Source: Apostichopus japonicus
Taxonomy: Eukaryota; Echinodermata; Holothuroidea; Aspidochirotida; Stichopodidae
Direction of reading: 5' to 3'
NCBI RefSeq assembly: GCF_037975245.1
Contig: NC_092564.1
Coordinates: 11,990,484 to 12,054,483, forward strand
Length of the DNA: 64,000 nucleotides
Shown: positions 1-64,000 of the stretch, in pieces
Layout of the letters: each line of letters opens with the position of its first letter
How positions within the stretch are numbered: the first letter of the stretch is position 1
Program-made: the position numbers and the translations under genes
Notes under the pieces: model-generated
Databases searched by the model: none
What the model saw: the letters and a program-made list of their open reading frames with translations, nothing else
Told to the model about the DNA's origin: nothing

Positions 1-464
1 TCTATATTGGTTGTCCATAGATGATTTTTTTTTGCAACATTATGGGTATGTTTTGAAGTGAGTTTATTCACGAGAAATATGAATTTTCAAATTTTGAACA
101 AATAATGGGCTTAAAACCTTCAAAAGTGGACTGTCGGGTATTGTGGGCCGCGACGTAGAATCACCTACAAAAGCAATGATCCACAGGACATGCGATGAGG
201 TCGAACATGATGTGTGACTGGTGACAATTTTCAAAAAGGTTATGGATGGGGAAAAAAAGCTAATGGGAAATACTTGGTTCTCAGGCAAAAAGTGTACATC
301 TGGGTGGTCATTTTCAAGCCCGAAAAGTGCCATTTCCGGTGATCTGGGGGGGGGGGGGTATCAAAACCAGAAATTTTCTTGTACGCTGCGCGCCAACTGA
401 TGGTGGCGCTCCGCTAAGATAGTAATACGCGCCCCCGGTTTAGAAAATCCTGGATACGCCCCTG
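1..464 (+). mobile_element. hAT-like non-autonomous element, left end outside window
   Basis: The stretch matches 29322-29749 as a direct repeat over about 430 bp, including the shared words ATTTTCAAGCCCGA, AGTGCCATTTCC and GGCGCTCCGCT. It ends in TCCTGGATACGCCCCTG, the inverse complement of the CAGGGGCGTAGCCAGG type of terminus seen at other elements in this window. The left terminus and left target duplication lie before base 1, so the target duplication cannot be tested. No transposase frame is visible. The hAT assignment rests on terminus shape and on the 8-bp duplications of its relatives. Confidence 0.6.
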
Positions 465-2057
465 ACTACTGATGGAAGCAAGTATAGGGCGTCTTGCGAA
501 GCGCTGCAAGGGACTACCTATAGAGAGCCTCGCCGCTAGGTTTGGATTTGTTGTTGTTGAAATATTACAAGGCTTGTGGGCTTCGTTAGTATCATACTTT
601 CGGCCCTTGAAGAACGTTGGTACAATATGATAGAGGATAGCGGGAATGCAGGATTACTTCTGTAATAAAATTCCTGCTGATATGTTAAAGACCACTTAAC
701 GGCAATTGCGACATCCTATCATCCCAGCTAGCCTGACGTTGAGAAATAACCGTTTAACATCAGAGGCCAAATTTACCAAAGAGGCTGGACTACCAACAGT
801 AAAGCACCGACAGGGTATTTAACAGACTATAGGAATCAAAATAAGGGCCAACAGGAAACAACATAAATTTATGGCGTCTAAAAAAAATATGTTTGCAATT
901 TCTCATTGATGTGACACGTTTTCAATTTGCAATGACAAACGTACCACAGGCTTTGCGCATTACGCCAACGCGCCTTTTCCGGAGGGCAGCTGAAGACGAA
1001 TCGAAATGATGGCGCTATTTACATATTGATTTAAGAGTCGTGTCTTTATACTGCTCTGACTGTTATCAAAAAGTTTATAACTGACATGCACATTATTGAC
1101 TGCACTATTGTTCTGTTGTTTTTACGTGAAAAGAACATTTTGGTAGAGATATATAAAACAATGAATTAACATAAACGCAACAAGTATCTTGATATAACTG
1201 TGTTTAATTGTTAACAACAAATCAAATTGATAAAATCTTGCTTACAATTATCCATGATATAAGTTCTACTATAAGATTTGGTTTTTTCAACGTCGTAATT
1301 GAAGCGCCTGTTGAAGTAAAGAAACAAAGTAGTCAGCCAGATTCTCATGATATGCTCATTGCTCAACATTACACATAATATGATAGTAAAAGTAGGCCTA
1401 GGCTATTAAAGTAGGCCTATATAGTGATAAGTTATAGGCTCTTCAAATAATTCAGCTGCAACACATACCAAACCTTAAAAAAACTAAATTAATGATGGTT
1501 AACACATCATTAATTGGTACAGAAAAAGATACCGACTAAACACGTTATTGCTCGACTAGCTTGTTTGATAGCACCTTTATATAAACAATGATACACTCTA
1601 CACAGAGTGTATCATTCAACAATGAATGTTCCTTCAGAAACTTAGTTACCCACACCCCCCCCCTCCCCAAAACTTCTCTCTGCCATGCCTGCTACCACCC
1701 CTCCCCTCCATGAGCCACGTATTAATCTTGACAGTTATACAAAAACGAAACTTGTTCGAAATGGTATGAAAATTATTATTAAATCTTAATTGGTATACTT
1801 TGGCACTTGTTCAAGCATTCATTAGTACTGAAGCCCCAACCAGCCTGCCCTCTGCACTTAAGACACTGTTGCAAAATCGGTAATGATTTTAAGAGCGGAG
1901 GAAATCTAAACAGATCATTGTGATCAGGAAGATAAAGCCTGGGCACTGAAACCAACCGAAGGTGTTCAAGTTGATCGATAACTGATACACGTACGTCGTC
2001 TCCATATATTGAGACTGTTATCATTCATCATGCATGACGGTGATACTGTATTAAATG
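465..2057. other. no gene recognised
   Basis: AT-rich anonymous sequence. The only structure noted is the perfect hairpin at 1587-1616 and a C-rich tract near 1650-1710. Short open frames here have no recognisable motif. Confidence 0.5.
1587..1616. repeat. perfect 13-bp inverted repeat (hairpin)
   Basis: AATGATACACTCT (1587-1599) and AGAGTGTATCATT (1604-1616) are exact inverse complements around a 4-base loop, ACAC. No promoter or transcript evidence is visible. It may be a miniature palindrome or a transcribed hairpin. Confidence 0.7.
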
Positions 2058-2065
2058 TCTAGTGC

Positions 2066-2433
2066 CAGTGGCGTAGGAAGGTACTTTTGAGTGGGGGGGC
2101 TGAAGACTGATGGCCGGCCTGGGGGAGGGGTCTAAGGGGAGGGGGTGTCCCCCTCCCCTTTGGAATTTTTTTGCATTTCCAAGTAGCCTCAGATGCAATT
2201 TGGTGCAATATAGCACACTTCAACACCCACTCCATTTTGTAAACTTAATTTTGTATTTTCACCAGGCCTTAGATGCAATTTGGTGCTCCAAATGAGATTT
2301 TTTTTCTCATTTGGAAATGAAAAAGGGGTTTTCTGACTTGCGAAGCGGGGGGGGGCGGAATGATACTTCCGCCCCTCCACATTTTTCACTGGGGGGCTGG
2401 CGCCCCCAGCCCCCCCCGGTTCCTACGCCCTTG
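2066..2433 (+). mobile_element. hAT-like MITE, 368 bp, exact 8-bp TSD
   Basis: The element starts CAGTGGCGTAGGAAGG and ends CCTACGCCCTTG, imperfect terminal inverted repeats of the CAGxGGCGTAGG type. The flanks TCTAGTGC (2058-2065 and 2434-2441) are identical, the 8-bp duplication expected of hAT transposition. It is about 90 percent alike, by eye and in inverse orientation, to 22260-22629. The interior has G-rich and C-rich blocks and an ATTTTGTAAAC segment but no transposase, so it must have been moved in trans. Short frames within it are artefacts. Confidence 0.9.
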
Positions 2434-2441
2434 TCTAGTGC

Positions 2442-5400
2442 AATATGCACGATTCCCTTTAAACAGAATTATATAGCGACATCTATCTCAACCAAAAGGC
2501 AGGCGAAGAAGTGATCCATAGTTGCCCCCCCCCCCTCCCCCTCAATTAAGTGAGATTGGGAATGTACGAAACACCTACCGGAATACAGTAGCCGACCAGT
2601 TGACGTGAACATATATACATATTAGTGACAATAAACGTAGAAAAAATAATTAACGCAATCCCCCCCACCCCTTCATCATCACCCCACCCATCCCATCATG
2701 TCGAGAGAGTCATATCCGTGTCTTTCAAGGCTTATAGACATTGCTGGTAACAAGTCGGGCTTCAGAACCGATCCTATAGTTCCACTGTCTTCGGTTTGTG
2801 TGTGTTCCCTTTGTATGTGCTTTGGTACGACAAGGAAGTTCCTGGTAGCTCCATGATACGATGACCATGAAAGCACAAACTAAACAGAAATTCTAAAAAA
2901 TAGTCAATGTTCTTGAGGTATTTCACACGATCACTGGAATCCAACTCACCAAACACGTCATAATTGCCATGGTTAAATTACACCTTTTTTTCTATCGAAA
3001 TAGAGTGTTGAGTCATTGCTGAACCGAGCAGCAATAATAGTCAAATCATTGTTGCATGGATTGAATCTCTTGAGAAATCCGTTATTCCACGTTCACTTTA
3101 CCAGTATATGCATGCAATACACGTATTCAACTGACGTTTATTACATATACATACGCCTGCATTCATGCAATTATATATAACATCCAGCAGTAGCCTGTTT
3201 GCCAACCACCTTTGACGTCAAGACGTGACTTATATTAGCATTTTCTTTCATTAGTCGACATCACTCTCGGACACCACGGACGATTTAATCCATGATACTA
3301 CGTCATTGTACAAATATCCATACACAGTCGCTTATATAGTCTTTCGTTCACACAAGTAATATTTCAACTGTCAAATTGTATTCTCTAAAGGTGAATATCT
3401 TATGCAAAAATATAAAGATGAGACGCAAATTGTGATCAAAACAATATAATTACAATTTTGAAAAGATTCACCAGTTGGCGAATCCAGAAGCGTTTGTATT
3501 TACATTAAAAAATAGAAATTAATAACATTGAGTACATTAAATGTACTGAAGAGCGCAAAAATACATGGCTGTATTTTAAGATTTCTGGGTAAAAACGTTT
3601 CTTAGGTATGTCAAATTGCAGATATACTTGTAGTTTTAATACGCGTCACTAAGTTGTTTGCTGTCATATATTGCTATAAGCTTACTCTTTGCAGCCAAAC
3701 AACTGAGGCAAAAAGAGATATTTAAGTTATAAAAATGAATGCCTTGTTAAGGCCCAACAGCTCTAAGAAATGTCTATTTTGTTGGAATTAGCCAATATAC
3801 CGGTACCAAAATTGATCGTAATTAAAATAACAAGTATGACGTCACCATATTCCGTCGTAAGTATGGAACCAATGCAGCTAGTACAGAAGCTGCCGGGGTT
3901 GGCTCGTAAACGTCGTTTGTATATACCGATGGTGCAGGGGTCAAAGGTTATCAGTATACCTTTACTGCCATTAACATTTAATGTTCATGGACGTCTTCAA
4001 GTTTTAAAGCAGTATTTCGCTATACATACAACCCTATAAAAAGATTTACTTCAAAATCGAGATTGAAGAAAATTATAAGAAAAGAGAGAGGCTTTTGAAG
4101 AATGTCTACCATGATGACATCACAGACCAGTGCAGCTATATATATACTGTAGTCCATACTTTCTAGAGTAACGGAATTTTTCCCTTTTCAAAATAGGTTA
4201 CATTTATGTTTCTTTCAAATGTTACAACGGTCTACCGCCGGAATATTTACGGCAGAACATAATAATAGTGTAGATTATACCTCCAGGCAGCTCAAAATTA
4301 TACATAGAGGTATATATCGTGACAAGAACTAGACTAACCCCAAACCGATCCTTTGACGTGCAAAATGAACAAGCTATTATTCTCTCTCCTCTTACAAAAG
4401 ATTGTACTGCGGATAAGCAATGTGCACGTAGTCATTCATGTAGGCTTGTTGCCATAGTAACAATATTTATTCAACGGATTCATTCGGGGCTAAACCATTT
4501 CTTAGTGAATAGCATTAAGCGCTTAAAGGCAAGTACAATCATACCACACCTACTTATCGGTTCCTGCATTACAGTCAATGGTAACTTCGCAAGTTTATAT
4601 CTTACGTACAAACAGACGGACATAAAAGTTGATCGGTTACCAACCTTTAACCTCAACATGTTTATGGTACCTATTCCATTGTTACCAAGGGACTCGTGAT
4701 AAAATGACGTAACATCGTTTCCTGATACAGCGTGACATGTATACCAGACTGTCGGTAATCTCGACAGTTCCAAGTGACATACCCTATTGACGGGTGGATT
4801 CAAAAGGAACTTACTTCTAATACGAAGACCCGCCCCACCGCTCCCACCCCCCCCCCTTCTTTGACATGTATGCCAGTCCTGTCGCCTCGAATGAATTATT
4901 CAGGAATGGCAAGATTTTAAGTCAACGAGTTGGAATTTTCCGCGTGGTAGAAAGGCGTAGTAAACAACACAGCTGATACTCTACGTTACTCCATGTACAT
5001 AATACTGACGTCACTGTTGAAACTCCCTTCACCACTGAATGGATACATCGTGCTTCCCAGTACTCTATCGGGTTCACTGTTAAAACATGCATGCATCTCT
5101 ACGTCACTCCATATATACGTAATAATGACTGCAACTGAGAATACGCTTCGGTTAACCTTGGACGCTACCTCGACACTATATCCGGAGAGGGTGGAGTACC
5201 AACTGACATATGCCGCTTGGGTAAATGGGGCGACAGGAACATTTTAGTCCAGGCGCCTATATATAACGATGTAAGGGCACCGTTTGTACACCGCTGTACA
5301 TGGCCCTGTGCAGTGTACTTTAGAGCTTAATATGATCTGAATTCCATTGAAGATTTACTAAAATTGTGTTTCCACTTTGCAATAAAAAGAATTTAAAAAA

Positions 5401-7120
5401 CGTTTTGCAATCTTTCCATGACCTTTACAGATGAAAATTGCATCTTGCATTATTTTAAAGGCACAATCGTTTCAATGACAGCAACAAGACTTCCGTCATG
5501 GAAAAAAAGCTAATTTGATTGAATCAACTATGTCACATAATGCACATGTCATGTATGTAAAGGAACGAAAACAAGTTACTAAATTATATTTTCGATATAT
5601 ACATAACTTATTAAAAAAAAGTTTAAAGAATACGTGAACTATAATGTTGTTTACAAAGAAAACGAATATGCTACCTGGATATTATATTTCCCATATCATT
5701 GATGAGGCAAGAAAATTGACAATTTTAACTTGATTTAATATATGTTTCACATAATCTACTTGTTTATTATTCCTGTAAAGGTATATTCCGGTGGCATTAG
5801 TTAATTAATGAAATAAATTTAACATAATTTGATGCACAGAGCCTGCATCTTCACGTCATGCAAAACAACCCCATCCTTAGAGCATTTGGTATGGCGGAGA
5901 TATGAATTTTTCAAAATTTTTGATTTGTTGGCCGGTGAAACTGATATCACACAGGTTATGACTAATATATTGATATGGGGTTTGTAATTATGCCACCAAC
6001 CTGTATGCATGCCACCGGAATATTCCTATAATAGTGAAACTTAGGTAATTTCCCCAAAAAAGTTAACATATTGCCGTTTCTGCGATTGCGTGAACAGAAA
6101 GATACATTGTATAGAACAAGCTTATTATATCTTAAATGTTCAGTTCAGTTCGGATGATTTCCATGCACTTGTGTGTAAGATTACATGAATGATAAAAAGT
6201 ATACATACATACATACAAAAATAAAAGTGGAAGGGAGCTGAAGAAGCCAGCTGCCCTTCACAGAATTTGGTAGTAAAAGAATAAGCAACGGCAACACAAA
6301 AAGTTAACACATGATTGCACGAGAATTATTTTAACCAAAAAAAGGGGGGGGGAGAAGGGGAAGTGAATTTCTCGTTTATACTATAGATTGAAATTAAATC
6401 TCTCACATGGACTGTTTTTGGAATTACTAAAATTATCTGACTACACTGAAATGCCAGTTGTTTGGCAATTCTCTTTACTATTTTACAAATCTGATCCCAA
6501 CTAACATACTCTTTCGGTATACGGTAGAGATATTGACATAGTCAATGTCAATATTGAACGCTGTATGCAATGCAATTTATATATGGGTGGTTAAACAAGC
6601 CTGATTGATAAACCGTGTCGAGTCTACATGATATAATAGTATAAGGAAGTATATAAAGCCTACATTAAAAACTACATTCATATCTTTCTGCATGCACAGA
6701 GGTTAATGCGAACGACATAAAACCAACCATCGCCTTTAGCTTTACATAGCATTGACTGAGACACGCTGCTATGAACAATTTTGGCGCCGTTTTGTCTGTG
6801 AGCTATCATTTTGTAGATCGGTGAATATCATAGTGCCACTATAGGATATCTTCAACTAGAGAGGGGGGAGATGGGGCAGAGGGGGAGGGCGGGGGGGTAG
6901 GGGAGTTGTTCATGACTATTATATCTTTCACGTATATTACTCATAAAGGTTGTGGTTGCAGCTCATTTATGTATACATTCCATTAGTCTGAATGTCTTGG
7001 TTTTTTTTTGCAGATCTTGATACTGTTCGAAATTAACATTATGCACTTTATTAATTTCATCCATGTCAGCAACTTTGTGTTACCACCATTTATGAAGTTA
7101 ATTACGGTAATGATTATGAT
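2442..7120. other. no gene recognised (4.7 kb)
   Basis: Mostly AT-rich anonymous sequence with short poly-C tracts (near 2523, 2660, 4845) and a G-rich tract near 6865-6900. Open frames occur on both strands at 2679-2956 and 4319-4803, but none shows a motif, convincing splice sites or a family I recognise. A 10-bp perfect hairpin (ATATTGACAT / ATGTCAATAT) lies at 6530-6554. If the minus-strand gene described below ends near 7.1 kb, this is intergenic. Confidence 0.4.
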
Positions 7121-7126
7121 TTTATT
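7121..7126 (-). promoter_or_regulatory. candidate polyadenylation signal AATAAA
   Basis: TTTATT on the plus strand reads AATAAA on the minus strand, about 245 bp downstream of the stop at 7372-7374. A second AATAAA lies at 7047-7052. The motif is common by chance in AT-rich DNA, so the assignment depends on position only. Confidence 0.35.
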
Positions 7127-7371
7127 AAATTATAATGGGTATTGATTCATATATGTAGCACCTATATATGCCACCTCATCCATCCCTAACCCCATCCCCA
7201 CCCCACCTCAAAAACACATATATACACACTTGAAAACTTTGGCCCGTTTGCCGAAGCTGTTGCCAAAGGCCTATATAGTCAAAGGTTTAGGCTCACGTAA
7301 CCGTACAGGGATCAAAGAAGACCCAATCCCTTCATTTGCATTCTTCATTGTCTTGGTAACTAAATATCGTC

Positions 7372-7486
7372 TCAAATGACTTTCGGTGTTTCGGTTGTCT
7401 TGCTGGCATCCTTAACACTGCTCTGTCGGCAGCTCAGGACGTTCCCGTCAGAATCTATGCAGAAGATTTTACGTCGTTCTTTTCGT
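7372..7486 (-). CDS. terminal exon: cytoplasmic tail of single-pass membrane protein
   Basis: Read on the minus strand, a pyrimidine-rich tract ending AACTTTTGCAG gives a strong acceptor just before 7486. The exon contributes one base, A, to a split codon and then 37 codons to TGA at 7372-7374. The peptide begins RKERRK, has IFCIDSDGNVLSC in the middle and ends TTETPKVI. It needs a preceding exon ending with two bases of a codon, exactly how exon 17370-17445 ends; the joined codon AG+A gives Arg. The result is a transmembrane helix followed at once by RRKERRK, a classical stop-transfer signal, then a Ser/Thr-rich tail. I do not recognise the family. A 45-codon plus-strand frame (7376-7513) covers the same bases and is probably its shadow. 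Confidence 0.65.
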
Positions 7487-8824
7487 CTGCAAAAGTTAGA
7501 AATTATAGGATAAAAATGCAAAATTAGTGTATTGTCAATACATGACTTCGATCAAACCGCAAAATATAACCTATATTTAACATCCACCTATAATATGCTG
7601 GCGATTAAGGAAGCACACCATACTACTGTATTCATTCTAAAGTATCGTCACCAACTCTGTCGTCTATAACAGAGAACACACCCGAGTAATCCCCCCCCCC
7701 TCCCACCCTGTATGAAGGGCTATTGTTCGGATTCCACGGAACGCTACAAGTATTCTGCGCAGCGTGCGATATTCTGGCAGGATACACAATTCAAAACGTC
7801 TGAGAAAAAGTCTTTAGAAAAAGTTGAAACAGTTGGCTTACGATTGACTTGAATAACCTGTCACCTCGTAAACTATATACACTGTGGATGTTTGCATATG
7901 ATGATTATGTGGCCCATGATACCCGCATTTTCTGAATCGAAAATCATCATGCCAAGTTAAGTGCATGCAAATGCATATGGAAATAATGCACGATTTATGA
8001 ATATGCAGCGATATGAGTGAGTTATGAAACGTTTAAATGGAAATTGTTAGTAGGCCTATATAGGTGATAAACTTGCCCATGTTTCAAAGAACCAAGTAAT
8101 ATCATATGTTTTTACGACTAAGATACGAGCTTTTGAATAGCGTTTGGTGTTTACATGAGTTCGTTGAATAATGCAGTTCACCGTGTCGTGCGCCGGAATT
8201 TAAGAAGCTTTGTGAAAAGAAATAGCAGTTAGTACACAGCATACTGTTAGTGGAATGATGAGAAAGTTCAAGATTGTTGAATTTGATTTAGTATATATTT
8301 AACTAACACCTATGACAGGAGTTTTCAATAGACAATGTACAAACGGCCATATTCGGTCCGCGAAAGAGTTCAATTCGGCCATCGAAACAACTCAACTCGG
8401 ATATCCAGCTACCCGGGTACCCTTATTAGACCTAATAGGTTTGAAACACCCTACCGGCCTTCCTTGAACATTGCGCAAATCTAGGTATTATGGAATTTTG
8501 AGTCTTATCTGGTCTTTGCTCCAACCAATATGTTTCTCTGGCCCTTGTAGAATATAAATTGAGAACCATTGGCCTCACGATGACTTGTTTCTTCGTAGTT
8601 ATGTGAAATCAATTATATATCATGGTATTTGACATGTTGTTTATCATGAAACGGTTTTCATCCCATGTATGCTTATATTAGCGTAATTTGAAATGCATGG
8701 AAGCCTCCCAGCATGCACCAGTGTGCCAGCCCTCATCCATCTCAAACATACAATGCTGTTGTCTTTTTACAGTCTACGTCCATTCCATTCGATTAAGGAA
8801 AGACATCACAAGGACAATATATAT

Positions 8825-8859
<35 letters not shown>

Positions 8860-9661
8860 AATATATATATATATATCACCCCCACTCCCACCCCACCCCC
8901 ACATCACACTTTCTTGGGCAACTCCGGTGGTTTAAGGAAAATAATGAAGCAGGATATGGTTAACACCACGACATCTTTGAAACACAGCTCAATTTATTTC
9001 TTTATATGCGCATGCCCATTGAGGGTATAACCAGCGGGAATGATAAACTTATACACTATCGAGTTTACTGTTAACCATTTACCTACACACACAAAAACAG
9101 CGAGTAAGACTTGCGTAGAAACTGCTCAGCAGTTAGAGAGAGAGAGAGAAAGATTAATGAAAGATGGAATACTGACTGTCAAAAATGGGCAAAAGATGGA
9201 TTTGAAAAAAAAAACTCATGAGAGAATTGAAGGTGTTATCATTTCAGGTGCTGTCTAGAAGGTGAGCAATTGGCTTTTTTGTTCTATATATAACCTATTG
9301 TAATAATGTCCATTATTAGGATAGAAATGTTATCATGAGGCATGAGAAATGTCCTCTTGGGTGATATTATTTATGATATTATCCGTCGTCTCCTATCGGA
9401 TGATTTACCAACAAACAAAAAAACATAAAAATTGATCCTTTAATTGTAGACGTAGAAGGCTAGTTTGGTCACTTTTAGGTGGTACAGATAGAGATGACTG
9501 CAGCCTAGTTCGGAAGTGGGCGAGATCAGTGGCAACAGATTAAGAACACAGCAGCTGCTATAGATGCATCATAGAGCGAGAATGTAGTAGTGGTGTGGCC
9601 ACAGGTACAGTAAGTAAATAAATATCGATATGAATGTGATAAACTATGCGTAAACGTTCCT
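7487..9661. other. intron sequence with AT microsatellite
   Basis: No exon recognised on either strand. An interrupted AT repeat, (AT)n with ATAA steps, occupies about 8818-8874 and is followed by a CCCCAC-rich stretch. A short GA run lies near 9138-9150. If the minus-strand gene model is right, this is part of its 9.9-kb intron. Confidence 0.45.
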
Positions 9662-9674
9662 TTGACACGATGGT

Positions 9675-9867
9675 ACTCTTTAAGAAAAGTCCCCCAGGAA
9701 GAAACCTGGGCACGAAAAACCAAACAACCGACTGATCCGCTCTCAACCCCAGTCCCCTTGCATCGAGACTGTGACTGTGTGCTCATCGTCAGGTGTGTAT
9801 CACGATTCCCCTTGAAGGGCAACAGATACTATACATGATCATAGCCAAAAGGCCGAGAAGCGATTTT
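9675..9867 (-). mobile_element. U2-snRNA-derived SINE copy 1, 13-bp TSD
   Basis: On the minus strand the copy begins ATCGCTTCTCGGCCTTTTGG followed by CTATGATCATGTATAGTATC, matching about the first 45 bases of U2 snRNA with few changes, including the AGUAUC part of the branch-site-pairing region. The rest is not U2: CCCCTTCAAGGGG forms a hairpin, followed by a body ending in GGTTTTTCG and a CCCAGG/CCTGGG hairpin that recalls an Sm site plus terminal stem. TTGACACGATGGT flanks it exactly at 9662-9674 and 9868-9880, the mark of LINE-type target-primed insertion. A second copy with the same non-U2 body is at 11418-11600, so this is a dispersed family and not a single pseudogene. Confidence 0.8.
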
Positions 9868-9880
9868 TTGACACGATGGT

Positions 9881-11263
9881 TAAGTTCATGAGCTGTTGCT
9901 GAATACACAATGTTATGGCTGTGTTATTTATATGTTTTTATCCACAAGACTCTGAGACACAAGTACGAGGACTTGAGCAAGTATAAAAGTAACATAGTGA
10001 CGAGGAAGTTTACTTGTACAAGTTTTGTTTTCTTAATCATTGATTAGCAGGCTATTTGATCAAATAAATGATGAATGATTTGGAAAAGATGTAAGATCGT
10101 CTGGTATTAACAACAGTATAAGAAATGCCTAGCTGTAGAGAGATGCTAAGAGATGCTTATGCTTCTTAGAGAGATGCTAAGAGATGCTGTTTTAGAGAGA
10201 TGTTTAAAAGATGCTGGAATGTGAGGAGATGAATCTTCCATTTAACATTATGTTCGCGCTGATGGACACGTATGTCATCAAACGCTCGATAGCTATAGAC
10301 AAACTGGCAAGGCTACCAGGCAGGCATGCCAGACTAGATCTTTTCAAAACTTCTCCACACCAAGAATCTCTCTTATTCGATTCAATGACGATCTTGGAAT
10401 TTCTGACACCTTTAAAGGTCATCACTTTATTGTCCGCAAATAATACATATAATAGAAAGTAAGCAAATGGTCATACATGATGAAGTTTCAACAAGCATTT
10501 GACTGCTACTCTAAACGTAGTTATCAACTCTGATACATTGAATTATCTACTTTAACACTAAGGAGTGTATGTGGAACGAAAAGTAGAAGCAGAAAAACAG
10601 ACAGGAAACTACTTTTGGCATTTTCTAAAACAATTTCTAGCGTGCTAAAATTTGGAGCCATGGCATGAGTGTATACTGACGACTTTAGATTTACTTGTCT
10701 AGACTTGTCTATTGATGACACTCAGATAGCGTTAATGTAGTCTGTGAATGGTTAAGCTATGTGACGTTTGATACATTCATTGTAATTCGGGTAAGGGGGT
10801 GGAGGTGGTTGGGTATAGGACGCCATTTTAGACGCTCTTCTAATCTGTATAAAGGCCTATAACCAGGATAAAAAGTAAAATGTAAACAAATAATATAATT
10901 TGAAGACTATAATTACCTAATTAATTATAAATAGTTTGAATAAAATCGTTTAGATATCATCCAATTGTTGTCATATTGTTTGATTCACTAATTCCTAATT
11001 TGAGAATGTCTACATTAGTGACGTCAGACAAATCACATTCAATAGTTGAACCGTCTTCCGTCAGAATTGTGTTTGGCTTTCAAACTATACGCATTGTATG
11101 TAAAAAATACACACAATAAATGTGTCTGCAGTCTGCAGTGTATTGATTTGATAGACCGTATAGTAGAGCAGATAACTTCGAGCAAGAAATAGAGAGAGAG
11201 AGAAAGAGAGAGGCAGAACGGGGACATGTGATGGCAGGATAGATTTTAGTGTTCGCTATAAAT
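9881..11263. other. intron sequence, no exon recognised
   Basis: Contains a small tandem run of AGAGATGCTA-like units at about 10136-10212 and a G-rich tract near 10795. The overlapping frames at 10204-10462 on both strands have no motif and no good splice sites. Confidence 0.4.
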
Positions 11264-11269
11264 ACTTAC

Positions 11270-11292
11270 TTTTATCGGTGGAGCGATACCTC
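11270..11292 (-). CDS. candidate 23-nt microexon of the membrane-protein gene
   Basis: On the minus strand ATCATTATCCCTGTAG is followed by 23 bases and then GTAAGTAT, a good acceptor and a near-perfect donor. It lies in the large intron between 17370 and 7486. The phase at its 5' side fits the transmembrane exon: AG+G gives Arg, then RYRSTDK. Including it shifts the last exon into another frame, which closes after about nine codons (predicted tail RRYRSTDKNEKNDVKSSA). It would therefore be an alternative exon swapping a ~38-residue tail for an 18-residue one. It may equally be a chance pair of splice-like sites. Confidence 0.3.
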
Positions 11293-11417
11293 CTACAGGG
11301 ATAATGATAAAAAGATTGATTCGTTAACATCATAGTAAATTTCACGGTGGCCATTAAAGGCTACCATAGGGAAATCCCATCGCGCTCACAAATGCGTCAT
11401 GAGAGTACTGATCGCTA

Positions 11418-11600
11418 CTTTTTGGAGAAAAGTCACAAAAGACAGAACTTGGAGACGAAAAACCGAACCATTGATCCGCTCTCACCTTATTTCCCTTGAA
11501 TCGAGACTGTGGGTATGTGATCATCGTCAGCTGGTGTGTATCATGGTTCCTCTACAAGGGGAACATAAATACTAAAACATGATCTTAGTCAAAAGGCCGA
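11418..11600 (-). mobile_element. U2-snRNA-derived SINE copy 2, 5'-truncated
   Basis: In the same orientation as copy 1 it reads TCGGCCTTTTGACTAAGATC at its 5' end, so only the first few U2 bases are lost. It then has the same non-U2 body with the words GATACACACC, GACGATGA, CACAGTCTCGAT and GAGAGCGGATCA. GATCGCTA occurs at 11410-11417 and 11601-11608 as a probable target duplication. Divergence from copy 1 is roughly 20-25 percent by eye, so the two insertions are old or come from different source copies. Confidence 0.75.
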
Positions 11601-11608
11601 GATCGCTA

Positions 11609-13275
11609 ATGTGACGCAATGTAAAAGAAGTATATTACATTGTGACAAGACCGTTCAATTTGATCTGAAGTAAGGCATACAGTTATACCACACCTAACGA
11701 AACATGACGTGGAGCCGGTAGGGCCTACATACTGTTACTATCGGGCCAGGGGGTAACTTTCACCATTTTAATGGGTGAGGGGGGGGGGGCGATTTTGAGA
11801 CCGAGTAGTAATTTTAAACCGAGCAACATTTCAAAAGTGAAACCATAAAAAAGACAATTTGTTTTTATGACTTCAATTGCACACTGTTATAGGCTAAGTG
11901 TTAAGGGCGTGTGGCATAGTACCCGGAAGCTCATGTTTTTCTTTCTTTCTTTCAGAAAAGAAAACAGTACAAAGAACTAACATACATTACGAAAGAGGGT
12001 CAATGTACTCTAAAATTCTAGCGGTGTTGGATTGGGGGTAGCTTCTTGTGGCATCAATTGTCAAAACGCTTGTTTTTATCACTCAGATATTGACCAAATA
12101 ATATGTGCTTTGCATAAACCGTTATCAATCCATGCTATATTGGCCTACATAACCGATAACACATACTATAGGCATATATACCGATCCTCATCCTATAGGT
12201 TTATCCTTGTTAGATCCTAAAATATCCTACAAAACAATTTCAAACAAGGCAAAATAGACCAACAAAACAGATCCCAAATATTTCAAATGTTGCCTTATGT
12301 AGGCAATGCATGTTCGCATACGTAATCTCACGACAAAACGTAGCCTACACTTGTTACATGGAGTTTCGCTACATGGAGTTTACAAAGATGGATTATAAAT
12401 GATTTTACGACGAGCGAGCAAGGATTGGCCCCGGGAACAATTACTGCACCAAGTCCCGTGATCGAATTCTTCGTAAATACGTTTTTATCCCATATTACCC
12501 CGGCCCCTAATTAACATCGGGTTTTCGCGTCGTAGCTACCATGGCGATAACCTTACCCCCCCCCCCCCCCGTCAACTATGTTTTACACACTGTACGATTG
12601 CTTTCAGTGACGTGAAGAAATATGTATGAATCACATTTCCTAAACAGTAACCTTGCTGATACATTGTTACTAACATCTGGATTACTGTGAATCAAATCGC
12701 TGAGAGAAGTAATTTATCATTTCCGGGAACTCCCTCATGTCTCTATCAAGATGTTAAGATTGCCGCACGCGATATTTTTTTCTCGTAGTACAGCGAGGGG
12801 AAAGTCATGAGTTATTCATGATTTTACAGAAAATATGGCTTGCCGCACAGGCGGGACACTCAAACAGCAATATGATGTAGGTTACTGTATACGTATACTA
12901 TATATATACTTGCTCTGCACTTTTGCAGAAGAAAGTGAACTGTTACATGCCATTGGTTATCGTTCAACTCAAACATTAAAGATTTCACTTTGCTATGGAA
13001 ATATATAGGAGGGCGAGTAACCATACTTGAACCTACATTATGTTCAATGCATGTTGTATACTTGCGATGACTGTGCTCAAATAAGGACTATAGTACAGGC
13101 AGACAAGAACTGAAAACCTTTTGTACACGCTGTATAGACAAACCTTATATCAACAAAACAGGCTAACCCAAGCATTTGCTTCAAGACTGTGAACCTTTAA
13201 CTTTAATATTCAAAATGGCCAAGTTAACTTAAAAGACTAGCCCTACTTGTATTTTTGTGTGTACATGAAATAAAA
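11609..13275. other. intron sequence, no exon recognised
   Basis: Anonymous sequence with a G run near 11780 and a C run near 12557-12570. Open frames here are short and without recognisable motif. Confidence 0.4.
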
Positions 13276-13302
13276 TGTATGTATGTTTATATATATACAT
13301 AC

Positions 13303-13347
<45 letters not shown>

Positions 13348-13390
13348 TATGTATACATATATATATTCAATATATATATATATATATACA
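13276..13390. repeat. AT-rich microsatellite (TATATA/TACATA)
   Basis: Alternating AT with ATAC and ATGTAT steps for about 115 bp. The 66-residue Tyr/Ile frame across it is a repeat artefact. Confidence 0.85.
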
Positions 13391-15255
13391 CCGTATGTGT
13401 ATATGCCGTGCCAATATCGGGTTTAATGTTATATATGTTGCCGGAAAAGCATTTTACTCCGGCAAAAATCGATAGATGAGGTCATGGCTCAAAATAATTG
13501 TTTATATCTGCGCACAGTGACAATGTACAAGTCGGAACTATGTCTGCTTTGAGGCATCGGCGATAGTATAGTGCGTTACATACGAAACTTGGTTTAGTCT
13601 TTGTCTTCATTCCATGTCGAGGTACAGAAATAAGTCTTTCCCAGAATATGCTTTGAGAGTAACACAAGGGAGGTGTTACAGGACGAACCCGTTACTTCTT
13701 CTTACCTTTGGTATTGACTTTGGGTTACATGGTTGGCCAGTTACACAGTTTAAAAGTCATTCATGGGGTGCATATATATTCTGGTGAGTGACGGTTTAAT
13801 GGAAGTAAAGCATATATATTTACTGTACAACTATGTATGCGTAAAAGTAAACACGTAATACTTCGTTGGCTAGTTGTGTGTATATCTTTGCCTTCAGTGA
13901 ATAACCAGGTGCAATATACCTATATGGGAGCGAAATATGAATATACAGAAACTATAACCTATATAGTAGGCCTACATATTGGCCTATACATATATACTGG
14001 TGAGAGCATACGACGCGATCACGTGAAAACTTCAATCAGGCTTCAACTTCGGGTGTAAATATTTACTGGATAAGGTCAGGACGATTTCAGATTATCGACA
14101 CTTCTTAGCTTATGTCATTAAAACAGATGTGACGTTATAATTAGCAACGGGAATGATTACTTTAGGGACTTCCCATACTCCACAACACACCAAACTGCGA
14201 GAACGAATATAGTTACATGATACCATATAGCTCTGATAATTATGTAAGACTGTACAACTACTGTAATAATGTCTGAAGGATGTCGGATAACCAAACCAAC
14301 CGCTGTATAGCTGACCAATGTGCACAACGGACTGAGTTATAGGCGTGTACTGACAGCGACACAAGATAATATATTGCACATGTTGTCGGTCAACGCAACG
14401 TATTTCATCGCTTAGCCTTGTATCACCCGCCAACGGCAAATGTGACGCGTTAGATTATTAAACTGAGTTTCCTGGAACATAACATAACGCTTCCCTATCC
14501 GCGCATGATGTCTGACATACGACGACACAAGGGCTTGCCTGATATTTTGCTAGCTTTATTGTCGTGAAAGTTTGCATATCCAAAAAAAGTCAATTCACTG
14601 TTTGGAACGATTTATGTCTACGTCAAAGATAGGCCTTAAATTTAACCCGGTATGCACATGCATATAAACGTACATGCGTGTGTGTAATAATGATGATGTG
14701 ATGAGTTTTGTTTTGTTGCACAGCGTTAAAGACAGATATTTAACAGACATTATCCTCCATATATACACGATGAGTAATTATGGCATCTACTCGCGGTTTC
14801 CAATCATTCTGATAAAGTAATACGATTGTCCTACATACGTCATGACTTTTACATGCATATGCTATATGGATCAATTTGCTGAAATCAAATTGAGCCTGAT
14901 ATTATTCTTGATACCATATAGCGGTCTAGCGATGTGACACTACACTCTTGATTTGTGAATAGCTCATATATAGCCTACAATCAATGCACAAAATGTTTGG
15001 TGAGGATCATGACCATACAATAGCACGCCTTATTTATTATTCAGGTCAAACTGTGGCTGCATGTAGTACACCGCACACATTGCTGCCTATGCTATATGAT
15101 ATATTATATATGTAAAGAAACACTGCATGAGACCCAAAGAGGTCTGTGTGTGTTCGTTTTAATTTGCCTGCAAGGGGCTAACCAACACTCCTTGTTCCCT
15201 TTCATATTTATATATATTTATATAATCAGGTCTGTTTTTCACCAACCAGCTTCTA

Positions 15256-15256
<1 letters not shown>
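13391..15256. other. intron sequence, no exon recognised
   Basis: No supported feature. A minus-strand donor-like CCAAAG/GTAAGAAG near 13709 follows a Cys-containing open stretch, but no acceptor lies between it and an upstream in-frame stop, so it was not called. Confidence 0.4.
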
Positions 15257-15299
<43 letters not shown>

Positions 15300-15357
15300 G
15301 ATAATTATTATTATTATTATCATTATTACTAGCATTATTATTATTATTATTATTATT
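15257..15357. repeat. (ATT)n microsatellite
   Basis: About 100 bp of TTA/ATT trinucleotides with a few interruptions near 15300 and 15330. Confidence 0.9.
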
Positions 15358-16011
15358 GCAACGTTCCTAGATCAGTACTGTTATACCGACTTGGAATAGC
15401 GTGTCCACTCATTTATTATTATTATTGCTATGTAGCAACATAGACAAGGATAGTTGGTTGTTTTACGACTATAGTTGCATATTATTTGTATATATATTTC
15501 TGAAGGTTCGCTTTATTATCAATACAATTTTATAGTTATACGTATTGCCATGTCGACTATATAAGTATGTTAGGATACATGTTAATCTTTCACTCTGTAT
15601 ATGAGGTGATCAGATTGAATATGATATATGTTCATACTTATTTAATGTGGATGAAAGGAAATGGACGAACGCAAGTTGTAAGTACACAAAAACCATGCAT
15701 GTATTATGTATATACAGGAACGCGCAGTGATTATAATGTGAATTTATAACCTTACCGTGTGTAAATGGGACTGGTATTAACTGCTCCTTACTCGCTGATA
15801 AATCTTTTTTCTATAATTCATGGACAAAAATCGCAATGTATGTTCACATCAAACGACAAATTGGTAAGAAAAAAGACTAAAAACGAAATAAGACTAAATG
15901 AAATAATGAACTTTTGATTGGGATTTGTGATTGATATCATTGCCAATCGTAAAATATGATATTGTGTTACTATAAATATAAATTGAGTTGAAGAAGGTAA
16001 ACTAGCCATCA
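15358..16011. other. intron sequence, no feature recognised
   Basis: AT-rich; one short ATTATTATT run near 15415. No motif-bearing frame. Confidence 0.4.
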
Positions 16012-16019
16012 GATATACC

Positions 16020-16488
16020 TAGTGGCGGAGCGTCCATACAATCAGGGGCGAATGCCCCCCCCCCCCCTCTGACGGACTCAAATGGACTGCTGGCGCCCTT
16101 TTCAGCTCTTTATAAAGAGCTGAAAAGGTCAAAAGGTTGTATACAACCTTTTGACTTATTCGCGATTTTTGAATTTTTTATTGCGCTCTCATCTACATAT
16201 TGACATTTGTCACACTTTGTTGGTATAATTTTGCGCTCTCATCTACATATTGACATTTGTCACATTTTGTTGGTATAATTTGGCGATGACACCTATTTAT
16301 TCTTCGTTTATCTGCAAATTATCCAGGCCCAGAAAGTGTCATTTCCGGCGATCAAGGGAGTATCTTTACTCAAAAAAATACTGTACGCTACGCGCCAACC
16401 TGTGCTGGCGCTCCGCTTAGATAGTGTCAAAAGCGCCCCTACAGGCCATTCTCGCCCCTCCTGACCAATACCCCTAGCTCCGCCACTG
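16020..16488 (+). mobile_element. hAT-like MITE, 469 bp, exact 8-bp TSD
   Basis: The termini are tAGTGGCGGAGCG at the left (first base T where C is expected) and CTAGCTCCGCCACTG at the right. GATATACC is repeated exactly at 16012-16019 and 16489-16496. The copy at 59117-59428 is the same family in inverse orientation but lacks about 150 bp that here hold two perfect palindromes (16097-16155). A ~50-bp segment starting TTGCGCTCTCATC is duplicated in tandem at 16182-16281. There is no transposase. Confidence 0.9.
16097..16155. repeat. two abutting perfect palindromes (32 and 28 bp)
   Basis: 16097-16128 is a perfect palindrome with half-site CCTTTTCAGCTCTTTA. 16128-16155 is a second one with half-site GTCAAAAGGTTGTA. 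They share one base. Neither is present in the sister element at 59117-59428, so they were gained here or lost there. Confidence 0.9.
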
Positions 16489-17073
16489 GATATACCAACC
16501 TGGAGCTGCTATCTCAGGAAGATTCTGAGCTCATTATTAAGTACTTGGTCGTAGGAATGGTGCTAAACCAAATTAGGAAATGCCTATCAACATTTTATCA
16601 AAAACATTGCGGCCATTTTAAATATAGCATATCTAAAACCTCCATAGCCGTTGCTTATTTTTCTTCATCCATGACGATTGGCCAAAATTCCAATGAAAAC
16701 GATGGAATTTTCCACTAATTACAATGTGAATACAGAATTTATTGCAGTGAAGTATCGTGATATTCTAACCAATGTCTCAGGGATATTCACTAATGAATAC
16801 AAAAAGGTTTCTCAGAGCCAATTTCAATACGCAAAAGTAGGCAAAAAACCCCTCTCTTTAGTGTAATGGGTCCATGCAGTTCAGCTTCTTCATTTTGGTT
16901 GTTTTTGTTTAAATTTGAGAAGACCATTTTAGATCCAAAAATTCACCTCAATTGGCCCAAGTTTCTTCTTATGGCACCGCCATTACCCGTTCGACCGTAT
17001 ATAGCAGTATTACGAACGTCTCCTCAATAATGTGGGTATGGCTTCTTTATTTTAACAGCAAAAAGTACCAAGG

Positions 17074-17077
<4 letters not shown>

Positions 17078-17125
<48 letters not shown>

Positions 17126-17334
17126 CATATACATAAATACGTATACATATACATAAACACATATACATAAATACATATACATAAATACATATACATAAAT
17201 ACATATACATATATACATATACATAAATACATATACATAAATACATATACATAAATACATATACATAAATACATATACATAAATACATATACATAAAAAC
17301 ATATACATAAATACATATACATAAATACATATAC
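17078..17334. repeat. (AT)n followed by 14-bp minisatellite
   Basis: About 44 bp of (AT)n passes into roughly 15 copies of the 14-base unit ATAAATACATATAC, with a few variant units. Long Tyr/Ile/Met/Cys frames on the minus strand across it are artefacts of the repeat. It abuts the donor side of exon 17370-17445 in the intron. Confidence 0.9.
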
Positions 17335-17369
17335 AGTGCATGATGACGGTACATGGATCTATTCCTTAC

Positions 17370-17445
17370 CTGTAGCCAATTGCGATTATTAGGCCGCCGA
17401 CGGCAATTAATAGTATGAAGCCAACACATATCCACCAACAAAGCT
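17370..17445 (-). CDS. internal exon: single transmembrane helix
   Basis: On the minus strand GTTTACACTACAG precedes the exon and GTAAGGAAT follows it. The 76 bases are two bases of a split codon, 24 codons and two bases of the next. They encode LC then WWICVGFILLIAVGGLIIAI and GY, an uninterrupted hydrophobic helix of membrane-spanning length. The upstream exon 18917-19072 ends with one base of a codon (A, giving AAG, Lys), and the downstream exon 7372-7486 starts with the one base needed here. Both junctions are therefore in phase. The joined protein places a Cys-rich segment outside and RRKERRK inside, a type I single-pass topology. I do not recognise the family. Confidence 0.7.
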
Positions 17446-17792
17446 CTGTAGTGTAAACAAACAAACAAAATCAAATGAAAGACACACATCATAACACTGA
17501 GGGGAAGCGATGAGAGCCAGGTCAGGCCTCGAGTAATTACGGGTATACCACTACGTCATCCCAACCCCATGTTTTGTATTGGTATTTTATTTAGTAACCT
17601 ATTTTACGAAAAATGCACTATTCTTTATCTCATATTTTCCTTTATATTTTCACGGGCCCGAGGTTGTAGCCTTCTAGATCTTAGGCCCCTCTGACCGCGT
17701 TAGGCTGGTCCACATGTTTTTTATTGGAGTTATTTTAAAATATTTTCAAACACCTCAAGATCTTCTCGCCATCTCCATCACCATCACTATTA

Positions 17793-18640
<848 letters not shown>

Positions 18641-18916
18641 TATGATTAGCCATTTCCCATCCCTCCCGCTCAACTTTAACATTTGAAATGTTTCGAAAAT
18701 GAGTTGCAGGAGTTTGCTTAAATTTTATTATTTAATAAGCTTTCTGTCGGAAAAAAACATTTACGTTTTTCTTTTTTCTCATATAATTATTTGTTATTTA
18801 GTTGGTATTTTGCGAATGACATAGACCCCCCCCCTTCCCCTGCCCGCCCAACCTTCCAACTCGCCGATCGCTGCCATTTTGCTACAATCAACCGATAAAC
18901 CGACTGACAAACTTAC

Positions 18917-19072
18917 TACATCCAGCATCAAAGGGAGGTAAATCTGGAATTTCTGGTAGTGGATCATCGCAGTAACCAACGAGATTGCACTTATCCCTAT
19001 CATTGATGCATTCGTAGCTCGTAGCTCGTACTGTATCATGTTTCTCCATTGTCACCAAATATGTCGGCTTTT
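18917..19072 (-). CDS. internal exon: Cys-rich extracellular segment
   Basis: On the minus strand AATTCTTTCGTAATCAG is the acceptor and GTAAGTTTG the donor. The 156-base exon is symmetric, phase 1 at both ends, as extracellular modules often are. It encodes 51 residues beginning KPTYLVTMEKHDTVRATSYE, then CINDRDKCNLVGYC, then DDPLPEIPDLPPFDAGC. The Cys spacing C-x6-C-x5-C-x16-C matches no module I can name; it is not a complete LDL-A, EGF or sushi domain. The next exon follows in phase and starts Lys-Leu-Cys before the membrane helix. An in-frame TAA lies just 5' of the chosen acceptor, which excludes the stronger acceptor TTTTTACAG further upstream for this frame. Upstream exons were not found. 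Confidence 0.6.
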
Positions 19073-19458
19073 CTGATTACGAAAGAATTGTAACTCATTG
19101 CCGGTGTCGCAAAACCTGTAAAAATTGCAGAAAATAAAATGGTGATGGCACGACGAAAAAATGCTTAAAACTTTGCAGAATCCAGCAAGTAAATTGTCGG
19201 ATAGGAGCCTAATAATCTGAAAACACGAATTGAAACTGTCGTTACTGCAATGTCATTTCTGCTTCTACTGATTTGTTCAAATGGTTCGATTTAAAGGAAG
19301 ACTTAAAGCAGTATTTTATTCTTAATTAAAGGGGTAACAGTCATTATTGCGTTGAAAATCTGTTTATTTAACAACACTTACTGGCTTTCCACATCGAAAT
19401 TTAACCCTTTAAAATGAACACAAAAAATTAACAAAGAAGTCAGGAACAAATTAAGGCC
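19073..19458. other. intron or upstream sequence, no feature recognised
   Basis: Contains a second acceptor-like tract (TTTTCTGCAATTTTTACAG on the minus strand, near 19110-19130) that does not lead into an open frame. No other structure seen. Confidence 0.4.
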
Positions 19459-19466
19459 ATCACAGC

Positions 19467-21019
19467 CAGTGTTCGACTTATGGCCAAAAAATTGCATAGC
19501 AACAAATTTCGACAATTGCTATACAATATTTTTGTTGCATAGCAGTTCCCCAATATTGAATAGCAGTTTGAAATTACCACAAAACGGACCAAATGTTGGC
19601 GATCAATGTATTAACTAGAAAATGTTTATTTATTATTATTATTTATACTAGTGTTGCTACGATAATCGTTTTCAATATCGGTATCGGCCGATATTTGCAA
19701 TATCGGCAGCATATCGGTATCGGTAAAATTTTGCCTAATTGCCGATAACAGCACACCGATATTGAACTTTTCTTTTTAACAGCAGAGCTACCTGTACTTA
19801 TTTATACTTGCAATGATTTGTTAATCTGCCCAAGACGATCCATTTCTTTAGCGTCAGTTAAACTCAGATTCATTTTCGATTAATATCCATGGAAACCTGA
19901 CTCTCCGTAACATCTAAAAACACGTCTACGGCGCGCGAATATAACCAATGACCTTCGTGAACCTTGGCCTACACACAGCATTAGTGCAGCATATATACAC
20001 TGTACTAACCATTCATTTCCTCAAAGGCCTCCGTGAAAACCTTGAACATGATGCATACAGTAACTGCACAGTTCACCAGTGTTGGAAAACCTTGTTAAAT
20101 TTCCCGCGAACACACTGCCGATTTCCCGCCGGTGTTCGCCTGCCTAGCACGTGTAACGTGCGAGCATAAAGGCGTGGTGTCCAGGGGCCCGTCTTAGGGC
20201 TATGGTGGGGTCATGGGTAGAACCCCTCGTGGGGATCCTGGGGGCGAAAGCCCCCGAAAATTGTTGTAATTTTTTGCGATGTCTGGCGATGAAAAAATTC
20301 GCAGTTGAGGATGCAAAATACTGACAACTTTTTTTATTTAAATTGTCACGAAACTGATGAAAATTTTAGAATGACAAGTTAAAGTAGCTACATTATGTTA
20401 TAAAATGAAAAGAGATTTAATCGGTCTTTCAATCTTTAAAAAGTGCAACTTACAAAACTTCCGATATTATGAAACAAACAACGTTCAGCAAAGCCCCGTT
20501 TCTAGACTGCCTAACAATGAATAGCGTGCACTATGCGTACATTTTTACAACTGCAGTGTTTAACCCTATACCCAACTACTGTACCACGGTACATGTGCTG
20601 CGAATTTGCCCAGGTACCTTCCCAACAACTGTGAGCTCATCCCCTGTGTAACACCTGTTTGTTAACATTTTTTTGGCACGTTGCCAGGGAACATTTTAGT
20701 TACGTGAGATCCGTAACCGCCGAGGTGGTTAGGCTATTTGCTTTACACTTAACTATGGTAGGATATTATTTTTTCTGGTTTTTTTTTCGCTATACGGTCA
20801 AGTGAATAAGTTGTACATTGAGTATAAACTCAATAAATTATAACTTCTACATTGTGATCGACAGTTCGTAAGTTAAGGTTTGAGTGTTTGCTCCCAAATC
20901 TGACTAGGAATTTGTATCGCACAAATCGGCACAATGTGCGATGCTGATTTGGAAACGTCTCGCAAGTTTGTCGTTTTGGATCGCATTTTGCGATGCGATA
21001 CCGGAAAAATCGAACACTG
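19467..21019 (+). mobile_element. hAT-like element, 1553 bp, exact 8-bp TSD
   Basis: The left terminus is CAGTGTTCGACTT and the right terminus AAAATCGAACACTG. ATCACAGC is repeated exactly at 19459-19466 and 21020-21027. The interior holds pieces that look like ends of other hAT-like elements: TAGTGTTGCTACGATAATCG with ATCGGTATCGGCCGATAT near 19651-19760, and CCAGGGGCCCGTC near 20180. These suggest nested, decayed insertions. I could not find a transposase frame, so it is probably non-autonomous or badly decayed. Confidence 0.85.
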
Positions 21020-21027
21020 ATCACAGC

Positions 21028-22251
21028 TAACCATAACCAAGCACATTTAATGTGCTGTCAATCCCGAATCACGTCTGATGCGGACGTGACAGAGAATACC
21101 AAGTCATGGACACTGTTTTGTAGCCTAGCCTAGTTAACGAAATTTTCGGAACGTACTATGCATGGATTATACCAAGGCCTATTACCTACGGGAAATCTGT
21201 ATGGCGTTAACAATGCTACTTTCAATACTCACTTTGCCATTGGGGAGTGTACTAGGACACACGTAGTCCATGCAAGTTCATTGTGGAAAATATCAATACA
21301 CAGTATATTAGTCAGGGAGCTGCTACTCGACAGTAAGAGTAGTAGCTTCCTGGTACAATATATCGTATGCATAGCTTGTACGCATGGTTCATATAGTATG
21401 GCAGCTATTTATGTACGTATTATGAGCGAAACAGAGGGTTTATTATTGTCTGACGTCACGTGATAGAGATAATTTGATTGGTTGAGTTTAAAATATGAAT
21501 GAGAATGATGTGGTTTGCATGCATAAATGTTTGGAAGAGCCGAAATTGTCATTTTTGTATGAAAAGACTAATTACTCGCTAGTTAGGGTTCGCCGAATTA
21601 TATCACAGTAATCCGTTTCATCAATCGCAAGTTGCTGATATGTAAGTGACAATAGACTGCTAACAAATCCAGATGAATGCAATATTGCCCGTTAAAGAAA
21701 GGGGTAAACAAGTGATTGCTACAGTAATTTCACTTTTCAAGGAATTCAGCTGGAGAAAAAAAAATATGCTAAAACATCTCTCGTATGCTACTAAAAGGCA
21801 ACACTAATGATGGAGACCTTGTAACATTGTTCTAGACATTCTAAAAACTTAACCAAAATATGCCATTTTTTTTCATACAAACAACACGGCACCGTGGGAA
21901 TATATTTAACATTAATTTGTTCTGGACAAATTTGTAATACGTAACGACATGTCATTTGAGGCCATTAAAGTCTTGAATTCACATCGACTTTTTGTGTTGT
22001 TTCTGAGAAACAGAGCTAATGAATTGTGTGTTGGAATAAGTAAACCAGTCGCTTTAGTTGGAGAGCCTCTGATGTTTAAATGCCTATCTCAAAACTTAAT
22101 ATTGTTATGGCCAATACATTGTACCTGGACTGATAGCAATGTTGATTAGTAGTCTACAACATATTAAAGATAAAAACTTTACCAAAACAGACCATGTATC
22201 CGCTTTCGGTAAAACATATTCATGTTTACCGCAAATTCAGCAATATTCATG
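21028..22251. other. no gene recognised; hairpin and CRE/E-box-like site
   Basis: A near-perfect hairpin with 16-base arms (CAGGGAGCTGCTACTC / GAGTAGTAGCTTCCTG) lies at 21313-21353. TGACGTCACGTGA, an overlapping CRE-like and E-box-like site, lies near 21452-21464. A plus-strand frame at 21949-22149 has a weak immunoglobulin-like look and is discussed among the findings. Nothing else is supported. Confidence 0.4.
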
Positions 22252-22259
22252 GATGAATC

Positions 22260-22629
22260 CAAGGGCGTAGGAACCGGGGGGCTGGGGGCGCCAGCCCCCC
22301 CCCCAGTGAAAAATGTGGAGGGGCGGAAGTATCATTCCGCCCCCCCGCTCCGCAAGTCAGAAAACCCCTTTTTCATTTCCAAATGAGAAAAAAATCTCAT
22401 TTGGAGCACCAAATTGCATCTAAGGCCAGGTGAAAATACAAAATTAAGTTTACAAAATGGAGTGGGTGTTGAAGTGTGCTATATTGCACCAAATTGCATC
22501 TGAGGCCACCTGGAAATGCAAAAAAATTCCAAAGGGGAGGGGGACACCCCCTCCCCTTATACCCCTCCCCCAGGACGGCCATCAGTCTTCAGCCCCCCCC
22601 CCACTCAAAAGCACCTTCCTACGCCACTG
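22260..22629 (-). mobile_element. hAT-like MITE, 370 bp, exact 8-bp TSD
   Basis: It starts CAAGGGCGTAGGAACC and ends CCTACGCCACTG, flanked by GATGAATC at 22252-22259 and 22630-22637 without mismatch. It is the inverse-orientation sister of 2066-2433; the two are nearly the same length and differ mainly in homopolymer length. There is no coding capacity. Confidence 0.9.
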
Positions 22630-22637
22630 GATGAATC

Positions 22638-24343
<1,706 letters not shown>

Positions 24344-24643
24344 GTGTGTGTAGGCCTGATGTGTATTAAGCCGACCGTGAGTAATAATCCAGCACCAAAG
24401 GCAATATGCAAGTGGTTGCCATGACGACTATTGCATTGCAACGTTAATGCTTATACTTAATTACTTTATTCCAAGTCTGAGTCATTGTGTTACAAGTTCG
24501 ATTTCATTTTATTTTTATGCGGGTTGTTTCTTCTTAAATCCAAACGCTAAGAATGATATTCAATTACTGGCGATTTGTTTTTGGCACATATCTAGGTATA
24601 AAAAAAACACACACACACATCCGGACTTGGCACCGATCAGGGA

Positions 24644-24688
24644 GTTCCATAACAACTCCCTGGTTTTACCAGGGAGTTGTTATGGAAC
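24644..24688. repeat. perfect 21-bp-stem hairpin with 3-base loop
   Basis: GTTCCATAACAACTCCCTGG plus T (24644-24664) pairs exactly with 24668-24688 around TTT. A third copy of CATAACAACTCCCTG follows at 24688-24702, and a diverged relative (ACCAGGGAG...CTCCCTGGT) occurs at 61627-61655 inside a nested element. The hAT-like element 24711-26232 inserted just beside it. Confidence 0.9.
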
Positions 24689-24710
24689 ATAACAACTCCC
24701 TGCACTGATA

Positions 24711-26232
24711 CAGGGACGTAGCCAGGGGGGAGCAGGGGGAGCGACCGCTCCCCCCTTTCAGTGTCGAAAATTTTTTTAAAAACTGTTGTTTTTTTAGCAT
24801 GGTATTTTGTCAGTGCTCTTTTGAACTTGAAAACTCGTCAGCTCCGTTAACTCAATTATAATCGTAGTAACATTCACGCCTACTGATTCAACTACTTACT
24901 TAGTTTGGCAGATGCAATTAGCTAAATTTAGGCTATAGCCTATTACAAGCCTACAGTTGGCCACTGCGTAATAAAATACATATTTCCTACCTAACCGCAC
25001 TCTATGGAATGTCACGAACCGTATGCACAACAACGTCGACAACGTTCGTTCTCATCCTTTCTATGATTCGTCCTAAGTTGTTGCACGAACAGCATGTTAT
25101 GAAGCTAAGCTAGCAATCGTACGTGATACGCACTTCCTATAAATAATTATTACACTGCTAATACACTGCGATAACAATATTTGTTTTTAGGCCACTGCAT
25201 ATCTGGCTATATTCCAAAATATGAAAGTTTATATTGTCCATCAGTTAAGTTGGTCAAATGTATTAAAGTCCAGACATTGGACAATAAACAAGAATCATCC
25301 TACTTGAAAAATTGTAAAAGAGCACTATGTTTGTCTTTCTGATATATTATGTAAAAGAACATGTAAAAGAATTCAAACAGGAAACAAAATCTGCTGATTA
25401 TGATATCATATGATCAGGGGCGTAGCCAGTATGTAGCACCGTGGGCCCGGGCCTACACTTTTTTTGGCCAAGTTATCTTTTTTGTAAAACACCCATATTT
25501 CAAATCCATAAGCTTGCTGGACGAGTTTAAGAGTCTAGACAGGAATAACTATTGAAATGAACGTAGCAAGAATATGGCTTAATTAGGTGACCTAGTCTTC
25601 TAATTTAGGCTGTCATTTCTATCGCATGCCGTTTCATTCAACACTCTACCCGCCGAAAAAGACTATAGGATCATCTTGTCAGTGTTGTAACATCTAGTTA
25701 AGAACCTGTTTACGCAGATAATATTTCAGTTGAGAAAACAGTTGAGAAATTTGAATCAGATGGCAATCGTCGGATAGCTCTCGCCTTCTCTTATTAGGCT
25801 AACTTAAACATTTACAGTTGTATCAAAGACAATTACTGGCTATAGTTGTATCTAAGACATTTCTGGCCTATCTATATATGTAACTACAAGTATCAGCAGT
25901 TGGAAAGTAAGACTACTCTGTACATGTACCTTGCTAATTTTAAATACATTATGTATTATTGAATTATGTACTATCTTAACTCGTTTGTTTTTTTGGTTGA
26001 AAAGTGATATTGAATGAGGTGTCTCAAGTTAGCAAGAGGCCATGGAACCAGCATGAACACTCGGGAAGGGCCGTTTCCGGCCATCTGGGGGGTTTGTAAA
26101 ACCAAAAAGTTTCTTGTACGCTCCGCGCCAGCAATGGTGGCCCTCCGCTCAGATAGTCGTGCCTAAATTTTGGAAAATCGATATCAATCGCAAAAAGTGC
26201 TCCCCCCTTTCAAATTCCTGGCTACGTCGCTG
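24711..26232 (+). mobile_element. hAT-like element, 1522 bp, exact 8-bp TSD, chimeric interior
   Basis: The termini are CAGGGACGTAGCCAGG and TTCCTGGCTACGTCGCTG. CACTGATA is exactly duplicated at 24703-24710 and 26233-26240. The left ~700 bp aligns in inverse orientation with 60800-62094. At 25415 a new internal terminus CAGGGGCGTAGCCAGT begins, and the right part contains the module GTACGCTCCGCGCCAGC ... CTCCGCTCAGATAGT shared with 1-464, 16020-16488 and 29126-29749. The last ~65 bp again match the end of 60659-62094. It is most simply a family member that took in, or recombined with, another hAT-like element. No transposase frame was found. Confidence 0.85.
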
Positions 26233-26240
26233 CACTGATA

Positions 26241-26813
26241 GCGTAGCGAATGGAAGGGCGTTTTTACATTTAAGTTATAATTTCAAAAGTGATAGGTATA
26301 CCCGCTACATGTCGGCCTACATGCAAACGTAAACATACTCTGCCCCCCCCCCCCTCCTCACACAAACACACACCCCTGCAACTTTCCAGGACCGAATATA
26401 TCTACCATATTTTTTGACTGAGAAATACCATTAGATACAGGAAATTTCAAAACAAATAACTTACTATAGAATCCCCCCCCCCCCCCCATTCCGTCCCATC
26501 CACCTGCAAGCAACTTCCCTATCCGCACGACAACACACACCCACCCACATACACACAATATAGTTTATGTAGGTATATGTCATCCAAGTTAACAACACTG
26601 TCATGTTTGTGTTTCCAAACAAATCTGGTCCGTTACCAGCCTTGCCCCCCCCCCCCCCACAGCTCCCCCTCCCTCCCATCCTCCTCCGAAATCCAGTGAC
26701 CTCAGCCGTGACGTTGAGCCCGAATATATTTCGTATGTTGGTTTCTGTATGACTGATCGTTACAGTACAGCATTAAGTCATATTTCCGATATTTGTACGA
26801 GCACAATGATAGA
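26241..26813. other. no gene recognised; poly-C tracts
   Basis: Three C runs of about 13-17 bases lie near 26342, 26473 and 26644, with CACACA stretches between. Gly-rich minus-strand frames here are low-complexity artefacts. Confidence 0.5.
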
Positions 26814-27042
26814 TAAATATCGTATGGCAGCCATAATGCATGAACGATACTAAGACAGCAGATACGTACCTGTATATACACTTAATCTACTGCTCGTAAG
26901 TTATGCTCCCTCTCGCATGATCCTATCCAATAATACGGCCATAGACAACCATTTACATCGGCAGGAAAGTAAATAATTCAAGCAGAATGGAAGAATAAAG
27001 CTCCTTGTTTCATTCCCTGCAATGTGTTCGCAAATAATCCAA
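26814..27042 (+). repeat. ~230-bp dispersed repeat, copy 1
   Basis: Direct match to 32819-33055 at roughly 88-90 percent by eye, with shared words ATCGTATGGCAGCCATAATG, CAACCATTTA and AATTCAAGCAGAATGGAAGA. No terminal inverted repeats or coding capacity seen, so the class is unknown. Confidence 0.8.
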
Positions 27043-28065
27043 TACACTTCATGCATGCGCCTATGTAGCTAGTAACGTGTAGGTATTTGTAAATAACGTA
27101 TACACTATACATACTTTGAACTTTACCCGTGGAATATGTACGGATACCTTTAAAGTACTGCATCATGTATTTGCAAACCAGCCTGATTCAATTAACCGTA
27201 TGCTGCTTTACTTCCTGCAAATTTAATTGAACGGAAAATCCCCACAGGGTTCTCCTAAAAAGTCGCAAATTAGATTTTCATGTGGTAATTTTAAAGAATC
27301 TTAAAATTTGTGGTTTTTTTAAGAGAAGAAAAAAGGAGGAGAGGGGGGGCTTGTTTCAGCTCCACGGTATCTTGTAACGTAATATGAAGAGGTTAATTTG
27401 AACTGGTCAATTTGTACTCCCGAGTAAACTTCTGTTGAGGGGCTTCCTGCAGCGATCTGTAACCTTCAATCGTGTACAGATATCACAAAGTGTTCTGATA
27501 CATATTATAAGGAAAATATCATATTAGAAATATTAACTGATACTTGCCAAAATTCATAACATTTTATTTTTATATAAAATACATTTTCATCACGGTCATC
27601 GTATTGATCATGCAAACAAAATCACGAGTGTCAACAACTTCAAAATACTACAGGGTGTCAAGTGACAAACCAGTACCCTAACGGGAAAAGTCCCCATCAG
27701 AGTACAATACTGTGATCTACCATTAGTTCCTCTGGATAAAACTACCTCCCCTGCCCCCCACCCACCCCTCTCTCCTCACCGGTACTGAATGAGAAATACT
27801 TTCATATATAAATAATAAGAAATAATTGAAATAATAACATCAAATAAATCGTTATGTTAAGCTACAAGCACCGAGCGATTCACATTCCCAGAGCAAATAA
27901 ATGCCAAATTATTATTACAACCAACTTCGGGAATGTTAGTTCAAGGCAAATACTAGTCTTGGCCAAGTCGTTTGTTGTAATACTCTTTTTTTCTCGCGTG
28001 CAACTGTACATGACTCAGAGTCCGTTTCTGCCTACCGCGAATGTGCTTGCCCACTGCATTTTACA
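27043..28065. other. no gene recognised (1 kb)
   Basis: AT-rich, with a G-rich tract near 27337-27348 and a C-rich tract near 27750-27770. No motif-bearing frame. Confidence 0.4.
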
Positions 28066-28091
28066 TACCCGTATGGCAAGCCGTTTTACTT

Positions 28092-28405
28092 TTTATTCGA
28101 TATTTGATGATATCATCAAATATTTGGTGATATCAGCAAATAATTGTTGATATCATCAAATCATTTGATGATATCAACAATTCCAACATATCACTTATTC
28201 ATTTGCTGATATCAACAAATCAATTGGTGATATCAGTAATTGATTTAATGATATCAGCAAATGAACCGTACATATCACTAATGCATGCTTTTGTTGATAT
28301 CACCAATTCATTTGTTGATATCACCAATTCATTTGATGATATCACCAATTCATTTGCTGATATCAGTAATTCAACCGTGACGATGATATCAGTAATTCAA
28401 CCGTG
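28092..28405. repeat. left TGATATCA palindrome array
   Basis: About twelve TGATATCA-type cores at intervals of roughly 20-30 bp, each flanked by CAAAT/ATTTG or AATT words so that many units are themselves ~20-bp palindromes. Inverse counterpart of 30379-30890. Confidence 0.9.
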
Positions 28406-28474
28406 ACAGCCCGTCTGTCAGTGTACTAAGCAGTACATGCAAATGACAGTGACGAGACAACAGGGTACGGGTAG

Positions 28475-28748
28475 CGTTACTTTCACCTTGGCGATTGCGG
28501 TAAACTTGATGAAGCACAGATCGTTATTGACAGAAGTTCTCGGATTTTGGGGGAAGTAGAGAGGCTCTTAACTGGCAATGAGAATGCTTCTGAAGCGAAA
28601 GAACGTCTTCTCCAAAGCAAAGAGAAATTTAGAACGGATTAACGCGAGCATCGATGAGCACAGGTTCAATTCAATAGCAGCTGTGCACGATCAGCTCCTT
28701 TCCATCGCAGACGCACAGGCACAGCCAGACGGAACGTTGCAGCCATGA
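28475..28748 (+). pseudogene. decayed coding block of unknown origin inside the element
   Basis: After a TAG at 28472 a frame runs 55 codons to TAA at 28640 (ends ...NASEAKERLLQSKEKFRTD). Shifting by one base at about 28637 continues for 36 codons (INASIDEHRFNSIAAVHDQL, then LSIADAQAQPDGTLQP) to TGA at 28746. One frameshift would unite them into ~90 residues. The composition is charged, Leu/Ala-rich and coiled-coil-like, unlike the AT-rich surroundings. I do not recognise it. A Gag-like or captured host exon are both possible. Confidence 0.4.
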
Positions 28749-29125
28749 GCGGCGATCATGGGGGGGGGGACATATTTTAGGTGGGGGATATAGTATCTAA
28801 TATCCCCCTCCCCAATATTTGGTGGCATAGTGTTTTTGTGTGGCTATAAATAGAAAATAATGCATGAGATTATTTATCCAAATCCTATTTGGCGGTGGCT
28901 AAAACTTCATCCAACACATGCGCTATGAGGTAAATGACTCTTCGTCGTCGTTTCTGTGACCTGTGACCGTATAGCATGTTGTCACTCATGATTATTATCA
29001 TAATGTCTGTACATCTCTTGTGTATGAGTGTAAGTACGTACAATCATATATATGATCCACATCGATATGGGTTCACTGGGTCACTGGGTTTCCATTTGGC
29101 CTGTTTCCTACAAGATTTCTAACCG

Positions 29126-29749
29126 CAGGCACGTAGCCAAGTAGGGGGGGGGGGGGTGGGGCGAAGATATTTTTGTCTTTTTTAACGATATCGAAGTTTT
29201 ATATTTATAATATTTGTACACAATAAATTAACTGTGTCTGAATTTTCGAAAATTCCCTGACCAACATTCTTCATCATACTTCCCTCTACTGACCGGTCTG
29301 TTAGGGGTTGAAGGTTTTTTTTCTATATTGGTTGACCATAGATGAAATTTTGTGCAACATTTATGGATATGTTTTGAAGTGAATTTATAATTCAAATTCT
29401 GAACAAATAATGGGCTTCAAACCTTGAAAAGTGGGGCTGACGGGTATTGTATAGGCCGTTACGTAGTATTACCTTCCAAAGCAATGATCCACAGGAGAAG
29501 CGATGAGGTCGAACATGATGTGTGCATGACTGGTGACAATCTTGAAAAAGGTTATGGATAGAAGAAAAAAACTATTGGGAAAACTTGATTCTCAGGCCAA
29601 AGTATACAACTTGTTGATCATTTTCAAGCCCGAGAAGTGCCATTTCCTGTGATCTGGGGGGCTATCAAAACCAGAAATTTTCTGTGGCGCTCCGCTTAGA
29701 TAGTAATTCGATCGCGCCCCCGGGTTAGAAAATCCTGGATACACGCCTG
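29126..29749 (+). mobile_element. hAT-like MITE nested in the 6-bp-TSD element
   Basis: It starts CAGGCACGTAGCCAAG and ends TCCTGGATACACGCCTG. The right ~430 bp are a direct repeat of 1-464. The flanks TCTAACCG and TATTTATA do not match, so its target duplication has been lost, possibly because a TA microsatellite expanded next to its right end. There is no transposase. Confidence 0.75.
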
Positions 29750-29756
29750 TATTTAT

Positions 29757-29760
29757 ATAT

Positions 29761-29840
<80 letters not shown>
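29757..29840. repeat. (AT)n microsatellite
   Basis: About 75 bp of TA dinucleotides between ACACACAC borders, directly beside the right end of the hAT-like element. Confidence 0.9.
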
Positions 29841-29843
<3 letters not shown>

Positions 29844-30378
29844 AAATAACGAAGTGCGCGAACAATTTTAATTTGGGGTGGGGGAATTGTTACGCGTCTG
29901 CACCCAAGTTAAAGTCCCCCCACCCCAATATTTGAAACAAATCTCCCGCCACTGGTTGCAGCCACCATCGGGGAGCCAGTCTAATGGACACAGTTCCCAG
30001 CCTGTTTCTGTCGCCGACCAGGGTATACTTTTTACATTTTGGTATTTCATATTGAACTACTTAACCACCCCGATATTATTTTTCATAGGTTTATAGGCCT
30101 GGCCTACTCGTTGCTTGCCCAACGTTTGTCGTCCCTGTCACGAGTGCATGAGTAGCCACGGTACCTCTCCCAGTGGCAGTAGTAGTACTGTGTAACTTAG
30201 TCCCCTTTCCCCTCCCGTTGATCGCTATAACCAAGGCTGAAATTAACCGCGCACCAGGCGCCTTTCTGTGCCCGCTACCAGTCAAACAGCGCCCTTAAGA
30301 CCCAAAAAGAATGCCTGTTGATGGCGCTCGTTTCTAATTCCTTTTTGTAGACGTTGGTTCGATACGCTTGAATTACTG
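29841..30378. other. element interior, nothing recognised
   Basis: Mixed-composition sequence, less AT-rich than the flanks. Short frames on both strands lack motifs. Confidence 0.4.
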
Positions 30379-30890
30379 ATATCAGCAAATGAATTGGTGA
30401 TATCAGCAAATGAATTGTTGATATCAGCAATTCCAACATATCGCCAATTCAATTGCTGATATCAGCAAATCTTTTAATGATATCACCAAATCATTTCATG
30501 ATATCAGCAATTCGGTTCCTCATATCACTAATTAATTAGTGATATGTCGGAATTGTTGATATCAGCAAATGATTTGCTGATATCATCAATTCAATTGCTG
30601 ATATCACCAATTCATTTGCTGACATCAGCAAATATTTGTTGATATCAGCTATTATTTATTGATATCAGCAATTATTTGGTGATATCACCAAATGAATTGG
30701 TGATATCAGCAAATGAATTGCTGATATCAGCAAATGAATTGCTGATATCAACAATTATTTGCTGATATCAGCAAATAATTGTTGATATCAGCAATTATTT
30801 GATGATATCATCAAATGATTTGATGATATCAACAATTATTTGCTGATATCACCAAATATTTGATGATATCATCAAATATCGAATAAAAAG
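30379..30890. repeat. right TGATATCA palindrome array
   Basis: Roughly 25 TGATATCA-type cores, about twice the length of the left array, with a few decayed cores (CATATCAC, TGACATCA). The outermost ~100 bp are the inverse complement of the left array's outer end. Inner units have no one-to-one match, so the arrays have expanded independently. Confidence 0.9.
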
Positions 30891-31057
30891 TAAAACGGCT
30901 TGCCATATACCCGAGGATCTGTTCGATGCGAACCTAGTATCAATCGAAAGCACATTACCGCGGGCGTTCTCTTGGCAATACAGCAAATAGATACGGGAAA
31001 ATAGCTTCGTGAAAATGAGAGATACACTACTAGGCTGTTTCCTACTAGGGTCTTAAC

Positions 31058-31465
31058 CATAGGCGTATGAGGCGGGGGCGTGGGGCTACAGCCTCCCCCC
31101 CCCCCCGCCCAAAAATGTTTGTGAAAATTGGGGCAATATGCTGAGAATTTTTGGGGCACCTACTGAAAGAAAAATAATTTGCAATATGTGTTTCAATGGT
31201 TAAACTGATATTATTATTATTATCATTATTATTGTAACGACTTCCCCAATAATTATAACCAATATGGAAGGGTAATGACACGATAATGATTGTATGTTAT
31301 TGGCATGTGATATAATAACCGATAAATGCCTATATGATATGCACATTAAGATGTTGAAAGCGCGGGGAAAGCGAGGGGAGCGCGAAAAATTGTGGTTATA
31401 TTTTTCGGGCAAGTCGTTACAGCCCCCCTCCCCCCCCCCAATCAAATTAGGCTCCTACGCCTATG
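31058..31465 (+). mobile_element. hAT-like MITE, 408 bp, exact 8-bp TSD
   Basis: The termini are CATAGGCGTATGAGG and GCTCCTACGCCTATG. GTCTTAAC is exactly duplicated at 31050-31057 and 31466-31473. The interior has C-rich ends, an ATT run near 31209 and no coding capacity. The terminal sequence differs from the other families here, so this is a separate family. Confidence 0.9.
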
Positions 31466-31473
31466 GTCTTAAC

Positions 31474-32818
31474 ACGACTAGGCAAACGCGCATGTTAGGG
31501 CGCAAACGAAGACGAGACTCTGCCATGTATGTTAAACAATTATAGAAGAAACGGAATCTGTTTGTTTATGATATTTATTTATTTTGGTTCTATGCAAGTC
31601 TCATCATAGTTATAGTTTTTTGTGATGCGGTATCCCGTAATTATGTGTTATCTGGTTTTATTGGCGTTCCATAGCAAATAAGTTCATTTCAAAGATGAAT
31701 TTATTTTAGAAAGAAAAAACTTAATTCTTTGCAGACGACAACATCATTTTGAAAAACGTTTATAGGAAAACAGTAGCAATGACTTTAGTTTTAGACAACA
31801 ACAGAGTCGATCCTTTTTGGCGTTTCCATAGAAATACTGGCTGCTTGTTCTATACATTTCTAATTATAGATATTAATATGTTACAATTAAATTTTCAATG
31901 ATAAGTCGAGTCGATAATATCGGAATAAATCATGTTTGAAAGGATCTTGCTTTGCAAAACCAAACGATTTGATGATTTCAGAAAATTGTGTGATCAATGA
32001 TAATGATATAAATAACATAAGAAGAAATTTCGAGAGGAGTTTTAGTAAGCTTCTATCTCAAAAATGCTTGTCTAAGACGTTTTAGAACCAAAGTGTCGAT
32101 GTAGGGTGGTCGGGTGAGGGTGGGTGGGAGTAAGTGGTGAGGTTATACTACGTACATGACCGTTTAAGGGTAGCTGTTTAAGATTATATCCGTTTCGTAT
32201 AGAAACGATAACTCGGTTTCAAACTGATGTTAGTCAAATATGTAGTCAGCGTAGTACAGGCTGTATACCAGCAATGAACGCCCATCGACGTTTGAGGGTA
32301 CAGATATTCTGTCAAATATGGGTAGTATAGTAAAGCGGCCTATATAGCAAACAACACTCTGCCTCCGGGGTTAGCACAGTAAAATAATGTATGCCTCTAT
32401 ATACATATATTATCCATAACAGTATACGTGCGGTATACCCTATAGAGTTCTGTACCGTCTGAAGGAGCACTATATAATACTTGATAATGAAAGTGTGAGA
32501 ACGTCCTGTGACTCATGGTTCTCAGATTGTTCAGGGAGTATGTACAGTTATACTCAGGAAGCTCATGGGCATTCCCCTGTCAGTCTGCACTATAACCATA
32601 TACACCCTGTTGGGACAATTCGGTAACGGTAGTTAACACGACAAACGGTATGCAAAAGCCATGCAGAATAGTTAGTAGCTGGTCTAGCGTATATAGTAAT
32701 GACGTTACTCGTATTAATGTTGCATTGTATGATCTTGGCTAGCCATGATATTTATCACTGTGTAGGAAATACCATTAACGTTTAACTTTACTCCAGTTCA
32801 TTTGTCCGGTCCAATATT
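31474..32818. other. no gene recognised (1.3 kb)
   Basis: AT-rich anonymous sequence; one GGGTGGTCGGGTGAGGGTGG tract near 32105. Nothing else supported. Confidence 0.4.
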
Positions 32819-33055
32819 TAAATAAATATCGTATGGCAGCCATAATGCATGAACGATACTTAGACAGCAGATATACGTATACCTTCATATATACACTTAA
32901 CCTACTGCTCATAAGTTATACTCACTCTCACATGATCCTACCCAAGAATACGGCCAAAGACAACCATTTAAATCGGCAGGAAAGTAAATAATTCAAGCAG
33001 AATGGAAGAATACAGCTCCGTGTTGCATTCTCTGCTAATGTGTTCGCAAATAATA
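32819..33055 (+). repeat. ~230-bp dispersed repeat, copy 2
   Basis: Direct partner of 26814-27042. Copy 2 has small insertions (for example ATACGTATACCTTC) but otherwise tracks copy 1 through to TGTGTTCGCAAATAAT. The two copies lie on opposite sides of the 28072-30907 element, about 6 kb apart. Confidence 0.8.
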
Positions 33056-33355
33056 GAAAGGATTCAAAATTTATGCAACTGTACTGCTAATCGTTATTGA
33101 TACGACTCATACGACAGCATATGTTTAGAAAACAAGTATATCCTACCCTTGTTGAACTGAAATCTTCTCGAAGTCAGGTAAGCCCCTTCTTTGCTGATGT
33201 TTTATAAATCTTTTTAAAGTTTCGCACGTTAGCTTTCGTCGTCGTATGAGTTTCTGCAGGATCCGCGGCGTTAATTGAATGACCTGGTACGGGTATTATT
33301 GTACAGTTGTGCGGCCATATGGCAAGCCGTTTTAACATTTACCTCTCTATTCTAC

Positions 33356-33806
33356 TTAAGTAGAATTAATTCCACTTAAGTAGAATACAATTAAGCTTAA
33401 GTAAAATGAATTGCACTTAAGTAGAATTGCATTTTACTTAAGTTTAATTGTATTCCACTTAAGTAAAATTACCACTTTCTTTTAAGCTTAAGTTAAATTC
33501 AATTTCACTTAAGCTTAAATGTATTCTACTTAAGTAAAATACAATTCTACTTAAGTAAAATTTAATTTAGCTTAAGTAAAAGTGTCATTCTTTTTCACTT
33601 AAGCTAAATTGCATTTTACTTAAGTAAAATTGTATTTTACTTAAGTAGAATACAATTAAGCTTAAGTGAAATTGAATTTAACTTAAGCTAAATTGTATTC
33701 TACTTAAGTAGAATTGTATTTTACTTAAGTATAATACAATTGCATTTTACTTAAGTAAAATTCAATTCTACTTAAGTAAAATACAATTTAGCTTAAGTGG
33801 AATTGA
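33356..33806. repeat. left ACTTAAGT palindrome array
   Basis: About 21 CTTAAG cores in 450 bp, in variants ACTTAAGT, GCTTAAGT and ACTTAAGC, separated by A/T words such as AGAATTGTATT. At its inner end, near 33814, TATGGCAAGCCGTTATAACA repeats the element's outer terminus in the same orientation. Confidence 0.9.
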
Positions 33807-34041
33807 AGGATATGGCAAGCCGTTATAACATTTTCCTCGTGCGGAGAAGTGGTTGGTCTGGGGGCAATGTTTACATGCATGGTATGGAACGCGAAAAGGG
33901 CAAACTTATTTCGTTGCTGAGTTTAACATAAGTTAGACAACGACGTAAGTTTAGACAACGGAATTTTAGACATCAACGTGAGTTTGAGCAACAGCATGGT
34001 AAAACAGCAGCAACAATTTTAGTTTAGGCACGTTCCATAGC

Positions 34042-34320
34042 ATGGTACCATGCCTTGTGATACTTCTACTACTAGTACCACTGATTAATGGTATGTCGTG
34101 TTGTAGTCGTTACCTTGCCCTCAAAAGTGCTTTTCCAACTGCATCAGCAACAGTTTGCAACGATTTATTGGCTGGCTGCATTTACCAATGTCTAACGTTC
34201 AGACTCAGTGATAAACATAGCTTTGCTTCATTTGCTAAGTATGGTGTTATGTTCGTATATACACAACGAAAGCTGGATAAGTATCGCAGAATGGGGGAAT
34301 GGCCGCAAATGGTTACGTAA
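34042..34320 (+). CDS. small open frame with signal-peptide-like start, uncertain
   Basis: 92 codons from ATG to TAA. The first ~18 residues (MVPCLVILLLLVPLINGM) look like a signal peptide with a plausible cleavage after Gly/Met, followed by a Cys-bearing stretch (SCC, VCNDLLAGCIYQC) and a basic, aromatic C-terminus. It sits inside the ACTTAAGT element between the two arrays. There is no family match I recognise and no promoter or splice evidence. A chance frame is quite possible; the length is not exceptional for this window. Confidence 0.25.
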   Translation: MVPCLVILLLLVPLINGMSCCSRYLALKSAFPTASATVCNDLLAGCIYQCLTFRLSDKHSFASFAKYGVMFVYTQRKLDKYRRMGEWPQMVT

Positions 34321-34342
34321 CTAGTACGTCTTGAACGTAACT

Positions 34343-34806
34343 CTATAGGTCTCGCATCACAATTAATTGTTCTATTGACTTACACACTAAACTCATCACT
34401 TTCAAGACCTGCCAAAACATAGATAGAAGTTTTCATCTGGTATATCCTACCCACCACATGATAGCTGTGTTTTTGGCCTATCATGGCACTTGCAAACTTT
34501 CATATCATGACCGTTTAGATTATGAGCTAGAAGAGGAGCAAGTTTATCACACTGAACCCTTCCATATGCTCGTTCGGAGTAATATCAACATTTAACCAAA
34601 GATTTTTTAAAATGGTTTATATCACCTTCGATCCTCCCTATTTTCACACCATCTGTACTTAAAATTATGCTCTTTCACATAAAGGCAGAAAAAACTATGA
34701 CAGTAAATGATAACATGCTTAAGGAAGCTTTACGTTAGGTACTTTTACCTCTTTTCTGACAATGGTAAACCTATTGAGCGGATGAACACGTGGTGAGGCA
34801 CCTAAA
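34343..34806 (+). repeat. dispersed repeat related to 52434-52915
   Basis: Shares with 52434-52915, in the same orientation, ATTGACTTACACACTAAA, TAGAAGTTTTCA, ATCATGGCAC-like and GAGCGGATG words in the same order over ~460 bp, at perhaps 65-70 percent identity by eye. The borders resemble TAGGTCTCGCATCAC and GAGGCACCTAAAA. Probably an older, TTAA-type non-autonomous element nested in the array element. Confidence 0.55.
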
Positions 34807-34879
34807 ATAGTATACAGAGTCGGACTTCGCGGCAAGTACAGTAACGCAATGAGTAGCATATACTGATTGACCAATCACA

Positions 34880-35307
34880 TTTTACTTAAGCTAAATTGCA
34901 TTTTACTTAAGTGAAATAGATTGACCAATCACATTTCACTTAAGCGTAATTCTATTTCACTTAAGTAAAATGCAATTTAGCTTAAGTGAAATTGAAAAGC
35001 CATTTTGCATAAGTAGAATAGCATTTTACTTAAGTAGAATTGAATTTTACTTAAGCAGAATTGCATTCTACTTAAGTAGAATTGAATTTTACTTAAGCAG
35101 AATTGTATTTTACTTAAGTAGAATTGTATTTTACTTAAGTAAAATACGATGTAGACAAAAACCGTTTGAACTTAAGCTAATATGAATTCCACTTAAGTGG
35201 AATACAATAAAGCTTAAGTAAAATGCAATTCTACTTAAGTGCAATTCATTTCACTTAAGCTTAATTGTATTCTACTTAAGTGGAATTAATTCTACTTAAG
35301 TAGAATA
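34880..35307. repeat. right ACTTAAGT palindrome array
   Basis: About 18 CTTAAG cores with spacing of ~20-25 bp. The outer end is the inverse complement of the left array; the inner units differ. A frame of repeated YLSRIEF-like peptides arises only from the repeat. Confidence 0.9.
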
Positions 35308-35343
35308 GAGAGGTAAATGTTAAAACGGCTTGCCATACGGCCA

Positions 35344-37762
35344 CCATGCACCTTCTGTGCCTGAGCGTCACATATCTTGTCACTGCTCGTTCTGCTCGAA
35401 CGAATGCTTTGATGCACGACTTTGGCGTACCGTTGTGTTAACTACCGTTACCAAATTGTTCCACCTGTGTGCCATATTGCATGCTGTATAGGGAACCGAA
35501 GTATACATACGGCCTCGGAAATTCCTGGCATTATAGTTTGTTAACCATTACAAACCTCAGTCACCTATATCATTGTTCCGGATTACATGGTTCTTACCGT
35601 TCTTTATTAACGTTGTATCGACAATAAACACTCAAAGATAACTTCAATGACACGATATTGATCGTTTCTGTACATAGGTCAAAGTATAACTAGCACACAT
35701 TTGTTAACTTAATCTATTTATACAGCGGTACATAATAACAGGGAAACCATATACGAGATATAGGACGAGAATAAAGATGACATGATTTAACTTACATGTC
35801 ATCATCATGTATAGAAATTCGTTCATATACCGTGCAGTAATGTTTATACAATTTGAACCTTTATTATAGTTTAAGTAATGACTGTTTCGTCATTTTATGT
35901 TTAAACCATTTAACAATCTTATTTCTTTCACTTACCATTTACCATATCATTTGTTTAATCTTAACAAGGATTTGATGTAAGCCTATTTATAAATATTTTA
36001 TATTTAAACTGGTTTAAAATAAATCGAATCCGTAAAATTGACTCAATGTATGGCAGTTTTTTAGACTATGCTCATCTGCATGAAGTTTGACTCATATATG
36101 AATATTATATATATGCATATGCATATTATTTCAGTCCAGTTGAAGAGGAGGGTTCAAGTTAGACAAGTACATGTCTATGAGGTTAACCAAATGTTCTGAG
36201 GGTTAGCAGCAGGAAATGCTTGCTGAAGTTTGAACATGACTGCAGCCATTACTTGACTTTTTGTTTAGCATATAGGCTATTTCACCTTTAAGGGTATACT
36301 AAATAATATATATATGCCTCATCCCCTCCCCCACCCCGGGTCTATACAATTGTCATTCTGTGTTTCTGAAAACCGTTTATATTAACTCAAGCCTCTATTC
36401 CGTGCAGACTTAGTCACATTACAAGTACTTCACTCTTGTTTGTCGTTTAGAAGGAAGCACTAAAAGCCAGTGAAACGAAAGGGAAATTAGTCATCATTAT
36501 ATGGGATTATATTACGCAAAGACGTTATTTTAATGTCGTTGAATTCCACGGTCGTTGGCGTGCGATGTCGTTGGCGTTTCTATTTTACAGGATAACTTAA
36601 GGTGGAGCAAAAGTTGAGTACTATAGTATTCTCTATAGTAATACTAGTAATAATCAACTTGTATGATATATGTTACATCTTTGGAAATGTAAGTTCTTTA
36701 AGGCTAAAAAGGCGTCGGTTCCTCCGTGTGGGCTTCATTATTGATGTTAGTCTATTAGTTTTACAATTTCTAAAAATCAGCCACGTGATAGAAACAACAA
36801 CGCCCTTTGTGTGACATTGTTAATCTTTTATAAGAAATGTCCCAATCCGGTGTCAATATGATGCTCTGGTTTGATTCTAGTATCGGCATGCATCCTTTGA
36901 AAGTGGACTCGATTAAGTTACCAAAACTGGTTTTTATTCCTCGAGATTATAAATATATGTTGCATCCGCGATACAAGGCAATATGTTTCGTCGATTTACG
37001 TGCTAAAGATTATTTCCATGGATTGGGTTAACTTCTCAAATGGTGACTATATAGTTATTGACCCTTACCAAACTAAGTAAATACAACAACAGAAATATGA
37101 CTGGGAAATTATATTTTCATTTCGAAAGATATAAACCTATCCATACACATCGCCGTAAAACGAACTGCAGCCATGAAGCTCAACAACACATGTCACACAC
37201 ACACGCACCCACACAGCGCACCGCTATTCAATAACCACATGGAGGAAATATCGTGTGTGTCTGAATATATTCTCTATACCTACACTAAGTACTATATCTA
37301 TTACAATATGCATTTCCTGAAATAAAAGAGCGAATAAAAGAATAAAGGAATAAAAGAGCGAAGGATTATATTGTAAAGTAAATTTAGATCTTAGTATACT
37401 AAGAAAACGAGATACAATTATTACCTATACCACACAGACAAGAGGTAATCTGTTTATAATTGCCTGGGAAAACCATTGAGGTGTTCATGATTTTAACACA
37501 CACAAATTATTTCGGTAATCGTGCAAACTTTAACATAACGAAAGTAAACTTCGTTATACATAACAAAGTATCAAATACTTTGATAAACTAACTTTGTACA
37601 AATTTAAAAGATTGCAATACAAAATGTGGTGAAAATCATGAAAACCCCTGGACAAAAAAACCCAATCTTTACCCCATTTAGATTTATGTGCGGACAACAT
37701 GGCCACTAGGCTATGGACACTGATTAAATATCCAGAGGTTCGAAACCGGTACAGAGATCGGA
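35344..37762. other. no gene recognised (2.4 kb)
   Basis: AT-rich. A 70-codon hydrophobic plus-strand frame at 36602-36814 and one of 64 codons at 36837-37031 lie close together but show no motif and no splice sites I trust. A CACACA tract lies near 37195. Nothing else recognised. Confidence 0.35.
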
Positions 37763-40700
37763 ATTCAACCGTAGGCATTTGTCACCAGAAATAAACGACA
37801 AAGGCAATTTTTTCTCCGTTTCATTTATTCACGATTATTAAACATGTATGTGGTACATCGATTATATTTAGAGTTCTGATAACAACATAGATATGTCATC
37901 TGGATGATACAATGGAATTATTAACATAATGTGAAAATTGATTCTGAATTGAGTATTTCTTCTTCTCCACTTATACCGAAATATATGTAAACATATCCAG
38001 AAAAACATAGATGATAAGCAGAGGTTAAGTCAAGAGTCGCAAAGTTCATTGATTGAATGAGAAAAACAAGTCTTTAATGCCATGTATTTTCTACGAGCAG
38101 AGCTAGTAGAGTTTCGCTTCGAGGCAATGTGCTTCTCAACGTTAAGAATGAATTTCATTTTATAGAAGAAATTGTAGCAGTTTTGTTTACAATTGATGAT
38201 AAAGATCGGAATTCAACTGTAGGCATTTATCACCAGAAATAAACGACAAAGGCAAATAAATAAATATATATATATATAAAATTGTAGAGATATTTCATCA
38301 ATAATCCTATATACAATTGTATATACTAGCCACACACACAAATAAGGTTTATAAAGAAAATAAAGTAATAATGTAAATAGAGAAAATAAAGTAATAATGT
38401 AAATAGAGTAAAATAGGTAATAATGTAAATATAGTAAATAAAGTAATGATGTAAATAGAGTAAATAGAATATGGTATAAGTAAATAAAGTAAATAAAATT
38501 AAAAGTAAATAAAATATACATATATCAAAAGTAATAATGTAAATAAAGTAACAATGCAAATAAAGTAAATGAAGGCACATTTGTCACCTGTATCGACCAA
38601 TGCGAATTCTGTTTTGGTGACAAATATTGCCTTACTCTACAAGGATCTCTATAAAGATCTCTATTAAGTAAATAATGTAAATAGAGTGAATAAAGTAATA
38701 ACGTTAAGAGAGTAAATAAAGTAATAATGTAAACAAAGTAAATAAAGTTATGATGTAAATAAAGTAATGATGTAAATAGAGTGAATAGAGTATGGTATAA
38801 GTAAATAAAGTAAATAAAATATAAAGTAAATAAAATATAAAAATATAAAAAGTAATAATGTAAATAAGGTAACAATGTAAATAAAGGAAATGTAGGCATT
38901 TGTCACCAGTATCCAACGATGCAAATTCTGTTTTGGTGACAAATATTTGCTTACTCTATAAAGATCTCTATAACGTAAATAAAGTAAATGTAGTAAATAA
39001 AGTAAAGTAAATAAAGAAAGTAAATAAAGCTAATAAGGTAAATAAAGTAACTAAAGTAAATAAAGAAGATAAAGAAAGTAAAGTAAATAAGGTAAATAAA
39101 GTAAATAAAGTAACTGAAGTCAATAAAGTCAATGAAGTAAAATGAAGTAAAAATATGTAAAATGAAGTAAAATAATAAAAAAATAAAGAAAGTAAAGAAA
39201 ATAAAGAAAAAATGAAAATAAAGAAAATAAAGTATGTAATGTACATAACTTTTTATGATGTTAATATAGTAAATATAGTAAATAAAGTAATAAAAGTAAA
39301 GTAAATTAAGTAAATAAAGTATATTAAGTATATATAGTACATATAGTATATATAGTAAATATAGTATATATAGTATATAAATAGTAAGTATATATAGTAA
39401 TAAAGTATATATAATAAAGTAAATAAAGTCAAGAAAGTAAAATGAAGTCAATGAAGTAAAATGAAGTAAAATGAAAGAAAATAAAGAAAATAAAGTAAAT
39501 AAAGTAAATAAAGTAAATAAAGTAAATAAAGTAAATAAAGTAAATAAAGAAAATAAAGAAAATAAAGTAAATAAAGTAAGTAAAGTAAGTAAAGTATGTA
39601 AAATGAAAAGTGAATAGAGTAAATAAAGTAATTGTAGGCACATTTGTCACCAGTATCGAATAATGCGATTTCTGTTGGTGATAAATATTGCCTTACTCTA
39701 TCGAGATCTGTATTGAGAAGCCGGATCTCGAAAGAGAAACTTCGAAAAGACTCTGTTATATGAAATTGAACGACAAAGGCTAATAAATATACATATACTT
39801 AAAATTTTAGAGATAGTTCATTAATAATTCTATAAACAATTGTATATACAAGCAACACACACGCACGCACACACATACATATACATAGATAGAATTCTAT
39901 GTAATTGTACATACAAACCACACAAATACACGCACACGCATACATATATATATATAAATAAGTAATTAAAGGAAATAGAGTAAATAGAGTAAATAAAGTA
40001 AATAGAGTAAATAAAGTAAATAAAGTAAAATGAAGTAAAATGAAGTTAAATAAAAGAAAATAAAGAAAAGAAAGTAAATAAAGTAAATAAATTTAATAAA
40101 ATAGATAAAGTAAGTAAAGTAAATAAAGTGAATAGAGTAAATAAAGTAATTGTAGGCACATTTGTCACCAGTATCGAACAATGCGAATTCTGTTTTTGTG
40201 ACAAATATTGCATTACTCTATCGAGATGGATCTCGAAAGAGAAACTTCAATAAGACTCTGTTATATGAAATTGAACGACAAAGGCTAATAAATATATACT
40301 TAAAATTTTATATACAAGCAACACACACACACGCACGCCAACACACACACACATATATAAATAGAATTCTGTATAATTGTACATACAAACCACACACACA
40401 CACGCACACGCACACATTTATATATATATAATAAATAAATAAAGTAAATAGAGTAAATAGAGTAAATAAAGTCAATAAAGTCAATAAAGCAAAATGAAAT
40501 AAAATAAAATAAAGAAAATAAAGAAATTAAAGGAAATAAAGAAAATAAAGTAACTAAAGTAAATAAAATAAATGAAGTAAATAAAATATATAAAGCAAAT
40601 AAAGTAAAAAAGAGTCAACAAAGTCAATAAAGTAAAATGAAGTAAAATAAAGAAAATAAAGTAAAAAAAGTAAATAAAGTATGTAAAATGAAAAGTGAAT

Positions 40701-40843
40701 AAAGTAATTGTAGGCACATTTGTCACCAGTATCGAACAATGCAAATTCTGTTTTGGTGACAAATATTGCATTACTATCGAGATGGATCTCGAAAGAGAAA
40801 CTTCGAAAAGACTCTGTTATATGAAATTGAACGACAAAGGCTA

Positions 40844-40894
<51 letters not shown>

Positions 40895-41345
40895 GGTTTG
40901 TACATACAAACCACACACACACACACAAATACATATATATATATGTATATATATATATAGATATATATATACATATATATTCATATATATACATATATAT
41001 ATATATATATAGAGTAAATAGAGTCAATAAAGTCAATAAAGTAAAATGAAATAAAATAAATAAAATAAAGGAAATAAAGAAAATAAAGAAAATAAAGAAA
41101 ATAAAGTAAATAAAATAAATAATGTAAATAAAGTAAATAACGTAAATAAAGTAAATAAAGTAAATAAAGTAAGTAAAGTAAATAAAGTGAATAAAGTGAA
41201 TAGAGTAAATAAAGTAATTGTAGGCACATTTGTCACCAGTATCGAACAATGCGAATTCTGTTTGTGGCAAATATTGCCTCTATCGACTCTATCGAGATCT
41301 GTATTGAGAAGCCGGATCTCGAAAGAGAAACTTCGAAAAGTTATA
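37763..41345. repeat. composite repeat: AAATAAAG minisatellite with 8 hairpin modules
   Basis: Long tracts of GTAAATAAA units alternate with a ~75-150-bp module that starts GTAGGCA at 37771, 38219, 38571, 38892, 39634, 40152, 40710 and 41220. In the best copies the module contains ATTTGTCACCA and, about 27 bases on, TGGTGACAAAT, an 11-bp perfect inverted repeat. It is followed by TCTCGAAAGAGAAACTTCGA and TATATGAAATTGAACGACAA. The last four copies are spaced 510-560 bp, so the module plus minisatellite behaves as a higher unit. AT and CA microsatellites are interspersed (40847-41015, 40320-40420). Tyr/Leu/Phe-rich minus-strand frames here are repeat translation. Confidence 0.9.
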
Positions 41346-41443
41346 AAATTGAGCGACAAGAGATATCGATATTCCAGCTCTGCTTTCTCATTGATGTAGT
41401 AGTTACTCCTTGTAGTATAGTCTACACATCCTCACCCTACACA

Positions 41444-41718
41444 ATTCACAGTGTTAGATTAACAATGGAAGGTCGATCAAACGTCTTCTAGGTGGTTTCA
41501 GGTATTTTCTTCCTGTTCATTATCATTGAGAAATTACGAATTCACAGTGGTGGATTAACGATGGAAGGTCGATCAAACATCTTCTAGGTGGTTGCAGGTA
41601 ATTTCTTCCAGTTCATCTTCATTGAGATATTACGAATTCACAGTGGTGGATTAACGATAGAAGTTCGATCAAATATCTTGGAGGTGGTTGCAGGTATTTT
41701 CTTCCAGTTCATCTTCAG
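41444..41718 (+). repeat. 96-bp tandem repeat, ~2.9 copies
   Basis: Units start ATTCACAGTG at 41444, 41540 and 41636, each containing GGTCGATCAAA-like and GGTGGTTGCAGGTA words. The period is 96 bp, and the third copy is cut short. Confidence 0.9.
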
Positions 41719-42018
41719 GCTGCCGAGAAACGAGAGAAATATTACTAAAAAATATTGAAGCAATCTTTGGATATGGGTTTCTCTCGTACATCTATGTTGA
41801 AGTATTTTTTAAAGTATTTTAGGACTATTAATCAATGCGTCATCTAGGAACAAATTTATCTGGTACTGACCTGGATGATCCACCAACTGTACGTTCCTAG
41901 AAATGGCTCCTGGAATCAATTTAGTTCTTGTACACCCGCTGATTTAATAACTTTATACTAAGGCGACTGGTTGATAGGACGGTAGATGGCAGAGTTCCTG
42001 GTGGCTGCTATCGGTCAC

Positions 42019-42090
42019 TTCATCTGGCGGAGACTACAAGAGTTCAGTTCATCTGGCGGGGACTACAAGCTTTTCAGTTCATCTGGCGTT
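42019..42090 (+). repeat. short tandem repeat, ~3 copies
   Basis: TTCATCTGGCGG followed by GGACTACAAG occurs two and a half times with a period near 30-32 bp. Confidence 0.8.
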
Positions 42091-42284
42091 GGCTGGTGAT
42101 TGGTGGCTGGTGCAGGTAATTCGTGGTTGGTGGATGGAGAAATCAACTTCGAACTTGGAACTAGATGAGAACAATCAATCATTTCTATTTAAAATAATGC
42201 ATATATATGTTATGTAAACACGCATAAAAATTCGCACAATAATCTATAGTAAAATCAATTGCAATACAAACACACATAAGAAAT

Positions 42285-45200
42285 AATTATTTTGCTCATG
42301 GCAATAGGCTAGTGGCTGGTGACTAGTGGTCGTTGGATGGTGCCATATTTTATTTTCCTTAAAGCACTCAACAAAATATATAGTAAATTATATGGCAATA
42401 CAAAAACACATACTTTGTTACTCTTTTGCTCGTGCAAAAAGGCTGGTGACTTGTAGCTGGTGGTCGGTTGCAGCTGGAGCTTGATGATGGTGGTATTTGG
42501 TAGTTGGTGGCTGGAGCAGTCTGGAGAAAGGTGGCTGGTGGTGCTGGTGGTCAAGGAAGATAGAGCTTGTCGATAGTGGAAGGTGGTAGGTGGTTGGGTA
42601 CGTCTGAAATATCTATAAAATAAAAACTAGAAACAAACAATCAGACATTTCTTTAAAAAATGATGCAATATTTGTTTAAACTCTTCAAATCAGCATAAAA
42701 ATATATAGTTAAATCATTGCAATACAAACACAAGTACGGTATTACTCTTTTGCTCGTGGCAAAAGGCTGGAGGAAGGCAGCTGGTGGAAGGTAATATGTG
42801 GTTGGCGGTATAGGTGACTGGGTACGTCTGAAATATCTATAAAATATAAACTAGAAACAAACAATCAGGCATTTCTTTAAGAAATGATGCAATATTTTTT
42901 TTTAAACTCTTCAACGTAGCATTAAAATACATAGTAAAATCATTGCATTACAAACACACATTCGTTATTACTCTTTTGCTCGTGGCAAAAGGCAGGGGGA
43001 ATGTAGCTGGTGGAAGGTGGATGGCGGTATTGGTGGTTGGGTACGTCTGAAACATCTATAAAATATAAACTAGAAACAAATAATCAGGCATTTCTTTAAA
43101 AAAAAATGATGCTATATTTTGTTATAAACTATTCAAATCAGCATAAAAATATATAGTTTAATCATCGCAATACAAACAAACATACGTTATTACTCTTTTG
43201 CTCGTGGCAAAAGGCTGGAGGAAGGCAGCTGGTGACTGGTGGAAGATGGATGGCGGTATTGGTGGTTGGGTTCGTCTGAAACATCTATAAAATATAAACT
43301 AGAAACAAACCATCAGACATTTCTTTACAAAATGATGCAATATTTGTTTAAACTCTTCAAATCAGCATAAAAATATATAGTTAAATCATTGCAATACAAA
43401 CACAAGTACAGTATTACTCTTTTGCTCATGGCAAAAGGCTGGAGGAAGGCAGCTGGTAGAAGGTAGTATGTGGTTGGCGGTATTGGTGACTGGGTACGTC
43501 TGAAATATCTATAAAATATAAACTAGAAACAAACAATCAGGCATTTCTTTAAAAAATGATGCAATATTTTTTTTTAAACTCTTCAAATTAGCATAAAAAT
43601 ACATAGTAAAATCATTGCATTACAAACACACATTCGTTATTACTCTTTTGCTCGTGGCAAAAGGCAGGGGGAATGTAGCTGGTGGAAGGTGGATGGCGGT
43701 ATTGGTGGTTGGGTACGTCTGAAACATCTATAAAATATAAACTAGAAACAAATAATCAGGCATTTCTTTAAAAAAAAATGATGCTATATTTTGTTATAAA
43801 CTATTCAAATCAGCATAAAAATATATAGTTTAATCATCGCAATACAAACGAACATACGTTATTACTCCTTTGCTCGTGGCAAAAGGCTGTGGGAAGGTAG
43901 CTGGTGACTGGTGGAAGATGGATGGCGGTATTGGTGGTTGGGTACGTCTGAAACATCTATAAAATATAAACTAGAAACAAACAATCAGACATTTCTTTAC
44001 AAAATGATGCAATATTTGTTTAAACTCTTCAAATCAGCATAAAAATATATAGTTTAATCATTGCAATACAAACACAAGTACGGTATTACTCTTTTGCTCG
44101 TGGCAAAAGGCTGGAGGAAGGCAGCTGGTGGAAGGAAGTATGTGGTTGGCGGTATAGGTGACTGGGTACGTCTGAAATATCTATAAAATATAAACTAGAA
44201 ACAAACAATCAGACAATTCTTTACAAAATGATGCAATATTTGTTTAAACTATTCAAATCAGCATAAAAATATATAGTTTAATCATCGCAATACAAACGAA
44301 CATACGTTATTACTCTTTTGCTCGTGGCAAAAGGCTGGTGGAAGGTAGCTGGTGACTGGTGGAAGATGGATGGAGGTATTGGTGGTTGGGTTCGTCTGAA
44401 ACATCTGTAAAATATAAACTAGAAACAAATAATCAGGCATTTCTTTTAAAAAAAATGATGCAATATTTTGTTATAAACTATTCAAATCAGCATAAAAATA
44501 TATAGTTAAATCATTGCAATACAAACACAAGTACGGTATTACTCTTTTGCTCGTGGCAAAAGGCTGGAGGAAGGCAGCTGGTGGAAGGTAGTATGTTGTT
44601 GGCGGTATAGGTGACTGGGTACGTCTGAAATATCTATAAAATATAAACTAGAAACAAACAATCAGGCATTTCTTTACAAAATGATGCAATATTTTTTTTA
44701 AACTCTTCAAATCAGCATAAAAATACATAGTAAATTCGTTGCAATACAAACACACATTCGTTATTACTCTTTTGCTCGTGGCAAAAGGCTGGGGGAATGT
44801 AACTGGTGGAAGGTAGTATGTGGTTGGCGGTATAGGTGACTGGGTACGTCTGAAATATCTATAAAATATAAACTAGAAACAAACAATCAGGCATTTCTTT
44901 AAAAAATGATGCAATATTTTTTTTTAAACTCTTCAAATTAGCATAAAAATACATAGTAAAATCATTGCATTACAAACACACATTCGTTATTACTCTTTTG
45001 CTCGTGGCAAAAGGCAGGGGGAATGTAGCTGGTGGAAGGTGGATGGCGGTATTGGTGGTTGGGTACGTCTGAAACATCTATAAAATATAAACTAGAAACA
45101 AATAATCAGGCATTTCTTTAAAAAAAAATGATGCTATATTTTGTTATAAACTATTCAAATCAGCATAAAAATATATAGTTTAATCATCGCAATACAAACG

Positions 45201-48200
45201 AACATACGTTATTACTCTTTTGCTCGTGGCAAAAGGCAGGGGGAAGGTATCTGGTGACTGGTGGAAGATGGATGGCGGTATTGGTGGTTGGGTACGTCTG
45301 AAACATCTATAAAATATAAACTAGAAACAAACAATCAGACATTTCTTTACAAACTGATGCAATATTTGTTTAAACTCTTCAAATCAGCATAAAAATATAT
45401 AGTTTAATCATTGCAATACAAACACAAGTACGGTATTACTCTTTTGCTCGTGGCAAAAGGCTGGAGGAAGGCAGCTGGTGGAAGGAAGTATGTGGTTGGC
45501 GGTATAGGTGACTGGGTACGTCTGAAATATCTATAAAATATAAACTAGAAACAAACAATCAGACAATTCTTAACAAAATGATGCAATATTTGTTTAAACT
45601 ATTCAAATCAGCATAAAAATATATAGTTTAATCATCGCAATACAAACGAACATACGTTAATACTCTTTTGCTCGTGGCAAAAGGCTGTGGGAAGGTAGCT
45701 GGTGACTGGTGGAAGATGGATGGCTGTATTGGTGGTTGGGTTCGTCTGAAACATCTATAAAATATAAACTAGAAACAAACAATCAGACATTTCTTTACAA
45801 AATGATGCAATATTTGTTTAAACTCTTCAAATCAGCATAAAAATATATAGTTAAATCATTGCAATACAAACACAAGTACGGTATTACTCTTTTGCTCGTG
45901 GCAAAAGGCTGGAGGAAGGCAGCTGGTGGAAGGTAGTATGTTGTTGGCGGTATAGGTGACTGGGTACGTCTGAAATATCTATACAATATAAACTAGAAAC
46001 AAACAATCAGGCATTTCTTTACAAAATGATGCAATATTTTTTTTAAACTCTTCAAATCAGCATAAAAATACATAGTAAATTCATTGCATTACAAACACAC
46101 ATTCGTTATTACTCTTTTGCTCGTGGCAAAAGGCTGGGGGAATGTAGCTGGTGACTGGTGGAAGGTGGATGGCGGTATTGGTGGTTGGGTTCGTCTGAAA
46201 CATCTGTAAAATATAAACTAGAAACAAATAATCAGGCATTTCTTTTAAAAAAAATGATGCAATATTTTGTTATAAACTATTCAAATCAGCATAAAAATAT
46301 ATAGTTAAATCATTGCAATACAAACACAAGTACGGTATTACTCTTTTGCTCGTGGCAAAAGGCTGGAGGAAGGCAGCTGGTGGAAGGTAGTATGTGGTTG
46401 GCGGTATAGGTGACTGGGTACGTCTGAAACATCTATAAAATATAAACTAGAAACAAACAATCAGGCATTTCTTTAAAAAATGATGCAATATTTTTTTTTG
46501 AACTCTTCAAATTAGCATAAAAATACATAGTAAAATCATTGCATTACAAACACACATTCGTTATTACTCTTTTGCTCGTGGCAAAAGGCAGGGGGAATGT
46601 AGCTGGTGGAAGGTGGATGGCGGTATTGGTGGTTGGGTACGTCTGAAACATCTATAAAATATAAACTAGAAACAAATAATCAGGCATTTCTTTAAAAAAG
46701 ATGATGCTATATTTTGTTATAAACTATTCAAATCAGCATAAAAATATATAGTTTAATCATCGCAATACAAACGAACATACGTTAATACTCTTTTGCTCGT
46801 GGCAAAAGGCTGTGGGAAGGTAGCTGGTGACTGGTGGAAGATGGATGGCGGTATTGGTGGTTGGTTACGTCTGAAACATCTATAAAATATAAACTAGAAA
46901 CAAACAATCAGACATTTCTTTACAAAATGATGCAATATTTGTTTAAACTCTTCAAATCAGCATAAAAATATATAGTTAAATCATTGCAATACAAACACAA
47001 GTACGGTATTACTCTTTTGCTCGTGGCAAAAGGCTGGAGGAAGGCAGCTGGTGGAAGGTAGTATGTGGTTGGCGGTATAGGTGACTGGGTACGTCTGAAA
47101 TATCTATAAAATATAAACTAGAAACAAACAATCAGGCATTTCTTTACAAAATGATGCAATATTTTTTCTCCAAATCAGCATAAAAATACATAGTAAATTC
47201 GTTGCATTACAAACACACATTCGTTATTACTCTTTTGCTCGTGGCAAAAGGCTGGGGGAATGTAGCTGGTGATTGGTGGAAGGTGGATGGCGGTATTGGT
47301 GGTTGGGTACGTCTGAAACATCTGTAAAATAAAAACTAGAAACAAATAATCAGGCATTTCTTTAAAAAAAATGATGCAATATTTTGTTATAAACTATTCA
47401 AATCAGCATAAAAATATATAGTTTAATCATCGCAATACAAACAAACATACGTTATTACTCTTTTGCTCGTGGCAAAAGGCTGTGGGAAGGTAGCTGGTGA
47501 CTGGTGGAAGGTGGATGGCGGTATTGGTGGTTGGGTACGTCTGAAACATCTATAAAATATAAACTAGAAACAAATAATCAGGCACTTCTTTAAAAAAATG
47601 ATGCAATATTTTGTTATAAACTATTCAAATCAGCATAAAATCATATAGTTTAATCATCGCAATACAAACAAACATACGTTATTACTCTTTTGCTCGTGGC
47701 AAAAGGCTGTGGGAATGTAGCTGGTGACTGGTGGATGGCGGTATTGGTGGTTGGGTACGTCTGAAACATCTATAAAATATAAACTAGAAACAAACAATCA
47801 GACATTTCTTTACAAAATGATGCAATATTTGTTTAAACTCTTCAAATCAGCATAAAAATATATAGTTAAATCATTGCAATACAAACACAAGTACGGTATT
47901 ACTCTTTTGCTCGTGGCAAAAGGCTGTGGGAAGGTAGCTGGTGACTGGTGGAAGGTGGATGGCGGTATTGGTGGTTGGGTACGTCTGAAACATCTATAAA
48001 ATATAAACTAGAAACAAATAATCAGGCACTTCTTTAAAAAAATGATGCAATATTTTGTTATAAACTATTCAAATCAGCATAAAATCATATAGTTTAATCA
48101 TCGCAATACAAACAAACATACGTTATTACTCTTTTGCTCGTGGCAAAAGGCTGTGGGAATGTAGCTGGTGACTGGTGGATGGCGGTATTGGTGGTTGGGT

Positions 48201-49290
48201 ACGTCTGAAACATCTATAAAATATAAACTAGAAACAAACAATCAGACATTTCTTTACAAAATGATGCAATATTTGTTTAAACTCTTCAAATCAGCATAAA
48301 AATATATAGTTAAATCATTGCAATACAAACACAAGTACGGTATTACTCTTTTGCTCGTGGCAAAAGGCTGGAGGAAGGCAGCTGGTGGAAGGTAGTATGT
48401 GGTTGGCGGTATAGGTGACTGGGTACGTCTGAAATATCTATAAAATATAAACTAGAAACAAACAATCAGGCATTTCTTTACAAAATGATGCAATATTTTT
48501 TCTCCAAATCAGCATAAAAATACATAGTAAATTCGTTGCATTACAAACACACATTCGTTATTACTCTTTTGCTCGTGGCAAAAGGCTGGGGGAATGTAGC
48601 TGGTGATTGGTGGAAGGTGGATGGCGGTATTGGTGGTTGGGTACGTCTGAAACATCTGTAAAATAAAAACTAGAAACAAATAATCAGGCATTTCTTTAAA
48701 AAAAAATGATGCTATATTTTGTTATAAACTATTCAAATCAGCATAAAAATATATAGTTTAATCATCGCAATACAAACAAACATACGTTATTACTCTTTTG
48801 CTCGTGGCAAAAGGCTGTGGGAAGGTAGCTGGTGACTGGTGGAAGATGGATGGCGGTATTGGTGGTTGGGTACGTCTGAAACATCTATAAAATATAAACT
48901 AGAAACAAACAATCAGACATTTCTTTACAAAATGATGCAATATTTGTTTAAACTCTTCAAATCAGCATAAAAATATATAGTTAAATCATTGCAATACAAA
49001 CACAAGTACGTTATCACTCTTTTGCTCGTGGCAAAAGGCTGGGGGAAGGTAGCTGGTGGAAAGTGGTATATGGTAATTGGTGGATGGATACGTCTGGAAC
49101 ATCTATAAAATATAAACTAGAGAGGAACAATCAGGCATTTCTTTAAAAAAAATGATGCAATATTTTTTTTTATACTCTTCAAATCAGCATAAAAATACAT
49201 AGTTATACCATTGCAAAACAAACACACGTACGTTATTACTCTTTTGCTCGTGGCAAAAGGCTGGGGGATGATGGGAAACCTGTAGCACCT
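42285..49290 (+). repeat. ~224-bp satellite array, about 30 copies (7 kb)
   Basis: The word TTGCTCGTGGCAAAAGG recurs about every 224 bp from 42748 to 49247 (30 occurrences counted), with degenerate copies at about 42290 and 42423. Every good unit carries CTTTTGC TCGTG GCAAAAG, a 7-bp stem with 5-base loop. Subtypes differ at the words CACAAGTACGG, CACACATTCG and CGAACATACG and in the GGAGGAAGGCAG / GGGGGAATGTAG / GTGGGAAGGTAG segment, and often follow each other as a three-unit (~675-bp) order. 47175-47357 recurs unchanged at 48509-48691, and ~300 bp at 47463 recurs at 47918, showing recent local duplication. Short identical frames in it are not genes. Confidence 0.95.
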
Positions 49291-49888
49291 ACAATATAGT
49301 GACAGAAATGAGCAATCAAGCTTTTCAAAATGATACCACTACTACACTGTTCTTTGTTGTTCTTCTGTTTATTTCATAACCTGGTTCCTAATGTTCTCCC
49401 GTCGATCTGTCGTCTTGGCCCTCGTCCGCATAACCGCATTGTCATCGTTCTAGAAGCAAAACAGTAGAATTGTACGTTAAGTTTCTCCTTAATTTTGTTT
49501 CGAGTATACCCTAAATTTAAATTGCAATAGTCGTAATAATGCTGGTTGCTAAAGTTAGGGAAATCCTTGTAGGTTTCCTGATGTCAGCAGACGTATCCAA
49601 GAAAGAAAGTCCCATAAAATAAGAAACGTTATAGAACGTACCGCCAAAAAACTTTTCTTACAAAATTACTAACAATTGTCACTTATTGCAACATTTGGAA
49701 ACATAAAGACAACTTATGTTTACATCAGAAACTCATCATTTCCACAATTTGCAGCAAAAATTGATGATGTAAATTCAACATAGGCCTATTCAACAACATG
49801 TTTGATTACGCTTCCATCAGAATGCTATCAGTTCAACATTTTTCAGTAATTATCCAGTAAAGGATCTTAACATTTTGACGGCACCTTT
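49291..49888. other. no gene recognised
   Basis: Anonymous sequence following the satellite; nothing supported. Confidence 0.4.
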
Positions 49889-49895
49889 ATGTGTT

Positions 49896-50808
49896 CAGGG
49901 ATGTGCCCACACTGGGCGGCCCCGCCCAGCACTAAAAATTACCGCACAGCACTGCCTTAAAAATCGTGAATCGCGCCCAGCATTATTTTCATCTAAAAAC
50001 CCGACATTATTAACAGTATATTCAACATAAATTGAAAAAAAAAATTAAGAATGTAAATTGTTAGCAAAACTAGTACTTGTGTGTGCTTAAAAAGCTACAC
50101 AAGTACCAGTATTTGGCATCTGAGCCCCGCCCAGCACTGTCTTAAAAATCGTGAATCCCGCCCAGCACTATTTTCATATAAAATTCCGACATTATTAACA
50201 ATATATTCAATATAAATTGAAAAAAAATATATTCAATATAAATTGAAAAAAAAAATTAAAATTGTAAATTGTTAGCCAAACTAGTACTTGTGTGTGCTGA
50301 AAAAGCTAAACAAGTGCCAGTATTTGGCATCTGAGCACCTTCAAAAATCGAAAAAAAACACCCCTCCCCTAAGAACCCTCATCAATGACGGCGATCAGTA
50401 TACCCGGCACAGCAATATATTCAACATAAATAAAATAAAAAATAATAAAAAATGTAAATTGTTAGCAAAACTAGTACTTGTGTGTGCTTAAAAAGCTACA
50501 CAAGTGCCAGTATTTGGCATCTGAGCCCCGCCCAGCACTGTCTTAAAAATCGTGAATCCCGCCCAGCACTATTTTCATCTTCAATCACGACATTAACAGT
50601 ATATTCAACATAAATTGAAAAAAAATAAATAAAAATGTAAATTGTTAGCAAAACTAGTACTTGTGTGTGCTGAAAAGCTAAACAAGTGCCAGTATTTGGC
50701 ATCTGAGCACCTTCAAAAATCGAAAAAAAAACACCCCTCCCCTAAGACCCCTCCCCCATGGCGGCGATCAGTATACCCGGCACTCAGGAAATCCTGGGCA
50801 CATCCCTC
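49896..50808 (+). mobile_element. hAT-like element, ~913 bp, with internal tandem units
   Basis: The left terminus is CAGGGATGTGCCCA and the right CCTGGGCACATCCCTC. ATGTGTTC (49889-49896) and TTGTGTTC (50809-50816) are a 7-of-8 match for a target duplication, if the element is taken one base inward at the left. The interior repeats a ~190-210-bp unit about four times with the words GCCCAGCACT, TTGTTAGCAAAACTAGTACT and CAGTATTTGGCATCTGAG. Units alternate between two versions (CCCAGCACTGTCTTAAAAA and CACCTTCAAAAATCG). There is no transposase. Confidence 0.75.
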
Positions 50809-50816
50809 TTGTGTTC

Positions 50817-52433
50817 ATAGGTTACTCGACAGTTACTTAAAATTTGGTTAAATGTCATAACATATATATAGACGTATAGCCTACTTAACCGCATGAACAA
50901 GTTTGGTAAAAGATAACATGTTTCTCGTCTTTAATATGAATGGTATCTAAGAACATCAATTAATAGTAGAGCATTCTAGCTAGAGTTTGTACTACTCTTT
51001 TAAAAGAAGACAATAATCCTAAAATCACTCTTGGTTCATGTGATATATGCAAAGCATTAATTCTCCTAACATCTAAGAAAATATCTTATTTCATTTGGGA
51101 GATTATGATACAAATTTAATGCTTCTTTACACACAAGGCTGGATAACTAATCAAGTTTACATATACGACATCATAGAGCCACTTGTGATTCATTGTTCCT
51201 CTATTGTCCTTTAATTATTACATTTGTTATGTTTGTATGAATGATGGTTTTTGTATAAATTTGGCTTTGAACAAATGTTGTATCTCAAATATGGAACCTC
51301 TTTAACACGGTCAACAGTTTACCTTGGGATTATTTCGAAAGAAAACCAAAGAGAAAGTATGATTGAAGAGAGTCCAAGACACAGATGGACTAAACACCAT
51401 GGATGTTTATGCTCTACTAATATATTTCTCCCCTTGCATCTCTACAAACAGTAGACCAGGAATATGTATATATATGTAGTAAACGAGCTCGGGTAAAACA
51501 AGCTAACTTATGTGACTATACCATAGCCTATTCATACGTAGCATTACCGTTACGTAAAGGCCAAACACGTTGCACTTAGAATATCTGACAGTATTGCCTA
51601 CTGTTTACAAGCATTTGGTGTTATAATTATTTTACAGTTACGCACATCATGAGCAAACTCTTTAAAATGTTTTGCATTCCTCAGCCGAAACAAAAGTAAC
51701 TTAAATAAGATACTCTATTAAGATTACTCTATACTCACTTTCACTGCAAAGCAACCCGCATTAGTCTGTATATACAAGGCACTGCTTCTCTTCCGATCCT
51801 AAAGTCTGAAATGAAGTTCCCGCCAAGCGCGTCTGTCGTGTGCCCTGCCTCATGAATATGGATGTTTTCTAGTCTTGTCTTTCATCGAAGTTGGTCAACC
51901 ATACATACTAAGCTGTTGGAAGCTCGACATACCAGGTGTCCCTTGTATATACGTTCTGCGCATCTATTCTTGTGGTTGAATGACTTCGTCAATGGGTATA
52001 TTTCGGGATGCGCTCCACGGCAGTGCTAGATCAAACAGCTGGATCATTTCTATTAGCTTCAGATAGTAACCCTGCAGACCAATTTTATATAATTTAAATA
52101 ATAATAATTGAATCATTTAAACACCTTTGGTCAACGCTTCTACGTTTTAGGTTGAATTTTATTTTAAAAAGTCACAATTTCAATGAAAGGCGATGAATGA
52201 ATAAGCGATATTTATTGATAAGAAACCGAAATTTGACATAAAATTCAAAAAGCCTAAAGTTCAACACTTTAGTATTAGAAAAATTGGCAAAAAAATGTAA
52301 ATATCAACAAATAGCTGAAATGAAATTGAATTGAATATTTCAAGATGAACGGTCGACGTTTCGAGATAAAAAAGTCTCCTAATTTCGAGGAAGCCGAAAC
52401 TTAAGAAACAAAATGTCCGCTGAATTTGAAGTT
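50817..52433. other. no gene recognised (1.6 kb)
   Basis: AT-rich anonymous sequence. Open frames at 51251-51454 (+) and 52261-52452 (-) are short and motif-free. Confidence 0.4.
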
Positions 52434-52915
52434 TTAAAGGTAGCATACGCACATTAAAAGCCCCATTGACTTACACACTAAATCACAAAAGTAATGTGGT
52501 CTCTAAGTCTAAATAGAAGTTTTCACTAGCTAAACGCTACCCATCACCGGATAGCTGACAAATTGGCCTTTCATGGCACCATCAATTTTCCGTACCATGA
52601 CCGTGAAGATATTTTTTGCTATCCGAGCCGGAAGTTTTCGTCACTTGTAAACAAACCTCTTCACTCAGTGGTAAACACATTTCCTACGCTGCTCCTGGGA
52701 GGCCTAAAGGGGTCTAAAATTGCTTCAATTGACCCAATTTTCTCACCACATGTACTTCTATTCATGATCTTTAACATGCAAGCCACAAAAAAACTAGATA
52801 ATTATTGATAATAGGTCACAAAAGATGTTCTCCCGCTGCTTTTTGGCACTTTTCCTGATACAGGAGAACAATCGAGCGGATGGATATAGACTCTAATAGG
52901 AGTATGCCACCTTAA
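52434..52915 (+). mobile_element. TTAA-flanked non-autonomous element (piggyBac-like TSD)
   Basis: TTAA at 52434-52437 and 52912-52915 flanks inverted termini AAGGTAGCATACGC and GAGTATGCCACC (about 10 of 12 pairs match with one extra A). The interior is shared with 34343-34806. TTAA duplications are known from piggyBac, Kolobok and Sola3 elements. There is no transposase, so the class is open. Confidence 0.6.
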
Positions 52916-53631
52916 ATCCCCTTTCATGTTTATCTCCTAACCGTGCAAATAGAATACGTCATTGAAACCGGCACTCCTAATTGGTCAAAAGTAGTACCAG
53001 TAATTATTATAGGAAAGTATGGTAAATAGCCGCGATGAGACGAGACGAGAAATAAGATTGCTAAATGTCGATTACTCGTTCGAAATGGAACAAGAAAAGT
53101 TGTGGTGTTTAGTTGAAAAGAAATGTAGTTGAACCGGTAGGCATTACTTTGGAGTTAATATTGAGTATGTTTAGAACTTCTCATAAAAAGATATCGTACG
53201 GAGAGGCGGTTGTACGTGACTTCGGTCAGACTAAAGTATTACTACCTTGGTATTACTATCAAGATACTACACCTTGTTATATGTGACTAGGCCCGTAGTA
53301 CTACGCCTAGTTATTGACTATAATATATAGGCTTGGGCATAGTTTAAGTAACGTTACATTTTGAAGAAGTTAGGACTAGGCCTAACGTTAGGCCTATACT
53401 TATTGCGAACTTATGAACTAGTACCAGTAGTACGTACTTGCGGTAGGGGTGTTTGCCTACAAAACTAGTGAACTAGACCGGTGTGAAGTTAGATACTTAT
53501 TCCGCATTCCTCGTTCGACATTCGCTAATGAGTAACTGCTACCTATTCAGTTACTTATTCGACAATGGTATCGACGTAACACCTATGGCAAAACGAAGCT
53601 TTGTTACAAGATGTTCAACATTTGGTCGTGG
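52916..53631. other. no gene firmly recognised; possible CIDE-N 5' remnant
   Basis: Holds the short frame at 53054-53116 discussed under findings. A plus-strand frame at 53483-53728 runs into the array at 53632. Otherwise anonymous. Confidence 0.35.
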
Positions 53632-54146
53632 AATGAGGTTTATCTATGGGTCATATGAACTCATAATGACAATGTACAAGGGTACCATATTGCATCTTGC
53701 CCGGTTCAAAGAGTTCTTGACCAATTAAAATGACCTCTACTTCATCAGTTCTTAAATTTATGTAACAGGACCTAGAAAATCACTTTATGCCCTAATCAAG
53801 ACTAACACGCCTTGGACCACCAAACCAATGGGTCATATGAATTCTTAAGATATTGTAGAAGGGTACCATAATGTGTCTTGGCCGGTCCAAAGGTTGCTTG
53901 ACCAATTAAAAGGACCAACAATTTTTTAAATGAATGAAACGGGATCTGAAAGAAAACCTCTAGGCCCCAACTACAACAAGCACGCCTTGGACCACCTAAC
54001 CAATGGGTCATATGAACTCTAAGGACAATGTAGAACAGTACCATAATGCGTCTTGCCCGGCCAAAAGAGTGCTTGGCCAATTAAACTTATTACCACTAAA
54101 TCATCACCTAATCAAAACCAGCACGCCTTTGACCACCCAACCAATA
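53632..54146 (-). repeat. left array of the ~180-bp repeat, ~2.8 copies
   Basis: CAATGGGTCATATGAA-like starts at 53646, 53826 and 54002. Units carry GTACCATAATG, CTTGCCCGG and CGCCTTGGACCACC. Inverse orientation to 56877-58946. Confidence 0.9.
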
Positions 54147-54164
54147 AAACAAAAGCAACACCTT

Positions 54165-54528
54165 TGGCGAGCAAGTTTAATGCTATTTGTGCTCATCATC
54201 TTGAACGGCCTGTGTACCTGTCACAACTTCTCTTGCCATATACTCGCACACTTCGTTCCTCCAACAAACTGTTTTTAATTGTTCCAAAACCACGATTGAA
54301 GAACTATGGTTACAGAAGCTTCCAATACTCTGGGTCTTATCTCTGGAACAAGTTACCAGATCACATTCGAACATGCTATAAACTTTCTACTTTCAAAAGT
54401 CTACTTAAGACCCATTTCTTCACTTGTTCCTTTGTAAATTAATTTACTTCTTTGTAAAGCGCTTTGAGCAGTAACTTTTGTTTACTGATTTGGCGCTATA
54501 TAAGTCTCATTTATTATTATTATTATTT
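54165..54528 (+). pseudogene. 3' end of a CR1/L2-type LINE (ORF2 C-terminus and tail)
   Basis: The frame reads KFNAICAHHLERPVYLSQLL, then PYTRTLRSSNKLFLIVPKPR and YGYRSFQYSGSYLWNKLPDH, ending at TAA 54440-54442. These are the familiar C-terminal words of CR1/L2-group reverse transcriptases (RSS...VP..R...YG.R.F......WN.LP..IR). The 3' UTR has GTAAAGCGCTTTGAG and GGCGCTATATAAGT and closes with an ATT repeat, as in this group. The copy is 5'-truncated where it meets the ~180-bp array, so reverse transcriptase and endonuclease are missing. Confidence 0.8.
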
Positions 54529-55698
54529 GGTGCTTTACAATCATCTGCATACAAAATTTCCTTTCCATTCCAGATAAACACATGTGCTCTCTTTGGGGGG
54601 GGGGGGGGGGTGCAACTCCATTTCTCAGAATGAAGTGATTTCTGTAGACTTACAATGCAATGAAAACCTTTTTTTTTTTTCATTATTTTCATTACTTTTA
54701 TTCGTTTCATAAACGTCACATATTTACAGATTTAAAGAACAGAAGTTTTCTTACCTCTCTTCTTGAAAGTGGTTGTGAACGCTATTACCCCCTTCGTAGA
54801 TTATGAAAGATTGCACTGCTAAATTCTAGAGCTGACAAAGACAATCTTGGGTCAAGCGGTTTATTTAGTAAAATAGTCTTCAAGTGAAATAGTTCTACCC
54901 AGACATATATTTTATTCCAATTAAACATCGACCAGAGTTAGGGTGAGGTTTTATTAAATTTCCTTTTATTCAGTTTTTCCTAAATTTTTAATTATAACAT
55001 CAATAATCTAGCAATTTTACTCATGTTTACTCAATTTCAATCCATTAACAAAAGTGCCAGATTTTAGGTCAATTTCGCATTTGTTAATTTAAGTCAAAAT
55101 TTCACTTTCTAATCACTTACAAAATTTTGTATTTAATGTATTAATTCTTCGGTAAATATAAATTAGGCTATATGCTGAGTCAATTATGGAAGTATAGAAG
55201 TCAGAAGAAATATTACATGCTTAATATCCACCCCCCCCCCCCCTCCCTCCCCATTTATTCTCTGATTGGGTTGAAATGCACTTGCAGCAGAGAAATTTTC
55301 ATGCCAAAATTACTTTTGCCAATTACTTTTACAATTACTTTTCATGCCAAAATTACTACAAATCATTTCGGGGGAAAAAGAGTAATATCGTTGATGTTTT
55401 TGGCAGCTCAAGTATACAATTTACACACTAAAAGTATTGTTGTGAGTTAAAAGTATTGTTGTGAGTGCGTTATACCAACAGTGACGTCACATGGTCACCT
55501 GATGTCTAGGAATGTTTCAGGAATGTCTGAAATAGGTTTCCTAAAAAGCTGAATTAATTTTCTTCCCATTTTTCACGTAGTTAACATCCGAAATTGGTAA
55601 AGTTAATTACAGCAATGTAATTGGAGTGAGTTAGGGATTACATACATGCAAAATGGTGGGATTTTTAATGTTCATTGAAAAGTCTCCATAGTTGGTCT
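54529..55698. other. no gene recognised; poly-G and poly-C tracts
   Basis: A G run of about 18 lies near 54594 and a C run near 55230. A 21-bp word (AAAGTATTGTTGTGAGT) is repeated twice near 55430-55465. One minus-strand frame between AG and GTAAGA near 54754-54815 was considered and not called. Confidence 0.4.
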
Positions 55699-56133
55699 TT
55701 AATCGCATACAGTTCCCCCAACCCACTAGTTTGAATCCAACCAATCAGAGATGCAGGTTTAGTTATGAGCCGTTACTAAAAATAGATTCAAAGGTCGAGT
55801 TGGTAACTTGGTTCAACCAGCCAGCTGGACTCTAACAATACAACTGAACAACTGCCATAGACAATCTACACAAATCAAGCATTGTGTTGTATTACGTATT
55901 GACCAATTACATTCGTACCTTTAAAATATTCATATTATGGGCTAGTTTTATTTGGATCTCAATGGAAAATATCTTCGAGAAAAACCAAGTTGAAAGTTGT
56001 AAATTTTTCGACTTTTATGCCACCATTTGAAGAAAGATTTGAATAGATAAGCTAGTTATGTGTGTCGTTATGGCACCGTGGAATCAGTGAGGTTGAGAAA
56101 AACCATAGAAAAGTACGCAAAATACTGCTTTAA
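55699..56133 (-). mobile_element. TTAA-type element, relative of 61344-61963, one end resolved
   Basis: Shares, in inverse orientation to 61344-61963, ATCGCATACAGTTCC, AACCAATCAGAGATGCAGG, ATTCATATTATGGGC and GACTTTTATGCCACCAT in the same order. It closes with ACGCAAAATACTGCT and TTAA (56130-56133), one base different from the TIR of the sister copy. The other end could not be fixed; it should lie before 55699, and the sequence there diverges. Confidence 0.65.
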
Positions 56134-56876
56134 AAAGGAGTCCCTGATCTTACCCGTATCTAATCACCCCTTACTATACAGAAACAGAACCCATGGTATG
56201 AAGCCTCAACTAACTGAAAAAGGAAGAAATGTATACCAATGCACAGCCTGAAGTTCTCGGATGACCTCCTCATTCATTACCTAGCGCAAATCATTCTATC
56301 AATATTGTTATTTTCATTGCTCATTAAAACAATTGAATACATACCGCACCTATCTATTTGGCTACCGTAAATTAGACCTATCCAAACTGTTGCTGGGGCC
56401 ATTTATCACTATTAGTTTGCTTTTTTTGTGGATTGCCAGCAACAAAACTAAAAAAAGTGTGTACCCTTAGTTTACTACTATTTATCTATCAAAAAGTTAC
56501 GTACAGTAATGGATAAGAGCAATTTATCACAAAGTAGCGATGCAATTATTTCAAGTGCAGCAGATCCCTTGGTTTGTAGAAAAATTGTGTACAACTATCA
56601 TGTATAGCAAAGTCGTGAACTAGTTGCTCGCACATAACACACGCTATGATTACACAGTAGGCCTATAGGGTACGCAGAACTGAGATACGGATTGGAATTT
56701 TGGACACCTGGGAACTTTGCGGTAACAGTGCCCAGATCCTGTTTATAGCTAAGGATGAGAATGCAACAATAAAGGAATGATTCTGTTGTCGCTAGGACAG
56801 AGGGCGGCATTGCTTTTATTTTTAAATCGGGGAATACGGGGGCAATACGGGAGACAAGATTAGCAGAGAGAATACC
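56134..56876. other. no gene recognised
   Basis: Anonymous AT-rich sequence. The 98-codon minus-strand frame at 56598-56894 shows no motif. Confidence 0.4.
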
Positions 56877-58946
56877 ATTAAATGGGTCACACATTCTTTG
56901 GACCAGGCAAGATGCATGAACTTACTCTTCTACAATGTCCATAGAGTTAATGTTACCCATCGGTTTGGTAATCCAAGGCGTGCTGCATGGATTGGGGCCC
57001 AAACCTTTTTGTGGTCCCGTTACACTCATTAAAGAAGTCATGATTTAGTGGTCATTTAAATTGGTCAAGCACTCTTTGGACCGGGCAAGACGCATTATGG
57101 TACTCTACTAAATTGTCTTAAGAGTTTATATGACCCATTGGTCAATTGGTCCAAGGCGTTGTGATCTTAATTTGGGCCAAAATGCTTTTTATTCGTGATC
57201 CTGTAACAGTAATTTAAGAAGTGATGATGTAGTAGTCATTTAAATTGGTCAAGCATTCTTCAGACCGGGCAAGAAGCATTATAGTACTCTTCTACATCGT
57301 CATATGACCCATTGATTAGTTGGTTCAAGGCGTTCTGGTTTTGATTAGGGCCCAAAGGCTTTTTATTCGCTGTCCTATTACATTCATTTAAGAAGTGATA
57401 ATGTTGTGGTCATTTAAATTGGTCAAGCATTCTTTGGACGGGGCAAGACACATTATAGTACTCTTCTACAATGTCCTTAGAGTTCATGTTACCCATTGGT
57501 TAGGTGATCCAAGGCGTGCTGCAGGGATTAATGCCCAAAGCTTTTTCGTGGTCCCGTTACACTCATTAAAGAAGTCATGATTTAGTGGTCAATTAAATTG
57601 GTGAAGCACTCTTTGGACTGGCCAAGATGCATTACAGTATTGGACACTTCTCCATTGTCTCAAAAGTTCATGTGGCCCATTGGTTAGGTGGTCCAAGGCG
57701 TTCTGGTCTTGATTAGGGCCTAAACTTTTTTGTAGTCCCGTTACATTAATTTAAGAAGTGATGATGTAGTGGTCATTTAATTGGTCAAGCATTCTTTGGA
57801 CAGAGCAAGACGCATTGTGGTACTCTTTTAGTCCTTAGAGTTCATGTTAACTATCGGTTTGGTGATCCAAGGCTTGCTGCATGGACTAGGGCCTAAACTT
57901 TTTCTTAGTCCTGTTACACTCATTAAAGAAGTAATGACTTAGTGGTCATTTAAATTGGTCTGAAAGCACTCTTCGGACCGGGCAAGGCGCATTATGGTAC
58001 ACTTCTACAATGTCTTAAGAGTTCATATGACCCATTGGTTAGGTGGTCCAAGGCGTTCTGGTCTTAATTAGGGCTTAAACTTATTCGTAGTCCCATTACA
58101 TTAATTTAAGAAGTGATGATGTAGTAGTCATTTCAAATGGCCAAGCATATTTTGGACCGGGCAAAACACATGAAGGTACTCTTCTACCATGTCCTTAGAG
58201 TTCATGTTTACCATCGGTTTGGTGATCCAAGGCGTGCTGCATGGATTAGGGCCCAAAGCTTTTTCATGGTCCTGTTACTCTCATTAAAGAAGTAATGATC
58301 GAAGTGGTCAATTAAATTGGTCAAGCACTCTTTTGACGGGGCAAGACGCATTGTGGTACTCTTCTACATTGTCTTAAGAGTTCATATGGCCCATTGGTTA
58401 GGTGGTCCAAGGCCATCTGGTTTTGATTAGGGCCCAAATGCTTTTTATTCGTGATCCTGTTACATTAACTTAAGAAGTAATAATGTAGTGGTCAAACTGG
58501 TCAAACATTATTTGGACCGGACAAGACTCATTATAGTACACTTCTACAATGTCCTTACAGTTCATGTTAACCATCGGTTTGGTGATCCAAGGCGTACTGC
58601 ATGGATTAAGGCCTAAAGTTTTTCGTGGCCCCGTTACATCCATCTAATAAGTGATGATGTATTGGTCAGTTGAATTGGTCAAGCACTCTTTGGACCGGGA
58701 AAGACACATTATGGTGCTCTTCTACATTGTCTTAAGAGTTCATATGACCCTTTGGTTAGGTGATCCAATGCGTTCTGGTTTTGATTAAGGCCCAAAGTTT
58801 TTCATGTCCCTGTTACATCCATCTAATTAGTGATGGTGTATTGGTCATGTGAATTGGTCAAGCACTGTTTGGACCGGGGAAGACGCATGATGGTTATTTT
58901 CTTCATCATCTTCAGAGTTCATATGACCCATTGATAAAACCTCATT
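56877..58946 (+). repeat. right array of the ~180-bp repeat, ~12 copies
   Basis: The TTTGGACCGGGCAAGACGCA-like word recurs near 56895, 57072, 57260, 57433, 57612, 57796, 57972, 58152, 58331, 58511, 58690 and 58869. Units also carry GAGTTCATATGACCCATTGG and GGTGATCCAAGGCG. Copies differ by 10-20 percent by eye, with odd and even copies differing (GGTGATCCAAGGCGTGCTGC against GGTGGTCCAAGGCGTTCTGG), hinting at a two-unit higher order. Confidence 0.95.
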
Positions 58947-59116
58947 ATGTTTGGAAAAATACACAAAAATGTACTTTTTCGACGAAAAAACCTCTCGTAC
59001 CGAAGCAAAAGGCTTTCCATAGTTGTATATATCGAATCCATTATGGAATAAGTAACATGTGTACTACAGTTAGTTATTCGCAAATGTCGAACGGGAAACG
59101 TAGAATAACTTCTAAC

Positions 59117-59428
59117 CAGTTGCGGAGCTAGGGTTATTGGTCAGGGGGGCGAGAATGTTCTGTAGGGGCGCTTTCGACACTATCTAAGCGGAGCGCCACT
59201 AAGGTTGGCGCGGAGCATACAGAAATTTTTTGAGTAAAGATACTCCCTAGATCGCCGGAAATGACCCTTTCCGGGCCTTGCTAATTTGCAGATAAACGAA
59301 GAATAAATGGTGTCATCGCCAACAATATGTGACAAATGTCAATAGGTAGAAAGGGCGCCAGCAGTCCATTTGAGTCCGTCAGGGGGGCATCCGCCCCCCC
59401 CCCGGACTGTATGGATGCTCCGCCACTG
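59117..59428 (-). mobile_element. hAT-like MITE, 312 bp, sister of 16020-16488
   Basis: It starts CAGTTGCGGAGCTAGGG and ends GGATGCTCCGCCACTG. In inverse orientation it follows 16020-16488 through the GATCGCCGGAAATGA, AGTCCATTTGAGTCC and CCGGACTGTATGGATG-like regions but lacks the palindromic insert. The flanks share TCTAA but do not give a clean 8-bp duplication (CTTCTAAC against TCTAATTG), so the target site has decayed. It sits at the 5' edge of the LINE piece that follows. Confidence 0.8.
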
Positions 59429-59430
59429 TC

Positions 59431-59690
59431 TAATTGTACCCGATATTGACTAAATTTGTTCTGCCGTTTGGACATATGGCAACGAACAAATTGGTTGACC
59501 GGGTTCAGATCCTTCAAAATCGTGCAGCTAGATTAGTCCTGGGGTGTGGGCTTCAGGATGTGCATGTTACAGATTTTTTTGCTGAATTGAAGTTGCTGAA
59601 TGTCCATCAACATTCATGGAAAGCAGTGCTTGTGCACTGCAGCAGGACTACCCTCATTAAAGATGACAATAATTTTAAAAATATTTAAAA
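59431..59690 (+). pseudogene. CR1/L2-type LINE ORF2 fragment, frameshifted
   Basis: One frame gives IVPDID, a stop, then ICSAVWTYG. The next frame continues as MATNKLVDRVQILQNRAARL and VLGC...FAELKLLNVHQ. The LQ.LQNRAAR..LG block and the preceding Y-x-x-x-VW block are standard near the C-terminus of CR1/L2-group ORF2. A stop plus a frameshift show it is dead. It belongs just upstream, in protein order, of the segment preserved at 54165-54442, but the two are separate insertions or separate remnants. Confidence 0.7.
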
Positions 59691-59796
59691 AATACTTAAT
59701 ATGCATCGCTAAAAACTAAACAATGGCTTAAACAAGTTTGTTACAAATACTAGGCCGATATTAATAATTTCTTACATATATGTTATCACCAAAAAG

Positions 59797-59932
59797 AAAT
59801 GTAAAATCCCCAAAGATGGGGTACTTGTGGATAAAGAGGATGAAGCAGAGATCAATGAAGATGATCTTGTACCTCTCATTGAAATGGAGCCAAACACAGC
59901 CATCATAGTGTTAAAGAGAGATGGGATGTGGG
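59797..59932 (+). CDS. CIDE-N domain exon (DFF45/CAD/CIDE-like)
   Basis: AG at 59795-59796 precedes, and GTAAGTGA follows at 59933. The 45 codons plus one base encode KCKIPKDGVLVDKEDEAEIN, then EDDLVPLIEMEPNTAIIVLK and RDGMWG. This matches the second half of the CIDE-N fold: the acidic E-D-E-x-E-I/V-x-x-E/D-D stretch, then P-x-N-T-x-x-x-V-L and a terminal K-x-x-x-W. CIDE-N domains join DFF45/ICAD to the CAD nuclease in apoptotic DNA fragmentation and also occur in lipid-droplet CIDE proteins; which one this is cannot be told. The frame is open a few codons upstream, so the acceptor choice is provisional. The exon for the first half of the domain is not firmly located. Confidence 0.7.
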
Positions 59933-60475
59933 GTAAGTGACAATTAAGCTCCAGCCTATCCAAAATACTCTGTTGACATGAATATAATCAGCAGTGTTTT
60001 GAAATGTGTGCATACAAGTTTGGGGTATCTTTTTGACGAGTTTTCCTCAAACACACTAAGTCTACCTTTTTTCATGGGAAGGATTTCCTCGGTCCCTTCA
60101 AATATAACATTTTGAGGACAATTTGAGGTGTCCGGGCCACATTTGGCGGGTCAAACTGCAGATTCCCCCTCGGTTGACAGGAGAGTAATTTTACTTTTGA
60201 AAGACGTTTCAAGTATGCTGTTAACTTGGATGATTCTTAAACAATCTTTAACTATCAAACATGTGGCCTGCACAATAATGGATTGAAGGGAATCACTTCT
60301 TGAAAATTATAAGTGGATTTTGCATGGTCTTTGGGTATCCCCGGCGAGAATTTCAACACACCAGGACATGGAAGTAAAATACTCATATTACAAAAAATAA
60401 TAACGAAAGTTCTGTAGGCCTATAATTTATGTTATGTTTACAGCTATGATAATGAACCTCTTATATTCATTTCAG

Positions 60476-60537
60476 ATTTCAAGAATACTGAATGTATTTT
60501 GTTTTCCACACCTAAATTTAAAGCTCAGTCATCTTAG
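60476..60537 (+). CDS. possible next (terminal) exon of the CIDE-N gene
   Basis: CCTCTTATATTCATTTCAG is a strong acceptor at 60475. With the one base left by exon 59797-59932 it reads DFKNTECILFSTPKFKAQSS and then TAG at 60535-60537. The phase fits, but the peptide is not recognisable and would make a protein ending just after CIDE-N, shorter than DFF45. The alternative continuation is 62860-62882. Confidence 0.35.
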
Positions 60538-60658
60538 CAGTTCTTCAGGAAAAGTGCAGGTGGTCGCTGTTTTAGCCAAATGCAGTGCCAACATATCTGA
60601 GTGCAAAATGCAGGAGTTCGTTGGTAAACATAGTGGTTGCTAACATGATGGTAGTAGA

Positions 60659-62094
60659 CAGCGACGTAGCCAGGAATTTGAACGGGGGAACATTTTGCGA
60701 TTGATATGGAGGAGGGGGTGTCCCCCTCCCCTCTGAGATATTTTTGAACAATTGAAGGTCCTAGATGCGATCTGGTGCAATGTTTTGCCAGTTTCATCAT
60801 TATCATATGATATCATATTATCAGCAGATTTTGCTTCCTTGTTTGAATTCTTTTACATGTTCTTTTACATATTATATCAGAAAGACAAACAGTGTGCTTC
60901 TTTACAATTTTTCCAGTAGGATGACTCTTGTCTGGACTTTAATACATTTGACGAACTTAACTGATGGACAATATAAACTTTCATATTTTGTAAGACCGCC
61001 AGATGTTCAGTTGCCTAGAAACAAATATCGTTATCGCAGTGTATTTTACAGTGTAATAAATATTTATAGGAAGCGCTTATCACATACGATTGCTAGCTTA
61101 GCTTCATAACATGCTGTTCGTGCAACAACTTAGGATGAGAATGAACGTTGTCCATGGCGTTGTGCATACGGTTTGTGACACTCCATCGAGTGCGGTTAGG
61201 TAGGTGATATGTATTTTATTATGCAGTGGCCAACTGTAGGCTTGTTATAGGCTATAGGCTAAATTTAGCTAACTGCATCTGCCAAACTAAGTAAGTAGCT
61301 GAATCAGTAGGCCTGAATGTTACTACATTTATAATCGAGTTAAAGCAGCATTTTGCGTCCTTTTCTATGATTTTTCTCAACCTCACTGACTCCACTATGC
61401 CATAACGACATACATAACTAGCTTATCTATTTAAATCTTACTTCACATGGTGGCATAAAAGTCGAAAAATTTGCAACTTTCAACTTTGTTTTTCTCCAAG
61501 ATATTTACCGTTAGAACCCAATAAACCTCGCCCATAATATGAATATTTAAACACTACGAACTTCATTGACCAATACGTAATATAACACCAAGCTTGATTT
61601 GTGTACAGTCTATATGGCAGTTGTACCAGGGAGTTCCATTACATCTCCCTGGTTAATTGTACCAACGCAAAGTCTTGAATCTATTTTTAGCAACAGCTCA
61701 TAACTAAACCTGCATCTCTGATTGGTTGAATTCAAACTAGTGGGTTTGGCGGAACTGTATGCGATTAATTTTAACTGTGGAATATTTGTCGAGGACACTC
61801 TTCTCAGTATCTGCAAATATCCTTAATTACTCGCCAATTAACGTTGTTGGCAGGAAAAAAACTTGGCAATATCTTAGTTTGCTGTTTTGTGATTGATATA
61901 TGTAAAAAAATCGATGGACATGTCAAAAAAGTAGAAAACGGCAACCAAACGCAAAATGCTGCTTTAACAGAGCTTACGAGTATTCAAGATCAAAAAAGCA
62001 CTGACAAAATACCATGCTAAAAAAACAACAGTTTTCAAAGAATTTTCGACACTGAATAGGGGGGGAGCAGTCGACCCCCATGGCTACGTCCCTG
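60659..62094 (-). mobile_element. hAT-like element, 1436 bp with nested insertion
   Basis: The termini are CAGCGACGTAGCCAGGAATT and TGGCTACGTCCCTG. GTAGTAGA (60651-60658) and GTAGTATT (62095-62102) agree in 6 of 8 positions. In inverse orientation it aligns with the left part and extreme right end of 24711-26232. It carries the TTAA element 61344-61963; without that it is about 812 bp. It lies in an intron or just downstream of the CIDE-N exons. No transposase. Confidence 0.85.
61344..61963. mobile_element. TTAA-flanked MITE, 620 bp, empty site preserved in sister
   Basis: The inverted termini AGCAGCATTTTGCGT and ACGCAAAATGCTGCT are perfect for 15 bp and are flanked by TTAA at 61340-61343 and 61964-61967. 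The related hAT element at 24711-26232 has the uninterrupted site GCTCCGTTAACTCAATTATA with one TTAA at 24847-24850. Comparing the two proves insertion with TTAA duplication, as for piggyBac-type transposition. A relative is at 55699-56133. The interior includes a CAGGGAG...CTCCCTGG palindrome like the hairpin at 24644. Confidence 0.9.
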
Positions 62095-62102
62095 GTAGTA
62101 TT

Positions 62103-64000
62103 TGCATGGGTAAGTATTTGGGTACTTTTTTTATCATATCGTGATTTCATATGAATATGATGTTTACAATAACATGTTTGTAAACATGGATTATTGAGAC
62201 TTGTTACCGGTATATATGCCCAATTGATACAAAATTTACATGGTCAACCCATATTAAGGATATTCTGCTCAGGTTGAGTATCCACAGCATGTTTTAATTT
62301 TCCTGCTTAAAGGCATGATTGCATATTGTAATCAACTTGAAAGCATTTCAATGTACAAATACAGAAGTTTGAGATATTCCGACGTACCAAAGGTACGTAT
62401 GCAGCTACTGAAGTGAGCTGTATAATGTCAGATCGTAGTTAGCAGCTGCCGAATTAACATGTAAAATGCATGTTTGGTTGTGAAAAGTACTTTCATTAAG
62501 GTAAAAGTTGAGCTGTTGACCTCGCTGCAAGAGTAATCTGACTAAGAGGTCTGTCTGTGTGTTCAAGGGGTGACCAACGGCTCTACTGGCAAATGCGGTG
62601 TATCACTACTGCAAAAGAGTTAGATCACCAAGGTTGATATCAGTTAGTGTGTGATTATATTAAAGCGATACTAATCCCACTTAAAGTAGCTGTGCAACTT
62701 TATATAATCACACATTTATTAAAACAAAATATTAATACACTTGATATATAGTTTTTATCCTTAAATCTCCTTTTACATTCAGTGGGACTCCACCTACAGA
62801 TCACTAAAAGAAAATATATGCCATTGGTATTAATGTCAACGCATTTGAAATCCTTGCAGACCCACACACACCAACTGGTCTTGTAAGTAATAAAGCTTCA
62901 GTACAATTACACTGGTCTACATTTGATTGCAGACAATTAACTTCCAGACAAACTTAATTAGTAATTCTTTACCACAGGTCATATGTATATTAATGTGTAC
63001 TGCAGGCAGTGAATGTTTAACAGTGCTGTATGCTTTATGTGATTAGCAAGGTTCTTGCACTCCTATGGACCTGTTTACAAGCCTTGATTTCTTTTGACCT
63101 CAGATGACCTTTGACCTTCACAGGAAAATAGTATGTTGTACCTAAACCTTTCCTGTATTGAGTTTAATGTGGGGTCAATACTTGTGACCTTTAATTATGT
63201 AAAATAACACACATGACATTCATCCAAGTTTTCAGACCAGTTGAACCAGTTACATATCTTCATATGAAATGTAAAACAGGATCCTGGTACTTAAAGTGGA
63301 TTTTTATTAATAGATACATTTTAGTAATTGTTTCAGGAAGCTGTTTTTTATGAAAGAAGCAATACAGGGTTCATAGAAGCCAGGGGCCCTCCGCAACCGT
63401 GCCCCAGAGGCTGGGTTTTGTTTTGCTGACTGTTTTCAGAGCAACATATTTAGCTGTAATCCAGTACATACACTACAAATGAATATAATTTATAGTCTAC
63501 TATCTTAGAGAAGAGCCTACGTACCTTGTAAACACTAAGGAAAACTTGAAGAGATCTTATGTTCGGTATAGGTGTACCACAATAAGCAGACAGATCTTAT
63601 TGTTTTTAGTAGAGGTCAAAGGTCATTTGAGGTCAACGGGGATTAAATTGTGAAAATCTTGTGAATATGGTATCTGAAGGGAATTTGCTATAAGAGATTT
63701 CATATTCAGTATGAGCCATATTCATTACAAGAAGTGTAATTTGAGCTCAGCAGAATGATTGCGAATACTTTTTGTCAATTTCATGACCACAATTTCGCTG
63801 TCACAGTATTGATCATGTCTGCTGTACACAGTATGCCAGATTCTTGAAAAAAATCCTTTAACCTCTATGTATTTATATTTGCATTTTGGTTGACTTGAAA
63901 ATGGTGGTCATTACTTTCTGTGTTATTCCTATAATGGGCTAACAGCATTGTAAGTTGGGTAATATTCACAATTGATATGCCAAAGAAAATTCAACTTAGT
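62103..64000. other. no firm gene; two splice-bounded candidate exons
   Basis: Plus strand. ATCCTTGCAG precedes and GTAAGTAA follows a 23-base candidate exon at 62860-62882. AATTGTTTCAG precedes an open stretch at 63337-63429 ending in TGA. Repeated GACCTTTGACCT-like words (63095-63120, 63180, 63620) are nuclear-receptor-type half-sites by sequence and are unproven as function. Otherwise AT-rich anonymous sequence. Confidence 0.3.

What the first reader, a model, noticed from the sequence alone, without database searches (positions are those of the whole stretch)
28072..35337. Two transposons with one 17-bp terminus, 6-bp target duplications and inverted palindrome-array ends
Elements 28072-30907 and 33318-35337 both begin and end with TATGGCAAGCCGTTTTA and have exact 6-bp duplications (TACCCG; CGGCCA). 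Each has >100 bp of near-identical inverted terminal sequence made of closely spaced palindromes. The boundaries, duplications and terminal identity are directly visible. Such ends look like multi-site binding platforms for a transposase or host factor. I know no named family with this design. I recall 6-bp duplications in IS3EU, Dada and Maverick/Polinton, and the 5'-TAT end would suit IS3EU.
Basis: partly seen in the sequence, partly recalled or inferred. Interest (0 to 1): 0.85.

Follow-up and report, generated by a model that had tools for sequence, protein, structure and literature searches.

The report
IS3EU transposons with palindrome-array ends
The two segments are small, defective copies of large jumping genes of a known but little-studied type (IS3EU); their ends carry long rows of evenly spaced palindromes, in two sequence versions, that probably act as docking sites for the enzyme that moves them.

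Summary
The host genome (671.6 Mb, species unnamed) holds 571 exact 17-mers, 0 of the reversed control. Of 30 tip pairs with both flanks read, 26 have exact 6-bp duplications.

The autonomous partners were found: 7 of the 9 listed tip pairs of 15 kb or more enclose an integrase-core (rva_4) transposase; 0.04 expected by chance over all 73 listed pairs. TAYGG..CCRTA ends, 6-bp duplications and an HHCC-less DDE transposase match IS3EU/GingerRoot.

I did not find the end design in print: 12-21 palindromes per end in the window copies, pitch 20-21 bp, first core 37 bp from the tip. Two versions (TGATATCA; ACTTAAGT) share tip, offset and pitch but belong to different transposase clades: cores 51-53% identical, HTH exons 38-42%.

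Most likely the arrays bind dimers of the transposase's Hin/resolvase-like HTH. No binding was tested; this is inference. Verdict: new variant of a known kind.

The parts
28066..28071 (.). target duplication of element 1, left (TACCCG)
28072..30907 (.). element 1: 2,836-bp non-autonomous IS3EU-type element of the GATATC version
28072..28088 (+). left tip TATGGCAAGCCGTTTTA
28109..28390 (.). left palindrome array, 12 GATATC cores, first core 37 bp from the tip, pitch mostly 20-21 bp
30378..30870 (.). right palindrome array, 21 GATATC cores, last core 37 bp from the right tip
30891..30907 (-). right tip
30908..30913 (.). target duplication of element 1, right (TACCCG)
33312..33317 (.). target duplication of element 2, left (CGGCCA)
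33318..35337 (.). element 2: 2,020-bp non-autonomous IS3EU-type element of the CTTAAG version; an internal-deletion derivative of the 22.7-kb type
33318..33334 (+). left tip
33355..33797 (.). left palindrome array, 21 CTTAAG cores, first core 37 bp from the tip
33811..33827 (+). internal, one-mismatch copy of the tip (TATGGCAAGCCGTTATA) at a deletion junction
34885..35300 (.). right palindrome array, 18 CTTAAG cores
35321..35337 (-). right tip
35338..35343 (.). target duplication of element 2, right (CGGCCA)

Best explanation
Both elements are non-autonomous members of two related families of IS3EU/GingerRoot-type DNA transposons. They are moved by transposases encoded in about 16-26-kb relatives elsewhere in the genome. 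SHOWN: common tip, 6-bp duplications, transposase gene inside long copies, two palindrome versions, fixed geometry. INFERRED: the transposase's Hin/resolvase-like HTH with a GRPK/GRPR arm binds each 20-bp palindrome as a dimer. Sites two helical turns apart load many dimers on one face of the DNA, and this assembly places the DDE domain on the terminal TATGG 37 bp away. The tip is the shared cutting site; the array is the family-specific address.
For: Tips: 571 exact 17-mers against 0 in the control. Duplications: four of these seven elements were read (22.7, 20.8, 20.8, 20.4 kb), with exact duplications CGGCCG, AGTACG, CGCCCG and CTCCCG. Geometry: first core at exactly 37 bp in 19 of 19 GATATC tips and 31 of 36 CTTAAG tips; pitch 20-21 bp in 80% of 371 and 76% of 651 spacings (66 fetched tips, 11 with fewer than 6 cores dropped). 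Constraint: stepping one pitch from each exact core of the window arrays lands on another exact core in 25 of 33 and 31 of 38 cases, while the positions just outside the 8-bp core carry 0-0.6 bit. Protein: the transposase has an HTH_7 domain above Pfam's cut-off in both versions with a GRP[KR] arm as in Hin (weak phmmer match to 1hcr, E 0.94). HTH exons of the GATATC elements are 38-42% identical to that of the CTTAAG element, catalytic cores 51-53%.
Against: No binding or transposition data. The lower HTH identity does not by itself show changed specificity; the HTH letters of only one element per version were read (L081, L092). About half of the 22.7-kb element and most of the other long ones were not read, so another element-encoded or host protein could be the array binder. 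Two of nine long pairs (C13 16.2 kb, C14 17.7 kb) and the five 9-kb pairs have no rva_4 match, which scored 150 of 224 candidates. The 16.4-kb element has one tip with a mismatch. Array blocks are broken by spacings that are not whole pitches (26-58 bp). 11 of 66 tips have few or no cores.
Confidence: 0.62

Rival explanations
1. The elements are IS3EU transposons, but the arrays bind host transcription or chromatin factors (enhancer, insulator or nucleosome-excluding platform) rather than the transposase.
For: The cores are short dyads of a kind that many host factors read (general knowledge); arrays persist in non-autonomous copies.
Against: Two unrelated core sequences keep the same 37-bp offset and 20-21-bp pitch next to the terminal tip, which fits one machine with changed specificity better than two host factors. 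The transposase itself carries an HTH.
Confidence: 0.2
2. The arrays are functionless satellite-like expansions of the inverted ends by slippage or gene conversion; fixed offset and pitch reflect common descent.
For: Unusual spacings recur between copies; blocks are interrupted; some copies have few cores.
Against: The two versions differ in sequence but not in geometry. Core positions stay exact while adjacent positions vary within the same repeats; recent homogenisation should conserve both alike (inference).
Confidence: 0.13
3. The palindromes act as hairpins or cruciforms (foldback-type structure) rather than protein sites.
For: The arrays are rich in inverted repeats.
Against: Flanking half-sites do not covary significantly within units: element 1 observed 176 of 238 against 175.7 expected, p 0.51; element 2 190 of 280 against 182.1, p 0.12.
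Confidence: 0.05

Closest known systems
[quoted passage not shown] PMC10045372, PMC12730594)
   Same: TA..TA termini, here of the form TAYGG..CCRTA described in fungi; 6-bp duplications; DDE integrase-type transposase without an HHCC domain.
   Different: The passages read report TIRs 'longer than 30 bps' for fungal members and mention no palindrome arrays; of 35 held papers naming IS3EU, 3 also contain 'palindrom', in the passages seen none in this sense.
Galileo and Foldback-like elements of Drosophila (P superfamily; PMC3688188)
   Same: Works alike: long inverted ends with repeated secondary transposase-binding sites (THAP sites shown by footprint and EMSA), short conserved terminus, family-specific long ends.
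   Different: Different superfamily (7-8-bp duplications, P-type transposase); three THAP sites were identified in the Galileo-G end, against 12-21 dyads per end in the window copies at near-constant pitch.
Hin/resolvase HTH (PF02796; PDB 1hcr)
   Same: HTH_7 with a preceding GRPK/GRPR arm in both transposases.
   Different: Sequence match to solved structures is weak (E 0.94); the catalytic domain is an integrase-type DDE, not a serine recombinase.
Bacterial IS3 family
   Same: DDE integrase core with an HTH in front (recalled); IS3EU/GingerRoot was analysed with IS3 and IS481 in PMC10045372.
   Different: IS3 ends in TG..CA; no such arrays known to me (recalled).

Membership tests
IS3EU/GingerRoot | TA..TA termini (TAYGG..CCRTA in described fungal families) | tested here: met
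   TATGG..CCATA in both window elements and the four long copies read; definition
IS3EU/GingerRoot | 6-bp target duplications (usual) | tested here: met
   26 of 30 pairs exact; L047 has 5 bp, L049/L050 one mismatch (not true outer pairs), one pair in L040 has inverted flanks
IS3EU/GingerRoot | DDE integrase-type transposase in autonomous copies | tested here: met
   rva_4 E 3e-75 in the 22.7-kb element; 7 of 9 listed pairs of 15 kb or more; candidate D, D and E residues (assignment inferred)
IS3EU/GingerRoot | no HHCC zinc domain upstream of the core | tested here: met
   HTH_7 found; no zinc domain on the coding strand of the 8.9 kb read
IS3EU/GingerRoot | transposase groups with Repbase IS3EU or GingerRoot proteins in a tree | not testable with these tools
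   Repbase not held; GingerRoot paper not held
Polinton/Maverick | integrase plus DNA polymerase B and capsid genes (recalled) | tested here: inconclusive
   No such domain in the parts of the 22.7-kb element scanned: minus strand of the right 8.9 kb, both strands of the left 2.2 kb. The plus strand of the right part and 11.5 kb in the middle were not scanned.
Dada | Dada-type transposase (recalled) | tested here: not met
   Transposase is of the integrase (rva_4) type
Galileo/P superfamily | THAP + P-type transposase, 7-8-bp duplications | tested here: not met
   6-bp duplications; rva_4 core with HTH_7; definition

The most novel reading that the evidence does not exclude
A modular transposon end: an invariant cutting tip plus a swappable address array. 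A palindrome version co-diverges with the transposase HTH while the 37-bp offset and two-turn pitch are held fixed, so related families with one identical tip are kept orthogonal by a geometry-locked, many-dimer filament on each end.
Probability: 0.4. Interest if true: 0.8.

Novelty: new variant of a known kind. Interest (0 to 1): 0.58.

Why it matters
None of the 35 titles found for IS3EU is a study of a purified IS3EU transposase. Here two related families in one genome have the same terminal tip, 51-53% identical catalytic cores, more different DNA-binding exons and different palindromes at identical positions. That is a ready-made natural experiment on how transposases and their ends co-evolve, with exact sequences to test.

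Tried and rejected
Rejected: Dada and, less firmly, Polinton (the transposase is rva_4; no polymerase or capsid domain in the parts scanned). Hairpin function (no significant covariation). A viral carrier: alignment A1 matched 58 stretches of viral contigs by pattern, none confirmed; three viral contigs hold a lone 17-mer without arrays. The 9-kb copies were first taken for autonomous: L034 has no Pfam transposase in six frames, only a sub-cut-off match to REX1B, and L031 carries a non-LTR retrotransposon. L049/L050 looked like array-less elements but are internal-tip copies. L042/L048, whose right ends seemed array-less, carry a TTAA-flanked insert. A one-mismatch flank pair 133/4540 in L040 was taken as chance, because 4540 pairs exactly with 2667. 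The structure job had not finished at the last of twelve collecting calls. Genome contigs was not scanned. Host species not identified.

Paper searches. Seen: passages of PMC10045372 and its section 3.3; passages of PMC12730594, PMC3688188, PMC9587614, PMC8268682, PMC4168063; search listings otherwise.
Full report
OBSERVATION. Inverted ends are 109 nt at 99% in element 1 and 158 nt at 96% in element 2, of which 153 lie inside the element. The inner sequence is made of palindromes: GATATC cores in element 1 (34 of the 46 in the window), CTTAAG cores in element 2 (40 of 51). From the column make-up the units read ATTTGNTGATATCANCAAAT and AATTNNACTTAAGTNNAATT.

GENOME-WIDE CHECK. The window lies in a 671.6-Mb genome in 35 contigs, species unnamed. 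It holds 571 exact 17-mers and none of the reversed control (first 100 listed). Two extended tip patterns were listed by place: GATATC-type (93 places, all listed) and CTTAAG-type (102 places, first 100 listed). Neighbouring tips closer than 30 kb are convergent in 37 of 40 and 36 of 39 cases. A further CTTAAG subtype has 159 places (first 100 listed). The 73 pairs include classes near 3.15 kb, 9.1 kb and 1.89 kb, and nine pairs of 15 kb or more.

DUPLICATIONS. Both flanks of 30 pairs were read (25, one, three, and one in L040 without a direct duplication). 26 have exact 6-bp duplications. Exceptions: L047 has 5 bp (GTGAC); L049 and L050 differ by one base and are internal-tip copies, not true pairs; one pair in L040 has inverted flanks. 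Counting the loci L035/L036, which share one duplication, once, 25 duplications have 71% G+C against 36% in the window. 18 of 25 have CG at positions 1-2 or 5-6, against 5.1% of window hexamers, so insertion prefers CG-bounded sites.

TRANSPOSASE. The Pfam family rva_4 (PF24764, integrase core) gives 143 matches in the genome, with 150 of 224 candidates scored. I took 71 of these positions, roughly one per cluster. Seven lie inside listed tip pairs, where 0.04 would be expected. They are in five GATATC-type elements (26.0, 20.8, 20.8, 20.4 and 16.4 kb, the last with one tip carrying a mismatch) and two CTTAAG-type elements (22.7 and 21.4 kb). Two long pairs (16.2 and 17.7 kb) have none. The 22.7-kb element has duplication CGGCCG on both sides and CTTAAG arrays at both ends. 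Three GATATC-type long elements have exact duplications, and the one read further inward shows the array. The gene in the 22.7-kb element is spread over several reading frames, taken as exons: HTH_7 (E 3e-5), the start of the rva_4 domain (HMDGH) and the rest of the core (E 3e-75) with SDQGGEN and IER motifs. Element 2 is an internal-deletion derivative of this type. Its left 494 bp match the right end (84%) and its right 529 bp the left end (88%) of the 22.7-kb element. These matches are partly array, but a non-array stretch (724-1026 of the element) also matches at 86%. Element 1 matches the 9-kb copies at about 95% over 2.1 kb; whether these derive from the 20-kb type was not tested.

TWO VERSIONS, ONE GEOMETRY. 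On 66 distinct fetched tips with at least 500 nt of inner sequence (chosen by place and by pair, not at random), 11 had fewer than six cores and were dropped. Of the rest, 19 of 19 GATATC tips and 31 of 36 CTTAAG tips have the first core exactly 37 bp from the tip. The other five start at 57-60. The commonest spacings are 20 and 21 bp in both versions (80% of 371, 76% of 651). The transposases of the two versions form separate clades: L057/58/62/63 (with L076 by DNA) and L051/L052, with 51-53% identical cores. The HTH exon differs more, at 38-42%, including the recognition helix as placed by the Hin match. Sister loci L056 and L067 fall in the same supported group (0.97) but their ends were not read.

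HOW IT MOST LIKELY WORKS. Inference from anatomy: the DDE domain cuts at the shared TATGG tip. The HTH, with an arm like that of Hin (PF02796 over the cut-off in both; weak match to 1hcr), reads each half of a palindrome. The AT-rich outer positions would suit the arm and the core the helix. Two-turn pitch puts the dimers of a block on one face. Half-sites do not covary significantly (p 0.51 and 0.12), which argues for independently read protein half-sites and against hairpins. The array would provide avidity and address, as multiple THAP sites are argued to do in Galileo. No step of binding or transposition was tested.

COMPARISON. IS3EU is described with TA..TA ends and usually 6-bp duplications, in fungi with TAYGG..CCRTA, and without an HHCC domain. 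The features that could be tested are met; placement in a tree with Repbase proteins could not be. Array ends are not mentioned in the passages read; of 35 held papers naming IS3EU, three contain 'palindrom', in the passages seen none in this sense. Subscription papers and Repbase entries were not available, so this is not proof of absence.

VERDICT. Real, genuinely transposons, IS3EU-type; the novelty is the paired-version, geometry-locked array end. New variant of a known kind.

Noticed in passing
L040 (C1:11140950-11147700), tips at 692, 1582, 1593, 5112: Cluster of several tip-bearing elements; the flank of one tip is the reverse complement of the flanks of its neighbours, as after a local inversion between copies.
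   Followed up: partly
C1:11142531/11142542, C1:11146046/11146061, C2:18661360/18661380: Back-to-back tips only 10-19 bp apart: repeated insertion beside existing copies.
   Followed up: partly
L042 and L048: A TTAA-flanked repeat beginning AGCAGCATTTTGCG sits in a CTTAAG palindrome and in the TTTTAA of a tip: the arrays can serve as landing pads for a TTAA-targeting element.
   Followed up: partly
window 33811-33839; also L035, L036, L043, L044, L046: An internal tip copy marks a deletion junction between the left array and interior sequence; L035, L046, L049 and L050 keep CGGTCG before it, a sequence also present at that place in the 22.7-kb element.
   Followed up: partly
genome contig C17: A large share of the rva_4 transposase matches listed lies on C17.
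   Followed up: no
L031 4132-7017: A non-LTR retrotransposon frame with reverse transcriptase and endonuclease domains lies inside the 9.45-kb GATATC-type copy.
   Followed up: no
window 17024-18649 and 38525-41431: Simple-repeat and low-complexity stretches giving spurious reading frames.
   Followed up: no
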